64,000 bases of DNA from Natronorubrum aibiense (lineage in GTDB: Archaea > Halobacteriota > Halobacteria > Halobacteriales > Natrialbaceae), in the NCBI RefSeq assembly GCF_009392895.1, contig NZ_CP045488.1, positions 434,001-498,000 of the forward strand. Direction: 5' to 3'. Position numbers and translations under genes: made by a program. Under the pieces are notes generated by a model. The model ran no database searches. It was given only the letters and a program-made list of their open reading frames with translations, and was not told where the DNA came from. Within the stretch, counting starts at the first letter, position 1; each line of letters opens with the position of its first letter. Of the stretch, positions 1-64,000 are shown piece by piece.

Positions 1-575
1 ACGATGTTGGGCGCGATGACGTTCGACGTGACACCCGACTGGGCACCCTCGAGCGCCATCGTCCTGCCGAGGCCGATCATCGCGGCTTTCGTCGCCGAAT
101 ACGAGAGTTGGCCGAAGCCGCCGTACCAGCCGGCCATCGACGACATGGTGACGACCCGGCCCCAGCCGCGCTCGCACATCCGCGGGAACACCGCCTTGCT
201 GATGTTGTACGTCCCGGTCAGGTTGATCTCGACGTCGCGGTTCCAGATGTCGTCGTCGTAGTCGCCGATGCGCGAGCGGGCATCGACCATCGCGGCGTTG
301 TTGACGAGGATGTCGACGCCGCCGAACTCGTCACGCACGTCGGCCAGCGAGTCCGCGACGGCGTCCGCGTCGGTCAGATCGCACTCGAGAGCCATCGCCT
401 CACCCGTATCGGCCGTCTCGTTGATGCCGTCCGCGACCGCCCGCGCGCTGTCAGTATCCACGTCGAGGACGACGACGTTCGCGCCCTCCTCGGCGAGCAG
501 TCGGCAGTCTGCGCTTCCGATTCGTCCGCCCCCGCCGGTGACGACGGCTGTCTTCTCCTGCAGTCCGAGATCCAT
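1..575 (-). CDS. SDR family NAD(P)-dependent oxidoreductase (C-terminus cut by window edge)
   Basis: Short-chain dehydrogenase/reductase of the classical type; the coding sequence starts with ATG at 575 on the minus strand and runs off the left edge, so about 190 residues are visible. Near the N-terminus is the nucleotide-binding motif VVTGGGGRIG, then the NNAA structural motif, and the catalytic Tyr-x-x-x-Lys appears as LSYSATKAA. An acidic residue follows strand beta-2 (VLDVD), which favours NAD over NADP, though this is only suggestive. Substrate cannot be told. It is divergent from the CoA-transferase gene at 736, and a shared 160-bp AT-richer gap separates them, so both may belong to one acyl-CoA or hydroxyacid pathway (inference). 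Confidence 0.9.
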   Translation of the reverse strand, partial: MDLGLQEKTAVVTGGGGRIGSADCRLLAEEGANVVVLDVDTDSARAVADGINETADTGEAMALECDLTDADAVADSLADVRDEFGGVDILVNNAAMVDARSRIGDYDDDIWNRDVEINLTGTYNISKAVFPRMCERGWGRVVTMSSMAGWYGGFGQLSYSATKAAMIGLGRTMALEGAQSGVTSNVIAPNI

Positions 576-735
576 CGGTGTTCGGGATATGTCAGCATCG
601 TAATTAAGTTTATTGTGAACGATGGTCACGGAAACCGCCGTGGGCCTGCGACCGAATCGATGGCAGCACACGCGGGGTCCACCGCTCGTTGGCCGCCCCG
701 TAACGTAAAGTATCGCTGCGGGGATGTGTTCGGTA

Positions 736-1923
736 ATGAAACTCGATGGCATTCGCGTGCTCGATCTCTCGCGGCTGTTGCCCGGACCCTACGCGACGCA
801 ACTGCTCGCCGACTCGGGTGCCGAGGTCGTGAAAGTGGAAGATACCGGCGCGGGCGACTACGCGCGAGCGATGGAACCCCTGACGTCCCGCGACGTCGGG
901 GCGATTTTCGAGATGGTCAACCGAGGCAAACGCAGCGTCGCGATCGACCTGAAAGACGAGGATGGACGGACGGCGTTCTATCGCCTCGTCGAAGACGCCG
1001 ACGTCGTCCTCGAGGGGTTCCGGCCGGGTGTGGTCGATCGACTGGGGATCGACTACGAGACGCTCACCGAGTACAACGAGGACCTGATCTACTGTTCGTT
1101 GACCGGCTACGGACAGAACGGCCCTTGGGCGGATCGGGCCGGCCACGATCTCAACTACGTCTCGCTGGCCGGACTGATGGATCTGACCCGTGATTCGACG
1201 GCCGAGAAGCCACAGGTTCCCGGCTACCAGATCGGTGATATGGCCGGCGGGCTGTTCGCCGCCTTCGCCATCGTCGGCGCGGTGCTCTCGCGAGAACTCG
1301 GCAACACCGATGGCGAATACATCGACGTCGCGATGACCGACGTCGTCGCCTCGTTCTCCCAGTCGGTCGCCTACCAGTCGTTGACCGGCGACCCGGCCGA
1401 ACCGCGACCGGGAGAGACACCGCTGACCGGCGGCGTCCCATGGTACGACAGCTACGAGACCGCCGACGGGAAGTGGATCACGCTCGGCGCGCTCGAGCCG
1501 AAGTTCTGGCGAGCGTTCTGTGAGGCCATTGACCGGGACGACCTCGTCGACGCCCACGGCTCGGAGAACCCGGACGTGCTCGCCGCCTTAGCGGAGGAAC
1601 TGCGAGCCCTGTTTCGCGAGCGGACGCGAGACGAGTGGGAGACCGTCCTCGGTGACGTCGACGCGGCGTTCGCCGGGGTGTACGCACCCGCAGAGACGGT
1701 CGATCATCCCCAATTCCGGGCTCGAGACCTCGTCGTCCGACCCGACGACGCGCCACCGCGGCTCGGTTTTCCCGCCTGCGGCAGCGCCGTCCCGGAGACG
1801 ACCGACGAGACCGTACCGGTCCACGGCGAACACAGCCGCGAGTATCTCGCCGGTGCGGGCTACGACGACGACGAAATCGAGACGCTCCTCGAGTCTGGAG
1901 TCATCCGTCGGGACGCGCCGTAG
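736..1923 (+). CDS. CaiB/BaiF family (type III) CoA-transferase
   Basis: Predicted 395-residue family III CoA-transferase or racemase, a family that moves CoA between acyl-CoA and free carboxylic acids through an aspartyl-CoA thioester, or epimerises 2-methylacyl-CoA. The N-terminus MKLDGIRVLDLSRLLPGPYA is typical, and the conserved catalytic Asp lies in GHDLNY (about residue 138). Length matches the family. An in-frame ATG at 724 exists, but the start at 736 fits the family N-terminus exactly. It lies divergent to an SDR oxidoreductase. Whether it is alpha-methylacyl-CoA racemase-like or a true transferase cannot be decided from sequence. Confidence 0.9.
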   Translation: MKLDGIRVLDLSRLLPGPYATQLLADSGAEVVKVEDTGAGDYARAMEPLTSRDVGAIFEMVNRGKRSVAIDLKDEDGRTAFYRLVEDADVVLEGFRPGVVDRLGIDYETLTEYNEDLIYCSLTGYGQNGPWADRAGHDLNYVSLAGLMDLTRDSTAEKPQVPGYQIGDMAGGLFAAFAIVGAVLSRELGNTDGEYIDVAMTDVVASFSQSVAYQSLTGDPAEPRPGETPLTGGVPWYDSYETADGKWITLGALEPKFWRAFCEAIDRDDLVDAHGSENPDVLAALAEELRALFRERTRDEWETVLGDVDAAFAGVYAPAETVDHPQFRARDLVVRPDDAPPRLGFPACGSAVPETTDETVPVHGEHSREYLAGAGYDDDEIETLLESGVIRRDAP

Positions 1924-2096
1924 CACGTCGTACCGAGCCTGCCCTTCGTGTAGTTGGAGAGGCAAATACGGATCGCGCTGATGCGGTTCCGATCGGGCTA
2001 CTTCCGTTACCGATTTGTGCCGGGAAAGAAATGGACATCTGGTCAGGAAAACGTTTATTTAGGATTACGTAATTAGCATGGGTGGGTGAATACTGA

Positions 2097-2240
2097 ATGA
2101 AACGATACGAGAACCACTACGAGTGTCGCGACTGTTTGATGGAGGTCCATCCCGTCTCCTATCGAGCGAACTGCCCGGACTGTGGTGGTGCGCTTCGGTC
2201 CGCGACACGATACAGTGGCGACGAAACGACGGGGAGTTGA
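2097..2240 (+). CDS. small rubrerythrin-like zinc-ribbon protein
   Basis: A 47-residue protein beginning MKRYENHYECRDCLMEVH with two CxxC knuckles (ECRDC at residues 10-13 and NCPDC at 26-29), which would bind one zinc or iron. It resembles the many short haloarchaeal rubrerythrin-like/rubredoxin-type zinc ribbons. A TATA-like TTTATTTA at 2054-2061 lies about 40 bp before the ATG, and the codon use is that of a real haloarchaeal gene. Function is unknown; members of this type are usually annotated only by their metal-binding motif. Reading frame, motif spacing and promoter together make the gene convincing despite its size. Confidence 0.75.
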   Translation: MKRYENHYECRDCLMEVHPVSYRANCPDCGGALRSATRYSGDETTGS

Positions 2241-2372
2241 CGCGCCCTCCGTCCGTTTTTGACGGCACAAGCGACAACCGTGCAGTTGCATCGAGAGTAC
2301 CAGCCGACACGAGATTCCACTTGTCTATTTAGAAGACAGTATATTATATATCCACACTTAAGAGGGATATGT

Positions 2373-2384
2373 GGACATATGTCC
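2373..2384. promoter_or_regulatory. perfect palindrome GGACATATGTCC upstream of the CBS gene
   Basis: A perfect 12-bp palindrome lies about 70-80 bp before the CBS-domain gene, in an AT-rich stretch that also has TATCCACA 23 bp upstream facing TGTGGACATA, forming a larger imperfect inverted repeat. The TATA-like CTATATAC of the downstream gene is at 2422-2429. The position suits an operator for a dimeric regulator; no regulator is known for it. Confidence 0.4.
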
Positions 2385-2455
2385 AGTATTCTAGCGCATA
2401 CCGAGCATACACCCACAGCGACTATATACTGTGTTGTGGTACCGATGTGCAATCG

Positions 2456-2905
2456 ATGATCCCCATTCCAGTTGAACACGCGCTGTCGCACGCTGCACGA
2501 ACGATCTCGCTGGAAACGTCCACACCGGAGGCTGCATCGTTGCTTCGCGAACCGGACGTGCCGGCACTGGTCGTCCTCGAGGACGAGTCGGTCGTCGGCA
2601 TGGTCACTGAATCGGATATCGTCGCGTTCGTCGCCGAGACGCTCGAGCCCCATTCCGTCGAAACGATCATGTCGTCGCCGGTGACGACGATCTCGCCGAC
2701 CGAATCGCTCGTCGACGCCGCCGCGTCGATGCGCGCGAACGGCGTCAGTCACTTGCCAGTCGTCGACGGCCAGACGTACTGTGGGCTCGTCTCCGCGGCC
2801 ACGCTCGCACCGTACCTCTCGCGGACCCGACTCGAGATCGACTGGCAGGACGACCCGATGCGGATCGATGCCGACGACAGCGGCGGAATCCGGATCAGCG
2901 AGTAA
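2456..2905 (+). CDS. CBS-pair domain protein
   Basis: A 149-residue protein made of two tandem CBS motifs and little else: residues about 10-65 (ending VTESDIVAF) and about 70-125 (TIMSSPVTTISPTESLVDAAASMRANGVSHLPVVDG). Stand-alone CBS pairs bind adenine nucleotides and act as energy or redox sensors for partner proteins; the partner here is unknown. The reading frame is open to 2369, but the ATG at 2456 gives a normal CBS N-terminus and sits about 30 bp after the TATA-like CTATATAC, which fits a leaderless transcript. The C-terminal acidic tail is typical of halophiles. Confidence 0.85.
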   Translation: MIPIPVEHALSHAARTISLETSTPEAASLLREPDVPALVVLEDESVVGMVTESDIVAFVAETLEPHSVETIMSSPVTTISPTESLVDAAASMRANGVSHLPVVDGQTYCGLVSAATLAPYLSRTRLEIDWQDDPMRIDADDSGGIRISE

Positions 2906-2938
2906 GACCGGCGTTCGAGTTCGGCCGTCGCTAATCGG

Positions 2939-3457
2939 TTATTCGAACAATTCTTCGTGCCGTTCCGCGAGATTCGTGTACTCGCCCGAGGAGAACATCT
3001 CGAAGATCTCCTCGGCGTCGATCGTCGTCTCCTCGAGCGGCGTGATTTTACCTGGGACACCGCGGACGAACGATTCGGGCGGGATGTCGTACTCGTCGGG
3101 GATTACCGTTCCGGCGGCGACGACGCTGCTCGAGCCGATCGTCGCACCCGTGTTGATCGTCGCGTTGAATCCGATCAGCGCCTGTTCGTCGACGGTCGCC
3201 TCGTTGAGCACAGCCCCGTGACCGACCATGACGCGGTCCGCGATCGTCGAGGCGTGAATCGTCGCGTTGTCGCCGATGTGTGCCTGTCGCCCGACGCGAA
3301 CGGAGCCGATGTCACCCCGGAGCACGACCCCCGGCCAGACGCTCGCGTCGGCGTCGACGTGGACGTCCCCGACGAGCGTCGCCTCTCGGCTGACCGATGC
3401 GTCGTCGTCGATCGTTGGTGTCGTCCCTTCGAATGCGTACTGTCGACTGTCCACCAT
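2939..3457 (-). CDS. gamma-carbonic-anhydrase-like left-handed beta-helix protein
   Basis: A 172-residue hexapeptide-repeat protein of the gamma-carbonic anhydrase/YrdA type, with repeated (I/V)G-x-x-(A/V) turns through most of its length and a C-terminal helix. The Arg-Asp pair is present (VVLRGD), and the first two expected zinc ligands are seen as ATIH and VGH. The third His of the canonical GHxxxLH is Asn here (GHGAVLNEA), and the Gln of the TNIQDG-like motif is also missing, so carbonic anhydrase activity is doubtful. A GTG at 3472 would add five residues; the ATG at 3457 is preferred because TTATTA lies about 26 bp upstream. Confidence 0.85.
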   Translation of the reverse strand: MVDSRQYAFEGTTPTIDDDASVSREATLVGDVHVDADASVWPGVVLRGDIGSVRVGRQAHIGDNATIHASTIADRVMVGHGAVLNEATVDEQALIGFNATINTGATIGSSSVVAAGTVIPDEYDIPPESFVRGVPGKITPLEETTIDAEEIFEMFSSGEYTNLAERHEELFE

Positions 3458-3599
3458 GGGAATGCGGCCCACGTCGCCGATAATAAGCGTTCGTTACGGA
3501 TTCTGTGACCCTCATCCGACGATGCGTGTCGCTCGAGCGAAGCACTGGGGAGCCCTCGACGGCACCGATGTTTTCCCTCTCGGACGCCACCAGATTAGT

Positions 3600-4271
3600 A
3601 TGCTCGTCCTCGGCGACGCCCACGCGTCCGATCCGACCCGTCGCGAGACGCTGCTCGAACTCTACCGAAGCCTCGAGCCCGAATGCGTACTGCAAGCCGG
3701 CGATCTGGAACTGTACGACCCGCCAGCGCCGACGTGGTTCGTCGCGGGCAACAACGAGAATCACGACGTCACCGAGGCGCTTCGAGCGGGCGAGGATCCG
3801 CCGACGCCGGTGACGGCCACGCTGCTCGCGAGCACGGCTGCGACCGTCGACGGCTGGCGCGTCGCCGGGCTCTCGGGGAACTACGCCCCGACAAAGTACG
3901 ACTGTGCGCGAACAGAACTCGAGGGCGACCGTCGTCGCCACTTCACCCACGAAGACGTCGAGCGGGCGGCTGCGCTGTCCGACGTGGATATTCTGATTAC
4001 CCACGAGGCACCGACTGGCTTGCTGTCGTACGGCTACGATCCCGGCTGTGAACACATCGACGAGTTACTCGAGACGCTGTCGCCGGCGCTCTGTCTGGTG
4101 GGTCACCACCACCGCCACCGCGAGGCCGAACTCGACGGCACGCGTGTCGTCAGCCTCGCCCCCGCCTGGGAGCGCTACTATACGCTCGTGGGCGACCCCG
4201 ATGACTACACGCTCGAGGCACACGACCACGAGTTCGGTCGCGACGCTGTATCGAGAGGCAACGAGTCGTAG
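3600..4271 (+). CDS. calcineurin-like metallophosphoesterase
   Basis: Predicted 223-residue metallophosphoesterase with all the dinuclear-metal motifs in order: GDAH near the N-terminus, GDLE, GNNE, a lone His in THEAPTG, and GHHHRHRE near the C-terminus. Such proteins are soluble phosphodiesterases or phosphatases; the substrate is not evident. Translation could start at an in-frame ATG at 3522, adding 26 residues with no family similarity; the ATG at 3600 (MLVLGDAH) places the metal motif where family members have it. It is divergent from the beta-helix gene and convergent with glutamine synthetase. Confidence 0.88.
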   Translation: MLVLGDAHASDPTRRETLLELYRSLEPECVLQAGDLELYDPPAPTWFVAGNNENHDVTEALRAGEDPPTPVTATLLASTAATVDGWRVAGLSGNYAPTKYDCARTELEGDRRRHFTHEDVERAAALSDVDILITHEAPTGLLSYGYDPGCEHIDELLETLSPALCLVGHHHRHREAELDGTRVVSLAPAWERYYTLVGDPDDYTLEAHDHEFGRDAVSRGNES

Positions 4272-4277
4272 CGACGG

Positions 4278-4283
4278 AAAAAA
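4278..4283 (-). terminator. oligo-T terminator of glnA
   Basis: Six T residues on the minus strand about 70 nt after the glutamine synthetase stop codon. Archaeal termination commonly needs only such a T-tract. No strong hairpin precedes it. Confidence 0.5.
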
Positions 4284-4351
4284 GCACCAACAAGCGTGAA
4301 TTGGGGACAGCACGTCCCAGACAAGAGTCCGCGAATCGAGACGCGTCCGTC

Positions 4352-5707
4352 TTAGAACGTCTCGAGGTAGCGGTCGAGTTCCCACTCGGAGACGTCGATG
4401 AGGTACTCCTCGAACTCCTGGCGTTTGGCTTCGATGAACTTCGAGGTGATGTGGTCGCCGAGTGCGCTGGTGATCGCGTCGTCTTCCTCGAGGGCGTCGA
4501 CGGCTTCGCCGAGGTTCGCCGGCAGCGTGTCGATGCCGTGTTCGTCGCGTTTGGCCTCGTCGAACTCGTAGATGTTGTCCCGGACCGGGTCGGGTGCCTC
4601 GAGGTCCTGTTCGATGCCGTCGAGTCCGGCGTGGATCATGACGGCGATGGCGAGGTAGGGGTTACACGATGGGTCGGGCGAGCGCAGTTCGATACGCGAG
4701 GCTGCTGGGACGCGGGCGGCCGGTTTGCGGATCAGCGCCGAGCGGTTGCGGTCGGACCAAGCGACGTAGACGGGTGCTTCGTAGCCCGGCACGAGGCGCT
4801 TGTAGCTGTTGACTGTCGGGTTCGCGATCGCGGTGATCGCGGGCGCGTGTTCGAGGATGCCAGCGAGGAACGACTTGGCGGTGGCGCTCAGGTCGAACTC
4901 GTCGTCGCCGTCGTGGAAGGCGTTCTCGCCGTCCTCGGTGAACAGCGAGATGTGGGTGTGCATCCCCGAGCCGTTGATCTTCGGGATCGGCTTGGGCATG
5001 AACGTCGCGTGGTAGTCGTGCTGGGCGGCGATAGCACGAACGACAGTGCGGAACGTGCCGACGTTGTCCGCCGTCGTCAGCGCGTCGTCGTACTCGAAGT
5101 TGATCTCGTGTTGGCCTTCGGCGACCTCGTGGTGGCTAGCCTCGACTTCGAAGCCCATGTTCTCGAGCCCGTAGATAATGTCACGGCGCACGTCGCTTGC
5201 GAGGTCTTTCGGTGCGAGGTCGAAGTAGCCGCCGGCGTCGTTCGTCGTGGTCGTCGCGCGACCGTCTTCGTCCTCCTCGAACAGGAAGAACTCGGGTTCG
5301 GGGGCAGCGTTGACCGTATAGCCCATCTCGTGGGCGCGGTCGAGTGCCTGCTTGAGCACGTAGCGTGGGTCGCCCTCGAACGGCTCGCCGGTCGAAGTGT
5401 TGTAGACGTCACAGATCATGCGGGCGGACGAACCGTCCTCACGGTTTCGCCACGGAAGCACGGCGAAGGTGTCCGGATCGGGGACCAGACGCATGTCCGA
5501 TTCCTGAATACGCACGAAGCCCTCAATCGAAGAGCCGTCGAAATAGATCCCGTCGGTAAATGCCTTCTCGGCCTGTCGAGCCGGCACTGAGACGTTCTTG
5601 ACCGTTCCCAGAATGTCCGTAAACTGCAGTCGGAGGAAGTCGATCTCTTTCTCGTCGATTTCGTCGAGTACGGCCTGCTCGGTCTCAGTGATGTTTCCGC
5701 TTGTCAT
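4352..5707 (-). CDS. glnA: type I glutamine synthetase
   Basis: A 451-residue GSI enzyme that condenses ammonium and glutamate to glutamine with ATP, the main ammonium-assimilation step. The beta-grasp domain (about residues 20-105) is followed by the catalytic barrel with GSSIEGF, the ATP/metal region [18 protein letters not shown] and the NRSALIR glutamate-binding segment. It is of the shorter alpha type and the Tyr adenylylation motif of beta-type enzymes is not evident. The start at ATG 5707 is chosen over an upstream TTG. A TATA-like TTTTAGTAG is about 36 bp upstream. A divergent Lrp-family regulator shares the promoter region, which suggests nitrogen or amino-acid control. Confidence 0.97.
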
Positions 5708-5833
5708 CTTTCTCGTCGTGCTACCCAAGTAACTCCGCTACTAAAACCCTACTGCTCCAAGCAAATCTTCTCTCCATCGCTTGAAACTGTATATTCGTAA
5801 AGTTCTAAAGGCTACAGTGAGAGGTTGGATGTG
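5708..5833. promoter_or_regulatory. divergent promoter region of glnA and the Lrp-type regulator
   Basis: A 126-bp gap between two divergent genes. On the minus strand TTTTAGTAG (5738-5748 on the + numbering) is the likely TATA box of glnA. On the plus strand TTCTAAAG (about 5803-5810) is 27 bp before the regulator ATG. The regulator probably acts here on one or both genes, as Lrp/AsnC proteins often do; no operator repeat stands out. Confidence 0.55.
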
Positions 5834-6295
5834 ATGACGTACGAAAATCTCGATGCAAAACTAGTGAATGCACTTCTGGGCGACGGCCGCGCCAGCCTCC
5901 GCAGCCTCGCCGAGGAGCTCGATGTCTCCGTGACGACCGTCTCGAATCACCTCTCGGATCTCGAGGAACAGGGCGTAATCGAGGGCTACACACCGCGAGT
6001 CAACTACGATGCCGTCGGCTACGACGTCACGGCCGTCATCCAGCTGCAGGTCGAGGGGAACGCGCTGCCTGACATCACCGACACGCTGCGCGACCACCGC
6101 CAGATGATCAGCGTCTACGAGGTCACCGGCGACTACGACGTCATCGCCATCGGAAAGTTCAAAGACACCGATGGAATGAATGACCAGATCAAACAGCTGT
6201 TGACCGACCCGGACATCAAAGCCTCGAACACGAGCGTCGTTCTCAACGCCGTCTCGGAGAACGAACAGTTCGAACTCGAAGTCGACGACACCTGA
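5834..6295 (+). CDS. Lrp/AsnC family transcriptional regulator
   Basis: A 153-residue regulator. The N-terminal winged-helix domain ([25 protein letters not shown], then [21 protein letters not shown] as helix-turn-helix) is followed by an RAM/effector domain (about residues 65-145) with the conserved GDYDVIAIG segment. Members form dimers to octamers and respond to amino acids. The divergent position to glutamine synthetase suggests that it controls glutamine synthesis, itself, or both, which is common for Lrp genes in haloarchaea. The start at ATG 5834 is preferred to a TTG at 5825. Confidence 0.93.
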
Positions 6296-6367
6296 ACCGA
6301 CCGTTCGATCGAATAGTACGACCGTCTTCTCGAGCATCCGTTGTCACCACCACGAGCCTGCGCGGTC

Positions 6368-6517
6368 TTATCTGATGTACAACACCACCACGCCGAGGAT
6401 GAGCAACAGCAGTCCCCACCACAGCGAATCGCCGGGCAGCACTTTCAAGACGAGCGTGACGACACCGGAGGAAAACAGCGACCAGCCGACGGTCGTTCGA
6501 TAGGCCATAGCCGTCAT
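6368..6517 (-). CDS. small two-helix membrane protein
   Basis: A 49-residue (ATG 6517) or 46-residue (ATG 6508) hydrophobic protein. Residues about 10-24 (VGWSLFSSGVVTLVLKV) and 32-47 (WWGLLLLILGVVVLYI) form two membrane segments separated by a short LPGDS turn. It ends in IR-TAA. No family is recognised with confidence. The reading frame, charge pattern and haloarchaeal codon use support a real gene. It lies alone between the Lrp-type regulator and the thermosome gene, with no obvious partner. Confidence 0.65.
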   Translation of the reverse strand: MTAMAYRTTVGWSLFSSGVVTLVLKVLPGDSLWWGLLLLILGVVVLYIR

Positions 6518-6640
6518 ACACCAACCAGCACAATAGGTCGTGTGCCTGTCAGTTCCGGTGTGAATCAGAGGAGCGAACGTGTGTTAGAGTCCAGCGTCCT
6601 CGCTCGAGTCAGCCGTCGCTGGGCGCTCGAGGACACACGC

Positions 6641-6646
6641 AAAAAA
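6641..6646 (-). terminator. oligo-T terminator of the thermosome gene
   Basis: Six T residues on the minus strand about 65 nt after the thermosome stop codon, in an otherwise empty 190-bp gap. A usual archaeal T-tract terminator; no clear hairpin. Confidence 0.45.
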
Positions 6647-6711
6647 CGGTAGTAATTGTCGACGATACGGAACCGCAGCGTGGGGTGGTGGACGGTGGCT
6701 ACTAGCCGCGT

Positions 6712-8373
6712 TTACATCATGCCGCCCATGCCGCCGCCCATGCCGCCCATGCCGCCGGGTGCGCCGCCCTCTTCGTCGTCGCCCTTGTCGGTCGACAGGT
6801 CACCGGCGGAGATGATGTCGTCGATTTTGAGGACGAGGTTTGCGGCCTCGGCAGCGGAGGTGACGGCCTGCTCTTTGGCGTGGGCCGGCTCGACGACGCC
6901 AGCGTCGAAGGTGTTCTCGACGTCGCCCGAGAACACGTTCAGACCGGCCTGCACGTCGCCATCGTCGTGGGCCGCACGCAGGTCGACGAGCGTGTCGATG
7001 GAGTCGAGGCCGGCGTTCTCGGCGAGCACGCGTGGGACGAGTTCGAGCGAGTCGGCGAAGGCTTCGACAGCGAGCTGCTCGCGCCCGGAGACGGAGTCGG
7101 CGTAGTCACGGAGTCGCGAGGCGAGTTCGACCTCGGTCGCACCGCCGCCGGCCAGCACGCGGCCGTCGGAGACGGTCTGTGCGACGACGTCGAGTGCGTC
7201 GTTGACACCGCGCTCGAGTTCGTCGACGACGTGCTCGGTCGAGCCGCGCAGCAGGAGCGTGACGCCGTGGGCGTCCTCGCCCTCGACGTAGAACATCTCG
7301 TCCTCGTCGTCGCGGGTGACGTCGCCGAAGCCGAGGTCCGCTTCCGTCGCGCTCTCTAAGTCGGAGACGACCGCGGCGTCGACGACTTCCGAGAGGAACT
7401 CGAGGTCGGACTTCTTGGCACGGCGGACGGCGAGGATGCCTTCCTTGGCGAGGTAGTGCTGGGCGAGGTCGTCGATGCCTTTCTGGCAGAAGACGACGTC
7501 AGCACCGAGGTCGACGATGTGGTCGACCTTGTCGCGCAGCTGTTTCTCCTCACGGTCGAGGAATTTCTGGAGCTGGTCGGGGTCGGTGACGGAGACTTCG
7601 GTGTCGACGTCGGTCTCCTCGACCTCGATCGCCTCGTTCAGCAGCAGGATGTCGGCGTCTTCGACCTCGGTCGGCATGTTGTCGTGGACGGGGTCTTTGT
7701 CCACGATGCCGCCCTCGAGCAGGTCGGACTCGCCGACGGCGCGGCCGGTCTGGGTCTCGAGGTTGAGGAACTCGAGGTCGACGACGTTGTTCCCCTCCTC
7801 GTCTTCGACGGTAACCTGGCGGACGGCGTCGACGATCAGCTGGGCGAGGTGTTCCTTGTTGACCTCAGTGCCCTTGCCAGTCATCGAGGTCTCGGCTGTC
7901 TTCCGGATGAGTTCCTCGTCGTCAGTGTCGATGTCGCTTGCGATGTCGTCAATCTCCTCGCGGGCCTGCTCGCTCGCCATGTGGAAGCCTTTGATGATCG
8001 CCGTCGGGTGGATGTCCTGCTCGAGCAGGTCCTCGGCGTTTTTGAGGAGTTCGCCCGTGACTGCGACGGCGGTCGTGGTGCCGTCGCCGGCCTCGTCCTC
8101 CTGGGTCTCGGCGACTTCGATGATCATCTCGGCCGTCGGGTTGTCGATGTCCATCTCCTGAAGGATGGTGACGCCGTCGTTGGTGATCGTCACCGATCCC
8201 ATCGAGTCGACGAGCATCTTGTCCATCCCTTTTGGACCGAGTGTCGAGCGTACAGCCTCGGCGACTGCACGGGCTGCACTGATGTTGTAATCCTGCGCGT
8301 CCTTGTCCTTGACGCGCTGGGAGTCTTCGCTCATCACGATCATCGGCTGTCCCTGCTGCATTCGCTGGCTCAT
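6712..8373 (-). CDS. thermosome subunit (group II chaperonin)
   Basis: A 553-residue group II chaperonin subunit, the ATP-driven folding machine of archaea. Near the N-terminus are the ATP-binding motifs [11 protein letters not shown] and TNDGVTIL and the catalytic GDGTTT; the C-terminus ends in a GGM-rich flexible tail ([14 protein letters not shown]) that lies in the cavity. Length and order match other haloarchaeal thermosomes. ATG 8373 is preferred over ATG 8388, since the TATA-like GATTTATG (8403-8410) is 27 bp before a transcript starting near 8379. Haloarchaea have two or three paralogous subunits; which one this is cannot be said. Confidence 0.97.
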
Positions 8374-8575
8374 AGTCAGCCGATTCATTGATTGCCCTTC
8401 TACATAAATCTTTTGCTATCTGCTATCGTCGAGTGATCACCACAACTGACCAGAGAGTGGCGAAACCACCGTACTGCGAACCGTTTTCACCCAAAGTATG
8501 TTGTATGTTAACGATCGTCTACAGCGATCATCAAATGGGATACTTCGCCATATTTAAGAGTGACTGGAATTGCGG

Positions 8576-9289
8576 TCACGACTCGAGTGGCTCGACTACC
8601 GACGGGTCGTCGGTCGACGGATCGTTGACCGCCTTCGAGACGGGGTACGCTCGCAGTTCGTCGGCCGGATACGGCTCGAGCAGTGCCTGTGGGTCGTCGG
8701 CAGTCAGCCACTCGCGTTCGTTCTCGGGCTCGAGGATAACGGCCATCCGATGGTGCAGTTCCGAGACGAGGTCGTTCGGTTCGGTGGTGACGATGGTAAA
8801 GGTCTCGAGTGGGCCAGTGTCGGTCGCGTCGTCGACGCCGCCGCCGAAGGCGTCGAGGCCTGTCTGCGTCGTCGCCGGCTCCCAGCGCTCCCACAGGCCA
8901 GCCATCGCAAACACCCGATCGTCCTCGAAGCTGACTCGGTACGGCTGTTTCCCCGATTCAGTCTCGACCCACTCGTAGAAGCCGTCTGCGGGAACGAGAC
9001 ACCGTCGCCGTTCGTACGCCTCGCGAAAACTCGGCTTCTCGGCGATGGACTCTGCCCGCGCGTTGATCAGCCCGCCGCTGTCGTCGTCGGCCCACGATGG
9101 CACCAGCCCCCACTCGAGGTGCTGGATCGTATCCGGCGCATCGTCCATGACGACCGGGAGCTGCTGTCCCGGTGCCATATTGTACCGTGGCGTGATCGAC
9201 TCCGGTTCGCCGCTTGCATTCGAGACTCGAGCGTCGAAGCGGTCCTCGAGGGTCGTCTGGTCGACCATCAGTGTGTAGCGACCGCACAT
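8576..9289 (-). CDS. SOS response-associated peptidase (SRAP/YedK/HMCES family)
   Basis: A 237-residue SRAP protein that forms a thiazolidine cross-link to abasic sites in single-stranded DNA, shielding them during replication. The catalytic Cys must be residue 2 after Met removal; the start MCGRYTL at 9289 delivers this, so the GTG at 9298 is rejected. Other family motifs are INARAESIAEKPSF, RCLVPADGFYEW and the catalytic HHRMAVIL near the C-terminus. It stands alone, next to a small acidic-protein gene in the opposite direction. Role in DNA-damage tolerance follows from the family. Confidence 0.93.
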   Translation of the reverse strand: MCGRYTLMVDQTTLEDRFDARVSNASGEPESITPRYNMAPGQQLPVVMDDAPDTIQHLEWGLVPSWADDDSGGLINARAESIAEKPSFREAYERRRCLVPADGFYEWVETESGKQPYRVSFEDDRVFAMAGLWERWEPATTQTGLDAFGGGVDDATDTGPLETFTIVTTEPNDLVSELHHRMAVILEPENEREWLTADDPQALLEPYPADELRAYPVSKAVNDPSTDDPSVVEPLES

Positions 9290-9441
9290 GCCACACACTC
9301 CGTTCCCCCTGACTAAATCGTTGTCCGCTCGTCGGTGTGACTAGGCGCTGACTCGAGTATGCGGTCCATACTCCGCCGGAACGGGACGGTAAGTGCCCTG
9401 TTACGATATTCGATCCCGGTGGCACACTCGTTGGGGTCACG

Positions 9442-9555
9442 ATGACGGATCGATACGAGATGGTGGTGTGTCAAAACGGTACGTTAGAACTCAGAGATCC
9501 GGACGACCCCGATTGCTGGATTGCAACCGACTCGCCGGCCGAACTCGAGCGGTAA
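9442..9555 (+). CDS. short haloarchaeal hypothetical protein
   Basis: A 37-residue reading frame starting MTDRYEMVVCQNGTLELRD and ending ELER-TAA. It resembles the numerous short haloarchaeal proteins with a YE-x(5)-G-x-L-x-L/I-x-D-P-x-x-P-x-x-W-I pattern (similar to those annotated DUF7331), but assignment is tentative. The gene is followed after about 38 nt by a T6 tract that would end transcription. It is independent of its neighbours. No function is known. Confidence 0.6.
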   Translation: MTDRYEMVVCQNGTLELRDPDDPDCWIATDSPAELER

Positions 9556-9592
9556 CCGTCTCGCCTCCGCGGTGTCGCTCGTCGCTCCATCG

Positions 9593-9598
9593 TTTTTT
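9593..9598 (+). terminator. oligo-T terminator
   Basis: T6 tract 38 nt after the stop codon of the 37-residue gene on the plus strand, consistent with archaeal intrinsic termination. Confidence 0.45.
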
Positions 9599-9709
9599 GA
9601 AACGGCGTGTGTCTTCGCTGCCCGAGACGCGTCGCCACTCGGGCAATGTTTCTCGAACCGGTTCCGTGTGGAGGGACGTGTCGCTCACGAGTTTGTTCGC
9701 GGCAAAAGA

Positions 9710-9791
9710 CGCCAGGACAGGGATTTGAACCCTGAATCCCGAAAGGGAACACGCTTTCCAGGCGTGCGCCTTACCGTTCGGCCATCCTGGC
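9710..9791 (-). tRNA. tRNA-Ser (anticodon GGA)
   Basis: A class II tRNA on the minus strand. The acceptor stem GCCAGGA pairs with TCCTGGC, the discriminator is G (position 9710), the D-arm has GG in its loop, and the anticodon stem CACGC/GCGTG carries loop CTGGAAA with anticodon GGA (9757-9759). A long variable arm (TTCCC TTTC GGGAT) marks serine, and the T-arm CAGGG-TTCAAAT-CCCTG is complete. No intron is seen, and CCA is not encoded. This reads UCC and UCU codons. Confidence 0.95.
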
Positions 9792-9818
9792 CTACCTGCT
9801 CATAACCACGTCGGTCGT

Positions 9819-10094
9819 TTAACTCTTACTTTTGCCGTCGCCGCCGTGTGACTCGGTTTCACCCGCCGCACGGCGGGCCGACCACACGGCGATCCGATGC
9901 TCGAGAACGTACGCGCTCCCCGCCGTCGCGACGCCGACGAGAACGGCGACGAGCAGTCCCTGAGTGATCGAGACGAGTGGGTCGACGGCGAGCGTGTAGC
10001 CCTGGACGAGCACGAGGAAGGCCAGCGCGCCACCGAAACCCCACAGGAGTGCAGAGAGGAGCCGCGGTGACAGTCCAGCGACGGTCACTTGCAT
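9819..10094 (-). CDS. two-helix membrane protein of unknown function
   Basis: A 91-residue protein with two predicted membrane segments (about residues 14-37, LLWGFGGALAFLVLVQGYTLAV, and 41-62, SITQGLLVAVLVGVATAGSAYVL) and a basic-then-polar C-terminal tail. No family is recognised with confidence. Its start codon lies 3 bp after the stop of the RidA gene on the same strand, so the two are almost certainly one transcript. A link to amino-acid metabolism is possible only through this linkage. Confidence 0.75.
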   Translation of the reverse strand: MQVTVAGLSPRLLSALLWGFGGALAFLVLVQGYTLAVDPLVSITQGLLVAVLVGVATAGSAYVLEHRIAVWSARRAAGETESHGGDGKSKS

Positions 10095-10097
10095 TCC

Positions 10098-10478
10098 TTA
10101 CTCGAGCGAGGCGATGGCTTCGATTTCGATGCCGACGCCTTTGGGGAGGGCAGCGACTTCGATGGCGCTTCGAGCTGGCGGCTCGTCGTCGAAGTAGCTG
10201 GCGTAGGCCTCGTTCATCGCGTCGAAGTCGTCGATGTCGTCGAGGAAAACGGTGACTTTGAGGATGTCTGCGGAGGTCGCCCCGGCCTCGTCGAGAACGG
10301 CATCGAGATTGTAAAGTGCCTGTTCAGTCTGGACGTCGATCGGTTCGTCGTCGAGGAGGTCACCGTCGGCCGTCAGTGGGATTTGGCCGGCGGTAAACAC
10401 CAGCGAGTCGTCGGTCGTCGCCTGACTGTAGGCACCGACTGCGGCAGGTGCGTCGTCGGTCTGGATGATCCGTTTCAT
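10098..10478 (-). CDS. ridA: RidA family reactive imine/enamine deaminase
   Basis: A 126-residue Rid protein that hydrolyses 2-imino/2-enamino acids released by PLP enzymes, giving 2-oxoacids and ammonia. The conserved Arg lies in PARSAIEVAALPKG, and the sequence AVGAYSQA near the N-terminus and IEIEAIA at the C-terminus are family signatures; proteins of this fold are trimers with clefts between subunits. The gene is directly downstream of threonine ammonia-lyase on the same strand (45-bp gap). That enzyme makes exactly the 2-aminocrotonate that RidA clears, so the pairing is functionally coherent. Confidence 0.95.
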   Translation of the reverse strand: MKRIIQTDDAPAAVGAYSQATTDDSLVFTAGQIPLTADGDLLDDEPIDVQTEQALYNLDAVLDEAGATSADILKVTVFLDDIDDFDAMNEAYASYFDDEPPARSAIEVAALPKGVGIEIEAIASLE

Positions 10479-10522
10479 ATTCCACTCCTCGGCGCGCCCG
10501 GGCTTAAAACGAGGCGATACCG

Positions 10523-11734
10523 CTACGCGAGGATGTCGACCGGGTAGCCGGCGTCGCGGAGATCGGAGAGGAACGCGTCAACGTGGTCGGGGCCGCGCAT
10601 CTCGAGTTCGATCTCGACTTCGGTATCGCTCATCTCGACTTCGCGGGAGGTCCGGTCGTGGTGAATCGCGTAGATGTTCGCCTGATGGGCGGTGAAGATC
10701 TCGAGGAGGTCCTCGAGTGCGCCCGGACGGTCTTTCAGCACCGTCCGAATCTTGAGATAGCGGCCGGTCTCGACGAGCCCGCGGACGATGACGTTCGTCA
10801 GCGTGTTGAGGTCGATGTTGCCGCCACAGAGGGCGGCAACGATCGTCTCGTCGTCGTCGTAGTCGAACTGCTCGAAGAGCACCGCCGCAAGCGGCACCGC
10901 ACCAGCGCCTTCGACGAGCGTCTTCGACCGCTCGAGGAGATAGACCAGCGCGACGGCGATCTCGGGATCGGAGACGGTGACGACCTCGTCGACGTACTGC
11001 TGGATGTAGGGGAACGTCTGCTCACCGATACTGCGTGTCGCGATCCCATCCGCGATGGTGTCGACCCCCTCGAGCGAGACGCGTTCGCCTTTCTCGAGGG
11101 AGGCTGCGGCGCTCGAGGCTCCGTCGGCCTGCACGCCGATGACGCGCGTGTCGGGTTTTTGCGCCTTGATCGCCGTAGCGATCCCGCTGATGAGGCCGCC
11201 ACCGCCGATGGGGACGACGACGGTCTCGACGTCCGGGCAGTCATCGAGGATCTCGAGCCCGATCGTTCCCTGCCCGGCCATCACGTCCTCGTCGTCGAAG
11301 GCGTGGACGTAGGTACGGTCTTCCTCGCGTTCGATTTCGTGGGCACGCTCGGCGGCTTCGTTGTAGTCTCGCCCCGCGAGGACGACCTTTGCACCGTAGC
11401 TTTTCGTCGCTTTGACTTTTGAGATCGGTGCGTGTTCGGGCATCACGATCTTCGAGTCGACGCCCGCTCGCGTCGCCGCGAGCGCAACGCCCTGTGCGTG
11501 ATTACCCGCACTCGCGGTGACGACGCCCGCCTCTTTCTGTGTCTCCGAAAGCGTCGCGATCCGGTTCGTCGCGCCGCGGATCTTGAACGCCCCCGTTCGC
11601 TGGAAGTTCTCCAGTTTCAGGTGGACGTCGGCACCGGTCATCGCTGAGTACGTGTGCGAGTGTTCGAGCGGTGTGTGTCGAGATGTCTCACGCACCCGCT
11701 CGCGTGCCTCGAGAATGTCGGCAAGTTCGAGCAT
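10523..11734 (-). CDS. ilvA: threonine ammonia-lyase (threonine deaminase) with ACT domain
   Basis: A 403-residue PLP enzyme converting threonine to 2-oxobutanoate and ammonia, the entry to isoleucine synthesis or threonine catabolism. The PLP Lys lies in RTGAFKIRGA; SAGNHAQGVA and the phosphate-binding GGGGLISG follow. The C-terminal ACT-like domain (about residues 325-403) suggests amino-acid feedback. The frame is open to 11902, but the ATG at 11734 gives the proper N-terminus. The region upstream contains a 20-bp perfect palindrome (11822-11841) and a TATAT box near 11911. RidA follows on the same strand. Confidence 0.94.
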   Translation of the reverse strand: MLELADILEARERVRETSRHTPLEHSHTYSAMTGADVHLKLENFQRTGAFKIRGATNRIATLSETQKEAGVVTASAGNHAQGVALAATRAGVDSKIVMPEHAPISKVKATKSYGAKVVLAGRDYNEAAERAHEIEREEDRTYVHAFDDEDVMAGQGTIGLEILDDCPDVETVVVPIGGGGLISGIATAIKAQKPDTRVIGVQADGASSAAASLEKGERVSLEGVDTIADGIATRSIGEQTFPYIQQYVDEVVTVSDPEIAVALVYLLERSKTLVEGAGAVPLAAVLFEQFDYDDDETIVAALCGGNIDLNTLTNVIVRGLVETGRYLKIRTVLKDRPGALEDLLEIFTAHQANIYAIHHDRTSREVEMSDTEVEIELEMRGPDHVDAFLSDLRDAGYPVDILA

Positions 11735-11821
11735 ACGCCCGACTACTCGGCTGGTGTTGTAAGACTGTCGGGGACTGGTCAGCCAGACGGCCCAGCCCAC
11801 ACCGAGTCCCGCGACAGGACT

Positions 11822-11841
11822 GTGTTGCCGATCGGCAACAC
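11822..11841. promoter_or_regulatory. 20-bp perfect palindrome GTGTTGCCGATCGGCAACAC before ilvA
   Basis: A perfect inverted repeat with no spacer, 88-107 bp before the ilvA start. A TATA-like CTTTATATG near 11911 on the minus strand would place transcription start near 11885, so the repeat could be in a 150-nt leader, where it can fold as an 8-bp hairpin with a GATC loop, or be a DNA operator. A perfect 20-mer palindrome is very unlikely by chance in a gap of 250 bp. Confidence 0.5.
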
Positions 11842-11986
11842 GACAGGGAATACAGGAATGCACGGCGTGTGACGTGCGAGTGTAGAAGGGAACGCGTAGC
11901 ATATAAAGCTCATGGCTCCAGGGTGAAAGTGAAAACGCAAGACGTGAGGGCTGTTTTCGGGATGTCCGACGCTTGTCTGCCGGACG

Positions 11987-12436
11987 TCATTCGGTACGTC
12001 GTAACACGGCGTTCGATCGCTCGAGTGCCGTGCGGACGGCTACCCGAAACGACGGCGCGTCGGGCCACGACGCATCGCGCTCGAGGCCGAGTCGTGCCGG
12101 ATCACCAACGTACACCTGCACGGATCGCTGTTCCATGTCCGGCACCGAAACCCGCGCGTACAGTCCGCGATCGACGCCCTCGTAGCGATCGAGTCGCTCG
12201 AGTGCGGAGTCGTCGACGGCGAGCAGTCGTCCCTCGACATGCCCACCGGGTACGAGCGTCGGATACCGGCCGTCGACGCGGTGGAATCCCTCGAGGACGG
12301 CGTCACCTCGAAACTCGTACGCTCCGGGACCGTTGCCCAGAAGCCGCTCGACCCGCTCCGGCTCGGTCAGCGTTCCGTACACGAAGACCAGCACAGCCGA
12401 ATGTTCGGGTGCGGTCGCCTTGGCCGTACTGCCCAC
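11987..12436 (-). CDS. gamma-glutamylcyclotransferase/AIG2-like protein
   Basis: A protein of about 149 residues (GTG start at 12436) with the AIG2/GGCT-like fold. The signature FVYGTLTEPERV is followed by GDAVLEGFHRVDGRYPTLVPGG and VEGRLLAVDDSALERLDRYEGV, whose Glu is the usual catalytic acid. Family members cleave gamma-glutamyl-amino acids to 5-oxoproline and are soluble; the precise substrate here is unknown. The start is uncertain: the frame is open up to 12511 (TTG) and no ATG precedes the YGTL motif. A short inverted repeat at about 11960-11992 overlaps the 3-prime end and may act in termination. Confidence 0.75.
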   Translation of the reverse strand: MGSTAKATAPEHSAVLVFVYGTLTEPERVERLLGNGPGAYEFRGDAVLEGFHRVDGRYPTLVPGGHVEGRLLAVDDSALERLDRYEGVDRGLYARVSVPDMEQRSVQVYVGDPARLGLERDASWPDAPSFRVAVRTALERSNAVLRRTE

Positions 12437-12558
12437 TGACTTCGATTCCGGTGGTGCAGTCGACGCCCGCTCGAGAACGGACAGTACCGCGTTCCGGTGA
12501 GGGAACGGCAAACAGAACGGAAAAACGGTATCGGCCTATGAAGCCGGCCGAAACGGCG

Positions 12559-13707
12559 TTATCGGTCCGAGATCGGAACGAACGTTTCGTCTTCTGGGCC
12601 GGTGTAACGTGCGCGTGGGCGGATGAGTCGGTTGTCTTCCTGATACTCGAGGACGTGGCCGACCCAGCCACCGGCACGGCTCATCGCGAAGATCGGGGTG
12701 TACATATCGATCGGGATGCCGAGCTGGTAGTAGACCGAGCCCGAGTAGAAGTCGACGTTCGGGGCGATGCCTTTCTCGCCCAGCCCTTTCTCCTCGGTGA
12801 GGTACTGTTCGATGGTCGTCGTGTAGTTGTACCACTTGTCCTCGCCGTTGTCGGCGAGTTCCTTGCTGCGTTCTTGAAGGATCTTCGCTCGGGGGTCTTT
12901 GACGTTGTAAACGCGGTGGCCGAAGCCGGGGATGCGTCGTCCTTCTTCGGTCGCCTGTTCGACCCACTCGCGGTGGTCCAAGTCGCTTTCGTCGATCTCT
13001 TTCAAGACCTCCATGACGTCCTGATTTGCGCCGCCGTGGAGTGGGCCGGAGAGCGCGCTGATGCCGCCAGTCACGGCGCTGTAGATGTCGGCCATCGTCG
13101 AGCCGATCACCATCGCGGTGAACGTCGAGGCGTTCAGGCCGTGGTCTGCGTGCAGGATAAGCGCCTGATCGAAGGTTTCGGCGTGGATGTCGCTGGGTTC
13201 CTCGCCGGTTAGCATATAAAGGAAATTCGCCGCGAGCCCCAGATCAGGGTGGGGATCGAGCGGCTCCTCGCCGAGACGATAGCGCTCGAACGCCGCGAGC
13301 GCGGTCGGAATCTTGGCCGTGATCCGCCGTCCCTTTCGAAGCGACGCCTCGAGGTCCTCGGGATCGGCGTCGCGTTCGGGTTCGGTGGCCGAAAACATCG
13401 AGACCGCAGTCCGGAGTGCGGCCATCGGCTGCTCGTTTGCCGCCGCGAGTCGCTCCATCGTCGCGAGCACGTCGTCGCTGACCTCGCGCTCCTCGTTGAG
13501 CGCGGCGGTGAACGACTCGAGTTCGTCCTCGTTTGGCAGGTGGCCGTGCCAGAGGAGATAGACGACCTCCTCGTAGCTCGCATTGCGGGCAAGATCTTCG
13601 ATCGTATAGCCTCGATAGATCAGTCGACCTTCGTCGCCGTCGATCGAGCTGAGTCCGGACTCTGCAACAAGGACTCCCTCCAATCCTTTCTTGAGATCGT
13701 CAACCAT
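12559..13707 (-). CDS. citZ: citrate synthase
   Basis: A 382-residue citrate synthase (type II fold, short archaeal/Gram-positive form) condensing oxaloacetate and acetyl-CoA. The N-terminus MVDDLKKGLEGVLVAES, HADHGLNAS, GPLHGGANQ, PGFGHRVY (the catalytic and oxaloacetate-binding histidines) and NVDFYSG (catalytic Asp) are all present. An ATG at 13716 is also in frame; the start at 13707 is preferred as it fits the leaderless position, with AATACTTTT about 29 bp upstream. It could also accept propionyl-CoA as methylcitrate synthase, but no prp genes are near. Confidence 0.95.
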   Translation of the reverse strand: MVDDLKKGLEGVLVAESGLSSIDGDEGRLIYRGYTIEDLARNASYEEVVYLLWHGHLPNEDELESFTAALNEEREVSDDVLATMERLAAANEQPMAALRTAVSMFSATEPERDADPEDLEASLRKGRRITAKIPTALAAFERYRLGEEPLDPHPDLGLAANFLYMLTGEEPSDIHAETFDQALILHADHGLNASTFTAMVIGSTMADIYSAVTGGISALSGPLHGGANQDVMEVLKEIDESDLDHREWVEQATEEGRRIPGFGHRVYNVKDPRAKILQERSKELADNGEDKWYNYTTTIEQYLTEEKGLGEKGIAPNVDFYSGSVYYQLGIPIDMYTPIFAMSRAGGWVGHVLEYQEDNRLIRPRARYTGPEDETFVPISDR

Positions 13708-13876
13708 ACTCGGCATTTCGCACCCCGATGGAAAAGTATTGTCGTTTGTTCGCTGTCACGCCCGAAGACGTGTGATGTCACCGTTTCGTCGGGTAGATAC
13801 AAAAACTGAACGACTGATTCTACCACTTGAATAGACATCCGTTCACTGTTTAATCATCGGGGTGGATTATTTTACA

Positions 13877-14527
13877 TTATTTTTCGAGAATGGCATTCAT
13901 CAGCTTCGTTTGGGCAGCGGCGAGATGCTCGGTGAACGTCGAGCGCGCAATGTCGAGTTCCTCGGCGACGTCCGTCGCATTTGCCCCTTTCGGATATTCG
14001 AAATAGCCGCACTCGTGGGCCGTCTCGACGATCTCTCGCTGGCGCGTCGTCAACAGTTCCCGGTCGACGATGACGGGATCCGTCGACTCGTCGTGGTCCT
14101 GCGTGAGGTCCTCGACGAGGACGCCATCGAAATCCGCGCGGAGGTCACCGACGATCTCGGCGACCGACTCGAGTTCGAGCGTTCGAAACGACAACAACAG
14201 CGAACCGTGCTGTGCGCGAACGGAAGCGATCGGCGTCCCCGTTTGCTCGATGATCTCACACGCGCACTCTGCGCCGGCGTCGCGCTCGAACCGATAGACG
14301 TCCTCGTGCTCGCTCGTCTGTACTGCAGTCAGGTCGGTCCCGGCACGTTCGGAAACCGTCTCCGCCGACGGGCCGGCAGCGACGCCGAACTCCTCGACGA
14401 CCGTTCCACCAGTCGATGCCTGCGAGCGCGTGACGGTGGTGATCGGCTCCTCGGTAGTCGCCGAGGCGTCGGCGATCGGACAGTCCGTGGGTTCGTTGAC
14501 GACGACTGTGGCTCGAAACCCGCTCAT
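13877..14527 (-). CDS. bacterio-opsin activator-type (HTH-10) transcriptional regulator
   Basis: A 216-residue haloarchaeal regulator. An N-terminal domain of about 150 residues of unknown ligand is followed by the HTH-10 (Bat-type) DNA-binding domain at about 155-216, with LLTTRQREIVETAHECGYFEYPKGANATDVAEELDIARSTFTEH split between its two recognisable helices. Haloarchaea have dozens of such regulators, each with private targets. The frame is open to 14632, but the ATG at 14527 has TTATTAG about 26 bp upstream. It lies between citrate synthase and sepF; targets are unknown. Confidence 0.88.
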   Translation of the reverse strand: MSGFRATVVVNEPTDCPIADASATTEEPITTVTRSQASTGGTVVEEFGVAAGPSAETVSERAGTDLTAVQTSEHEDVYRFERDAGAECACEIIEQTGTPIASVRAQHGSLLLSFRTLELESVAEIVGDLRADFDGVLVEDLTQDHDESTDPVIVDRELLTTRQREIVETAHECGYFEYPKGANATDVAEELDIARSTFTEHLAAAQTKLMNAILEK

Positions 14528-14641
14528 GCGTGTCACTTCGGCATCGCTTCTAATAACCTGACACCGGAATTCCCGGCCGGTGAAAACCACGAGGTCCGAC
14601 GGGGAGCCAACACAGTCCGCGGAACCGATCACAAACGCCGT

Positions 14642-15004
14642 TTAGGCTCGCTGGCCCAGTTTCTCGCGGCTGATTCGGACGCCGGTCGGCGTGATAATCA
14701 TCTGATCGTCGCCTTTCCGGACGATATCGCCGTCGACTTCGTGGGCGACCTGCCGGAGTTCGTCAACGATGTGTTCGACGGTGCTATCCTCGGTTCGCAG
14801 ACGGGTGATATCCGCAATGACGATATCGCCGTCGTAGACGGCGTCTTTGATGTCGATCGCATCGGCCTGTCCGCTGACTTCGGCGATATGGACCTGCATC
14901 GCCGCGTCGGCCGAGCTCGCCGAAACGTCGTCGAGGTTCAGTTCGACGTAATCCTCGGCGGTTCGTGACTGACTGCCACCGAGAATTTTGCTCATAAATC
15001 CCAT
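14642..15004 (-). CDS. sepF: cell division protein SepF
   Basis: A 120-residue SepF, the membrane anchor of the archaeal FtsZ ring. The amphipathic N-terminal membrane-targeting helix is seen as MGFMSKILGG, followed by an acidic linker and the SepF core (about residues 38-120) with DAVYDGDIVIADITRLR and IVRKGDDQMIITPTGVRI. In haloarchaea SepF interacts with FtsZ2 and is essential for division. A box AACTATACTG centred about 29 bp upstream of the ATG suggests a leaderless mRNA. No ftsZ gene is nearby. Confidence 0.95.
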   Translation of the reverse strand: MGFMSKILGGSQSRTAEDYVELNLDDVSASSADAAMQVHIAEVSGQADAIDIKDAVYDGDIVIADITRLRTEDSTVEHIVDELRQVAHEVDGDIVRKGDDQMIITPTGVRISREKLGQRA

Positions 15005-15166
15005 TGGCGTAACCCACCGCCGCCGCCAGTATAGTTCTTACGTCAGACACTGTCTTGTGTGCAGTAGTTGTCGGCGAGAAATTTCGAACGAGCACCGACA
15101 GAAACGATATCCAGACAGTGATCGAACACATGCCAGAAAGAGCGTATACGGCGACTCGAGCGTCGA

Positions 15167-15646
15167 TTAGCCGGTGAACTCGTAGAGGTCGTCGCCGACG
15201 TGATGCAGCGAGTCGACGACCTTGCCCTCGTCACCAGCCATCTCCGAGCCCTCGACGCGAGCGCGGCCGACGGCAAGGACTTTTCCGTGGGTTTCCTCGG
15301 CGATGACGACCAGATCGCCGGGCGAGATGTCGTCCGTTGCCGCTGTAATCCCGGGGCGCATCACGTCCGCGCCGTCGCTGACGAACGAGATCGCACCGGT
15401 GTCGACCGTGACGAGTCGACGGTCTGGTTCGTAGGCGTTTGCCCCACGAACCGTCAGGAACGGTTCGTCGCCGAAGTAGGCGACCTGCGGTTCGCCGTCG
15501 ATGAGGATGACCTCCCAGTCGGTGTCTTCGAACTCGACGCGCTCGTATGCGTCGCCGTCGGGGGTGACGCCGAGTTGCTCTGTCAGGGTGTCCTCTAGAT
15601 CCGAAACGGCATCGCTGCGGAGATGATGGCGAGACTTGACCTGCAT
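15167..15646 (-). CDS. PUA domain RNA-binding protein (MCTS1/Tma20-like)
   Basis: A 159-residue protein with an N-terminal pre-PUA domain (MQVKSRHHLRSDAVSDLEDTL) and a C-terminal PUA domain (about residues 75-155: RLVTVDTGAISFVSDGADVMRPGI, then GDLVVIAEETHGKVLAVGRA). The arrangement matches the archaeal relatives of eukaryotic MCTS1/Tma20 and of eIF2D, which act in translation initiation or ribosome recycling. It stands alone. RNA binding is inferred from the fold; the target is unknown. Confidence 0.88.
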   Translation of the reverse strand: MQVKSRHHLRSDAVSDLEDTLTEQLGVTPDGDAYERVEFEDTDWEVILIDGEPQVAYFGDEPFLTVRGANAYEPDRRLVTVDTGAISFVSDGADVMRPGITAATDDISPGDLVVIAEETHGKVLAVGRARVEGSEMAGDEGKVVDSLHHVGDDLYEFTG

Positions 15647-15769
15647 ACCCGGTCAAACGAGCGGTCCGGAAATAAAAGGCCCGTTCCACCGACCGATCGA
15701 CCACTGTGACAGTCGGGACCGCCGACGAATGCGACAATTGCTAAGTACTAGCACGGAGTGGTGATAGCC

Positions 15770-16063
15770 ATGTGGCCCTCCCGGAGCCGCACAGAGACGG
15801 TCACGTGTCTGGCCTGTGGCGACCAGATAACCCGGTCGATGGCCCGCGAGTACGACAAACACGGCGATCGCTGGGACCGAAAGCACAAAGCGTTCGAGTA
15901 CCTCTGCAAACCCTGTCACACCGACCTGTGTCATTATCCACGGACCGACCTCGAGGAGGTACTCGTCGAGAGCGGGGCCGGCGACACCGACGAGGCGACG
16001 TTTCTCTCGACGTATCTGCAGACCGTCGAGGAACGATACGGGAAACTCGAGGAGGAGTCCTGA
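15770..16063 (+). CDS. small haloarchaeal zinc-binding protein (DUF7562-like)
   Basis: A 97-residue protein. A zinc ribbon is formed by CLACGDQ near residue 13 and CKPCHTDLC near residue 46, then an acidic helical C-terminus. It resembles the haloarchaeal family annotated DUF7562 (tentative). Start at ATG 15770 gives MWPSRSRTETVTCLACG; an upstream GTG at 15758 is less likely. Function is unknown; the spacing of cysteines suggests nucleic-acid or protein binding rather than redox. Confidence 0.75.
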   Translation: MWPSRSRTETVTCLACGDQITRSMAREYDKHGDRWDRKHKAFEYLCKPCHTDLCHYPRTDLEEVLVESGAGDTDEATFLSTYLQTVEERYGKLEEES

Positions 16064-16237
16064 AACGGTCTGCTGTCCGTGTGAGTCGCCGACACGAGCT
16101 GTACTCGGTGAGCAGCCGGCGCGATACTACTCGGATCGAACGAGCGCAGCGAGTGGCCCGAATCGCCGTGATCGTGTGGGACTCGAGCACCCGGCCGTCC
16201 CGACACGACTTTCACCCTTTCGTTCGTACCACACCGT

Positions 16238-17539
16238 ATGAGTGACGACGCACAGGCCGAAGCCGGTACGGCCGAAGGGCAGGGCCCAGTCGAGATCAGC
16301 GAGGAGCTCGCACGACATCTGGAAAACAAACGCGAGGAGCTGTTCGAGAAGTTCGAGATCCGCGACGAGTTCCCCGCGACGGTCCTCGAGGAAGCCAAAG
16401 CGCGAACCGAAGGCGTCGAGGCGGAGATTCAGGACGAACTCGACGAACGCAAAGACCTGCGGGACCTGACGACGTGGACGACGGACCCGATCGACGCACA
16501 GGACTTCGACGACGCGCTATCGATCGAGGAACGCGAGGACGAGTACGTCCTCTGGGTCCACATCGCCGACGTGACCCACTACGTCAATCCCGAGACGGCG
16601 ATGTGGGACGAAGCCGTCGAGCGCGGGAACACAGTCTATCTCCCGGGCTATACGATCCATATGCTCCCGCCCGTGCTGGCCGAGACGGTCTGTTCACTGG
16701 TCCCCAACGAGGACCGACTGGCACACACGGTCGAGATGCACCTCGACAAGGAGCACCTCTCCTACGAGACCATCGACATCTACAAGTCGGTCATCGAATC
16801 CGACGAGCGACTCACCTACTCGCAGGCCGAGAATCGTCTCGAGGATCCCGACGCGCCATTGCACGAGGAGAACAAACTGGTGCATGAAGTCGCCGACCGG
16901 ATGCACGAGCAGCGCAAAGAGGACGGCTCACTCGTCCTGAACCCCGCCCGTGACCGCGCTCACACGATCATCGAGGAGTGTATGCTCAAGGCCAACAAGG
17001 CCGTCACGCACGAACTGATGTGGAATCGTGGCGTCGAAGCGATGTACCGAGTCCACCCGCAGCCAAGTCCGGACGAGTGGTCCGAAGCCCTTCGAGAGAT
17101 TCAGGACCTAGACGGCGTCTCCATCCCCGGCGACACGTGGGACGACCCACGAAAGGCCGTCAACGCGACGCTCGAGGACGCACCCGGTCGCCAACTCGAC
17201 AAAATCCAGTGGGCGGTGATGAAGGTGATGCCCCGTGCGAAGTACATGAACGACCCATTCGGCGGCCACCACGCGCTGAACTTCGAGATCTACGGCCACT
17301 TCACGAGCCCGATTCGCAGGCTTAGCGACCTGATCAACCACTGGATCGTCTACCAGAACGACGTGCCGGAGAACCTCGTCGAACTCTGTGATCGCGCCAG
17401 CGACAAACAGAAAGACGCCGAGCAGTGTGAACGCGAGTACAAGAACTTCCTGCAGGAGGTCGGGCTCGATCCGATGGCGGTCAACAACCGCGGCATCGAA
17501 GTGGTCGAAGACGAGGAAGAAGCGGAGAAAACGCTGTAA
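16238..17539 (+). CDS. rnr: RNB-domain ribonuclease (RNase II/R-type)
   Basis: A 433-residue exoribonuclease composed almost only of the RNB catalytic domain. The metal-binding cluster is seen as TDPIDAQDFDDALSIE at about residue 85, and the substrate-channel segment GHFTSPIRRLSDLINHW near residue 360. Bacterial RNase R carries N-terminal cold-shock and C-terminal S1 domains; neither is visible here, which is usual for haloarchaeal RNase R. Haloarchaea lack an exosome and use this type of enzyme for 3-prime to 5-prime decay. Convergent with the P450 gene, 40 bp apart. Confidence 0.93.
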   Translation: MSDDAQAEAGTAEGQGPVEISEELARHLENKREELFEKFEIRDEFPATVLEEAKARTEGVEAEIQDELDERKDLRDLTTWTTDPIDAQDFDDALSIEEREDEYVLWVHIADVTHYVNPETAMWDEAVERGNTVYLPGYTIHMLPPVLAETVCSLVPNEDRLAHTVEMHLDKEHLSYETIDIYKSVIESDERLTYSQAENRLEDPDAPLHEENKLVHEVADRMHEQRKEDGSLVLNPARDRAHTIIEECMLKANKAVTHELMWNRGVEAMYRVHPQPSPDEWSEALREIQDLDGVSIPGDTWDDPRKAVNATLEDAPGRQLDKIQWAVMKVMPRAKYMNDPFGGHHALNFEIYGHFTSPIRRLSDLINHWIVYQNDVPENLVELCDRASDKQKDAEQCEREYKNFLQEVGLDPMAVNNRGIEVVEDEEEAEKTL

Positions 17540-17579
17540 GCGACGCGAACCGAAAGAAACGCGACGCCGAAGGGATCGA

Positions 17580-18947
17580 CTACCGTTTTTTCACTCGCAG
17601 TTCGACAGTGCCGGGATCGAGCGTGAGTCCGGCCGAGGGCGACAACGAGTCGGTGACGCGCTCGAACTCGAGTCGCCGAGCGAGGGCCGCGAGCGCGAGT
17701 TTTAGTTCGACCCTCGCAAAGCGCATCCCGAGACAGTGTCGCGGCCCGCCGCCGAACGGGAAGTACGCGTACTCGGGCCGGTCACAATCCTCGAGCCACC
17801 GGCTCGGTCGAAACGTCTCGGGAGCGTCCCACCACCGCTCGTCGCGGTGAATCCCGTAGACCGAAAGCTGGAGGGTCGTCCCTTCCGAGATCCGGTAGCC
17901 ACCGAGGGTCGTCGTCTCGACGGCCTCGCGGTAGAGGTCCGTCACCGGCGGATAGAGGCGCAGCGTTTCGTCGACGATCGCGTCGGTGTACTCGAGGGCT
18001 GGAAGGTCGGCGATCGTCGGATCGCGGTCGTCGCAGACGGCCTCGAGTTCGCGCTCGAGGCACTCTCGAACTGCGTCGTCGCCGGCGAGATACCAGCAGG
18101 CGAACGTAAGCGCGGTGGCGCTCGTCTCGTGGCCGGCGACGAGGAGGGTGACGAGCTGGTCACGGACGGTCTCGGGGTCCATCCGGGTGCCGTCGGGGTA
18201 CTCCGCCCTCGCGAGCAACGAGAGGAGATCCCCACCGTTCGCTTCCGCCTCGCGTCGCTGAGCGACCAGCCTCGAGACGAGGGCGTCGAGATCGGCCATC
18301 GCGCGCTCGTACGCCGGTTCCGCCGGCGTCGGAATCCACGAGGGCAAGATCGTGCGGAGCGCGAAGCCGCGAGGACTGGCGTAGGTCGACAGCGCGCGGG
18401 TCGCCCGTCTGACCGTGGCCGCCCGCTCGTCGTCGAACTCGAGGTCGAATAACGTCTTCGTGAGCACCCGGAGGGTGAACGTCGAGAGCGGGTCTCCCAC
18501 GTCGACGATGTCGCCGTCGTCCCAGCCGTCGGCGAGCGCCGCGGCCTCCGCGACCATGGAGTCGGCGTACGCTTCGATTCGGTCTGGCGTGAACCACGAC
18601 TGGAGGACGGTTCGCTGGCGACGCCAGCGCTCGCCCTCGGTGAACACCACGCCATCAGGAGCGATGCGGTCGCCGAACTCCCTGTCCAGTTCGCCTTTCC
18701 GGAACTCGTCGCTGCGCGAGACCAGGACCTGTTCGACGACCTCGGGGTCGAAAACAGCGGCCATATCGGCGCCGAACGCCTCGTAGGCCACGACGTCGCC
18801 GCGCTCGCGTGCCGCCTCTGTGAACGCAAGCGCGTCACGCATGATCGAGAGCGAGCTCCCGACCACCGGTACCCCGTCGAGTCGTGGCGGTGTCGTCACC
18901 TCGAGGTCGTGCGTTGCGTCGACCGTCCGCGAGCGTGAATCGCTCAT
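17580..18947 (-). CDS. cytochrome P450
   Basis: A 455-residue cytochrome P450. The I-helix motif AGHETS is at 271-276, the K-helix ETLR at 327-330, the PERF-like FRPSRW around 379-384, and the heme-binding FPFGGGPRHCLGMRFA holds the axial Cys at 405. There is no membrane anchor, so the protein is soluble, as in bacteria. The frame is open far upstream (to 19367), but ATG 18947 gives the standard N-terminus. The substrate is unknown; a redox partner is not encoded nearby. An HTH-10 regulator starts 82 bp away in the opposite direction and may control it. Confidence 0.95.
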   Translation of the reverse strand: MSDSRSRTVDATHDLEVTTPPRLDGVPVVGSSLSIMRDALAFTEAARERGDVVAYEAFGADMAAVFDPEVVEQVLVSRSDEFRKGELDREFGDRIAPDGVVFTEGERWRRQRTVLQSWFTPDRIEAYADSMVAEAAALADGWDDGDIVDVGDPLSTFTLRVLTKTLFDLEFDDERAATVRRATRALSTYASPRGFALRTILPSWIPTPAEPAYERAMADLDALVSRLVAQRREAEANGGDLLSLLARAEYPDGTRMDPETVRDQLVTLLVAGHETSATALTFACWYLAGDDAVRECLERELEAVCDDRDPTIADLPALEYTDAIVDETLRLYPPVTDLYREAVETTTLGGYRISEGTTLQLSVYGIHRDERWWDAPETFRPSRWLEDCDRPEYAYFPFGGGPRHCLGMRFARVELKLALAALARRLEFERVTDSLSPSAGLTLDPGTVELRVKKR

Positions 18948-19028
18948 ACTCGAGCAATGGATCGATACGACTGTCGCCGTTTCCGCGAAGCACTGAACGT
19001 CATTATACCAGCCGACGAACGACCAGGT

Positions 19029-19676
19029 ATGCACTCGGCGGATCTCACCCTGCGACTCCCGCAGTCGATGCAACTCCCGACGCCCGATGCAGACGCCGTC
19101 TACCGAGAGGAGCTGCTGTCTTGGGACATCGACACCGGTAGCGAAACACTGCGGTTTCTCTCGCGATTCGTCGGTGATCCCGAAGCGGCCCGCGACGCAG
19201 CCGCCGACCTCGAGATCGTCCACCGGTACGAACTCACGCCCGTCGGCGAAGGGACGTACTACGGCTACGCGGTGTTGAATCTCCGTACCGTCGACGCGAC
19301 GCTGATGGGAATCTTCGACGAACTCGGGCTCGTGATCGTCCCGCCGATCGTCTACACCGGCCGGCAAACGGCACAGCTCAGCATCCTCGGCGAACCGGAC
19401 GCGTTAGCGGGCGTCCTCGAGCGCGTTCCCGACGACGTCGGCGTCGAGGTCGAGCGTGTCAGTGAGCACCGACAGCGAACCGAAACGCTCGCCGGGAGGG
19501 TAACCGGCCGCCAGTTCGAGGCACTCGAGACGGCTCGAGACCTCGGCTACTACGACGTCCCGCGGACGGCATCGCTGGCGAGGGTCGCCGACGACCTCGG
19601 CTGTTCGGAGAGCGCGGCGTCGACGCTGCTTCGCACTGCCGAGTCAGCGCTCGTCGACGCGGCACTCGGACGATGA
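19029..19676 (+). CDS. bacterio-opsin activator-type (HTH-10) regulator
   Basis: A 215-residue regulator with an N-terminal sensor-like domain (MHSADLTLRLPQSMQLPTPDADAV onward to about residue 150) and a C-terminal HTH-10 domain (about 160-215, containing LTGRQFEALETARDLGYYDVPRT-like sequence, here VTGRQFEALETARDLGYYDV, and VADDLGCSESAASTLL). The frame is open from 18957, but ATG 19029 has CATTATACC about 26 bp upstream. It is divergent from the P450 gene, which it may regulate (inference from position only). Confidence 0.88.
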   Translation: MHSADLTLRLPQSMQLPTPDADAVYREELLSWDIDTGSETLRFLSRFVGDPEAARDAAADLEIVHRYELTPVGEGTYYGYAVLNLRTVDATLMGIFDELGLVIVPPIVYTGRQTAQLSILGEPDALAGVLERVPDDVGVEVERVSEHRQRTETLAGRVTGRQFEALETARDLGYYDVPRTASLARVADDLGCSESAASTLLRTAESALVDAALGR

Positions 19677-19680
19677 GCAC

Positions 19681-20229
19681 CTAAACCGATTTCTCGTAGA
19701 CGGATTCCTCGAGGCCGTCGGCCAGATCCGTCTCCCGCGTCGCGACGTGTTCGAATCCGGCAGCTTCGGAAAACGAAATCCCGCGCTCGTTGTCGGCGAG
19801 GACGGCCAGGCGCAGCCGATCGAACGTGTCGCCGAGACTCGCCTCGAGCGCCTCAAGTAGTGCGGTCCCGACACCCTCACCCCACACGTCCGGTCGGACG
19901 TAGAGTCGAGTCAGATATCCCACAGCGACGTCCTCGGGCCACGGGACGACCTGTACGAAGCCGCGACAGTCGCTCGCGAACCCGTCGCCGGTGGCGGCGT
20001 CGCTACCCTCGGCGACCAGAAAGACAGCGTCAGCGCGGCCACTCGCGTCGCTGATCGACGACTCGAGGTCGCCGATCGCGTACCACTCGTCGACGATATC
20101 GTCGACGCGGTCGGCACCGAGGAGATCGTCGTACGCGGCGTGCCAACTCTGGCGCGCTGTCGCGTGGACGGCCCAGATATCGTCGACGGTCGCCTGTCGG
20201 ACCGCTTGGGTCACGCGTGTCCCTATCAT
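19681..20229 (-). CDS. GNAT family N-acetyltransferase
   Basis: A 182-residue GCN5-related acetyltransferase. The acetyl-CoA-binding pyrophosphate loop appears as VRPDVWGEGVGTALLEALE (about residues 111-129), preceded by strand VGYLTRLYV, and the C-terminal SEAAGFEHV is typical of the fold. Acetyl-CoA is the donor; the acceptor amine is unknown. It is convergent with the HTH-10 gene, only 4 bp apart, with no evidence of functional linkage. Confidence 0.88.
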   Translation of the reverse strand: MIGTRVTQAVRQATVDDIWAVHATARQSWHAAYDDLLGADRVDDIVDEWYAIGDLESSISDASGRADAVFLVAEGSDAATGDGFASDCRGFVQVVPWPEDVAVGYLTRLYVRPDVWGEGVGTALLEALEASLGDTFDRLRLAVLADNERGISFSEAAGFEHVATRETDLADGLEESVYEKSV

Positions 20230-20452
20230 ACCGGGAGGGAAAAGGACATGGCCAGCCGTTGACTGGTTGTACGGATACTGATATGATGGGAAGATATGAA
20301 CGAGAGATAGTTGTTTCAGCGCCGTTATCGTACTGATGAGAGCGATTACTCGATTTACTTAATGGTATGGATATTGGAATGTACGTTGAGAGCGTGGTCG
20401 GGATGGTCGCCGGCCGTTGTGCCGAACGGGGCCGAGAGCGCCACCGATCGGC

Positions 20453-20926
20453 TCACTCGATCTCGATGTGATGGCCGTCGTCGTCGCGGTCGTCGTCGAC
20501 GATCGGCAGGTGCACCTCGAGGACGCCGTTGTGATAGCTGGCGGTGATCTCGTCGGTGACGATCGCTTTCGGGATGGGGACCTGGCGTCCGACCCGACGC
20601 GAGCGGACGGATCGGTAGGCGTCGGAGCCTTCCTCGACGTCGGTCTGGGCTCGGATCGACAGCACCCCGTCGTCGAACGTGAGTTCGATGTCCGACTTTT
20701 CGAACCCCGGCAGGTCCATCACGTAGACGTAGCGATCGCCCTCGTCCTCGAGGGTCGCAGCCGTGTCGTCACCGACCATCGACGGCATCATCTCGTGTTC
20801 ACTCCCGCGCTCGAGGGCGGGGCCGAAACCCGGCGTGTCGAACTCGGACAGCCAGGCCGATCGGAGCTGGTCGAAGGCGCGGTCCATCTCGCGGAACATG
20901 CGATTCATCTCATCGAAGGATCTCAT
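20453..20926 (-). CDS. Hsp20/alpha-crystallin small heat-shock protein
   Basis: A 157-residue small heat-shock protein, an ATP-independent holdase that forms large oligomers. The alpha-crystallin domain spans about residues 60-145, with YVYVMDLPGFEKSDIELTFDDGVLSI at its start and the conserved NGVLEVHLP near its end; a partner-binding IEIE tail ends the protein. ATG 20944 is also in frame, but the TATA-like TTATTATTACC (20954-20963) predicts transcription start near 20931, downstream of that ATG, so 20926 is used. An inverted repeat (20918-20942) overlaps this start point. Confidence 0.92.
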   Translation of the reverse strand: MRSFDEMNRMFREMDRAFDQLRSAWLSEFDTPGFGPALERGSEHEMMPSMVGDDTAATLEDEGDRYVYVMDLPGFEKSDIELTFDDGVLSIRAQTDVEEGSDAYRSVRSRRVGRQVPIPKAIVTDEITASYHNGVLEVHLPIVDDDRDDDGHHIEIE

Positions 20927-20942
20927 GGATATTCGGAGATCC
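20918..20942. promoter_or_regulatory. inverted repeat at the hsp20 transcription start
   Basis: Arms GGATCTC and GAGATCC separated by 11 bp, centred on the predicted start of transcription and overlapping the start codon of Hsp20. The position suits repressor binding or an RNA thermometer-like hairpin; 7-bp perfect arms are visible directly in the sequence. Confidence 0.4.
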
Positions 20943-21106
20943 ATAGGCGACTGGTAATAATAAGGATTGCTGGCTGTTGGTTAGCACACGAAAACAGCTA
21001 TTTGGCGTAAATATCGTCGGTTCCAGTCCACACGTCTCGACGCGTTGGGTTCGCGACTCCGAAAGCGGTTCGGCACGCGGTCGTGTCGGCGGCGTCCAGC
21101 GGCTGA

Positions 21107-22276
21107 CTACCGGATGCGTGCGCCGACGACGGCGAGCAGCGCGCTGATCGCGGCGGCAACGCCGAACCCGGGCACGCTGTCACTCTCGCTCCCGTCAGCG
21201 TCGTCTTCGGTGTCGCCCTGAATCGCAACCTCGCGCTCCGAGAAGTGATCGACTGCGACGAGCACGTCAGCGGCCGCCGACGCCTCGCTCGAGTGGGTCA
21301 CCATGTATCGCGGCTCCTCGCCGATCCCGCCCTCGAGGTCGCTGTACGAATCGGCTTCGACGGCAGCCTCGCCGTCGACGGTCACCGCGAGGTCGTCGGC
21401 GCTGTCGGCGGCCTCGAGCGCGGCCTCGGAGACGGAGACGATGACGATCGTCCCCTCGTGCTGGGCGCGCTTGACGACCATCTCGAGGCGATCTTCGCCG
21501 TTGCGCTGTGCCTCGACGGCGATGTCCTGACCGTAGGTGGCGACATCGGCGACGCGGTCGCCGTCGGCCTCGGCGGCGTAGACTTCAGCGGTTGCCGTTC
21601 CGTCGGCGATCAGTCGTTCCTGTTCGACAGCGTCGTCGTCGTGCTCGTCGTCGGCATAGGAGCGAAAGACGAGCGTCGACTCGCGCTCGAGGTCGGCCGT
21701 CACGTCGCCGTTATCGGTAACGGCGACCTCGCCGTCGCCGGCCACGAGGAGGACGCCGGTTCGGTCACCGCTGTCGACGGTGACGCGGTCGCCCTCGTCG
21801 CTGACCTCGGCGGTGCTGTCCTCGGAGAGATTCAGCTGGACGTACTGGGCTTCCTCGCCAGCGTCGACGGTCAGGATGCCGCGTTCGGTGTCGTGTGCCG
21901 CCAGCGAGGCCGATCCCTCGGTGGCGATCTCGGCCCGGGTCTCGGTCTGGGCTGCGATCTCGAGGCCGATTCCGGAGAGATTCGTCACGGCCGAGAGACC
22001 GACGTCAGCGCCGATCCCAGTCTGGCTGTGATGGTCGCGTTGGGACTCGACGGTCACGTTCTCGAACACCGACTGGCCGCCGACCCGGTAGTCGACGATG
22101 GCATTACTCGCGGTGTCGAACGCGACGTGGGTGCCGGCGTAGGCGTCGGCCTGTCCGTTCGTCATCGCATCCGATTCGACGGTCTGTGACGTGCCCACGA
22201 CACCGCCAACGGCGGCGACTGGCAAGGTCGCCGTCGTGACGAGCACTGCGAGCACAACGGCTACAGTTCGGGTCAT
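21107..22276 (-). CDS. PGF-CTERM-anchored secreted surface protein
   Basis: A 389-residue exported protein. The N-terminal Sec signal (MTRTVAVVLAVLVTTATLPVAAVGG, about residues 1-25) leads into an acidic, beta-strand-rich extracellular body with little similarity to known domains. The C-terminus has an acidic linker, the sorting motif SVPGFGVAAA, a hydrophobic helix and terminal RIR. This is the PGF-CTERM signal that archaeosortase ArtA cleaves for lipid attachment to the surface. No enzyme motif is seen. It may be a cell-surface adhesion or structural protein (inference). Confidence 0.88.
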   Translation of the reverse strand: MTRTVAVVLAVLVTTATLPVAAVGGVVGTSQTVESDAMTNGQADAYAGTHVAFDTASNAIVDYRVGGQSVFENVTVESQRDHHSQTGIGADVGLSAVTNLSGIGLEIAAQTETRAEIATEGSASLAAHDTERGILTVDAGEEAQYVQLNLSEDSTAEVSDEGDRVTVDSGDRTGVLLVAGDGEVAVTDNGDVTADLERESTLVFRSYADDEHDDDAVEQERLIADGTATAEVYAAEADGDRVADVATYGQDIAVEAQRNGEDRLEMVVKRAQHEGTIVIVSVSEAALEAADSADDLAVTVDGEAAVEADSYSDLEGGIGEEPRYMVTHSSEASAAADVLVAVDHFSEREVAIQGDTEDDADGSESDSVPGFGVAAAISALLAVVGARIR

Positions 22277-22451
22277 CGTATCCGGACCATTGGAGACGCT
22301 TATAAAGTAGCTTCTGACAAAACCGTCCAAACGTCCTGCCAGTACACGATTCGACGCCCGCGATCGTATCAACAAAACATACGATCAGCGCCGATTGCCG
22401 GTGAGCGTTGACCGCCACTCGTGCTTGAGGGCGTGAGATGCGCGCCCCGTC

Positions 22452-22730
22452 TCAGTTCCCGGCATCCGACGCCGGCGTGAGGTATGCAAGCGCCTCGCCG
22501 CGCTCGAGTTCCGCGTCTTTCTCGAGGACGATCTCGTCGACGGTCCCGCTCGTCGGGGCGGCGACCTCGACGTCGATCTTCTCGACCTGAAACGTACACA
22601 GGTGGTCGCCCTCGGCGACCTGACTGCCCTCGCTGACGAACCACTCGAGGACGAGTCCCTCGTTTTCGTCCGCGTCGGCCGGCCAGAAGTCGGCCGAATC
22701 GAGCGCCACGCGCGATTCGTCGGCACTCAT
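22452..22730 (-). CDS. free-standing lipoyl domain protein
   Basis: A 92-residue protein that is a complete lipoyl domain: EWFVSEGSQVAEGDHLCTFQVEKIDVEVAAPTSGTV-like strands with the modifiable Lys in VEKID (about residue 50). It lacks the E1-binding and acyltransferase domains of an E2, and no E2 or E3 is encoded nearby. It overlaps the E1-beta stop codon by 4 bp, so it is translationally coupled. Unattached lipoyl domains of this kind are known in haloarchaeal 2-oxoacid dehydrogenase operons. It probably carries the acyl group between E1 and an E2 located elsewhere. Confidence 0.9.
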   Translation of the reverse strand: MSADESRVALDSADFWPADADENEGLVLEWFVSEGSQVAEGDHLCTFQVEKIDVEVAAPTSGTVDEIVLEKDAELERGEALAYLTPASDAGN

Positions 22731-23740
22731 GACTGGGTGTTCCGAATCGCGTTTTCGATGTCGTCGCTATCCGGGAGCACCCTGTTCTCGAGCGGGCGCG
22801 CGTACGGCAGCGGGACGTCCGGAACGGCGAGCCGTTCGACCGCCTCGAGAGCGTCCGGCTCGGCCTCGACGACGCGGGTGATGACTTCGCCGGTGAGACC
22901 GAACGAGCGGTAGTCCTCGTCGACGACGACGAGTCGGCCGGTCTTTTTGACCGACTCGAGAACCGTCGCCTCGTCCAACGGAACGAGCGTCCGGAGGTCA
23001 ATCACCTCGACGTCGATGCCATCGTCGGCGAGTTCCGCGGCGGCCTCCATCGCGCGGTGGACGTGCAAGCCGAGCGTGACGACGGTGACGTCGGTCCCCT
23101 CGCGCTTGACGTCGGCCTGCCCGAACGGGATGGTGTAGGGCTCCTCGGGAACGGGTGTCTTCGGGCCGTCGGGGGCCGGCATCCAGCCGATCCCCATCAG
23201 GCGCTTGTGGAACATGTAGACGACTGGGTCATCATCCCGGATGGCGTTGTGCATCAGCCCCTTGGCGTCGTAGGCTGTCGAGGGAACGACGACTTTCATT
23301 CCCGGGAGGTGGGCGAAGGTGCCATACAGCGTCTGGGAGTGTTGGGCCGCGTCGCTGTAGGTGCCGCCGACGGCCGTCGTCAGGACCATCGGGACGCTCA
23401 CGTTCGCCCCGCTCATGTAGGTGTTTTTGGCCATCTGGTTGTAGAGCTGGTCCATACAGACGCCGAAGAAGTCGACGAACATCAACTCGGCAATCGGTCG
23501 CATCCCCTCCTGTGCGGCCCCGACTGCCGCGCCGATGTAGGCCGTCTCGCTGATCGGGACGTCCATGATCCGATCGTGGCCGAACTCGGAGAGTAAGCCG
23601 TCCGTCGAATCGAAGATGCCGCCGTAGTCGGCGACATCCTCGCCCATGTAGAACACGTCCTCGCTCTCGCGCATCTCGGTCGCGATGGCCTCGACCATCG
23701 CCGTGCTCATCGTCGCCTGTCGCCCCCCGTCGTCGCTCAT
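22727..23740 (-). CDS. 2-oxoacid dehydrogenase E1 beta subunit
   Basis: A 337-residue transketolase-like pyrimidine-binding subunit of a thiamine-diphosphate dehydrogenase. The conserved GEDVADYGGIF near residue 34 and the E-x-x-F-type segment PIAELMFVDFFGVCMDQLYNQMAK, with KxV/L-containing C-terminal transketolase-C domain (VEVIDLRTLVPLDEATVL), mark it. It pairs with the E1-alpha subunit encoded just upstream (4-bp overlap), forming an alpha2beta2 E1. The 2-oxoacid is not known; acetoin dehydrogenase-like, branched-chain and pyruvate activities are all possible. Confidence 0.93.
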   Translation of the reverse strand: MSDDGGRQATMSTAMVEAIATEMRESEDVFYMGEDVADYGGIFDSTDGLLSEFGHDRIMDVPISETAYIGAAVGAAQEGMRPIAELMFVDFFGVCMDQLYNQMAKNTYMSGANVSVPMVLTTAVGGTYSDAAQHSQTLYGTFAHLPGMKVVVPSTAYDAKGLMHNAIRDDDPVVYMFHKRLMGIGWMPAPDGPKTPVPEEPYTIPFGQADVKREGTDVTVVTLGLHVHRAMEAAAELADDGIDVEVIDLRTLVPLDEATVLESVKKTGRLVVVDEDYRSFGLTGEVITRVVEAEPDALEAVERLAVPDVPLPYARPLENRVLPDSDDIENAIRNTQS

Positions 23741-24792
23741 CGGTCCGCACCTCCGTTGCCGGCGAACTCGGGCGTCGGGTCCTCGTCTGTTACACCCGAC
23801 GGTGGGTTCGAAAACACGTCCTCGAGGGCGGCGTCGGGAGCCGGTTCAGGCTGTTCTTTGGCCCACGCGATCGCGTCGTCGACGCACTCGTGGGCGTCCT
23901 CGCGGATCGTCTCCCGTTCGTCTTCGTCGACGCCGGCGGCCTCGAGGTCGGCCGCCAGTCGCTCGATGGAATCTCGTTCTTGATGGCGCTGTTGGTCCGC
24001 CTCCGGTCGATACGTCTCCGGATCTCCCATGAAATGACCCATCCGGCGGTGGACCTGCACGGACATGAGCGTCGGCCCGTTGCCGTCTCGAGCGCGACCG
24101 ACCGCATCGGCGGCGGCCTCGTAGACCGCGGTCGCGTCGTCGTGGTCGATCCGAACCCCCGGCATGTCGAATCCGGCAGCGCGTTTCGAGCCGTCCTGTG
24201 GGACGCTGATCCGCCCTTTGGGCATGCTGATCGCCCAGTCGTTGTCCTCGATAACGAAGATCACTGGGAGGTCGTGCAGGCTCGCGAGGTTAAGCGACTC
24301 GAGGAAGGCCCCCTGACTGATCGCACCCTCGCCGAGGTAGGCGACCGCGACGCTGGATTCGTTGCGCTTCATAGCGGCCAGCGCCGCGCCGACGGCGGGC
24401 GGACAGCCCTGCGCGATGATGCCGCTACAGGCGAAATTGACGTCTGGGTCGAACAGGTGCATGTGCCCACCCTTCCCGGCGCTGAGGCCGGTTTCGCGGC
24501 CGAAAATCTCCGCGGTCATCCGTTTCAGATCGACGCCCTTCGCGATGGCGATGTGGTGTGGCCGATGCGGTGCCGTGACGGTATCTTCGTCGGTCAGATG
24601 TGCACAGACGCCGGCCGCGGTCGCCTCGTGGCCCGCCGCGAGGTGGAGTTCACCCGGAATCGGTCCGGCGCTGATGTCGAACCCCGGCGTCTTCCCCTCC
24701 ATGTACTCCTCTTGGAGGCGCTCTTCGTAGTATCGCGCCGTTACCATATCTTCGTACATCGACCGTAGTTGTGTGGTGGTGACAGTCCCCAT
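23737..24792 (-). CDS. 2-oxoacid dehydrogenase E1 alpha subunit
   Basis: A 351-residue thiamine-diphosphate-binding subunit. The motif YLGEGAISQGAFLESLNLAS and IEDNDWAIS form the GDG-x25-N-like cofactor site (here GEG). GKGGHMHLFDP and the active-site SAGPIPGELHLAAGHEA lie in the N-terminal half. The start ATG at 24792 is the first gene of the E1alpha-E1beta-lipoyl operon, whose genes overlap by 4 bp each. The acetoin-like sequence context (GLSAGKGGHMHL) hints at an acetoin or branched substrate but does not decide it. Confidence 0.93.
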   Translation of the reverse strand: MGTVTTTQLRSMYEDMVTARYYEERLQEEYMEGKTPGFDISAGPIPGELHLAAGHEATAAGVCAHLTDEDTVTAPHRPHHIAIAKGVDLKRMTAEIFGRETGLSAGKGGHMHLFDPDVNFACSGIIAQGCPPAVGAALAAMKRNESSVAVAYLGEGAISQGAFLESLNLASLHDLPVIFVIEDNDWAISMPKGRISVPQDGSKRAAGFDMPGVRIDHDDATAVYEAAADAVGRARDGNGPTLMSVQVHRRMGHFMGDPETYRPEADQQRHQERDSIERLAADLEAAGVDEDERETIREDAHECVDDAIAWAKEQPEPAPDAALEDVFSNPPSGVTDEDPTPEFAGNGGADR

Positions 24793-24989
24793 GATCCGTC
24801 CGCATACACCCCATCGGCTAGTATAACGTTGTTCACCAGCCTCACAGCCTGACAGTCACGCACTGGTTGTGGAGCCGGCAGTGCACTCGAGTCAACCACC
24901 AAGGAACGACGTCCGTCGAAACGACGAGAACAGCACGTGCGGGCGACGAACGACGAAAACGAGTCGGTCGGACAACCTGTCTGCAGTCG

Positions 24990-25943
24990 TCAGCGGGAAA
25001 CCGCCGTTCCGCCCTCGGCAATGACTGCGTCGACTTCGTCTTTGGTGACCAGCGCAACGTCGCCGGGGATCGTCCGCTTGAGCGCGGCCGTCGCCGAGGC
25101 GTACTCGAGCGCGGTCGGGATGTCCTCACCGTGGAGTCGGCGGGCGATGAACGCGCCGGTAAAGGCGTCGCCGGTGCCGATCTGTGAGACCGTCTCGGTC
25201 TCGTAGACGTCCTGCTCGTGGACGACACCGTCGTGCCAGCCGACCGCGCCGTCGGATCCGCGAGTGACGATAACCGTGGTGAAGTTGTACTGGGAGCCGA
25301 GTTTGTGGGCGAGTTGTCGCGGATCGCCCTCGAACCCGAGGACGTCCCGGGCGTCGCGAGCGGCGATTACGAGCACGTCGATTCCCGGGAACAGCTTCGT
25401 CAGCGTCTCTTCTGCCTCCTCGGGCGACCAGAGCTTGCGCCGGTAGTTGAAGTCGAAGGCGGTCGTCGTCCCGCCCTGCTTAGCCGCCTTGAGCAGGTTC
25501 AGCGTCGTCTCACGCAGCGTCGGAGAAAGCGCGGGCGTGATCCCGGTCGTGAAGAAGACGCGGGCGTTCTGGATCGTCTCGAGGTCGAACTCGCGGGCCT
25601 CTGCGGTTGTGATAGCAGCGTTCTCCCGGTCGTAGACGACGTTCGTTCCGCGGGGTTTGCCAGCCCGCTCGAGGTAGTAGGTGCCCTGTCGGCCGCGGTG
25701 GCTCCAGACGACGTCAGTCTCGATGCCGTGCTGGCGGAGTTCGCCGACGACGCGTCTGCCGAGTGCGGTCTCCGGTACTTTCGAGAGCCACGTCGACGTC
25801 GCACCGAGTCGATCGGCGGCGATTGCGACGTTGCTCTCTGCACCCGCCGCGCGGACCTCGAATTCGGCGGCGGTCTCGAGGCGTTCGTTGTCCGGCGGCG
25901 ACAGGCGAAGCATCGTCTCGCCAAAGGTGACAATGTCGCTCAC
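24990..25943 (-). CDS. kdgK: 2-keto-3-deoxygluconate kinase-like PfkB sugar kinase
   Basis: A 317-residue PfkB/ribokinase-family kinase that phosphorylates KDG (or KDGal) to KDPG in the semi-phosphorylative Entner-Doudoroff route used by haloarchaea. Signatures are the N-terminal MSDIVTFGETMLRLSPP, the substrate-binding AAGAESNVA, and the anion-hole/catalytic QIGTGDAFTGAF near residue 250. The start is GTG at 25943; no better ATG is available. The gene is isolated from other pathway genes here. Other PfkB substrates (fructose, nucleosides) cannot be fully excluded. Confidence 0.88.
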   Translation of the reverse strand: MSDIVTFGETMLRLSPPDNERLETAAEFEVRAAGAESNVAIAADRLGATSTWLSKVPETALGRRVVGELRQHGIETDVVWSHRGRQGTYYLERAGKPRGTNVVYDRENAAITTAEAREFDLETIQNARVFFTTGITPALSPTLRETTLNLLKAAKQGGTTTAFDFNYRRKLWSPEEAEETLTKLFPGIDVLVIAARDARDVLGFEGDPRQLAHKLGSQYNFTTVIVTRGSDGAVGWHDGVVHEQDVYETETVSQIGTGDAFTGAFIARRLHGEDIPTALEYASATAALKRTIPGDVALVTKDEVDAVIAEGGTAVSR

Positions 25944-26091
25944 GGCTCGGCCCTCCGGGCGTGTCGGTCGATGTGGTGTGTGTCGGTCATACCCGGACCA
26001 ACGAACGGCGTCGGTATAAGTTGTGACGTTATGTTGGTTTCCTTGAATGTATGTGAATTGACGCAGTGCCGGCGACGCCTCAAGTGCCTGC

Positions 26092-27198
26092 CTACGCGTC
26101 GACCGTCGACTCGACCGTCACCAGCGCCGTCTCGCCTGCCTCGTCGTGCTCGCAGTCGAGCCGTGCGCCGAACGTTTCGAGGAGGTCACAGCTCGTGGCG
26201 ACGTGGTCCGTGAGCGCAGGCACACGCAGTCGTCCGCCCTCGAGCGCGAGGTAGACGAGCAGCTGATCGGCCATGTGGTGGTCGACCGGCGGCGCGCGCT
26301 CGCCCGTGCGTTCGAGGAACCGGTTTGCGGCGTCGGCGGCGTCCTCGCCGACGCGTTCGGCTGGCGTGCCCCGTTCGCCGAGTGCCGACCAGCCCGCGAT
26401 GCCGGTTCCGTGATCGAGTCGGAGCACGATCGCCGACCCCGGCGATGGGCTCGATACAGTGGATTCGCGGCGCTCGGTGAGTTCGATCCCGGTGTCCTCG
26501 AGCGACAGTCGCTCGAGCGCGCCTGCGGCCTGCCGGTGAGCCACGTCGCGGTCCGCGAGCGACGCCGACTCGACCGAGTAGAGCCGGATCTCAGCGGGCG
26601 AGCCGCGCTCGCCGAGGTCGATCGGCTCGAGGTTCGAGGGCGCGAGATGCAGCGTCGCTCGACCGCCGCCGTTGGGATAGAACCCGCGCCGGTCGACGTC
26701 GCAGGCGGCGGTGAGACCGAACCGGCGGAGCAGTGGGAGTTTGACGTTACGGAAGTAGTCGAGCGGCGGCGACCACTTGACATCCGTCCCACCGGTGACC
26801 GTCACCGAAAGCTGCGAGTCGAGCACCGACGCGAGCGGCAGGAGGGTATCGAACAGCAGCGTCACGCTGCCGGCGGTCCCGATGTCGACGGCGTACTCCC
26901 CACCCGGAAGATGGCCGCGCTCTTGCCCACGCCAGCCCGTCGCATCCGTCGTCGATTCGAGGGCGGGATCGAACTCGATCGTCTCCGCGCCGAGTTCCGC
27001 TCCCGACACGTCGGCATCACAGAGCTCGGCCATCGTCTCGAGGACGGCCAGATGCTGGTGAGCCAGCCCGGGGGTCGGTCGATTTCCGCGGACGTGCTCG
27101 AGGCGAACGGGCACATTCTCCAGGACCGACAGGGTCAGCGCGGTCCGGACGAACTGGCCGCCCGCTTCCGAGCCGTCGAGTTCGCGTACGGCGGTCAT
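26092..27198 (-). CDS. rtcA: RNA 3-prime-terminal phosphate cyclase
   Basis: A 368-residue RtcA that converts RNA 3-prime phosphates to 2-prime,3-prime-cyclic phosphates through an enzyme-AMP intermediate. The catalytic His lies in VDHHMADQLLVYLAL near residue 305, and GGQFVRTALTLSVLE at the N-terminus and GTAGSVTLLFDTLLP are family signatures. The frame is open to 27333, but ATG 27198 gives MTAVRELDGSEAGGQ as in other family members. It is divergent from an MFS transporter. RtcB is not in the window. Confidence 0.94.
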   Translation of the reverse strand: MTAVRELDGSEAGGQFVRTALTLSVLENVPVRLEHVRGNRPTPGLAHQHLAVLETMAELCDADVSGAELGAETIEFDPALESTTDATGWRGQERGHLPGGEYAVDIGTAGSVTLLFDTLLPLASVLDSQLSVTVTGGTDVKWSPPLDYFRNVKLPLLRRFGLTAACDVDRRGFYPNGGGRATLHLAPSNLEPIDLGERGSPAEIRLYSVESASLADRDVAHRQAAGALERLSLEDTGIELTERRESTVSSPSPGSAIVLRLDHGTGIAGWSALGERGTPAERVGEDAADAANRFLERTGERAPPVDHHMADQLLVYLALEGGRLRVPALTDHVATSCDLLETFGARLDCEHDEAGETALVTVESTVDA

Positions 27199-27311
27199 AG
27201 CAATCGGTACGACCTCGAGTGTCCTACCGTTGGTGGTGTCGGCGGTACAGCGGGGTTCCCAGCGTGCCGCTTGGCCAAGTTTTTCAGTCACACACAAGGG
27301 AGTGTCAGCGA

Positions 27312-28643
27312 ATGCGACTGTGGACGGATCCACTCAGACGGCGGTGGCTCCTCTGGGCAACACTGAGCGGCTGCTTCTTGCTGGTTAACGTCAACCGACT
27401 CTCCACTGCAGTGCTCTCCGAGAATCTCATGGCGGCCTTCGAGATGACTGGCACGCAACTGGGGACGCTGCACGCGATCTTCTTCTGGGTGTACGCGTTC
27501 ATGCAGATTCCGACGGGTATCTTCGCCGACCGGGTCGGTCCCCGATTGACGGCCGCGGCCGGCGCAGTCGTGATGAACGTCGGCGTCGTCTGGTTTGCGT
27601 TCGCAGACGGCTACCTCACGGCGGTGTTCGGTCGCGGCCTCATCGGTCTCGGCGGGAGCGTCATCTTCGTTTGTGTCCTCCGGTTTTGTGCCAACTGGTA
27701 CCGCGCCGACGAGTTCGCGACGATGAGCGGCGTGACGTTCGCCGTCGCCGGCTTCGGCGGCGTCTTTGCGACGACACCGCTCGCGCTGGCTGTCGAGGCG
27801 TTTGGCTGGCGATCGACAGTCAGCTTGATCGGCGTCGTCGGTCTCGCGATGGGCGTTCTCGCCTTCGTCTTCGTCCGCGATACGCCGGTCGATGCCGGCT
27901 TTGAGCCGCTCGAGGGCGTCCCGGGACAGGAGACACTCACGAACGCACAACTCGCACACCACCTCTCGAGCGCGCTCCGGGACCGCTGGATCTGGGTCGT
28001 GTCCGTCATGTTGTTCTGTTTGACCGGGGTGAACCTCACCCTGTTCGGGCTCTGGGGTGTGCCCTATGTCGTCCAGACCTACGACGTCTCGGTGACGTAC
28101 GCCTCGACGCTCACCCTACTCGGCGGTGTCGGCCAGATGATCGGTCCACCGGCGGTCGGCTGGCTGTCAGATCGGCTCGAGAGCAGGGTCGAGTTGATGG
28201 TTGCCGGCGGCGCGTGTTACGTCGTCTGTCTCGCCCTGATCGCGATCACCGGAAACCCGCCGCTGTTGGTCGTCGCCGTGGTGTTCCTGCTGGCCGGAGT
28301 CATGCTCGGGACGTTCGTCCTCGGCTACCCGGTCGTCAAGGAACGCCACCCGAGCAGCGCCAGCGGCATCTCGACTGGGACGGTCAACGGCGCATCTTTC
28401 TTCGGTGCAGCACTCCTCCCGACTGCGATGGGCTGGGTGCTCGACGCCTACTGGACCGGCGACCTCGTCGGCGGCGTTCGCGTGTACACGGAAACCGGCT
28501 ACCGGCTCGCGTTCGCCATTGCGACCGCCGCCGGCGCGATCGCTTTCTGCTGTACGCTCTGGCTGTACTGGCAGGAGCGCACGACGATGACAGACACTGG
28601 AACGCCGAGTCTCGAGGGCACAAGCGGGGAGACGAGCGAATAG
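27312..28643 (+). CDS. MFS transporter
   Basis: A 443-residue major facilitator with about 12 predicted membrane helices. The motif between helices 2 and 3, GIFADRVGPRLT, is the MFS signature (GxxxDRxGxR), with a similar copy WLSDRLESR between helices 8 and 9. The family resembles NNP/OPA-type carriers and organic-acid or sugar-phosphate transporters; no substrate motif is decisive. ATG 27312 starts just before the first helix and is chosen over upstream starts. Divergent from rtcA, convergent with mutL. Confidence 0.9.
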   Translation: MRLWTDPLRRRWLLWATLSGCFLLVNVNRLSTAVLSENLMAAFEMTGTQLGTLHAIFFWVYAFMQIPTGIFADRVGPRLTAAAGAVVMNVGVVWFAFADGYLTAVFGRGLIGLGGSVIFVCVLRFCANWYRADEFATMSGVTFAVAGFGGVFATTPLALAVEAFGWRSTVSLIGVVGLAMGVLAFVFVRDTPVDAGFEPLEGVPGQETLTNAQLAHHLSSALRDRWIWVVSVMLFCLTGVNLTLFGLWGVPYVVQTYDVSVTYASTLTLLGGVGQMIGPPAVGWLSDRLESRVELMVAGGACYVVCLALIAITGNPPLLVVAVVFLLAGVMLGTFVLGYPVVKERHPSSASGISTGTVNGASFFGAALLPTAMGWVLDAYWTGDLVGGVRVYTETGYRLAFAIATAAGAIAFCCTLWLYWQERTTMTDTGTPSLEGTSGETSE

Positions 28644-28684
28644 CAGCGCGCACCTATCGAACCGCGACGGGCCTTGAGCGCGAG

Positions 28685-30895
28685 TTATCCGCTGTGACCG
28701 GGATAGTCCCGCTCGAACCGATCCTCGATCTCCGCCGCGTCGAACTCGACGAGCACCGGGCGGCCGTGCGGGCAAGCATAGGGGTTCGCACAGTCGTCTA
28801 ACGCCTCGAGGAGGTCGACCACCGATCCCTCCGTCAGCGACGTGTTCCCGGTGATCGACGGGTAACAGGCCAGATCGCCGAGAAAGTCGTCGGCCAGCGC
28901 GTCGACCGTCTCGGCACCCGACTCCCGGTCGCCCTCGACGAACGACGAGAGGACGTCCCGCAGGCGTTCGGGTTCGATAGTCTCCTCGAGCACCGCGGGT
29001 ACCGTCGTCACGGCGACCGTTCGGTCGTCGATCCGGTCGGCGTAGAATCCGAGCCGGGAGAGGGCCTCTCGGTAGCTCTCGAACGCTTCGGCCTCGACAG
29101 CGGTCAACTCGAGTTCGACCGGCGAGGCCAGCGCCTGTGCGGCGGGGTCGTCGGCGAAGGCCTGCTGCAGCCGCTCGTAGTTGACCCGCTCGTCGGCGGC
29201 ATGCTGGTCGATCAACACGAGGCCGTCGGCCGTCTCGCAGACGAGGTAGGTGTCGTCGTACTGGCCCAACACGCGCAACGACGGCAACGAGTCGAACGCG
29301 GTCTCGTCGCCGGTCGCGGCCTCGCCCGTGAGCGTCCGCTGTTCGGTTGCAGCGTCGAACTTGCGACCCGGGCGAACGCCGCTCGAGTCGCTTTCTGACG
29401 AGGTGCGCTCGTCGCTCGAGCGAGCCGCGTCGCGATCGCGGGTGCTCGACTCGCGTATCGAGGCGGCGGACGCCGTCGGTCGGTCACGACCGGTATCGAT
29501 CGTCGACTGGCTGTCGGGCGGTCTGGACGTCGACTCGTCGCCGTGGGAAGAGCGACTCGAGGATGATGTCGCTGCTGTCGACTCGCTCGCGTCTGGCGAT
29601 GCTGTCGTCCCACCCGTCTCCGTACCGCCCGAATCGGAACCCGTCGGAGTCTCACTCTCACTTGAGGCGTCGCCAGCCGAAGCAGTGTCAGCCGTCGGCT
29701 CCGGGAGGTCGTCACCGGTCGTGTCGTCCGCACTCGAGAGCGGCTCTTGTGGGGGCTCGTCGCTCGATGCCCTGTCGCCGCCTCGAGCCGTTCCGGGCTC
29801 GAGTCGCGCCTCGCCGGGAGCCGACCGACCACGAGGGGCGCGCGATCGAAGGAGGCCGTGCTCGAGCAGCGCCGATTCGACGGCGGCGTCGACCTGCCGG
29901 CGGACGGCGTCGTCATCGTCGAAGCGAACCTCCCGTTTGCGCGGGTGGACGTTGATGTCGACGGCGTCGCCGGGCACCTCGAGAAAGAGCGTGACGAACG
30001 GATACCGGTCGCCGCCGAGTTGGGTTCCGTAGGCACCCATGATCCCCTCGCGAATCGCGTCGGCGGTGACGGCGCGACCGTTGACGTAGGTGGCGAGATA
30101 CTCCCGACTCGAGCGATTAGTTTCGGGGTGAGAGACGAGTCCGGAAACGGACTCGAGGGGGCCGGGTGGCAGTTCGTCGGCGTCGACCTCGACGGGGATC
30201 ATCGCAGAGGCGACCTCGCGGCCGTAGACCGACAGGACGGCGGCCTGCAGGTCGCCCTGTCCCGTCGTTGAGAACACCTCACGACCGTCGTGAGTCAGGG
30301 AGACGGCCACGTCAGGGTTCGCGAGCGCGTAGCGAGTGACGACGCGGTTGACGTGGGCAAACTCCGTCGCCGTCGTCTTGAGGAACTTCCGGCGCGCGGG
30401 CGTATTGTAAAAAATGTCGTCAACCTCGACGATGGTGCCTGTGGGACAGCCCGTCGGCTCGACACTCGTTACGTCGCCGCCCTCGTAGACGAGTTTCGTG
30501 CCCGCGCCGTCGGCGTTTTGGGGCCGGGACTGGATCGTCAGCCGCGAGACGGAACCGATAGTGTGCAGCGCCTCCCCGCGAAAGCCGAGCGTGGCGACGC
30601 CCGAGGTGAGATCCTCGAGGCCCTCGATCTTGCTCGTCGTGTGCTGGCGAACGGCGGCCCGAAGGTCGGCCTCGCTCATGCCCGCGCCGTCGTCCGCGAC
30701 GCGGATCGATTCGGTGCCGCCCTCCTCGACGGAGACATCGACGCTCGAGGCGTCGGCGTCGAGGCTGTTCTCGACGAGTTCTTTCACCGCGCTGGCGGGG
30801 CGTTCGACGACCTCACCGGCTGCGATGCGGGCGACGGTGTCCTCGTCGAGCTGGTGGATGTCCGTGTCTGCTCGCTGGTCGTCGGTGCGGGTCAT
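28685..30895 (-). CDS. mutL: DNA mismatch repair protein MutL
   Basis: A 736-residue MutL. The GHKL ATPase has KELVENSLDADA, DDGAGM and TLGFRGEAL motifs in the first 110 residues. A Ser/Thr/Asp/Glu-rich linker, about residues 345-545, is much longer than in bacteria. The C-terminal domain has DQHAADERVNYERL, the DQHA(x)2E(x)4E-type endonuclease metal motif, and ACPHGRP, another endonuclease signature, so it should nick DNA itself. A MutS gene lies about 15 kb away, on the same strand. Long S/T/D linkers are typical for haloarchaeal MutL. Confidence 0.97.
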   Translation of the reverse strand: MTRTDDQRADTDIHQLDEDTVARIAAGEVVERPASAVKELVENSLDADASSVDVSVEEGGTESIRVADDGAGMSEADLRAAVRQHTTSKIEGLEDLTSGVATLGFRGEALHTIGSVSRLTIQSRPQNADGAGTKLVYEGGDVTSVEPTGCPTGTIVEVDDIFYNTPARRKFLKTTATEFAHVNRVVTRYALANPDVAVSLTHDGREVFSTTGQGDLQAAVLSVYGREVASAMIPVEVDADELPPGPLESVSGLVSHPETNRSSREYLATYVNGRAVTADAIREGIMGAYGTQLGGDRYPFVTLFLEVPGDAVDINVHPRKREVRFDDDDAVRRQVDAAVESALLEHGLLRSRAPRGRSAPGEARLEPGTARGGDRASSDEPPQEPLSSADDTTGDDLPEPTADTASAGDASSESETPTGSDSGGTETGGTTASPDASESTAATSSSSRSSHGDESTSRPPDSQSTIDTGRDRPTASAASIRESSTRDRDAARSSDERTSSESDSSGVRPGRKFDAATEQRTLTGEAATGDETAFDSLPSLRVLGQYDDTYLVCETADGLVLIDQHAADERVNYERLQQAFADDPAAQALASPVELELTAVEAEAFESYREALSRLGFYADRIDDRTVAVTTVPAVLEETIEPERLRDVLSSFVEGDRESGAETVDALADDFLGDLACYPSITGNTSLTEGSVVDLLEALDDCANPYACPHGRPVLVEFDAAEIEDRFERDYPGHSG

Positions 30896-31158
30896 GGCTC
30901 GCTCCGCTCGAGGTCGGCACGGTCGTGAACGTCGGAATCGGGACGTGTGCCGGTCATTCGTAGTCGATCCGGTCGGTCAGCCGTCGATCGCCCGTCGCGT
31001 CCGATCGTTCGATGCATGCGTTTTCGGTAGTGGTCAACCGAAGTTAAACTGTGGATTACTGATCGAACACGGTTTGTGGTGCCGGTAGCCGCTTCAGTCG
31101 ATTCGGACCGACTGGCTGTCGTGAGCACACCCGAGTCGCGCCATCGACGACAGTCCAG

Positions 31159-32673
31159 TTACGACGTGGTCCACGCTCGAGTCTCGCCGTCGACGACGAC
31201 CTCCGTCCCGACGTCGTCGAAGGTGACGCCGCCGTAGGCGACGCTGCTTCCGGGTCCCGAGTAGATGCCCGCAGTGCCACAGTCCGCCGCCCGGGCGGTC
31301 GTGAGCGTCGCATCGACGTTGTCTCTGAATCGGAACGCTTGATGGTCCGCGCCTTTCGCCGTGACGTTGGTCAGTTTGAGGTCGTCCATATCGTCGAAGA
31401 TGATCGCGTTCGTGAACGCACCGTCGACGACGACGTTCGAGAGCGCGGCGCTGGCGAAACCGGACGCGTACAGTCCCGATCCGGACGCCAGCTCGCTGTC
31501 GTCGGTCCGGATCGTGACGTTGTCGATGGTCAACGCCCGCCGGCCGTCCTCGAGGTGGCCGATCGAGATTCCTCGCGCGTTCTCGAGACACGAGACGCCA
31601 TCGATGGTCAAATCGTCGACCAGTTCGTCGGGGTCGACCCTGATCGCCGAGTGCTGACAGCCGGAGATGTAGCCGTCTTTGATCGTGATCGAGTCGTTGC
31701 TTCCGCGATGGAGGTGGACGCCGTAATCGGGGTCGTTCGTCGGATCGATCTCGAAATTCTTCAGCGTGCAGTTCGTGCTCGGCGTGTCGTCGCCCGCGAC
31801 GAGTGTATCGTGTTTACCGTTCCAGACGCTGTTCCAAGCAGTTCCCGGCTGTTGGCTGTCGAACTGCACCGGCGCATCCGAGTTCCCTGCGCCACCACAT
31901 GTCGCCCAGAAGCCGTCGATGACGACGTTCTTGCACGATACGACGTCGATGTGATGATAGTAGACGGCATCGCCGTAGATCCGTTCCAGCCGAACGTTTT
32001 CCGCGTGGGCGGGCATGATACCCGTCGCGTTCGGCGCATCGATCCGAACGTCACAGACCGCCCAGTTCGACGCGCCACCGTAGCCCGATTCGTCGTAGCC
32101 CCGATTCGAGAGGAGGGCCCGTCCCTCCTCTCCGTCGGGCCGTGGCCCCTCGAAAACCGTCGCCCGACCCGCACCACGCACGATCGTCTCGTCTCCGATC
32201 AGCGGCGTCCGCTCCAAGAGATAGCGCCCGGGCGGGAAGTAGACGATCCCGCCGCCGGCCTCGGCGACCGTCTCGAGGAGGTCGTGTACGTCCTGACCAA
32301 CCTCGGTCGTGCCGTCGCCCTCGATCCCGTGGGCCTCGACGTTCCACACCGGGGTCTCTTCGGTCCGCGCGTGGACGAGCTGTGCCGCCTCGAAGCGTGC
32401 CGCCTCGAAGTGGCTCGTCCCCGGCACCGGCTGGTCGGGGCTACCGCGGCCGCTGAAGTACGTCCAGTCGCTGCTCTCGGCGTCCCAGCGCCAGGTAATC
32501 CCCTGATCGGTCGCGTGGTAGAGTTCGTCGTCGTACTCTCCCTCGGCCGGTCGCTCGGTGATCGGGCCGCGGACGATCGCGTGTTCGTCCACCGCCTCGA
32601 CCGTGTCGGTGTGATCCCACTCGTCGCCCCGTTCGTACGTGCCGAGCCCGAGTCGCGGTGTTCGATCAGCCAT
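31159..32673 (-). CDS. right-handed beta-helix (pectate lyase superfamily-type) protein
   Basis: A 504-residue protein with two parts. Residues about 1-95 start MADRTPRLGLGTYERGDEWD and resemble the N-terminal region of structural or carbohydrate-binding proteins; residues about 115-500 form a right-handed parallel beta-helix with repeated NVTI/NVVVDG/ISGCQHSAI strands. VYFPPGRYLL is the Pectate_lyase_3 signature. Catalytic acids cannot be assigned, so hydrolase, lyase and tail-spike-like binding remain open. There is no signal peptide. The gene lies 2 bp after a 54-codon Tat-signal lipoprotein gene, so the two form one operon. Confidence 0.88.
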   Translation of the reverse strand: MADRTPRLGLGTYERGDEWDHTDTVEAVDEHAIVRGPITERPAEGEYDDELYHATDQGITWRWDAESSDWTYFSGRGSPDQPVPGTSHFEAARFEAAQLVHARTEETPVWNVEAHGIEGDGTTEVGQDVHDLLETVAEAGGGIVYFPPGRYLLERTPLIGDETIVRGAGRATVFEGPRPDGEEGRALLSNRGYDESGYGGASNWAVCDVRIDAPNATGIMPAHAENVRLERIYGDAVYYHHIDVVSCKNVVIDGFWATCGGAGNSDAPVQFDSQQPGTAWNSVWNGKHDTLVAGDDTPSTNCTLKNFEIDPTNDPDYGVHLHRGSNDSITIKDGYISGCQHSAIRVDPDELVDDLTIDGVSCLENARGISIGHLEDGRRALTIDNVTIRTDDSELASGSGLYASGFASAALSNVVVDGAFTNAIIFDDMDDLKLTNVTAKGADHQAFRFRDNVDATLTTARAADCGTAGIYSGPGSSVAYGGVTFDDVGTEVVVDGETRAWTTS

Positions 32674-32675
32674 GG

Positions 32676-32840
32676 CTACTCAGTCCCGTATCCACGTCCG
32701 TACGCCAGTCCATAGAGGGCGGCCGGTGTCTCCTCAGCAGGCGTCTCCGTCAGTTCGTCGGCCGTACTTCCCGCGACCGTCACGCACCCAGCGGAGATTG
32801 TGGCGAGGACGTCCCGTCGCCGGAGCCCTGTACCGTTCAT
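32676..32840 (-). CDS. small Tat-signal lipoprotein-like peptide
   Basis: A 54-residue reading frame. A twin-arginine signal (RRRDVLATI) is followed by a lipobox-like ISAGC with Cys at residue 18, then a short acidic and Pro-rich mature part ending YGLAYGRGYGTE. The TATA-like TTTTATG at 32864-32870 is 27 bp before the ATG, so the transcript is leaderless and this is the first gene of the operon. It lies 2 bp before the beta-helix gene. Its mature part of about 36 residues is too small for an enzyme; it may be an anchor or scaffold (inference). Confidence 0.7.
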   Translation of the reverse strand: MNGTGLRRRDVLATISAGCVTVAGSTADELTETPAEETPAALYGLAYGRGYGTE

Positions 32841-33024
32841 AGTAGCATCATATTTCGGGACTGCATAAAAATGATCATAGAACGGTCAGATTGACAGTAG
32901 TTCCCATGGCGCTGCCGACCAGCCTCTCGTCTCGAGGATGTCGCCGACGGCCTCGAGTCAGTGGAACAGTCAATAGGTGGTCCAGTGTCGGTCATTGAGT
33001 CACCGTTCACCCGCGATAAAAATA

Positions 33025-33918
33025 TTAGTTTGCTGGCAGAAGCAGGTCGTCGACGGCGCTGCCGATCGCCGCCCGCTCGTCCGCGGGCACGGAGACGAGC
33101 GGCGGTCGAACGGAATCGGTCGGGAGTAGGCCGCGGTACTCGAGTGCAGTTTTCGTCGCCGGCGCGAAGCCGTAGCTGGCACAGGCGTCGAACAACGGAG
33201 CGATGGCGTCTTGTAACTCCTCGCCGCGCTCGGCGTCGAACGTGTCGTACAGTTCGGCGTACGCCTCGGGGACGACGTTCGACAACGCGTTCAGCCCGCC
33301 GTCGGCACCCATTCGGAGTGCAGGGACGAGCAGCGCGTCGTACCCCTGCAGCATGAGGAACTCCTCGGGCGTCTGCCGGAGGACGGAGAGGAAGTACTCG
33401 AGGTCGCCGCTCGAATCTTTCAGCCCGATGATGTCGTCGTGGGTGGCGACGGCCGTGAGCGTCTCCGGTTCTATGCGCCCGCCCGTACAGACCGGGATGT
33501 TGTAGAGCAACACGGGGAGCGGAGATTGGTCAGCAACCTGCTCGAGGAATTGCCGATTACCGGCGGGATCGTTCGCCGTATGGAAGTACGGCGGCGTGAC
33601 GACCGCGGCGTCGGCACCGGCGTCGGCTGCGTCCTCGGTGTACGCGACTGCCTCGGCGACGCTCGTCGCGGCCGCGCCGGCGAGCACTGGCACCTCGCCG
33701 CCGGCGTGTTCGACCGCGAGTTCGTGGACGTGCCGTCGTTCCTCGCGTGTGAGACTGGCGAACTCACCAGTCGTGCCACAGGGAAAGACGCCGTCGATCC
33801 CGTGCTCGAGAAGGTGTTCGAGGGTGGCGACGAACGCGTCGTCGTCGATCTCGCCCGCGTCGTCGAACGGCGTGACGACCGGACAGGTGATGCCAGAGAG
33901 TGCGTGGTGGAGTTCCAT
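33025..33918 (-). CDS. DapA/KDG-aldolase family (dihydrodipicolinate synthase-like) enzyme
   Basis: A 297-residue (alpha/beta)8-barrel of the DHDPS/NAL family, which forms a Schiff base at a lysine and cleaves or condenses 2-keto acids. The pyruvate-binding GTTGEFASL, the YNIPV Tyr and the Schiff-base Lys in IGLKDSSGD are intact. The linkage with an SDR gene rather than lysine-biosynthesis genes argues for a catabolic role, such as a 2-keto-3-deoxy sugar acid aldolase or dehydratase. Substrate is unknown. The SDR lies 45 bp upstream on the same strand. Confidence 0.9.
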   Translation of the reverse strand: MELHHALSGITCPVVTPFDDAGEIDDDAFVATLEHLLEHGIDGVFPCGTTGEFASLTREERRHVHELAVEHAGGEVPVLAGAAATSVAEAVAYTEDAADAGADAAVVTPPYFHTANDPAGNRQFLEQVADQSPLPVLLYNIPVCTGGRIEPETLTAVATHDDIIGLKDSSGDLEYFLSVLRQTPEEFLMLQGYDALLVPALRMGADGGLNALSNVVPEAYAELYDTFDAERGEELQDAIAPLFDACASYGFAPATKTALEYRGLLPTDSVRPPLVSVPADERAAIGSAVDDLLLPAN

Positions 33919-33963
33919 ACCACGATACTATCGCGGTGGCCGCAAAAGCGTACCTGCTCGTCG

Positions 33964-34761
33964 TTACTCGAGGCCTAGTCCCTGCGACATCGAGTTCCCG
34001 GCCCGCGGGACGCCTTTGACCGTCACCGTCTCGCCAGTCATGAAGGAGGCGGCGGGACTCGAGAGGAACTGGACGACGTCGGCGATCTCCTCGGGATGGC
34101 CGATCCGGCGGTCAGTCTTCTCACGTGGGGGCATAGACTCGCTGTCGATACCGAGCGTCTCGGCGACGCCAGGGGTCTGGATCAGGCCGGGCGCGACGCA
34201 GTTGATGCGGACGCCGTCGTCGGCCCACTCGACGGCCAACGTCTCGGTCAGGCGGATGATCGCCGCCTTCGCAGCGCCGTAGTGGCTCTCGCCGGGGGCT
34301 GCGTGCTGGCCGTTCACACTCGAGAGCGTGATGATGACGCCGCCGTCGCCCTCGCGCATAACCTCGCCGGCGAGCTGGGCGCAGTGAACGGTGCTCGTGA
34401 GGTTGAGGTCGAGAATCGTCTCCCAGCCGTTCGCCGAGATGTCCTCAAAGGGGGCAACGAACTCGCCGCCGGCGTTGGTGACGAGGATGTCGATGTCGCC
34501 GAACGTCTCGACGGTCTCGTCGATCAACTGCTGGACCTGCTCTCGCTCGCGAACGTTACATTCGACGGCGAGTGCCTCGCCCGTGTCCTCATCGTCGTTG
34601 ATCCCCTCAGCCACCGGGCCGATACGATCCATCGATCGCGAGCAGATCGCCACGTTCGCGCCGCTCGCCGCGAGTGTTTCTGCGATCGCCCGACCGATTC
34701 CCTGACTTGCGCCGGTGACGATGGCCGTCTTCTCCGCCACGCCGTAGTCTGATTCGTGCAT
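33964..34761 (-). CDS. SDR family oxidoreductase
   Basis: A 265-residue classical SDR. The Rossmann motif TGASQGIG is at about residues 15-22, NAG at about 92-94, catalytic Ser in LSSVNG, and Tyr-x-x-x-Lys in HYGAAKAA. ATG 34761 is preferred over 34776 because the TATA-like ATAATACTATAG (34786-34797) is about 29 bp upstream. It likely forms an operon with the DapA-family enzyme, so a role in sugar or sugar-acid dehydrogenation is plausible (inference). The Ser-rich residue after beta-2 (CSRS) fits NADP use. Confidence 0.9.
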   Translation of the reverse strand: MHESDYGVAEKTAIVTGASQGIGRAIAETLAASGANVAICSRSMDRIGPVAEGINDDEDTGEALAVECNVREREQVQQLIDETVETFGDIDILVTNAGGEFVAPFEDISANGWETILDLNLTSTVHCAQLAGEVMREGDGGVIITLSSVNGQHAAPGESHYGAAKAAIIRLTETLAVEWADDGVRINCVAPGLIQTPGVAETLGIDSESMPPREKTDRRIGHPEEIADVVQFLSSPAASFMTGETVTVKGVPRAGNSMSQGLGLE

Positions 34762-34822
34762 GATGTTACCTCTCATCTATTCAACTATAGTATTATTGGT
34801 GGAAAGTAAACTCGAGAAATAT

Positions 34823-34835
34823 TGAACGCTGTTCA
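34823..34835. promoter_or_regulatory. inverted repeat upstream of the SDR/DapA-family operon
   Basis: TGAAC-gct-GTTCA, a perfect 5-bp-arm repeat, lies about 60 bp upstream of the predicted transcript start of the SDR gene. It may be an activator or repressor site. The arms are short, so confidence is low. Confidence 0.25.
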
Positions 34836-35019
34836 GTGCCGATGACATAATAGAAACCGATAGTCAACAACGCGAGCCACCCGACCGGCGGTCCCAGCCA
34901 CTCGCCGGTCACACCGTCGGCCAACACGATTCACATACCGATTGGACACAAACGGTCGTCATCTCCGGCGACGGGCCGTGAGATGCGATGGGGCGCGTAC
35001 TAATTGTTGTCCGACAGTA

Positions 35020-35685
35020 TCAGTAGTCGACCGTCACAGCGACCTCGTTGCGGCGCAGAAACGGCGGCGTCCAGGGGTCGTTGTACTGCAACACCGTCAG
35101 TTCGTCACGCGCCTCGAGGCCGCGCTCCTCGAGTCGATCGCGAAGCGACTGACGTGCGCGTTCGACGCGCCGATCCGTCGCGTACCAGGAGAAGCGCCAG
35201 ACGGCGACCGTCCGAGACGGTTCGGTAACGAGGCGAACTGCCGGATCGGTCGGCACCGGCGCGCTCTCGAGTGTATACTCCGGTGGCAGATAGAACGCCA
35301 TCGACACGACGTCGGTCGTTCGATCCGTCCGAACCGGCGCTGTCATCGGAATCGATGTCCCGTCCTCGCCGTTCGTTTGGACCGGTGTTTCCGGTGGGAC
35401 CGACTCGGCGCTCGTCGTGACTGGCGCGGTCATCGAGACTGCATCGCCAGCCTCGTTCTCGCCCGAAATATATTGAAAAAGCCGTCTAAACGCGGTGCGC
35501 CGATCCGGAGCCGTCGTCTCGATCAGCATCGTCGCCGGGTAGCGTCGCTGTTCGAACGCACCGTCGCGCTCGAGCGTCTCGAACGGCACCCGGTCGGTCG
35601 TCCTGATCACGTAGAGACCCCAGCCAATCCAGGCAGCGAGGAGACCAACGAGCACCGAGACGATTGCTGTGACTCGAGTTCGCAT
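35020..35685 (-). CDS. membrane-anchored SOUL heme-binding-like protein
   Basis: A 221-residue SOUL/HBP-family protein. A single N-terminal membrane helix (residues about 7-27, AIVSVLVGLLAAWIGWGLYVI) precedes the domain, which has the signature strands VPFETLERDGAFEQRRYPA and the RRLFQYISGENEAG and ISMTAPV-like repeats (VSMTAPVTT and IPMTAPVRT). SOUL proteins bind heme or porphyrin weakly. The helix would place this domain outside or along the membrane. No heme genes are nearby. Confidence 0.88.
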   Translation of the reverse strand: MRTRVTAIVSVLVGLLAAWIGWGLYVIRTTDRVPFETLERDGAFEQRRYPATMLIETTAPDRRTAFRRLFQYISGENEAGDAVSMTAPVTTSAESVPPETPVQTNGEDGTSIPMTAPVRTDRTTDVVSMAFYLPPEYTLESAPVPTDPAVRLVTEPSRTVAVWRFSWYATDRRVERARQSLRDRLEERGLEARDELTVLQYNDPWTPPFLRRNEVAVTVDY

Positions 35686-35896
35686 ACACCGTCTACGCGA
35701 CCGGACAGTAAAAACTCGTCAGTGGCGTACCCTGCTGTCGATGACGACCGGTCGAATTGCGACACTGACTCGAGGAGACCGACTCGTGTTTTAACACTAA
35801 TCCGATAGTTTTATGGAACTACCAATATACAAAGAGATAGACAATTCCAAAAGAGCGCAGGTCTGCGGCTCGACTATAGGGTAAAATAGGGCTTTA

Positions 35897-35923
35897 GCGG
35901 CCGTTTTGAGTGTTTATGGCCGC
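35897..35923. repeat. hairpin GCGGCC/GGCCGC, left flank
   Basis: Six-bp arms with a 15-nt loop GTTTTGAGTGTTTAT, followed by AATTTTT, and ATAGGTCG at 35939-35946. A related hairpin with a similar loop, also followed by ATAGGTCG, is at 45531-45563 on the other side of the IclR/dpp cluster, so these may be diverged repeat ends. Confidence 0.4.
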
Positions 35924-35955
35924 AATTTTTCTTAGCCAATAGGTCGGGTAGTGCA

Positions 35956-36078
35956 TTAGCAAATAAATAACGTAAAAGAGAGGCGATTTTCCAGTATAAT
36001 TTGGATATTATTCTGGTAATTGCCATATATATGGTCGATCTCTCTCAAAAATTCAACTTCTCCATAACCATCAAACAT
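35956..36078 (-). pseudogene. possible gene remnant, 40 codons
   Basis: An open frame reading MFDGYGEVEFLREIDHIYG at its N-terminus and LSFTLFIC at its end, with protein-like composition and AT-rich codons unlike its neighbours. The frame stays open a little upstream until a stop. No family is recognised. It might be a fragment of a decayed mobile gene, or chance; the evidence is weak. Confidence 0.25.
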
Positions 36079-36267
36079 CCCATTTCTATACAATAACTCT
36101 GATTTCGTAGTTGTATAGTAGTTTGTCTAATTGGAGAAGAACTACCGTCAATACCACAGTCACTGCGGGTAACCAGCTTAGTTGTCACAGTCCCTCGAGC
36201 ATCTTCTGTTACTGTCGAGTCGGGTTCGAGTCCTCGGCCCGTTCGATGCGCGGTGTGGTGAGTGTTG

Positions 36268-36286
36268 TGCGTTTCCGAAATGCGAA
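36268..36286 (-). promoter_or_regulatory. IclR-type operator candidate, copy 1
   Basis: On the minus strand TTCGCATTTCGGAAACGCA, with the imperfect inverted core GCATTTC-g-GAAACGC. It is about 90 bp past the IclR stop codon. It matches 18 of 19 positions of the copy at 37206 and 17 of 19 of the copy at 37431. Confidence 0.5.
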
Positions 36287-36373
36287 CGTTATACGGAACG
36301 GGTGCGAGGGTAGCCGAAACACGGCTGTTGGTTTACAATAATATTCTTGTAAAAATACGTGTGAACGCCGAAC

Positions 36374-37174
36374 TCAGAGCGACCGACTCGCGTTGGACAT
36401 GTTGATGCTCGCCTCGGTGACGTTCGCACTCTCCATGACTTTCTCCGGAAGCGTCTCATAGTATCGATCGCCGTTGAGTCGACTCGTCGGTCCAGAGACG
36501 CTGATCGCACCGAGAATCGTCCCGTTCGCGTCGCGGGTCGGTGCACCGACGGCTCGGATTCCCGTAACTTCCTCTTCGTCGTTCACCGCGTAGCCACGTT
36601 CTCGGATGGTCTGAATCTCCTCGAAGAGGGTATCGCGGTCGGTGATCGTGTTCTCGGTCTTTTGCACGAGGCCGTACTCGTCGATGATCTCGTCGACTCG
36701 AGCGTCCGGGAGGTAGGCGAGAACTGCTTTACCAGTCGACGTAAAGTGGAGGAAATCGGCCTTTCGCTCTTTGGTCGTGTGATAGGCGTCGCCGACGGCG
36801 TTCTCACCTGCGACCTTGTAGATATTCCGCTCGAGGCCGTGTTGTTCGCACATGAGGTGGACGTACTCCCCGGTTTCCTCGGCCAATCGATCGACCTGCT
36901 GTTTGCCGTGTTCGAACAGCACGTGTCGGTGCCGAATCGTCTTTCCGAGGTACAGAAACTCGAGGCTGAGTCGGTACGTGTCGTCGTCTTTCACGACGAA
37001 GCGCTTCGTCCGAAGCGTCGAGAGATACGAGTACGCCGAACTCTTCGAGATGTCGAGGTAGTCGGCCAGCTCCGTCACACCAGCGCCGTCGAGTTTTTCG
37101 AGTGCGTCGATGACGTCACACGCCCGAGCGACGGTTTCGAGCTGCCGCGGGCCCTCATCGTTTGTCTCGCGCAT
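36374..37174 (-). CDS. IclR family transcriptional regulator
   Basis: A 266-residue IclR regulator. The N-terminal winged helix-turn-helix (about 14-75, TVARACDVIDALEKLDGAGV then LDISKSSAYSYLSTLRTKRFV) is followed by the IclR effector domain (about 90-262), ending in RYYETLPEKVMESA. IclR proteins are dimers that bind short palindromes and respond to small organic acids. The ATG at 37174 is preferred, with CATCTATTCC as TATA box. An operator copy sits just upstream of that box, implying autoregulation. The divergent neighbour is the M20 hydrolase of the transport operon, its likely target. Confidence 0.93.
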   Translation of the reverse strand: MRETNDEGPRQLETVARACDVIDALEKLDGAGVTELADYLDISKSSAYSYLSTLRTKRFVVKDDDTYRLSLEFLYLGKTIRHRHVLFEHGKQQVDRLAEETGEYVHLMCEQHGLERNIYKVAGENAVGDAYHTTKERKADFLHFTSTGKAVLAYLPDARVDEIIDEYGLVQKTENTITDRDTLFEEIQTIRERGYAVNDEEEVTGIRAVGAPTRDANGTILGAISVSGPTSRLNGDRYYETLPEKVMESANVTEASINMSNASRSL

Positions 37175-37205
37175 ACGCACACGTGGGCCGCGAGCGGAAT
37201 AGATG

Positions 37206-37224
37206 TTCGCATTTCGGGAACGCA
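37206..37224 (+). promoter_or_regulatory. IclR-type operator candidate, copy 2
   Basis: TTCGCATTTCGGGAACGCA lies 32-50 bp before the IclR ATG, immediately upstream of the presumed TATA box CATCTATTCC. It fits autoregulation. Confidence 0.55.
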
Positions 37225-37430
37225 TGCCCGGGGTGGCACTTCAGTACGCTATTCCACAAGTGCTCGAGCACGACGCCGAACGCATGTTGATCTGACATCG
37301 GGCGATGGGGAACATTGACTGGCACGTACACCGTCTCGCACGGTGGTGATGTGATGTGTGTCACTCGGTTCCGTTGGTACCATACCGATCGCTGGAGACC
37401 AGCGATGGAGGTCATCGACGGGAGAACATA

Positions 37431-37449
37431 TTCTCATTTCGAAAACGCA
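37431..37449 (+). promoter_or_regulatory. IclR-type operator candidate, copy 3
   Basis: TTCTCATTTCGAAAACGCA matches copy 2 at 16 of 19 positions and lies about 130 bp before the amidohydrolase ATG, on the side of the divergent operon. Confidence 0.5.
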
Positions 37450-37580
37450 CCGGTCGGTGACGCGCAGTCGCGCTGATCGCGAACGGTCCAGTGCTCCAGT
37501 CTGGAGTCGCTGTCGACACCGGGTCCGCTACGAAGAACGTAAACACTTAACAAAGCGGACTTCGGATCACGCATCGGACC

Positions 37581-38831
37581 ATGCATGTCTCCAAGGGGAG
37601 GCTTCGGCGAGAGATCGAAGCTAACGCGCAGTTTGGCGCACTGTCCGACGTGGACGGCCACGGACGAACGACACTCACCGGCACGGACGCGAACCGGCGT
37701 GCTCGAGAACGGTTCGTCGATCGACTCGAGCAGGCGGGGCTCGACGTTCGGATCGACGCGGTCGGAAACATCGTCGGCCGGTGGGTACCGGAGGGGATCG
37801 ATCCGGCCGCCGCGCCGGTCGCGACCGGCAGCCACCTAGACTCGGTCCCGGTCGGTGGAATCTTCGACGGGCCGCTCGGCGTCTACGGCGGCCTCGAGGC
37901 GGTCCGTGCGATACAGGAGTCCGATCGAACGCCGGAACGGCCGATCGACGTCGTCTGTTTCACCGAAGAGGAGGGCCAACGGTTCGGCAACGGACTGCTC
38001 GGCTCGTCCGTCGCCACCGGCAAGCGGTCGGTCGACGACGCGCTGGCGTTCGAAGCCGACGACGGAACGACCCTCGAGGACGCCCTCGACGAGATCGGCT
38101 TTCGCGGCGAAGGCCGAATCGACGCCGCCAAGTGGGACGCTTGGCTCGAGTTGCATCCCGAACAGGGAACGCGTCTCGAGGAGGAGGACGCAGCCGTGGG
38201 CATCGTCACGAACGTCACGGGGATCACCCACTGCTACCTCGAGGTCGACGGCGAAGCGGACCACGCGGGATCGACGCCGATGCCCGGTCGCGTGGATGCC
38301 CTCGCTGCAGCGAGCGAAGTCGTTCTGGACGTCGAGGAAGCCGCAAACCGGCTCGTCGACGACGAATCCGCGTCCGCCGTCGGCACGGTCGGAAAAGCCG
38401 TCGTGGAGCCGAACGCGACGAACGTCATCCCGGGACGGGTCCGACTCGGGATCGACATTCGAGACGTGTCGGCGGATTCGATTTCGACGCTCGTCAGTGC
38501 GCTCGAGGAGAGCGCCCGGCAGGTCGAACGGGAGCGAGACGTCGCGACGACTGTGTCGCGACCGTACGACGTGCCGCCGGTTCCCATGGCCGACCGCTGT
38601 CGAGAGGCGCTGCTCGAGGCCGGGGACGTGACCGACGTGCGAACGTCGCTCATGCACTCGGGAGCAGCCCACGACACGATGAACATCGCCAGCGTCACCG
38701 ACGCGGGACTGCTGTTCGCGCCGTCTCGAGACGGAATCTCACACAATCCACGGGAGTGGACCGAGTGGGCCGACTGTGCTGCAGCGACCACCGTTCTCGC
38801 GGAAGGGCTTGCACGTCTCGCCGACGCATAA
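37581..38831 (+). CDS. M20-family amidohydrolase (hydantoinase/carbamoylase type)
   Basis: A 416-residue zinc-dependent hydrolase of the HyuC/allantoate amidohydrolase/N-carbamoyl-amino-acid hydrolase group. Metal ligands are visible in order: ATGSHLDSV, FDGPLGVYG, FTEEEGQRF, LELHPEQG and ISHNPREW. The inserted dimerisation domain occupies about residues 215-330. It cleaves carbamoyl or ureido amides of amino acids or uracil-type products; the exact substrate is unknown. ATG 37581 begins about 6 nt after the predicted transcript start. It is first in the row leading to the dipeptide-type ABC importer. Confidence 0.92.
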   Translation: MHVSKGRLRREIEANAQFGALSDVDGHGRTTLTGTDANRRARERFVDRLEQAGLDVRIDAVGNIVGRWVPEGIDPAAAPVATGSHLDSVPVGGIFDGPLGVYGGLEAVRAIQESDRTPERPIDVVCFTEEEGQRFGNGLLGSSVATGKRSVDDALAFEADDGTTLEDALDEIGFRGEGRIDAAKWDAWLELHPEQGTRLEEEDAAVGIVTNVTGITHCYLEVDGEADHAGSTPMPGRVDALAAASEVVLDVEEAANRLVDDESASAVGTVGKAVVEPNATNVIPGRVRLGIDIRDVSADSISTLVSALEESARQVERERDVATTVSRPYDVPPVPMADRCREALLEAGDVTDVRTSLMHSGAAHDTMNIASVTDAGLLFAPSRDGISHNPREWTEWADCAAATTVLAEGLARLADA

Positions 38832-38985
38832 CTCGCGGTCGAATCGAGAGCAGTGACGACGAACCGGCGCTCGAATCAGGGGTGTCGGCAGTCGGCACCC
38901 AGCGACAACTCGTGTCATTCTGCGTCGCGGGTCAGTCAATAAGGAAAACATTTATGTAATAGTATTCGCAACGCTGCAAGAGTAT

Positions 38986-40554
38986 ATGGGAGATACTGAC
39001 AACCCAACCGATACGCCGTCTTCAGACGGTCCGAGCCGCCGGCTTTTCATGAAGGCCGCTGCGGCAGGCGTGCCGATCGCACTCGCAGGCTGTGCCGGCG
39101 ACGTCGATGACATCGAGACGGACGGAGAGTTGCTGTGGGGTGGCAGCGTTCCGGTGCAGAGTCTCGATCCACACTTCGAAAGTGCCGCCGCAACCGCTCG
39201 CGTTCTCGAGAACATCACCCAGGGCCTCGTCAGAATCAACTGGGACTACGAACTCGAGCCGGCGCTGGCGGAATCCTGGGAGTACTCCGAGGACAACACG
39301 GAGATTTCGTTCTCGCTTCGCGAGGGCGTGTCGTTCCACGACGGGTCGGAGTTTACGTCCGAGGACGTGCTGGCCTCGTTCGAGCGCATCGACGAACGCG
39401 AGGGGCTCGCAGCCGATTACATGTCGCAAGTCGACTCGATGGACGCACCGGACGACTACACATTCGAGATGGTGCTGACCGAACCGTTCGCGCCGCTGCT
39501 GTCGCGAATGGCGACGTCGCACATGCACATCCTCCCCGCAGAACAAGCCGAACAGGAACAGGGCGCGTTCAGCGAGCCGATCGGGACCGGCCCGTTCCAG
39601 TTCGAGAGCATGGAGATCGACTCCGAGTTCGTCATGGTCAAATACGACGACTACTGGGACGACGACCTCCCGTATCTCAACCGCGTCACCAAAACCGAGA
39701 TTCCAGACGACGACAACCGACTCAACACGTTCCGCTCCGGCGAACTGGATTTCATCAACGACGTGCCGCCGCGACACGCCGAGAGCCTCGAGGAGGATCC
39801 GGACGTCGACTTCATCGAGCGATTCCCGAAATCGCTCGTCTACCTCGGCGTCAACTGCACCGAAGAGCCGTTCGACAGCCGCGACGCTCGACTCGCACTC
39901 GAGTACGCGATCGACAAGGAAGAAGTCATGGAGGCCGCGCTGTACGGGCAGGGACAGGTCGCGACGAGTCCCGCCGCACCGGACAGCGAATGGGAACATC
40001 CCGACCTCGAGCCGCGACCACGTGACCTCGAGAAGGCCCAGGAACACCTGGAAGCGGCGGGCTACCCGGACGGCTTCGAGGCGTCGTTCAAGATCCCCCA
40101 ACAGTACAACGATCAGGTCACCGCCGCACAGGTGATCGAATCCCAGGCGTCGGAGGTCGGGATCGACCTCGACATCCAGATGATCACGTGGAGTAACTGG
40201 CTCAGCGACGTCTACACGGACCAGGAGTTCCAGGCAACCACCAGTTCGTACCTGGGACTCTGGTTCCCCGACGCCGGGTTCCACCGCCCACTGCACTCCG
40301 AGGGTGCGTTCTTCTTTACCGGCTGGGAAGACGCAGAATACGACGACCTCATCGATAGCGCCCGACAGAGCTACGATATCGAGGAACGAGCCCCAATCTA
40401 CCACGAGGCCGCCGAACTCCTCAAAGAGCGTCGGTCGGGCCACATCTTGCTGTACTGGATGCCAACACTGATGGCTCGTACGCCCAGCGTGACGGGCGAG
40501 ATCATGTCACCCGACGGCTCGACGTTCAGGTTCGACGAAGTCCAGTTCGAATAA
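38986..40554 (+). CDS. ABC importer solute-binding lipoprotein (family 5, peptide/amide type)
   Basis: A 522-residue extracellular binding protein, SBP_bac_5 type. The N-terminal Tat signal has SRRLFMKAAAAG and a lipobox LAGC (Cys at about residue 36), so the folded protein is exported and lipid-anchored. Domain features include WGGSVPVQSLDPHFES, LREGVSFHDG (the family signature) and FRSGELDFINDV. It delivers oligopeptide, dipeptide or related amide ligands to the permeases encoded next. The gap to the next gene is about 70 bp. Confidence 0.93.
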   Translation: MGDTDNPTDTPSSDGPSRRLFMKAAAAGVPIALAGCAGDVDDIETDGELLWGGSVPVQSLDPHFESAAATARVLENITQGLVRINWDYELEPALAESWEYSEDNTEISFSLREGVSFHDGSEFTSEDVLASFERIDEREGLAADYMSQVDSMDAPDDYTFEMVLTEPFAPLLSRMATSHMHILPAEQAEQEQGAFSEPIGTGPFQFESMEIDSEFVMVKYDDYWDDDLPYLNRVTKTEIPDDDNRLNTFRSGELDFINDVPPRHAESLEEDPDVDFIERFPKSLVYLGVNCTEEPFDSRDARLALEYAIDKEEVMEAALYGQGQVATSPAAPDSEWEHPDLEPRPRDLEKAQEHLEAAGYPDGFEASFKIPQQYNDQVTAAQVIESQASEVGIDLDIQMITWSNWLSDVYTDQEFQATTSSYLGLWFPDAGFHRPLHSEGAFFFTGWEDAEYDDLIDSARQSYDIEERAPIYHEAAELLKERRSGHILLYWMPTLMARTPSVTGEIMSPDGSTFRFDEVQFE

Positions 40555-40623
40555 CACCATCGGAAACACATGTACACGACCACTGAGACATGAGACACAC
40601 ACCCATCCCCGTCATGTATATAA

Positions 40624-41583
40624 ATGGCGTTCGTTAATTACCTGCTCAAGCGGTTCGGCTTCATGCTCGTCACGCTGTTCTTAGTGACGCTCATCACGTT
40701 CGGCCTCACGAATATTTTGCCGGGCAACGTGGCGCTGTTGATTCTCGGACCCAACGCGACTGAGGCATCGATCGCACAGCTCGAGGCACAGCTCGGACTC
40801 GATCAACCGCTGTACGTTCAGTACCTGGAGTGGGTCGCCGGGCTGGTCAGCGGCGACATGGGGATGTCCCTCCGATACAACGTCCCCGTCTTCGACCTGA
40901 TCGCGCTGCGGCTGCCACGGTCGCTGTTGCTCGCCGTCACGGCGACGGCCATTTCGGTGACCCTCTCGATCCCCCTCGGGATCATTGCGGCAGTGAAAAA
41001 GAACACGCCAGCGGATCTCACGGCCTCGATGGTCGCGTTCGTCGGCCTCTCGCTGCCGATCTTCCTGTGGGGGCTCGTGTTCATCTACGTGTTCGCACTC
41101 ACGCTCGGTGGGTTCCCGACCCGTGGGTACGTCTCACCGATGGCCGACCCGGTCGCGTCGATCCACCACCTCATTCTGCCCGCCAGTGCGATGGGGGTCG
41201 CGCTGACGGCCTACATTATGCGAATGACACGCTCGAGTATGATCGACGAACTGAGCGAAGACTACGTCGAGTTCGCCCGGTCGAAGGGACTGAGCGAGCG
41301 CGCGGTCGTCCTTCGTCACGCGCTGAAAAACGCCGCGATCCCCGTGATCACGGTGGTCGCGTTCCAGTTTAGCTACGCCTTCGGCGGCGTCGTCGTCCTC
41401 GAGGAAGTGTTCTCCTGGCCGGGCATCGGACAACTGACGCTGACAGCGATCGAGAACCGTGACATCCCGCTGTTGCAGGGCTGTATCATCGTTATCGCGC
41501 TCATATACATGCTTTCGAACTTTCTCGCGGACACGTTCTACGCGTATGTCGATCCGCGAATCCGCTACGGAGGGTCCGAATAA
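40624..41583 (+). CDS. ABC importer permease (DppB/OppB type)
   Basis: A 319-residue inner permease with six predicted membrane helices. The EAA loop that contacts the ATPase is in YVEFARSKGLSERAVVLRHALKNAAIPV (about residues 218-245). The N-terminus KRFGFMLVTLFLVTLITFGLTNILPG is typical of DppB. The next gene starts inside its stop codon (TAATG). Confidence 0.94.
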   Translation: MAFVNYLLKRFGFMLVTLFLVTLITFGLTNILPGNVALLILGPNATEASIAQLEAQLGLDQPLYVQYLEWVAGLVSGDMGMSLRYNVPVFDLIALRLPRSLLLAVTATAISVTLSIPLGIIAAVKKNTPADLTASMVAFVGLSLPIFLWGLVFIYVFALTLGGFPTRGYVSPMADPVASIHHLILPASAMGVALTAYIMRMTRSSMIDELSEDYVEFARSKGLSERAVVLRHALKNAAIPVITVVAFQFSYAFGGVVVLEEVFSWPGIGQLTLTAIENRDIPLLQGCIIVIALIYMLSNFLADTFYAYVDPRIRYGGSE

Positions 41584-42506
41584 TGTCGACGAACCGGTTC
41601 CGGCTAACGGACGAACGCAAGGCCCACTACGGGCGATTCATCCGCCAGTTCCGCAACAACCAGAAGGCGATGATCGGGCTCGGCATAATCGTCGTGCTCT
41701 TTTTCGTGGCCATCTTCGCACAGAAGATTACTGTTCCGTACATCGATGTGACGATACAGCCGTTCTCGTTCGTGCCACACGATCCCGAGGCCACAAACGT
41801 CCAGAATCGAGAACAGGGCCCATCGATGGAGCATCTGATGGGGACCGACAATCTCGGTCGTGACATCTTCAGTCGCGTCCTTGCGGGAGCACGAATCTCG
41901 GTGTTGGTCGGCTTCACGTCGATCAGCATCGCGATGATCTTCGGGACGACGATCGGCATCGTCGCTGGCTACTATCAGGGACTGGTTGACGAGGGATTGA
42001 TGCGGGCGATGGACGCGATGATGTCGTTCCCGCCAATCCTGCTCGCGCTGACGATTGTCGCCGTGATGGAACCGAATCTATTCAACCTGATCCTCGCGCT
42101 GGCGTTCGTCTACACGCCGTTTATCGCCAGGGTCGCGCGGAGCGCCGCACTCTCCGTTCGCAACGAATCGTTCGTCGAAGCAGCCGTCGCTCGCGGTGAG
42201 AGCGACACCTACATCATCTTCAGAGAGGTGTTGCCCAACTGCGTCGGCCCGTTGCTCGTGCAGGGGTCGATCAACATCGCGTTCACGATGTTGCTGGAAG
42301 CGAGCCTCTCGTTTCTCGGCCTCGGCGTCCAACCGCCGACGTCGTCGTGGGGGCTGATGATCAATCAGGGATGGGCGTTCATGGGCGATGCCCCGTGGCT
42401 CGTCTTCTTCCCTGCACTCGCGATCGCAATCGCAGTGATCGGCTTCAACTTACTCGGCGACGGCCTCCGTGACGTCCTCGACCCGAAGGGGGAGATCATC
42501 GAATGA
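41583..42506 (+). CDS. ABC importer permease (DppC/OppC type)
   Basis: A 307-residue permease with an extra N-terminal cytoplasmic arm before the first helix (about residues 27-52), as in DppC. The conserved GTDNLGRDIFSRVLAGARISVLVG and the EAA loop FVEAAVARGESDTYIIFREVLPN are seen. It pairs with the DppB-type protein; the ATPase gene overlaps its stop by 4 bp. Confidence 0.94.
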   Translation: MSTNRFRLTDERKAHYGRFIRQFRNNQKAMIGLGIIVVLFFVAIFAQKITVPYIDVTIQPFSFVPHDPEATNVQNREQGPSMEHLMGTDNLGRDIFSRVLAGARISVLVGFTSISIAMIFGTTIGIVAGYYQGLVDEGLMRAMDAMMSFPPILLALTIVAVMEPNLFNLILALAFVYTPFIARVARSAALSVRNESFVEAAVARGESDTYIIFREVLPNCVGPLLVQGSINIAFTMLLEASLSFLGLGVQPPTSSWGLMINQGWAFMGDAPWLVFFPALAIAIAVIGFNLLGDGLRDVLDPKGEIIE

Positions 42507-44626
42507 CCACCAACGCTACGACCGACCCACTGCTCGCAGTCGAATCGCTTCGCACACAGTTCAAGACCGAAAACGGCACCGTCACCGCGGTCAACGACGT
42601 CTCGTTCACCCTCGAGCGAGGCGAAGTGATGGGAATCGTCGGCGAGTCCGGGGCCGGGAAAAGCGTGACCGCGAAGTCGATCATGCGCCTCATCGACTAC
42701 CCGGGTGAGATCGCCTCGGGCTCGGTCATCTTCGACGGCGAGGACCTCCTCGAACTCTCCGAAAAAGAGATGCAGCGCGTCCGTGGGAACAAGATTGCGC
42801 TGATCCCACAGGATCCGATGACCTCGCTCAATCCCGTGCTCACGGTCGGCCAACAGATCACCGAGACGATCCAACTCCATCAGGACGTCAGCGAGGACGA
42901 GGCTCGCGAAATCGCGATCGAGGCGATGGGCGAGGTCGAGATTCCGGACCCCGAATCGCGCATCGACGAGTACCCACACGAGTTCTCCGGTGGGATGCGC
43001 CAGCGCGTGCTCATCGCGATCGGCCTCGCCTGTGAGCCGGATCTCATCATCGCCGACGAGCCGACGACGGCACTTGACGTGACGACACAGGCGAAGATCC
43101 TCGAGTTGCTCAACGACCTCCGCGAGACGCACAACGTCTCGATTCTGATGATCACGCACAATCTCGGCGTCGTCGCCCAGACCTGCGACCGCGTCGGGGT
43201 CATGTACGCCGGGAATCTCATCGAGACGGGGCCGGTCGAAGCCATCTTCGACCGGCCGAGACATCCCTACACCCGGACGCTCATCGACGCGATTCCGGAA
43301 GTCGGCGCGGACCGAAATCGACTCTACGCCCTCGGTGGATCGATGCCCGATCTGCAGTCGCTACCTGATGGCTGTAACTTCGCCGACCGCTGTCCGCACG
43401 CGACCGATGACTGTCACTCCGGCGGCGATCCGGCGCTCGAGGCCGTGCCGGACGCCCCGGCGGGGTCGCACGCGGCGTGTTTCCGGACGGCCGAACTCGA
43501 TCTCTCGGAACCCGGCACCGAAACGGTCGGCGAACGCCGCCACCGCACGCAATCGACGGAGCCGCTGCTCGAGGTCACCAACCTCAAAAAGTACTTCTCG
43601 GCGGGTGACGGGCTGCTCGGCAACCTCTCGCTCGCCCGAACCGACGGGGGCGGACTGACGCTCGAGCGTCGATACGTCAAGGCAGTCGACGGTGTGAGCT
43701 TCAGTATCAACCGCGGCGAGACGGTCGGACTCGTCGGCGAGAGTGGCTGTGGCAAGTCGACCGTCGCCAGAACGGTTATGCAGCTGCTCGAGCCGACCGA
43801 CGGCGAAGTGTACTTCGATGGCCATCCGCTCCACGAGCTCGGCAAGTCCGACATCCGCAGCCTCCGCCAGGAGATGCAGATCATCTTCCAGGATCCGAAG
43901 AGTTCGCTCAACCCGCGCAAAACCGTCGGCCAAATCATCGGCCGCGGGATGGGAAAACACAACATCGCGACCGGGGACGAAAAACGCGAGCGAATCGAGG
44001 AGTTGCTCGAGCGCGTCGGGCTGGCGGCGAGCGATATCGACAAGTATCCCCACCAGTTCTCGGGCGGGCAACAACAGCGGATCGCCATCGCGAACGCCCT
44101 CGCCGTCGAACCGGATCTCATCGTCTGTGACGAACCCGTCTCGGCGCTAGACGTGAGCGTGCAGGCCCAGATCCTCAACCTGCTCGACGACATCCAAGAC
44201 GAGTTCGATCTCTCGTATCTGTTCATCTCGCACAACATCAGCGTCGTCCAGCACATCTGTGACCGCGTGGCCGTCATGTACCTCGGCAAGATCGCCGAGT
44301 TCGGTTCCGTCGAGCAGGTGTTCGAGCCCCCGTATCATCCGTACACGGAGAGCCTGCTCTCGGCCGTCCCCCACGCAAATCCGAACCGAGAGACGAAGCG
44401 GATTCTCCTCGAGGGCACAGTGCCCAGTCCGATGAATCCGCCTTCGGGCTGTCCGTTCCACACCCGCTGTCCGAAGAAGTTCGGCGGGGAGTGTGAACGG
44501 GACGAACCACACGCGAAACCGGTCGACGGGGACGACGACCACACGATCGCCTGTCACCTCTCCGAAGCGGAAATGTCAGAGCCACTCACCCACCAGCAGT
44601 CGGATGCAGAGGTCAAACAGCCGTGA
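42503..44626 (+). CDS. fused ABC ATPase (DppD-DppF type)
   Basis: A 707-residue protein with two complete ATP-binding cassettes. The first has Walker A GESGAGKSVT and signature FSGGMRQRVLIA; the second has GESGCGKSTVA and FSGGQQQRIAIA. Each ends with the family C-terminal CxxRCPxA-type cysteine cluster (DRCPHATDDC; CPKKFGGEC), which binds Fe-S or zinc in DppD/DppF. Bacteria usually encode the halves as separate genes, so the fusion fixes one-to-one assembly. The next gene overlaps its stop by 4 bp. Confidence 0.94.
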   Translation: MTTNATTDPLLAVESLRTQFKTENGTVTAVNDVSFTLERGEVMGIVGESGAGKSVTAKSIMRLIDYPGEIASGSVIFDGEDLLELSEKEMQRVRGNKIALIPQDPMTSLNPVLTVGQQITETIQLHQDVSEDEAREIAIEAMGEVEIPDPESRIDEYPHEFSGGMRQRVLIAIGLACEPDLIIADEPTTALDVTTQAKILELLNDLRETHNVSILMITHNLGVVAQTCDRVGVMYAGNLIETGPVEAIFDRPRHPYTRTLIDAIPEVGADRNRLYALGGSMPDLQSLPDGCNFADRCPHATDDCHSGGDPALEAVPDAPAGSHAACFRTAELDLSEPGTETVGERRHRTQSTEPLLEVTNLKKYFSAGDGLLGNLSLARTDGGGLTLERRYVKAVDGVSFSINRGETVGLVGESGCGKSTVARTVMQLLEPTDGEVYFDGHPLHELGKSDIRSLRQEMQIIFQDPKSSLNPRKTVGQIIGRGMGKHNIATGDEKRERIEELLERVGLAASDIDKYPHQFSGGQQQRIAIANALAVEPDLIVCDEPVSALDVSVQAQILNLLDDIQDEFDLSYLFISHNISVVQHICDRVAVMYLGKIAEFGSVEQVFEPPYHPYTESLLSAVPHANPNRETKRILLEGTVPSPMNPPSGCPFHTRCPKKFGGECERDEPHAKPVDGDDDHTIACHLSEAEMSEPLTHQQSDAEVKQP

Positions 44627-45282
44627 CGTTCTCGCTCTGTGCGACGGTCGACGGCCGCCACGGGGCCGCCGTCGCGACGAAAGCGATCGGCGTCGGATCG
44701 ACGGCCCCGTTCGTCTGCCGCCACGGCGCGGTCTGTACGCAAGCCATGACGAACACCCCGATCGGCGTTCGGGCGACGCGCCGACTCGCCGACGGCGATC
44801 CGATCGACGACGCCGTCGCCGCGTTGCTCGAGGACGACCCAGACGCCCCGCTCCGGCAGGTCCACGGCGTCGACCACACGGGCACGACCGTCGCGGTGAC
44901 GGGTGACGCGTGTGAGACGTGGGCCGGCGACCGCGAGGGCGAGGGGTACACCGTCGCGGGCAACATGCTCGTCGACGAGGGCGTCCTCGAGGCGGTCGCC
45001 GACGCCTTCGAGACCAGCGCCGATCGGCCACTCGACGAGCGACTCCTCGTCGCGCTTCGGGCCGGTGAGGACACAGGCGGCGACAAACGCCGTGAGCACG
45101 CACAGAGTGCCGCGCTGTCGGTGTTCGATCCGGACGAGCCGCGACTCGAGCACGACCTGCGCGTCGACGAACACGACGACGCCGTCACCGAACTCGAGCG
45201 TCTCCACGACATCGCGAGTACCACGGGTGCCGACTGGGCGGAGCGGTTCCCGGCGGTCGACATCCAGCGGCATCCAGAGTGA
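44623..45282 (+). CDS. DUF1028 family Ntn-hydrolase-like protein
   Basis: A 219-residue DUF1028 protein, a family with an Ntn-hydrolase-like fold whose substrates are largely unknown. It starts MTFSLCATVDGRHGAAVATK and has the conserved GVGSTAPFVCRHGAVCTQA and CETWAGDREGEGYTVAGNML. DUF1028 genes often occur with peptide transporters and amino-acid catabolism, as here. It overlaps the ATPase gene by 4 bp, so it belongs to the transport operon. A threonine or serine nucleophile at the processed N-terminus is possible but not proven. Confidence 0.9.
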   Translation: MTFSLCATVDGRHGAAVATKAIGVGSTAPFVCRHGAVCTQAMTNTPIGVRATRRLADGDPIDDAVAALLEDDPDAPLRQVHGVDHTGTTVAVTGDACETWAGDREGEGYTVAGNMLVDEGVLEAVADAFETSADRPLDERLLVALRAGEDTGGDKRREHAQSAALSVFDPDEPRLEHDLRVDEHDDAVTELERLHDIASTTGADWAERFPAVDIQRHPE

Positions 45283-45392
45283 GCACTCGGGACCGGCCGT
45301 CTCGAGCGCACACCGTCCGGAAGTGCAAAACGAGTTTCAAACGCAATCTGGAGAAATATATAATATATAATAGATAAGTTTAAAACCGACAT

Positions 45393-45449
45393 ATGTTTTC
45401 AAGTGAATTATTGGGTCGTTTAGAGCAAATTGTCGAAAAACACCTCTAA
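45393..45449 (+). pseudogene. possible gene fragment, 18 codons
   Basis: An ATG-started frame encoding MFSSELLGRLEQIVEKHL then TAA, preceded by AT-rich promoter-like sequence. It could be the start of a truncated gene, for example of a mobile element. Similarity is not established and it may be chance. Confidence 0.2.
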
Positions 45450-45530
45450 ACACACGGTAGCCCCGAACAGATCTAATTAGTCTCCCGATCCGGAGGCGTT
45501 TCGAACTCGAACACTGTACCGATCTAAAGT

Positions 45531-45554
45531 GCCGCTTGAGGTGTTCTCTGCGGC
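45531..45554. repeat. hairpin GCCGC/GCGGC, right flank
   Basis: Five-bp arms around TTGAGGTGTTCTCT, followed by ATAGGTCG at 45556-45563. The loop and following 8-mer resemble those at 35897-35946 (TTTGAGTGTT in the loop; ATAGGTCG), so the two could be ends of an acquired region. Confidence 0.4.
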
Positions 45555-45735
45555 CATAGGTCGATATCGCTATCCTGTGCAGGCAAATCGCGACATATTA
45601 TAGTATATCGTATATTTTGGGATAAATAACAGAAATAATAACTATTCCGACCCCCATAGACTCGAGTCGTAGACATCGCTGTCTGACGGAAAGGGCGTAA
45701 CTCGAGTGTTTGCTAGAAAACGGACGACGCGACGC

Positions 45736-48369
45736 TTACTCCCGCAGTTGCGCCTGCCACTCCTGAACTTTCGATAGCAGTTCGACTGGCGGTGTCGTGT
45801 TGACGTCGATTCCCTCGAGCTCCTCGAGCACTGCTTTCGTTTCTGGATCGATCGACTCGTCGTCTTCACGTGACCCGCCGCCGTCGGCGCTGGCCGGGCC
45901 GCGGAACTGGCCGCTCGAGACGTCGAACACCGCCTGGACGGGCTCGCTCGAGGCCCCACCTTTCGCTTCGATGGCTTTCTCCTCGCGCAGGCGCTCGAGA
46001 ACGTCCCTCGAGCGATCGACGACCGGCTCTGGCACGCCGGCGAGGTCGGCGACGTGAATGCCATAGGAACGGTCGGTCGGTCCGTCCCGAACCGTCCGGA
46101 GGAAGGTAACGTCGCCGTCGCGTTCGTCCGCGGCGACGTGAACGTTGGCGACGCGGGGTAGATTTTCGGCGAGGCCGGTGAGTTCGTGATAGTGAGTCGC
46201 GAAAAGCGTCTTCGCCTGCACTTCGTTGTGGAGATACTCCGTGGCGGCCCACGCGATCGAGATCCCGTCGTAAGTCGCGGTCCCGCGGCCGACCTCGTCC
46301 AAGATGACCAGTGACTCCTCGGTCGCGGTATGGAGAATGTTCGAGAGTTCGCTCATCTCGACCATGAACGTCGAGCGACCCTGTGCGAGTTCGTCGAGTG
46401 CGCCCACGCGGGTGAAGATGCCGTCGACGAGGCCGATCTCGGCCTCGCGGGCGGGGACGAAACTCCCGACCTGTGCGAGCAGGACGATACAGGCCACCTG
46501 ACGCATGTACGTCGACTTCCCGGACATATTGGGGCCGGTGACGACCAGAAAGCCCCGCTCCTCGTCGAGTTGGACGTCGTTCGGGACGAACTCCGTCGTC
46601 TGCTCGACGACCGGGTGGCGACCCTGCTCGATCTCGAGACGATCCCCACCGTGCAAGTCGGGCTTGACCCACCGGTTTTCGGCCGCGTGGGTCGCCAGAC
46701 TCGCGAGCGCGTCGACGGTCGCGAGCGTCCGACCGACGTCTTGTAGCAGTTCGGCGTGGACAGCGACCTCCTCACGGAGGTCCTCGAAGAGTTCGTACTC
46801 GAGGTCGCCGCGTCGTTCCTCGAGACGCAGGATCTCACGTTCTCTGTCCTCGAGTTCGTCGGTCGTGAACCGTTTCGAGTTTTTCAGCGTCTTGATCTGC
46901 TCGTAGTGGTCGGGGACGCCGTCGGCGGCGGATTTGCCGACCTGAATGTAGTAGCCATCGGTCTTGTTCCGGTCGACCGTGACGTGGGAAAGGCCGTGCT
47001 GGCGTTTCTCCCGGTCTGCGAGCGTCTCGAGCCACTCGATGACCTCATCGTGGCGCTCGATGAGTCCGTCGAGTTCCTCGTCGTACCCGTACTGGAAGAG
47101 TCCCCCCTGTGTCACCGTCGAGGGTGGTTCCTCGGCGAGTGCGTCTGCGAGCGTCTCTCGAAGGTCTCGAGCGGCCTCGCGGTCGGGCTGGTCGACGATC
47201 GCAGCCAGCGGCGAGGCCGCCAGCTCGGGGTTTGAGTCGATGGCCTCGGCGAGGTCGGGGAGGACGCCGAGCGTGTCCTGCACCGAGAGGAGATCACGAG
47301 CGTCCGCGCTGCCGTGGGTCGCCTTCGAGGCCAGCCGGGCTAGATCGTACGCCTCGCTCAGCACGTCTTGTATCTCGTCGCGAACCAGCGGCGCGCCGGC
47401 CAGCGCCGCGACGCTTTCCTGTCGCCGCTCGAGGACCGAAAGCGAACGGCGGGGCCGCTGGAGCCACTCTTTGAGACGGCGGCCGCCGGCGCTGGTCTCG
47501 GTGTGGTCGATCGTCTCGAACAGCGAGCCGTCGCCGTCGCCGTGCATCGTCTCGGTTATCTCGAGGTTGCGCTGGGTCGTCGCGTCGAGGGTGACGTGGT
47601 CGTCGCCGTGGTGGGCCTGAATTCGGGTCATGGAGGCGAGGACGCCGGTCCCCGTCTCCTCGACGTAGTCGAGAATCGCCCCGGCAGCCGAAAGCGCTGG
47701 CTCGCCGACCGAGAGGCGATCGACCGTCTCCCGGCCGAACTGCTCGCGAACGGTATGGGCCGCGCGTTTCGGGGCGAAGCTCTCGGTCTCGTGGAGCGTC
47801 AGCGCCGCGTCGATGCGCTCGCGAATTAGTCCCAGCAGGTCGTCGTCGGTTCGCGTCTCCGGACCGGGTAACACTTCGACCGGGTCGAACCGGTACAGTT
47901 CCGTCAGCGCGTCGTCAGCGTCGGCGGCGTCCGTGACCAGAAACCGGCCGGTCGTTACGTCGGCGAACGCGAGGCCGTAGGGGTCCGAGCCGCTGCCCTC
48001 GACCACCGCAGCGAGATACTGGGCGTCGGCGTCGGTCGTCTCGAGGAGCGTGCCGGGCGTGACGACGCGGACGATCTCGCGTGCGTGGCCGTCGTCGGTC
48101 TCGTACTGGTCGGCGACGGCAACCCGGTAGCCGCGTTCGACCAGCGCCTTGAGATACGGCGTGAGATCAGCGAGTGGAACGCCGGCCATCGGGTACGACG
48201 AGCCGTGTGAGGATTTCTGGGAGACCTTGAGATCGAGTTCGTCGCTGACGGTCTCAGCGTCCTCGCCGAAGAACTCGTAGAAGTCACCACACTGCATCGC
48301 CAGCAGGTCGGCGTCGGTGGATTCTTTGAGCGAAAAGAACTCCCCGACGATCCCCGTCGCCTCTGTCAT
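45736..48369 (-). CDS. mutS: DNA mismatch recognition protein MutS
   Basis: An 877-residue MutS1-type protein. The mismatch-recognition Phe-x-Glu is in GDFYEFF near the N-terminus; connector, lever and clamp domains follow; and the ABC-type ATPase has GPNMSGKST (Walker A), DEVGRGT and the switch TLFATHYHEL. The frame opens at 48456 and contains ATG 48390, but ATG 48369 gives MTEATGIVGEF and has TTTTAG about 26 bp upstream. It works with MutL, encoded at 28685-30895. Divergent from the universal-stress gene at 48509. Confidence 0.96.
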   Translation of the reverse strand: MTEATGIVGEFFSLKESTDADLLAMQCGDFYEFFGEDAETVSDELDLKVSQKSSHGSSYPMAGVPLADLTPYLKALVERGYRVAVADQYETDDGHAREIVRVVTPGTLLETTDADAQYLAAVVEGSGSDPYGLAFADVTTGRFLVTDAADADDALTELYRFDPVEVLPGPETRTDDDLLGLIRERIDAALTLHETESFAPKRAAHTVREQFGRETVDRLSVGEPALSAAGAILDYVEETGTGVLASMTRIQAHHGDDHVTLDATTQRNLEITETMHGDGDGSLFETIDHTETSAGGRRLKEWLQRPRRSLSVLERRQESVAALAGAPLVRDEIQDVLSEAYDLARLASKATHGSADARDLLSVQDTLGVLPDLAEAIDSNPELAASPLAAIVDQPDREAARDLRETLADALAEEPPSTVTQGGLFQYGYDEELDGLIERHDEVIEWLETLADREKRQHGLSHVTVDRNKTDGYYIQVGKSAADGVPDHYEQIKTLKNSKRFTTDELEDREREILRLEERRGDLEYELFEDLREEVAVHAELLQDVGRTLATVDALASLATHAAENRWVKPDLHGGDRLEIEQGRHPVVEQTTEFVPNDVQLDEERGFLVVTGPNMSGKSTYMRQVACIVLLAQVGSFVPAREAEIGLVDGIFTRVGALDELAQGRSTFMVEMSELSNILHTATEESLVILDEVGRGTATYDGISIAWAATEYLHNEVQAKTLFATHYHELTGLAENLPRVANVHVAADERDGDVTFLRTVRDGPTDRSYGIHVADLAGVPEPVVDRSRDVLERLREEKAIEAKGGASSEPVQAVFDVSSGQFRGPASADGGGSREDDESIDPETKAVLEELEGIDVNTTPPVELLSKVQEWQAQLRE

Positions 48370-48508
48370 ACCCGGTGACTGTCCTTCCATCGCTAAAACC
48401 CTGCGGGATCCGTGATGAACACGAGCCGTGTGATCGTCCACGATGACAGTCATCAACGCCGCGACAGAGTACTATTACGCTCCCTGCCCTAGAGGGGAGT
48501 AGTCCATA

Positions 48509-49339
48509 ATGGCTGCTCCCCGCGATCATCGCGTCCTCATTCCGGTCGATGTCCTCGGTGGCGAATCCGTTCCCGCGACAGTCATCGAAGCGTTCGCGTC
48601 GGTTCCGGTCGTCCTGCTCGGCTATCGCGAACTGCCCGACCAGACCGGGACGGATCAGGCGCGCGACCAGTACGGGGCGCGCGCTCGAGCCGAACTCGAG
48701 GAACTTCACACCGCGTTCGAAGACGCCGGCTGTCTCGACGTCACCTCCCGGCTCGTCTTCACCCACGATCGGCTCCAGACGTTCGAACGCATCGCAGTCG
48801 AAGCGTCGTGTGATGCAGTCTTGCTACTCAACCCGGCCCCCGTACTCGAGTCGATCCTCGTCGCGATCCGCGGGGAGGTCAATCTCGAGCACATCGCCCA
48901 GCACCTCGAGACGCTGCTTGCCGGCACCGACCTCACGGTGACGTTCTTCCACGTCGTCGACGACGAGACGGATCGTGAGCGTGGCACCGAACTCCTCGAC
49001 ACCGCCGTCGCCGCGCTGGCCGATACCGGCGTCGACCGCGGTCGAATCGACAGCTCGCTCGTCGTCGACGGCTCACCGACGGCGGCGATTCTCGACGCCG
49101 CACGCGGCCACGATCTGCTCGTCGTCGGCGAGAGTCGGCCGTCGATTCGCCGGTTCATCTTCCGAGATCGAGCAAAGACACTGGCGAAGGGAACGGTCGA
49201 TCCGGTGCTCGTGATTCGTGGTGAGTATCTCGAGGCCGACGACACCGAGCTGACGGTCGACGACACCGAGCTCCCGATCGACGGCGAGACGGACAAGTCG
49301 ACAGCCGACGATGCGGACGGCCCTGACAACGAGTCCTGA
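48509..49339 (+). CDS. universal-stress protein family, two-domain (paralogue A)
   Basis: A 276-residue protein with two USP-like halves. Residues about 1-125 start HRVLIPVDVLGGES; residues about 135-235 have the more typical VVGESRPSIRRFIFRDRAKTLAKGTVDPVLVIRG end. The Gly-x2-Gly-x9-G(S/T) ATP motif is degraded, so ATP binding is uncertain. The C-terminus carries a short acidic tandem repeat (DDTEL, twice). It is convergent with, and similar to, the gene at 49395-50144. Confidence 0.85.
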   Translation: MAAPRDHRVLIPVDVLGGESVPATVIEAFASVPVVLLGYRELPDQTGTDQARDQYGARARAELEELHTAFEDAGCLDVTSRLVFTHDRLQTFERIAVEASCDAVLLLNPAPVLESILVAIRGEVNLEHIAQHLETLLAGTDLTVTFFHVVDDETDRERGTELLDTAVAALADTGVDRGRIDSSLVVDGSPTAAILDAARGHDLLVVGESRPSIRRFIFRDRAKTLAKGTVDPVLVIRGEYLEADDTELTVDDTELPIDGETDKSTADDADGPDNES

Positions 49340-49394
49340 ACACGCTCGAGGCCCCGTCTCGCGGACCACTGGCCGACAATGCCCCCGAAGTCGG

Positions 49395-50144
49395 TCAAGA
49401 GTCGTCGACGACGTCGGACGGTGACGGCTGATCGGCGGCGTCCGCCGTGTCGTCACGGTCCGCCGTGTTCCGGACGACGAGCACCGGGCCGACCGACTCG
49501 GCGGCGACGCGTTCGGTCTCCTCGCCGAAGATGAGCGACCGAAGCGACGGCGCTCGCTCGCCCATGACGATCGCGTCGTGGTCGGCAGCGGCGTCGACGA
49601 GCGTCTCGAGCGGCGGTTCGTCGACCGCGAGTTCGGTCCGGACGTGGAGTCCCTCGTCGAAGAGGGTCACGGCGGCCGCCTCGAGGAGTTCCCGACCGGC
49701 GTGTTCGTCGTCGGTCGCGAGAAAGAGCGTGACGCCGATGTCGCGGTCACCGACGAGTTCGGTGACGAACGAGACGATCCGATCGACGGCGACGTCGCCC
49801 GTCAGGGCCACGAGTAGTTGATCGACTGGACCAGTCGCACCCGGGATGGCGTAGGCATCCGATCGCATCTCCGCAGCGATCCGATCGAACGTCTGTTTTT
49901 TGTTGTGGGTGAAGACGAGCCGATAGTCGGCAGTGCCGTCGTCGGCCCCGAATTCCGCCGCGAGATCCTCGAGGGCGGCAGTTGCCTGCGCTTCGAACTG
50001 CAGCCGCGCCTGATCGGGCGGCGTCTGTTCGGGCAGGACGTGATAGCCGAGTACAGTCACGTACATCGGCTCGAGCAACGTCGTGAGGCCGGCCGAGACC
50101 GATTCGCCCTCCAGAATCGCCAGTGGAACGAGTATGCGTGTCAT
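49395..50144 (-). CDS. universal-stress protein family, two-domain (paralogue B)
   Basis: A 249-residue protein with the same layout as its convergent neighbour: [59 protein letters not shown] and VMGERAPSLRSLIFGEETERVA match it segment by segment. Its start overlaps the stop of an APC permease (TAATG on the minus strand), so the two are coupled. USP partners of amino-acid permeases are frequent in haloarchaea and may regulate transport; this is inference. Confidence 0.87.
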   Translation of the reverse strand: MTRILVPLAILEGESVSAGLTTLLEPMYVTVLGYHVLPEQTPPDQARLQFEAQATAALEDLAAEFGADDGTADYRLVFTHNKKQTFDRIAAEMRSDAYAIPGATGPVDQLLVALTGDVAVDRIVSFVTELVGDRDIGVTLFLATDDEHAGRELLEAAAVTLFDEGLHVRTELAVDEPPLETLVDAAADHDAIVMGERAPSLRSLIFGEETERVAAESVGPVLVVRNTADRDDTADAADQPSPSDVVDDS

Positions 50145-51565
50145 TAGAGTTTCCCCTTGAGCGTCACGTCTCGGGCGTAGTAGAAATACCACCCGGCGGT
50201 GACGAGCATGATCGCGAGGCCGATGAGCTGTGAGGCGGGCTGCATGAACCCGATCAGGGCGAAGCTGGCGAGCGCCCCGAGCGCCGGGACGATGGGGTAG
50301 CCCGGCACTCGAAAGTCGGGATCGTACCACTCGGGCTCGTTGCGACGCAGCGCGATCAGTGCGACGCAGATGAGCCCGTACATAATGAGATGCAGGAAGG
50401 AGGCGACCTCGGCGAGCAGTTCCACCTGTCCGGTCGCCGTCAGCACGAGGATCGGCCCGCCGGCCATCCCCAGTGCGACGTGTGGCGTGCCGTAGCGAAG
50501 GTTGATCCGGCTCGCCCGCTGTGGGAGCAAGGCGTCCCTCGAAACGGCGTAAATTGAGCGAGACGTGCTGAGCACCGACGCATTGGCGCTGGACATCGTC
50601 GCGAGCAGCCCGCCGAAGACGATCGCAAACGCGCCGGCCGCACCGAGATAGTGGCGACCGACCTCGACCATCGCCGTCTCGCCGAGTTCCGCGAGGCGGT
50701 CGCTCCCGAGCGCGCTCGTCGAGACGAAGATCGTCACCACGTAGAGGACACCGACGATGAGCACCGAGCCGACCATCGCCAGCGGCAGGTTCCGGCCGGG
50801 GTCTTTCATCTCGCCGGCGACGGTTGCCACCTGCGCGAAGCCGAGATACGATGTGAACACGAGCGCCGCAGTCGTCAGTATCGGCAACGTCCCGAACGGT
50901 GCGAACTGTTCGGGTGCGGATGGCTCGCCGACGATTCCCGCCGCATCGAGGCCGCCATAGCCGAGGAAGACGACTAGGATCGAGAGCAACAGGGCGACGA
51001 TCCCGTTTTGGAGCTTTGCAGCGTTTTCCGTCCCAGTGACATTCAACACGGTAAACCCCGCGCCGAACAGCACCGCGATCGGGATCACGAGCTCGTTTCC
51101 GACCGCGATTCCGAGTTCGGCGAGCGTGTCGACGGCGTAGAAGCCAAAGCCGACGAGATAGAAGGCCGTCGCGAACACCAGCCCGAACCACAGCGAGAGC
51201 CCGACAACGGCTCCCGCGAGCGTGCCCAGCCCGCGCGAGATGAAGTAGTAGCCGCCGCCGCTTTTGGGCATCGCCGTCGCGAGTTCCGACGCCGGTAACG
51301 CGACCAACAAGGCGACGACGGCTCCGATCGCAAACGACGCTGCCGCGGCCGGTCCGGCGTTGCCCGCTGCGAGCCCGGGAAAGACGAAGATGCCCGCCCC
51401 GATCATCGTCCCGATCCCGATCGCGAGCCCGCCAGTGAGCCCGATCGTTCGCTCGAGTTCGGCGTCGTCAGTGATCGTCGCCTCGTCCGTTTCGATCGTT
51501 GGCTCGACCTGCGGAGACTCGCCTTCGATGTTGGTCCCCTCGGCCGACGGCGACGTGTCACCCAT
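50144..51565 (-). CDS. APC superfamily amino acid permease
   Basis: A 473-residue transporter with about 12 membrane helices. The first helix has [23 protein letters not shown], the APC sodium/amino-acid binding signature. A hydrophilic acidic N-terminal tail (about 35 residues) precedes it. Substrate is unknown, most likely an amino acid or polyamine. The downstream universal-stress gene is translationally coupled. Confidence 0.93.
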
Positions 51566-51646
51566 ACTGGCCGTGATTCACGCCGGGCCTATATTGTTAC
51601 TGTTGACTACAGATGGGTGGAAACGGGTCGCCGCCATCGTCGGCGA

Positions 51647-51976
51647 TCAGAACAGGACCCCGCCGAGTGGCACGTTCGTCTCTGGTTCGACGAGGACCGG
51701 GTACCCCTCCTCGTCGGGGACGCCGACGGTCAACACCTCGGATTTGAAGCCAGCGATCCGGACCGAGCCGAGCGTCGTCGCACAGAGTACCTGTCTCCCC
51801 TTGAGTTCCTCGGGTTCGTAGTGGTGGTCCAACTGTCCCGCCGACTGGACCTCACCGTGGTCCTCGCCGAGGTCGATCCAGAGCTTGGTCATCTTGGGCT
51901 TGTTGGCCTCGGGGAACGCTTTCGCCTCCAGCACCTCGCCGACTCGAATCTCGGCGTCGAACGGACTGTCGACCAT
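51647..51976 (-). CDS. tRNA-binding-domain protein (CsaA/MetRS-C type)
   Basis: A 109-residue single OB-fold domain of the EMAP/tRNA-binding type. Signatures are the start IRVGEVLEAKAFPEANKPK, then LWIDLGEDHGEVQSAGQL, and the end GVPDEEGYPVLVEPETNVPLGG. Such proteins bind tRNA non-specifically or act as chaperone-like factors (CsaA). ATG 51976 gives the natural domain start; the frame is open further upstream but without family similarity. Independent of its neighbours. Confidence 0.9.
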   Translation of the reverse strand: MVDSPFDAEIRVGEVLEAKAFPEANKPKMTKLWIDLGEDHGEVQSAGQLDHHYEPEELKGRQVLCATTLGSVRIAGFKSEVLTVGVPDEEGYPVLVEPETNVPLGGVLF

Positions 51977-52052
51977 GCGTCGTGGTATTCTCTGCCGCGA
52001 AAATGAGTCTTCCCGTTGCGGCATCCTGACACAAAACGATCCGTGGCCACCC

Positions 52053-53051
52053 TCACGCGAGCAGTTCGTCCGCCAGCAGCGCCAAGCTATCGTCGCCGTC
52101 GTCGGCCGCGTTCGGTATCGCGAGCATGACGGTCTCGATGCCCACGGTCGCGTACGCGTCGAGTCGCTTGCGAACCTCCTTGGGGGTCCCCGTGGGAGCC
52201 GTCTCGAGGTAGCCCGCGAGGAAGAACTCGCGCGGCTCACTGGGCTCGTCGGGCAGGACCTCGCGTTGGAACTGCGCGCGCTTTTCCTCGGCCTCGGCGG
52301 TCGTCTCGCCGACAAAAACGAACAGTTCGGCTGATTTGCGAATCTCGTCGTAACGCGCCTCGCTCTCGCAGTGCTCGCGGAGCACGTCGAGTTTGTTCGC
52401 AAAGCCCTCGGGCTCGAGCGTCCCGTAGTTCCAGCCGTCGGCCAGCGCGGCCGTATATCGGAGCGTGAACTGTTCGCCGCCACCGCCGATCCAGATCGGC
52501 GGGTGAGGCTCTTGGACAGGCTGCGGTTCGCAAAAGGCGTCCTCGAGGTCGATCTCGAGATGTCGTCCCTCGTGGCTGTAGGAATCGGTCGTCCACAGCC
52601 CTTGCAGGATCTCGACCGTCTCGGCGAGTCGGCGGAGTCGCTCGGCCGGCGGCTCCCCGAACTCGTAGCCAAAGCGGTCGTACTCGGCTTCGTACCAGCC
52701 CGCGCCGAGGCCGAGCTCGAGGCGGCCGTCGCTTACGTGGTCGACCGTCGCGGCCATTTTCGCCAGCAGTGCGGGATGGCGATACGACTGGCTCGTGACA
52801 AGCGTCCCGAGTCGGATTCGGTCGGTCGCCTCGGCGACGGCACTGAGCGTCGTCCAGCACTCGTGGGTGTCTCGCCGCGGCTCGCCGATCCACGACTGGA
52901 AGTGGTCCTCGAGCCAGACGGCGTCGTAGCCACGCGTTTCGGCCTCGAGGGCCGTTTCCCGAACCGTCTCGAAGGTGGTCCCGTACTGGGGGAGGATGAT
53001 GCCGACGTCGAGGTCAGTTGCGGCCCCGTCTCCAGTCTCGGCGGCGGTCAT
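52053..53051 (-). CDS. LLM-class (luciferase-like, probably F420-dependent) oxidoreductase
   Basis: A 332-residue (beta/alpha)8 luciferase-like monooxygenase-family protein. The start GIILPQYGTTFETVRETALEAE and GYDAVWLEDHF, with LGTLVTSQSYRHPALLAKMAATVDHVSDGR and LGLGAGWYE, are typical of F420-dependent members (as opposed to FMN enzymes). The gene start overlaps the thiD-thiN stop by 4 bp, so it is in the same transcript. The reaction is unknown; the linkage suggests a part in thiamine-related oxidation, but that is only inference. Confidence 0.88.
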   Translation of the reverse strand: MTAAETGDGAATDLDVGIILPQYGTTFETVRETALEAETRGYDAVWLEDHFQSWIGEPRRDTHECWTTLSAVAEATDRIRLGTLVTSQSYRHPALLAKMAATVDHVSDGRLELGLGAGWYEAEYDRFGYEFGEPPAERLRRLAETVEILQGLWTTDSYSHEGRHLEIDLEDAFCEPQPVQEPHPPIWIGGGGEQFTLRYTAALADGWNYGTLEPEGFANKLDVLREHCESEARYDEIRKSAELFVFVGETTAEAEEKRAQFQREVLPDEPSEPREFFLAGYLETAPTGTPKEVRKRLDAYATVGIETVMLAIPNAADDGDDSLALLADELLA

Positions 53052-54403
53052 TCGGTCACCTCACGGTCGAGCGCCAACACCCGATCGGCGAGCGTCTCGG
53101 GATCGCTCGCAACGAGTTTCGTCATCGCTTCCTTTCCGACATCGCCACGGTCGAGGATGGCGACCGGCGGCTCTGTCCGGCCCTCGAAGACCTGGCGTGC
53201 GCCCCAGCCCATCGTGCTCCCCTCCGCGTCTTTGGTGGGCTCCTCGTCCCGGTCGTACTCGGCGACCGGCCACTTGAGTACCTCGAGTGCGTCTTCGACG
53301 TCCGGACCGAATCGGCAGTTGACCGCGAACCGGAGGTCGGGAACGAACTCGCGAGCCGAGAGCAGGAATCGGGCGACGTGGCTCGAGGCACCGAATCGAA
53401 CGCCGCGATTGGGCTGAACCCCCGACAGCGTTCGCGTGATACGGCCCTCGACGGCCGCCGTCTCGGCGACGGACTCGGCGTAGGGCGTCGCACCGACGAC
53501 GTTCATTCCGACTTCGGGAACGAGCGCGGAGACGTCGGCGGCGACGAGGCGGTCGACGACCGACTGGACCGCCTCGGCCGTGGGCTCTCGGTGGGCCGCG
53601 TTCCGCAGTTCGACCGTGTGGTTGACCGCGCCCGGGCCTTCGCCGACGTCGGCGTAGTACCGAACCGCACGAGCGAGAAAGTCGGTCGCTCCCTCGACGG
53701 CGACCTCGAGCGGTTCGCCCCTCGCTAACCGGGCCGTGATCGCGGCGGCAAGCGTACAGCCGGAGCCGTGGGTTGCGTCGGTGTCGATCCGCGGATGGTC
53801 GAACGTGCGGCTCCCGTCGTCGGTGACGAGCAGATCGCGAACCGTCTCACCGGGGACGTGTCCACCCTTGAGCAACACCGCGTCGACGCCCGTCTCGAGG
53901 ATTGCCTCGCCCGCCTCACGAGCCGTCGCCTCGTCGATGACGTCGATCCCAGTCAGGACCGCGGCCTCGTCGGCGTTGGGTGTCGCAAGCATCGCTTCCC
54001 CCAGCAAGGTTTCGTAGGCGCGTTCGGCTGCTGGCTCGAGCAGGCGATCGCCGGACGTTGCGACCATCACGGGGTCGACGACCAGCGGAAATCGAAAGTC
54101 AGCAGCGTGGTCGGCGACAGTTTCGACGATTTCGGTCGTCGCGAGCATCCCCGTCTTCGCCGCGCCGACGTCGAAGTCGTCCGTGACGGCCTCGAGTTGG
54201 GCTTCGATCTCCTCGAGCGGGAGGACATACGAAGACTCGACGCCGCGGGTGTGCTGGGCAGTGACGGCGGTGATCGCGGACGTCCCGAAGACGTCATGGG
54301 CGGCCATCGTCGCGAGGTCGGCCTGAATCCCTGCGCCGCCGCCGGAGTCACTGCCGGCGATCGTCAGCGCCACGGATCGGCTGTCGGGTGCGGGCGTTCT
54401 CAT
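53048..54403 (-). CDS. thiD: bifunctional HMP kinase/ThiN thiamine-phosphate synthase
   Basis: A 451-residue fusion of ThiD (about residues 10-265) and ThiN (about 275-451). The kinase half has IAGSDSGGGAGIQADLATM and HGSGCTLAAAI, the ATP-site loop, and phosphorylates HMP to HMP-PP. ThiN is the archaeal thiamine-phosphate synthase, which joins HMP-PP and THZ-P; NVVGATPYAES and RFGASSHVARFLLSARE are its conserved parts. TATA-like TTAGTATAACC (54421-54433) is 24 bp upstream of the ATG. The downstream LLM gene overlaps it by 4 bp. Confidence 0.94.
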   Translation of the reverse strand: MRTPAPDSRSVALTIAGSDSGGGAGIQADLATMAAHDVFGTSAITAVTAQHTRGVESSYVLPLEEIEAQLEAVTDDFDVGAAKTGMLATTEIVETVADHAADFRFPLVVDPVMVATSGDRLLEPAAERAYETLLGEAMLATPNADEAAVLTGIDVIDEATAREAGEAILETGVDAVLLKGGHVPGETVRDLLVTDDGSRTFDHPRIDTDATHGSGCTLAAAITARLARGEPLEVAVEGATDFLARAVRYYADVGEGPGAVNHTVELRNAAHREPTAEAVQSVVDRLVAADVSALVPEVGMNVVGATPYAESVAETAAVEGRITRTLSGVQPNRGVRFGASSHVARFLLSAREFVPDLRFAVNCRFGPDVEDALEVLKWPVAEYDRDEEPTKDAEGSTMGWGARQVFEGRTEPPVAILDRGDVGKEAMTKLVASDPETLADRVLALDREVTE

Positions 54404-54544
54404 GTGAGTGAGTATTCCGCGGTTATACTAAGCGGTGATGGTCGGGAGGTCGGCGTCGGTCGCGGTCGGTACACGCAGCCGTAACAGTCGGGGAAACTGT
54501 GTTGTACCCCCAAGCAATATCGTTCGCTCGAGCAAACGGGGAGT

Positions 54545-55096
54545 ATGGGAGACGCTGTCATCGTTTTGGATATGTTGAACGACTTCGTGACCGGCGAGAT
54601 CGCTGCCGACCGCGCCGAGAACATCATTCCGACGCTCCGCGATGAGTTGCTGCCGGCGGCGCGCGAACACGGCGTGCCGATCGTCTACGCCAACGACGCG
54701 CACCGACCGGAGGACTTCGAACTCGAGGTCTGGGGCGAACACGCGATGCGCGGAACGGAGGGGGCCGAGGTGATCGACGACCTCGAACCCGAGGCTGACG
54801 ACCACGTCTTCGAGAAGCGTTTTTACGACGCGTTCTTCGAGACGGGGCTGGACCAACACCTCCGGAGTCTCGGTGTCGATCGACTCGTGATGACCGGCTT
54901 GCACACGAACATGTGCGTCCGCCACACGTCCGCGACCGGCTTTTTCAACGGCTACGAGATCGTGGTCCCCGAAGATTGCGTCGACGCGTTCACGGAAGAG
55001 GACCATCAAGACGGCCTCGACTACTTGGAGCGCGTCTACAACGCCGAACGCACGACCGCATCGGAGCTCATCGAGGAGTGGGAAACCAGCGAGTAG
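54545..55096 (+). CDS. isochorismatase-like cysteine hydrolase
   Basis: A 183-residue hydrolase of the isochorismatase/nicotinamidase superfamily. The catalytic Asp is in VIVLDMLNDF (about residue 9), the Lys in FEKRFYDAF, and the Cys nucleophile in LHTNMCVRHTSA (about residue 124). This fits amidase action, for instance on nicotinamide-like substrates, but the substrate is not decided. Its N-terminus and promoter region overlap the divergent thiD promoter region. Confidence 0.9.
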   Translation: MGDAVIVLDMLNDFVTGEIAADRAENIIPTLRDELLPAAREHGVPIVYANDAHRPEDFELEVWGEHAMRGTEGAEVIDDLEPEADDHVFEKRFYDAFFETGLDQHLRSLGVDRLVMTGLHTNMCVRHTSATGFFNGYEIVVPEDCVDAFTEEDHQDGLDYLERVYNAERTTASELIEEWETSE

Positions 55097-55120
55097 CCGT
55101 CGGCAGCGCCGGAATCCGCG

Positions 55121-56137
55121 TTACTCGTCGGCTGCGTCGGCCAGTTCGGCATAGGCGTCCCACGACGGGTCGACGCTCGGGTGCTCGAGTCGCTCGCCAT
55201 CGACGAACACGCCTGAACCGGACTCGACACCCCCGATTTCAGCGACCACGGTGTCGCGGTCCTCGAGTGCGTCGCGAACGGCGTCGACACTGTGAGGATC
55301 GACCGCGAGCAACAGCGAGCCGCTGCTGGTCGCCGCCCACGGATCGATCTCGAGGGCGTCACACACCTCCTGTACGCCGGGGCGCATGGGGACGGCGTCA
55401 CGGTCGATGACGAACCGAGCATCCGCGCCGGCGGCCATCTCGTTGAGTGCACCGGCGAGACCGCCCTCGGTCACGTCGTGCATCGCCGTCACCGTGCCCG
55501 CGGCTGCGGCCGTCATCGCGTCTCGAGTACAGTAGACCTCCTCGAGTCGGGCCTGTGCGTCGGCGACGACATCGTCGGGAAGCTCGAGTTGATCGCCGAA
55601 GAGGGTGCTCAAGAGTCCAACGGACTCCACGGCGGGGCCGGTCGTCAGGAGGAGTCGGTCACCAACGCCTGCGCCGTCGGGGCGGACGAGTTCGTCGTGG
55701 TCGCCGACGCCCATCGCGGTCGCCGCGCCGACCCACGGATGCGACGAGTCCGAGTAGCGGGCGGTGTGGCCCGTGACGACGGCGACGCCAAGGTCGGCAC
55801 ACTCCTCGTGGATCGTCTCCCAGACCGTCGCGAACTCGTCGTCGGTCATCGTCTCGGGGAGGGTAAAACAGATCGAGAGATGCGACGGCGAGATCCCGCT
55901 GACGGCCACATCCGCGAGGATGAGATCGAGGGCGAATCGGGCCGCCCGCTCGAAGCCGAGCGCCGGCAGGATCGAGACGGGGTCGGTCGCGGTCACCAGT
56001 GCCTGCCCGCCGATATCGACGACGCCGAAGTCGACGCCGTGTTGCGGGCCGACTGCGACGTCGTTTCGCTCCGCACCGAGGTTCGGCGCGATGTGGCGGT
56101 CGAAAAACGAACGGTCGATTTTGCCGAGGTCGCTCAC
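55121..56137 (-). CDS. AIR synthase-related (HypE/ThiL/PurM-like) protein
   Basis: A 338-residue PurM-like ATP-dependent protein. The N-terminal half has FFDRHIAPNLGAERNDVAVGP and ATDPVSILPALG, and the C-terminal half AMHDVTEGGLAGALNEMA, the glycine-rich phosphate-binding region. It starts at GTG 56137 since no ATG precedes SDLGKIDRS. The protein resembles haloarchaeal HypE-like proteins, but no hydrogenase genes are near, so HypE is not concluded. Function unknown. Confidence 0.83.
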   Translation of the reverse strand: MSDLGKIDRSFFDRHIAPNLGAERNDVAVGPQHGVDFGVVDIGGQALVTATDPVSILPALGFERAARFALDLILADVAVSGISPSHLSICFTLPETMTDDEFATVWETIHEECADLGVAVVTGHTARYSDSSHPWVGAATAMGVGDHDELVRPDGAGVGDRLLLTTGPAVESVGLLSTLFGDQLELPDDVVADAQARLEEVYCTRDAMTAAAAGTVTAMHDVTEGGLAGALNEMAAGADARFVIDRDAVPMRPGVQEVCDALEIDPWAATSSGSLLLAVDPHSVDAVRDALEDRDTVVAEIGGVESGSGVFVDGERLEHPSVDPSWDAYAELADAADE

Positions 56138-56265
56138 GCTCGAGTGGTCCGACCGGGTCGTCTTAGCAGTGCTGATCCTCGAGTCGCCAGTCCGTCCGGT
56201 CGATAAGCGCCCAATTCGACGGAGATGTAACGGAAAAACAATGTGATGGAGGGAAACACCTAACA

Positions 56266-56273
56266 AGTTATAG
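56266..56273 (+). promoter_or_regulatory. TATA-like box for the H-NOX transcript
   Basis: AGTTATAG centred 26 bp before ATG 56295. By haloarchaeal rules, transcription should start near 56295, about 60 nt before the H-NOX ATG, so the H-NOX gene likely has a leader or a coupled upstream ORF. Confidence 0.45.
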
Positions 56274-56294
56274 TTGAAAGAGAGAGTGACTATC

Positions 56295-56372
56295 ATGGAA
56301 AGTGGGATGTTTTTCACGAGAAGCAGCCGACAAACTGGGTCTGGAGGGATCGAATGCACGGAATTATTCTGA
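56295..56372 (+). CDS. possible upstream ORF, 25 codons
   Basis: ATG-started frame, MESGMFFTRSSRQTGSGGIE then CTELF and TGA, beginning exactly where transcription is predicted to start and ending 16 nt inside the H-NOX gene. A GGAGG motif precedes the H-NOX ATG inside it. It may couple translation, or it may be non-coding leader; the peptide has no recognisable family. Confidence 0.3.
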   Translation: MESGMFFTRSSRQTGSGGIECTELF

Positions 56373-56974
56373 AAACGCTGCAGGCGTTCGTCGTCGATAC
56401 CTACGGCGAAGACGCCTGGCTGTCCGTGCAACGAGAGGCGGACATCGAGGAGAAAGTCTACGTCCCGGTGACCGTCTATCCGGACCGTGACGTCTACGAA
56501 ATCGCCCGCACGGCCGGCGAACTCACCGACCAGAGTCCGCGGACGATTCTGACACAGTACGGCAAGTGGGTCGTTCCGGCACTGCTCGAGACGTACGACC
56601 TGCACATCGACGACGAGTGGAACGGACTGGAACTCATCGCGAACATCCAGCAGTTTCACACGTCGTTACGGACGCGGGATCTGACGACGCTGACGACGCC
56701 ACGGATTCGGTCGGAGCGCCTCGACGAGGATCGGGTTCGGATCACCTACGATTCCGACCGCAAGCTGTGTGACGTCGCTCGCGGCGCGATCGAGGGCGTC
56801 GCAGAGCGGTTCGACGAAAACCTCGTCGCCGAAGAACAGACGTGTATGCACGAAGGAGACGACGCCTGTCGGTTCGATATTCGACGGGCCAGCACGGACA
56901 CCGGGTCGGCAGCCACGTTCGAATTCGAGTCCGAGTCAGCGTCGAACGCGACACTGGGAGGGCAGGATGACTGA
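56354..56974 (+). CDS. H-NOX heme nitric-oxide/oxygen sensor
   Basis: A 206-residue heme-binding H-NOX protein. It starts MHGIILKTLQAFVVDTYGED as the family does. The proximal heme His is residue 102 (ANIQQFH), and the heme-propionate motif Tyr-x-Ser-x-Arg is intact at Y132-S134-R136. A C-terminal Cys pair, CMHEGDDAC (164, 172), matches the family end. Family members bind NO and sometimes O2 and signal to a partner. ATG 56354 is preceded by GGAGG. The gene overlaps the transducer gene by 8 nt, so this pairing is almost certainly a functional sensor-transducer. Confidence 0.9.
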   Translation: MHGIILKTLQAFVVDTYGEDAWLSVQREADIEEKVYVPVTVYPDRDVYEIARTAGELTDQSPRTILTQYGKWVVPALLETYDLHIDDEWNGLELIANIQQFHTSLRTRDLTTLTTPRIRSERLDEDRVRITYDSDRKLCDVARGAIEGVAERFDENLVAEEQTCMHEGDDACRFDIRRASTDTGSAATFEFESESASNATLGGQDD

Positions 56975-58586
56975 CGCAGCGCCGACTGCGGGTGATCGAT
57001 CGCCACTTCCGGGCGCGATACAGACGGCCCGACCGCTCGGATTCGGGCTCACGGTCGTCGTCGTCGGTCTCGCCGCCGTCGCCGCTGCCGCCGTCGGCCT
57101 CGGCGAGTTCTCGCCGACGCTGCTTGGCGTCGGCGCTGGTGGCGTCGTTGCGACCGGCGTCGCGGCTATCGCCATCGCCGCGGTTTCGGACGCCCGTACC
57201 GCGCCACGTCAGCGTGACGAGCTATACGCGGCCATCGATGACGTCGCCGACCGAACGGCCCGACTCGAGGACGGCGATCGCGACGTCGACTTTCGGACCG
57301 ACGGGGACGACGCCGTCTCCCGACTCGAGACCTCGCTCGCGTCGCTTCGCGAGCAACTGGCGGCCGGCGAACGAACCGATCAGTCGTTGAGCGACCTCGA
57401 GCGCATTGTCGAGACACACGCCGAGACGACGGGCTCGGTCGCCGACGGCGATCTCACTCAGCGGTTCGAGCACCCGACCACCCACGACGCGGTCGAGGAA
57501 CTGGCGGACAACTCGAACGAGATGCTCGCCGAGATCGAGGAGACGTTCTCGACGCTGAAGTCGTTCTCCGGCGAGGTCGTCACCTACAGCCACGAACTGA
57601 ACACGAGTATGGAGACGGTTCGCGCCGAGGGCGACCGCACGAGCGAGGCGCTGACTGCGGTCGTCGAGGACAACGAGGAACAACACGAGCAGCTGCGAAC
57701 CGTCGCCGCGGAGATGGAGTCGTTCTCGACGACGGTCGAGGAGATCGCCGCGACGGCCTCGGAAGTCGCCGATACGGCGGACCGAACCGCACGTGCCGGT
57801 CAAGAGGGCAGTCAGGCTGCAGGCGACGCGATCGACGGCATGGACGTCATCGAGACGGAGACCGAACGAACGCTCGAAGAGATTGAGCAGTTAGAGGCCG
57901 AAGCCGAGCAGATCGACGACCTGGTCGACTCGATCAGCGACATCGCCGAGCAGACGAACATGCTGGCGTTGAACGCCAACATCGAAGCGTCCCGCTCTGC
58001 CAGCGGTGAGCAAGGATTCGGCGCCGTCGCCGACGAGATTCAGAACCTCTCCGAGAAGGTCTACGACTCGGTCAAATCCGTCGAGGAACGCCTCGAGACG
58101 CTCAGAGGGCGAGCGATCTCAGCGGCCGACGAGGTCCGGACTAGTCGCGATCGTATCGAAGACAGCGTCGACGACGTCGAAAACGCCGCGAGCGCACTCG
58201 AGCAGATCGCCGAACTCGCCGAGCAGACGAACAACGGCGTTCAGGAGATCTCCGCGGCGACCCAACAGCAGGCAGCTGCGACCGAAGAGGTCGTCGTACT
58301 GGTCGAAAACGCCGCCGAGACGAGCGAGCGAACCGCAACGACGTCGGCGCAGGCGGCCCGGCGGGCGTCCGCACAGGCCGAGGCACTCTCGCACGTCGCC
58401 CACAGCGCGACCGTGCTCACCGAGCACGCCGGCGAGTTGAACGCCCACCTCGAGCGCTACGACACAGAAGGCGGCTACGACCTCCCCGAGGCGAGAGCCG
58501 CCGCCGACGTCGATCCCGAAGCGGTCTCGACGGCCGATCCGATGCCGGAGGCGATCGACGACACCGGGTTCGCTCCGCAGGAGTAG
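56967..58586 (+). CDS. membrane methyl-accepting chemotaxis-type transducer
   Basis: A 539-residue transducer. Two N-terminal membrane helices (about 24-45 and 50-73) with almost no extracellular part are followed by HAMP-like regions (about 100-135 and 159-196) and a long coiled-coil signalling domain whose hairpin tip reads ISDIAEQTNMLALNANIEAS (about 323-342) and continues to EQGFGAVADEIQNLSEKV. It lacks its own sensor domain, so the overlapping H-NOX protein very likely supplies the signal from the cytoplasm. ATG 56967 precedes the helices; the frame is open upstream but without support. Confidence 0.9.
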   Translation: MTDAAPTAGDRSPLPGAIQTARPLGFGLTVVVVGLAAVAAAAVGLGEFSPTLLGVGAGGVVATGVAAIAIAAVSDARTAPRQRDELYAAIDDVADRTARLEDGDRDVDFRTDGDDAVSRLETSLASLREQLAAGERTDQSLSDLERIVETHAETTGSVADGDLTQRFEHPTTHDAVEELADNSNEMLAEIEETFSTLKSFSGEVVTYSHELNTSMETVRAEGDRTSEALTAVVEDNEEQHEQLRTVAAEMESFSTTVEEIAATASEVADTADRTARAGQEGSQAAGDAIDGMDVIETETERTLEEIEQLEAEAEQIDDLVDSISDIAEQTNMLALNANIEASRSASGEQGFGAVADEIQNLSEKVYDSVKSVEERLETLRGRAISAADEVRTSRDRIEDSVDDVENAASALEQIAELAEQTNNGVQEISAATQQQAAATEEVVVLVENAAETSERTATTSAQAARRASAQAEALSHVAHSATVLTEHAGELNAHLERYDTEGGYDLPEARAAADVDPEAVSTADPMPEAIDDTGFAPQE

Positions 58587-58789
58587 TCGCGGATCAGTGC
58601 AGCGCTTCGTGATCGGCACCCCCCGCTCGAAATTTCGGGTGGATTCGACTCGAGGGAACGACCTCGCGGGCCGTCCGACCGCGACCCGACGCTGCGTGCG
58701 GGTAACGATGTTCGCTTGTTCGATCACGATCGATAAACTGCTAATAGTTACTGAAAAGAGTGAAGAGTGCAGCGACAGTAACGCCGATA

Positions 58790-59893
58790 ATGGCGTATTC
58801 GATCCGTTCGTTCACCGATTCCGACCTCGAGTTTTCGACAGGTGAACTGACGGGTGCGCTAGGAGATTCGATTACGGTTCTCCCATTGCTGGTTGCGCTC
58901 GCTGCGACGACGAGCGTCTCGCTGCCCCACGTGCTGGTCGGCTTCGGTGTCTTCCAGATCGTCTGGGGCCTGTATTACGGCATGCCGCTTTCAGTCGAGC
59001 CGATGAAAGCCCTGATCGGGCTGGCGATCGTCGGCTCGCTTTCCTATCCCGAACTCGCCGCCGCCGGGCTGCTCGCGGGGGGTGTGCTCCTCGCCGTTGG
59101 ACAACTCGGCCTCGTCGGTCGCCTCCAGACGATTGTCGGCGAGCCCGTGATCCGTGGCGTCCAGTTCGCCGTTTCCCTGCTGTTGCTCGAGGCAGCCGTC
59201 GGACTCTCGAGTGGCAACCTGCCAGTCGCCGCAGCCGGGATCGCCATCGTTGGCCTGCTAGCTATCGTTGGCTACCGACAGGCGAGCGTGTTGTTCGTCC
59301 TCGGCCTCGGGAGCGTCGCGGCCGTCGCGACGGCCGGCATCCCAGCGCCTCAGTTGCCCGATCCCGTGCTCTTTCCGGCAGGAACGCCGTCGCTTTCGGG
59401 TGCAGCCCTCGAGGGCACCGTCGCCCAGCTCGGAATGACAGTCGGGAACGCGGCGATCGCGACCGCGCTGCTCTGTGGCGACCTTTACGATCGAAACATC
59501 TCCGCTGACACGCTCTCGACGAGCATGGGCGTGACCTGTCTCGCGGCGATTCCCTTCGGCGGCGTCCCGATGTGTCACGGCAGTGGCGGACTCGCGGGGA
59601 AGTACGCCTTCGGCGCGCGAACCGGCGGGGCGAACGTCCTCCTCGGCGTCGGCTACCTCGCGCTCGCACTGGTCGCCACCGGAGCGCTGCTGGCTGCGTT
59701 CCCACTGTCCGTCCTCGGCGTCTTACTCGTCGTCGTCGCCCTCGAACTCGCGCGCGCGGCCGTCTCCCCGGTCGACGGCCACCGCGGGCTTGCGGTCGTC
59801 GTCGGCGTCGGCGTCGCCGGGTTGGCGATCAACGTCGGCGTCGCCTTCGTCCTCGGGACCGTCGCGTTCTGGCTCGTTTCCCGGCTCGAGTAA
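58790..59893 (+). CDS. molybdate/sulfate transporter of the MOT1 (SulP-like) type
   Basis: A 367-residue integral membrane protein with about 10-12 helices. The signatures FSTGELTGALGDSITVLPLLVAL, LSVEPMKALIG and PMCHGSGGLAGKYAFGARTGG match the MFS_MOT1-annotated family, eukaryotic members of which import molybdate. No STAS domain follows. The start at ATG 58790 is preferred to GTG 58760. Function in sulfate or molybdate uptake follows from the family only; no molybdenum genes are near. Confidence 0.87.
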   Translation: MAYSIRSFTDSDLEFSTGELTGALGDSITVLPLLVALAATTSVSLPHVLVGFGVFQIVWGLYYGMPLSVEPMKALIGLAIVGSLSYPELAAAGLLAGGVLLAVGQLGLVGRLQTIVGEPVIRGVQFAVSLLLLEAAVGLSSGNLPVAAAGIAIVGLLAIVGYRQASVLFVLGLGSVAAVATAGIPAPQLPDPVLFPAGTPSLSGAALEGTVAQLGMTVGNAAIATALLCGDLYDRNISADTLSTSMGVTCLAAIPFGGVPMCHGSGGLAGKYAFGARTGGANVLLGVGYLALALVATGALLAAFPLSVLGVLLVVVALELARAAVSPVDGHRGLAVVVGVGVAGLAINVGVAFVLGTVAFWLVSRLE

Positions 59894-59983
59894 TGGGGTC
59901 AACGCCGAGCGACCAGCAGACACGATACCGAGTCCGGTACGGGAGACGGACCGCTTTTGCCCCCAGCCATCCAACAGCCGGCG

Positions 59984-60100
59984 ATGACAGCATCCTGGGA
60001 CGCCCTCTTCGACCGCGCCGCGGCGTACGACGTCGACCTCGAGTCGATTCGGGCGACGATCGACGAACTGGCGGCTGTGGAGGACGGCGACGATGCCTGA
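59984..60100 (+). CDS. 38-residue protein overlapping the PIN-like gene
   Basis: A helical, acidic protein, starting MTASWDALFDRAAAYDVDLE and ending EDGDDA. It overlaps the start of the PIN-like gene by 8 nt (ATG inside GATGCCTGA), so the two are translationally coupled. Size, helical character and overlap are as in many toxin-antitoxin pairs, where the small first gene encodes the antitoxin. It has no recognised DNA-binding motif. Confidence 0.6.
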   Translation: MTASWDALFDRAAAYDVDLESIRATIDELAAVEDGDDA

Positions 60101-60566
60101 CCAGCCCGACCCTGCACGCGTCGTCGCGGACGCGGACGTGCTCGCCGCCGACCTCCTCGTCGACGGCGACGCCCGCGAGGCGCTCGATCACGTCCGCCGG
60201 CACTCGTGGATCGACCTCGTTGCGAGCGATCCGCTGCTCGAGCAGACGGAACGGCTCGTTGCGACTCTCACCAATCCCGACCTCGCAGCCGACCACCGGG
60301 AGCGACTCGAGGCCGACCGCGTCGCTGTCGACCAGCCCGAAGGCGACCACCCGGCGCTCGCGTCGGCCTATCGCGGCGGCGCGGCCCACCTGCTGTCGTA
60401 CGACGACGCGCTCGGATCGGCACGGGCCGGGCTCACGTTACAGCCTCGCATCTCGGTCAGCGTTCGCCCGCCGGACGCGTTCGCGCGGCTGTTCGATCCG
60501 GAAAGTCTCTACGAGGTCGTCGAAGGCGGGTCGTATCCGGGTCCGGACCGGGACCCGAGAGAATAG
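60093..60566 (+). CDS. PIN-like domain protein
   Basis: A 157-residue protein whose order of acidic residues fits a PIN nuclease-like fold: ARVVADADVLAADLL with Asp about 13 and 15 near the N-terminus, an intermediate DHP (Asp about 85) and AHLLSYDDAL with Asp about 104 at the end. Many haloarchaeal genes of this kind are annotated only as DUF7384-like; that name is a guess. It overlaps a 38-residue gene and is convergent with rdgB, 8 bp apart. Toxic RNase action is not proved. Confidence 0.75.
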   Translation: MPDQPDPARVVADADVLAADLLVDGDAREALDHVRRHSWIDLVASDPLLEQTERLVATLTNPDLAADHRERLEADRVAVDQPEGDHPALASAYRGGAAHLLSYDDALGSARAGLTLQPRISVSVRPPDAFARLFDPESLYEVVEGGSYPGPDRDPRE

Positions 60567-60574
60567 GACTCGAG

Positions 60575-61126
60575 TTACGCCTCGCGGTCGGCGTACCACT
60601 CCGTGAACGCGGCGAGCGCGCGGCCGCGATGCGAGATCGCGTTTTTCTCCTCGGTGCTCATCTCGGCCATCGTCTGGCCGTTGTACTCGAAGATCGGGTC
60701 GTAGCCGAAGCCACCCTCGCCGCGCGGGGCAACGAGCGTGCCGGCGACCGACCCATCGAACGTCTCGGTGCCGGTTTCGTCCGCGTAGGCGAGGACGGTC
60801 TTAAAATGTGCGCGGCGGTTTTCTTCCTCGCGTGCGAGTCGCCAGAGCCGTTCGACGCCGACGGTGTCCTCGACGTACGCCGAGTACGGCCCCGGAAACC
60901 CGCCCAGGGCGTCGACGAACAGGCCCGCGTCGTCGACGAGCACCGGCTGTTCGCCACCGGCTTCGTCGAAGGCCTCTCGAGCGCCGTGGGCGGCGATTTC
61001 GGCGAGCGAGTCGCTCTGGATCTCCGTGTAGTCGTAGTCGATCTGCTCGACTGGCTCGATATCGGCGAGGTACTCGCGTGCCTCCCGAACTTTCCCCTCG
61101 TTTCCGGTGACGAATCGAATGGCCAT
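60575..61126 (-). CDS. rdgB: XTP/dITP pyrophosphatase (RdgB/HAM1)
   Basis: A 183-residue house-cleaning nucleotide pyrophosphatase that removes ITP, XTP and dITP. Signatures FVTGNEGKVRE, LVDDAGLFVDAL, GFPGPYSAYV, GEGGFGYDPIF and SHRGRALAAF are all in place. Start ATG 61126 is the only good one. Convergent with the PIN-like gene. Confidence 0.96.
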   Translation of the reverse strand: MAIRFVTGNEGKVREAREYLADIEPVEQIDYDYTEIQSDSLAEIAAHGAREAFDEAGGEQPVLVDDAGLFVDALGGFPGPYSAYVEDTVGVERLWRLAREEENRRAHFKTVLAYADETGTETFDGSVAGTLVAPRGEGGFGYDPIFEYNGQTMAEMSTEEKNAISHRGRALAAFTEWYADREA

Positions 61127-61271
61127 GTACGAGGCGGGGGTCCCGGACGGAAAATAGGCGTCGGTTGCTGACGCTCGCTTCGCTCGAGGGATGGAACGCT
61201 GCGGCTCACGGTTTCAGACGGGCCTCAGGAACGCACTCGAATTCGGGTCACACTGTGACCCGTAAAAGATG

Positions 61272-61556
61272 TTAGTTGCCGTCGTCGTCGACGATGACTT
61301 CGACGGGTTCGTCCTCGGCGTCCTGGGACTCCTCGGACGAGCCCTGTTCTTGCTGCCACAGGAGTGCACCCGCGACGAGCACGACGACCCACGAGCGCCA
61401 GTTAGCGAGGTTCAGGGTGTAGCCGACGCCGAACGGTTTCTCGACCAGCATCCCTTCCCCGGGCTGCCAGTACGCCGAGAGCATGCTGCTGAAGTTCGGT
61501 CGTTCGAAGTTATACGGTACCCCGAGAATCTCTCCGGAAGTCGGCTTGTCTGCCAT
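61272..61556 (-). CDS. DUF5808-like single-helix membrane protein
   Basis: A 94-residue haloarchaeal protein. The N-terminus MADKPTSGEILGVPYNFERPNFSS and the segment VEKPFGVGYTLNLANWRSW lead into one membrane helix (about 54-68), then an acidic cytoplasmic or external tail. The family is annotated DUF5808 in related genomes (tentative). Function is unknown. It lies between rdgB and kae1-bud32 on the same strand, but separate. Confidence 0.8.
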   Translation of the reverse strand: MADKPTSGEILGVPYNFERPNFSSMLSAYWQPGEGMLVEKPFGVGYTLNLANWRSWVVVLVAGALLWQQEQGSSEESQDAEDEPVEVIVDDDGN

Positions 61557-61612
61557 GGACGACCGTACGGTCTCCCGTGATATGAGTATTGGGTGCTCGC
61601 CTCGAGCGACGA

Positions 61613-63283
61613 TCAGTCGGTCACGTACCGACCGCGACCCTCCACGTCCTCGAGACGCTCGAGGACGCGCTCGTCGCCGACCTCGCGGTACCCCTCCCGG
61701 ACGGCCGCACGAAGCAGGTCGGGATCGAGGGCGGTGCCGACGAGACTCTGGTCGAAGACGTGCAGATCCATCGCGTAATCCTCGACGTGGTCGGTGTGAT
61801 AGCCGAGGCCGAAGTCGATGAGGTACGTTCGTTCTCGTGGCTCATCGGTACCAGCGTCGTCACGAGACGCCCGTCGACCAACCCTGACGTTTCGCGTCGT
61901 CGGATCGCCGTGGACGAATCCGGCCCCGTGGAGTCGTGCAAGGTGGCGACCGACGTCGCGCACCCGCTCGACCGACAGCCCCTCGCGGAGATCGGTCGCG
62001 CCGACGTGCTCGAGTTCGAGCGTCGCTTCGGTGGGATCGACATCGGAGAGTACCGGCGTCGGCACGCCCTCACGGCGGGCGAGACTGGTCAAGCGGGCCT
62101 CGAGCGTCGTTCGCTCGCGTCGAAGGCGTTCGTCGAGGTCGGGGTGGCGATACCCCTTCGATTCGCGGCGTTTCCTCACGCGGCCGGCGTCGGGCTCGAG
62201 GTCCACGAGGGCTTCGGCGCCCTGTTCCGTCCCCGTCTCGCGGCCGCGCTCGAGGTCCTCGCTTCGCTTGGACTCCCCACGCCACGTCACGGCCACCTGA
62301 TCGGGCCGATAGTTCGGGTTCACACGCGACTCGGGGAGTGCGAGCGTATCGCCGGCGTCGTACATCTTCGCGCCGAGGACGGCGATCATGCCCGCGTTGT
62401 CGCCAAGAAATCGGGGCTCGGGGGCGTGGAAGTCGGCCCCGCGTTGGTCGCACATTGTCTCGAGCATCTCGCGCAGGCGGGCGTTCTGTCCGACGCCGCC
62501 GCCGAGGACGAGTTCGTCGCTGCCGGTCAGCGAGAGGGCGCGTTCGGCGACCTCCGTGAGCATCCCGAAGATGTTCTCCTGAAGTGAAAAACAGATGTCC
62601 TCGACGGGAACGCCGTCGTCGTGGGCCTGCTTCGCGGCGCTCATGATGCCCGAAAACGAGAAATCCATCCCCTTGACGACGTAGGGGAGGTCGACGTACT
62701 TGCCGTCTTTCGCGGCCGCTTCGACCTTCGGGCCGCCGGGGTGTGACCAGCCGACGTGGCGGGTGAACTTGTCGATCGCGTTGCCGACGCCGGTGTCCAT
62801 CGTCTCCCCGAGGACGCGATAGCGGCCGTTGCGATACGCGAGAAGGTGGGCGTTGGCTCCGCTCGCGTTCAGACAAACTGGCGAGTCGAAGTCGGCTGTG
62901 TGGCGACCGATCTCGAGGTGGGCGACCATGTGATTGACGCCGACCAGCGGAACCTCGAGGGCCTGACTCAGTGCCCTCGCGGCCGTCCCGACGATCCGCA
63001 GACAGGGGCCAAGGCCAGGACCTTGCGAGAAGGCGACGGCATCAACTGGTGGCTCCGTCGGTGGTCCGTCGTGGGTTTGGCGGGCGTGCTCGAGAGCCGT
63101 TTCGACGACGCGCGGGATCGCCTCGTGCATGTGTTCTGCGGCCTCGCGGGGATGGATGCCACCGCTTTCGGGCTCGTAGGCGTCGCTCTCGATGACGACC
63201 TCGTCGGTCGCGCAGTCGTACACCGCCGCGCTGGCTGCCCAGGCGGTGCCCTCGATGCCGAGGATTCTGGTGTCAGAACTCAC
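61613..63283 (-). CDS. Kae1-Bud32 fusion (tRNA t6A synthesis, KEOPS)
   Basis: A 556-residue fusion of Kae1 (about 1-330) and the Bud32 kinase/ATPase (about 350-556). Kae1 has the metal-binding HMVAHLE and the ATP-binding CLNASGANAHLLAY and GGGVGQNARLREM; Bud32 has GFVHGDPTTRN and the DFGLG metal motif. Together with other KEOPS subunits it transfers the threonylcarbamoyl group to A37 of ANN-decoding tRNAs. Fusions are common in Euryarchaeota. It is downstream of rps27ae and rps24e in the same direction, with 51 bp between. Confidence 0.96.
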   Translation of the reverse strand: MSSDTRILGIEGTAWAASAAVYDCATDEVVIESDAYEPESGGIHPREAAEHMHEAIPRVVETALEHARQTHDGPPTEPPVDAVAFSQGPGLGPCLRIVGTAARALSQALEVPLVGVNHMVAHLEIGRHTADFDSPVCLNASGANAHLLAYRNGRYRVLGETMDTGVGNAIDKFTRHVGWSHPGGPKVEAAAKDGKYVDLPYVVKGMDFSFSGIMSAAKQAHDDGVPVEDICFSLQENIFGMLTEVAERALSLTGSDELVLGGGVGQNARLREMLETMCDQRGADFHAPEPRFLGDNAGMIAVLGAKMYDAGDTLALPESRVNPNYRPDQVAVTWRGESKRSEDLERGRETGTEQGAEALVDLEPDAGRVRKRRESKGYRHPDLDERLRRERTTLEARLTSLARREGVPTPVLSDVDPTEATLELEHVGATDLREGLSVERVRDVGRHLARLHGAGFVHGDPTTRNVRVGRRASRDDAGTDEPRERTYLIDFGLGYHTDHVEDYAMDLHVFDQSLVGTALDPDLLRAAVREGYREVGDERVLERLEDVEGRGRYVTD

Positions 63284-63334
63284 GTGTGGTGTCTGCAGGA
63301 AGACGCGAGACGTGGTGAAACCGCTCGGTGCCGA

Positions 63335-63469
63335 TTACGCCCACTCGGTGTAGCCGCACTTGCCACAGTGGGTGCGGTCGCCGTGGTCTGCGAGGAACAC
63401 GTCGCCACAGCGGGGACACATTTCGCGGTCGGTGGTACCGTCGTCGTTGTAGAGTTCGTGGCGTGCCAT
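63335..63469 (-). CDS. rps27ae: 30S ribosomal protein S27ae
   Basis: A 44-residue zinc-ribbon protein of the small ribosomal subunit, [10 protein letters not shown] at the start and TEWA at the end. Four cysteines (CPRCGD and HCGKCGY) bind zinc. It lies 1 bp downstream of the S24e stop codon, the usual archaeal order rps24e-rps27ae-kae1, and is shorter than many listed genes, which may hide it from automated calling. Confidence 0.93.
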
Positions 63470-63470
63470 C

Positions 63471-63788
63471 TTAGGCCTCCTCCGCTTCAGCGTCAGCGTC
63501 TGCTTCGTCAGCGCCGATCTTGTTTCGCTCGAGCATGTGGTCCTGTTCGACCTCGCGGGCGTCGTCGGCCGTGTCGTAGACTTTGGCCTCGCCGACGGTC
63601 TTTCGCATCCCGAACTTGGTGTCGAGTTTGCGGATGACGACCTCGTCAGCGTCCTTGTTCAGCTTGGCCGCGAGACTGTCACGGACCTGCAGGCGCGAGG
63701 GGGTCGCGTCCTCGTGGGTCAGCTCGAAGGTGACGTCCGCTCGATGCAACATGGGGTTCTCCGTTTCGGAGATGATGTCGACGTCCAT
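63471..63788 (-). CDS. rps24e: 30S ribosomal protein S24e
   Basis: A 105-residue small-subunit protein, beginning [21 protein letters not shown] with the conserved [16 protein letters not shown] and an acidic, Ala/Glu-rich C-terminal tail, as usual in halophiles. Start ATG 63788. It is the first gene of the S24e-S27ae-Kae1/Bud32 operon. Confidence 0.95.
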
Positions 63789-63922
63789 GATATCACTCAG
63801 TTACTCTACTATCCCCGTGTAGCGCCTAAAAGGATTTCGAAGCATGCACCCTGAACGGATTTCGAACGTCGATCCGGTGTGTTCGGCCACTCGAGTCACA
63901 CCTTGGCGTGTCTCAGCGGCGT

Positions 63923-64000
63923 CTATTCGGAGACGACCGCCAGCCCGCGCGGAGCCTGCGTCTCGAGTGGCTCGTCCCAGTCGATGTCGAGCCGGTGCCA
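63923..64000 (-). CDS. C-terminus of an upstream gene (probably GTP-dependent dephospho-CoA kinase)
   Basis: The last 25 codons of a gene running off the right edge, ending WHRLDIDWDEPLETQ then APRGLAVVSE and TAG. In archaea the gene upstream of rps24e is often the DUF359 dephospho-CoA kinase, but 25 residues do not prove it. Product assigned from gene order only. Confidence 0.5.
   Translation of the reverse strand, partial: WHRLDIDWDEPLETQAPRGLAVVSE

Follow-up and report, generated by a model that had tools for sequence, protein, structure and literature searches.

A split H-NOX and transducer gene pair in haloarchaea: a candidate nitric oxide receptor with a probable output on type IV pili

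H-NOX signalling has been described for bacteria and animals. In the stretch of haloarchaeal DNA analysed here (64,000 nucleotides, G000:C1:434001-498000, hereafter the window), an H-NOX gene overlaps the gene of a transducer (MCP) devoid of any sensor domain. Which ligand would such a haem protein report, and which cellular machinery would respond? The source genome (G000, 4.35 Mb, 99.98% complete) contains two H-NOX genes, four MCPs and a single CheA. Full-text literature searching returned no account of haloarchaeal H-NOX or of such a system in archaea, an absence that is no proof of novelty, and HNOB goes unmentioned in a 2022 survey of archaeal chemoreceptors. Our main reading, to which we give a probability of roughly 60%, is that the pair forms a two-gene NO receptor whose CheA output would most likely act on a type IV pilus. 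The observations on which we draw are the anatomy of the pair, the constraint on its residues, its conserved pairing, the H-NOX-led Che operons of other genomes, the absence of archaellum genes and the synteny of che and pilus genes.

Anatomy of the gene pair

The product of the first gene (table 1) is recognized by the Pfam HNOB model (PF07700; 118 bits against a cut-off of 25.5, E 5e-34, positions 1-161 of 163), with a V4R match on its C-terminal part. The haem-ligand His falls exactly at residue 102 and the YxSxR motif reads Y132-D-S134-D-R136 (YDSDR, 132-136), so both are complete, as the initial annotation stated. Pro116, both hinge glycines (Gly70/Gly144) and the residues of a zinc-type site (Cys139/Glu161/Cys164/Cys172) are also present, and the acidic tail (179-206) is variable. 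By sequence, the closest PDB entries are the H-NOX domains of Shewanella (oneidensis) and Nostoc. The AF2 model came from an 11-row alignment and has a pLDDT of 54, too low for pocket geometry to be read from it. Its use was therefore limited to fold recognition, in which the top 44 matches were all H-NOX. Position 56266, where the feature had initially been started, belongs to the upstream region and offers no coding start; a conserved promoter 5' of the H-NOX gene was considered and dropped, the alignment being too divergent for a claim.

Table 1. Coordinates of the gene pair, its parts and related loci of the same genome (window positions unless a contig or locus is given).
Feature	Position	Strand	Remarks
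H-NOX (haem-NO-binding) gene	56354..56974	+	206 aa
Sensor-less transducer (MCP) gene	56967..58586	+	start ATG 56967; 539 aa
8-nt overlap ATGACTGA	56967..56974	+	MCP start inside H-NOX stop
Purine-rich GGGAGGG	56956..56962	+	just 5' of MCP ATG
MCP parts (residues)	TM hairpin about 23-73; HAMP-like helices about 80-159; signalling hairpin about 173-502		
MOT1-type molybdate transporter	58760-59893		next gene past MCP
che-pilus locus of G000	G000:C1:2176000-2208000		L177, L178
Protoglobin-MCP (HemAT-like)	L158:4591-6342		in G000
Second H-NOX, without haem His	L087:5706-6254 (G000:C1:1345714-1346190)		

The transducer matches MCPsignal (98 bits, E 5e-28, Pfam), and IAEQTNMLALNANIEAS forms its hairpin tip, near 344-349. 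Hydropathy places two N-terminal helices at about 27-45 and 55-73 with a short loop between them. The AF2 model (pLDDT 67) is all-helical, with the membrane hairpin at 23-45 and 50-73 followed by helices at 80-101, 113-159, 173-343 and 350-502. Two membrane helices and no sensor, as first proposed, is thus an accurate description, and 'HAMP-like' is a fair wording: HAMP scores 10.8 bits, under the Pfam cut-off of 25, and the model has helices where HAMP is expected. Nearly all paired MCPs of relatives share this short-loop TM hairpin and likewise lack an extracellular or sensor domain; two (G234, G328) have no TM segment.

The 8-nt overlap reported in the initial annotation is also borne out, and an ATG stands at the -8 position in all ten named Natrinema and Natronorubrum relatives whose contig carries the two genes. 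The purine-rich stretch ahead of this ATG is possibly a ribosome-binding site. Both genes are under purifying selection, dN/dS against relatives being 0.10-0.15 (H-NOX) and 0.14-0.33 (MCP). In many relatives, but not all, the MCP is likewise followed by a member of the cluster to which the MOT1-type transporter belongs.

Pairing and Che operons across haloarchaea

HNOB matches were found in 85/391 sampled genomes of the class, the sample being a subset of that class. We examined the genes around 115 distinct H-NOX matches, 114 of them scorable at residue 102; neighbour genes were called by home-made ORF picking, and the gene starts of relatives are approximate. A same-strand MCP lies at most 1.5 kb downstream in 34/45 H-NOX with His102 and in 1/69 without it (two of the 11 unpaired His102 genes sit at contig ends). 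The Fisher P of 2.6e-18 for this association overstates independence, since it largely reflects one clade split: in the H-NOX tree, the proteins lacking His102 form a single clade (support 0.83) inside the His-type lineages. The best reading of this pattern is that His-type lineages kept the pairing, which was lost once, together with the haem ligand. The initial annotation had suggested surveying haloarchaea for the pair and, run on this sample, the survey finds it kept in many of them and not fortuitous. A fused archaeal H-NOX-MCP was not found among the 115 distinct matches.

In other haloarchaea the pair stands within larger operons. The order H-NOX-MCP-CheW-CheY-CheA-(CheX-like)-CheC-CheD occurs in five genomes (G078, G245, G304, G183, G277), some of these clusters being confirmed gene by gene and others in part, and two further genomes (G373 and G383) have CheA-CheC-H-NOX-H-NOX-MCP-CheW. 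Six CheAs from H-NOX clusters fall together in the CheA tree as one split (support 0.994), separate from the archaellum-linked CheA (0.996) and from a third CheA class (0.867). Shared operons and a CheA clade of their own thus tie H-NOX to signalling through CheA in genomes far outside this genus. In three of the loci (L050, L051, L104; from G277, G383 and G373), a tandem pair of His102 H-NOX genes precedes one MCP and may, with it, make a two-sensor receptor.

The survey also delineates H-NOX proteins of other kinds. The second H-NOX of the source genome belongs, together with 68 relatives, to a haloarchaeal family that has no haem His. Residue 102 in this family is Tyr (40), Ala, Val, Thr or others; the three Cys are kept in 61/69, and the MCP link is absent bar one (L057). 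Its members, which may bind no haem or hold it through the Tyr, lie in a conserved context (PRPP-synthetase/phosphoribosyltransferase-like gene, HVO_0234 propeller, PGM/PMM gene). In other families of the phylum (L164-L172, mostly f16), the H-NOX proteins are stand-alone and have His, YKSRR or YKSQR and a hydrophobic residue near the position of the O2-binding Tyr. DUF2117 or CDC48-like genes adjoin them where scanned, and no MCP was detected in their 1.5 kb flanks.

Ligand and output

H-NOX proteins that bind O2 have a distal Tyr (Tyr140 in the Tt protein), while the NO-type has a hydrophobic residue in its place (PMC12329717, PMC8738867). The residue aligned to Tyr140 is Val141 in the window H-NOX, and the 45 His102 proteins have V, L, I, F or W at this position, with Tyr in 0/45. 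As the O2-stabilising Tyr is absent, we predict from sequence that the ligand is NO, not O2. The 'NO or O2' of the initial annotation is in this way narrowed: its NO half is favoured, and its O2 half is not supported, the Tyr being replaced by Val. An O2 sensor would still have a precedent in the fused H-NOX-MCP of Caldanaerobacter (Thermoanaerobacter), where output domain and membrane attachment are as here (PMC8738867). We nevertheless hold it very improbable given the distal residue (Val here; Ile, Leu, Phe or Trp in relatives), the replacement of two further pocket residues of the Tt protein (Trp9 and Asn74 by Leu9 and Val73) and the protoglobin MCP of the same genome, a separate receptor that could already serve O2.

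Somewhat less improbable, though still unlikely, is that the Cys139/Cys164/Cys172 cluster (with Glu161) senses oxidants as a redox or zinc site and that haem is secondary. All three Cys occur without exception in the His102 proteins (45/45) and, as noted, are mostly kept in the paralogous clade without His102. They match the Shewanella/Vibrio site of zinc-type H-NOX (groups 2/3), a redox role has been reported for the haem-free Vibrio cholerae H-NOX, and in that protein (Vc H-NOX) a disulfide at the Cys site mimics NO activation (PMC7108781). Against this stands the equal invariance of His102, Y132, S134, R136 and P116 (45/45), which shows that the haem site is strongly constrained in the MCP-linked group. 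Moreover, the fourth zinc ligand, His or Gln in the known groups (at So 161; PMC7108781), is Glu in 42/45, the window protein included. NO as the ligand of a haem-bound H-NOX is the reading that we carry forward. A connection with copper nitrite reductase was also tried: nirK exceeds the cut-off in 25/37 genomes with His102 H-NOX and in 183/354 others. With a Fisher P of 0.08 this co-occurrence is weak, and we claim no link to denitrification; no nirK match over the cut-off occurs in the window's own genome.

On the output side, the genome gives no match to archaellin/FlaF/FlaG (PF01917), FlaD/E (PF04659) or CheF (PF04283). As positive controls, a congener (G116) matches PF01917 and PF04659, and other genomes match all three. 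Among 30 sampled genomes with an adjacent pair, 14/30 have no archaellin and 23/30 no CheF. CheF-type proteins have been described as integral to archaeal che regions, the exception being che2 of Methanosarcina (PMC2666748); archaellins and FlaD/E occur without a CheF match in Natronorubrum/Natrinema genomes G116, G164, G193, G028, G143 and G307.

The sole che cluster of the source genome (CheW, CheY, CheB, CheA, CheC, CheD, CheR) lies tail-to-tail with genes for a PilB3-like ATPase, T2SSF and the pilin-operon families DUF7287/7288/7261/7266/7289, an orientation that means the che and pilus genes are not one operon. In Haloferax volcanii, PilB3-PilC3 assembles the PilA pili (PMC4371748). The same synteny occurs in 20 genomes with His102 H-NOX, among them 18/30 of the sampled genomes with an adjacent pair, and also in two genomes without H-NOX (G181, G032); in five paired genomes (G128, G031, G179, G234, G328) no che-pilus adjacency was found within 20 kb. 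Further Natrialbaceae loci that set a complete che cluster tail-to-tail with a PilB3-type pilus operon are L179, L181-L183, L189-L201, L206, L207, L210 and L211. Archaellum genes and CheF are also present in G160, G308 and G242. The pilus-adjoining CheA of three close relatives carries one Hpt and lacks a receiver domain, and bacterial pilus-class CheA has multiple Hpt and a C-terminal receiver domain (PMC10782961); by architecture, then, the archaeal CheA is not of the bacterial pilus class. A pilus or attachment output, rather than swimming, is the likelier one in this organism, because no archaellum or CheF match is found and its only che cluster adjoins a pilus operon.

These data weigh directly on the gas-taxis that the initial annotation envisaged, in which the H-NOX-MCP pair would sense NO or O2 and bias archaellum rotation via CheA, CheY and CheF. 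Taxis is the classical role of MCPs and CheA, and several paired genomes (G160, G308, G078, G245, G304, G373, G383) do have archaellins and CheF. Yet the window's genome has none of the matches that such a route needs, many paired genomes fall short in the same way, and the CheA that shares an operon with H-NOX falls outside the archaellum-linked clade. We consider gas-taxis improbable, and the proposal is unsupported for this organism. Extremely improbable is that H-NOX and MCP are fortuitous neighbours in separate pathways. Some His102 H-NOX genes do have no MCP nearby, e.g. those of some Natrinema genomes that overlap or adjoin a flavin amine-oxidase-like gene (L108:3950-5747, L048, L061). 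However, gene order is kept in several families, the overlap is invariant in the near group and H-NOX heads full Che operons; the conserved ATG position in the ten relatives and the low dN/dS exclude a pairing by chance.

Proposed pathway and known systems

A split NO receptor acting on pili could work as follows. The cytoplasmic H-NOX, probably haem-bound, would bind NO (and CO) but not O2, and would be the detachable sensor of the receptor, whose MCP is held in the membrane by its TM hairpin. NO binding would break the Fe-His102 bond and shift the two H-NOX subdomains, which may alter how H-NOX touches the MCP, at a putative contact on its HAMP or signalling helices, and, through CheW, raise or lower CheA activity. 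Translational coupling via the overlap would keep the two subunits in step. The only CheA found in the genome appears not to be wired to an archaellum, and its output would act on the adjacent PilB3-type type IV pilus, that is, on attachment or biofilm. More broadly, and more tentatively, at somewhat less than even odds, haloarchaea may use a chemosensory pathway that responds to NO, runs from H-NOX through the sensor-less MCP to CheA, and governs type IV pili and life on surfaces, not swimming; in several families it would have a dedicated CheA class in one operon with H-NOX.

If true, the conserved split NO receptor with its link to CheA would be a defined NO signalling pathway for archaea, and its extension to the pilus would be an archaeal counterpart to NO-to-biofilm signalling in bacteria and to pilus-class chemosensory systems. 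A 2016 census saw no evidence that chemotaxis systems regulate type IV pili of archaea apart from the archaellum (PMC4858521); the che-pilus synteny bears on such control. Both points, the NO receptor and the che-pilus link, are testable in culturable Natrinema and Natronorubrum strains.

Known systems resemble the pair in part. H-NOX partners had been taken to be usually cyclases or kinases, a generalization that overlooks the H-NOX fused to MCPs in obligate anaerobic bacteria (PMC12329717, PMC8738867). Since the pairing of H-NOX with an MCP is already known, the novelty is limited to its split, NO-type form in archaea. The fused proteins (Caldanaerobacter/Thermoanaerobacter tengcongensis, PDB 1u4h; Tt Tar4H) share H-NOX input, membrane attachment and MCP output with the haloarchaeal pair, whereas the latter consists of two overlapping genes instead of one polypeptide, has an H-NOX with the Cys3 site and without the distal Tyr, and occurs in aerobic hosts. 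The stand-alone NO-type H-NOX of Shewanella, Vibrio and Caulobacter (HnoX-HnoK) likewise have their gene beside that of the effector, a hydrophobic distal pocket and the Cys3 zinc-type site, and include the closest solved structures by sequence. Their effector is a histidine kinase or c-di-GMP enzyme, often tied to biofilm, and in haloarchaea it is an MCP feeding CheA. Archaeal HemAT (protoglobin-MCP), of which the genome has one, likewise couples a haem gas sensor to an MCP in haloarchaea, but it is a fused globin-fold protein for O2, in contrast to the separate H-NOX-fold protein predicted to bind NO.

Bacterial Tfp systems (Pil-Chp) have, as in this genome, a che cluster beside type IV pilus genes and no archaellum link. 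The CheA of the present type differs in being archaeal and in its simpler domain make-up, and its control of the pilus is presumptive. Finally, haloarchaea have other two-gene receptors, in which a separate sensor is encoded next to the transducer gene: sensory rhodopsin with HtrI/HtrII, and BasB/BasT. The H-NOX pair would follow the same plan, with the difference that its sensor is predicted to be a soluble haem protein for a gas.
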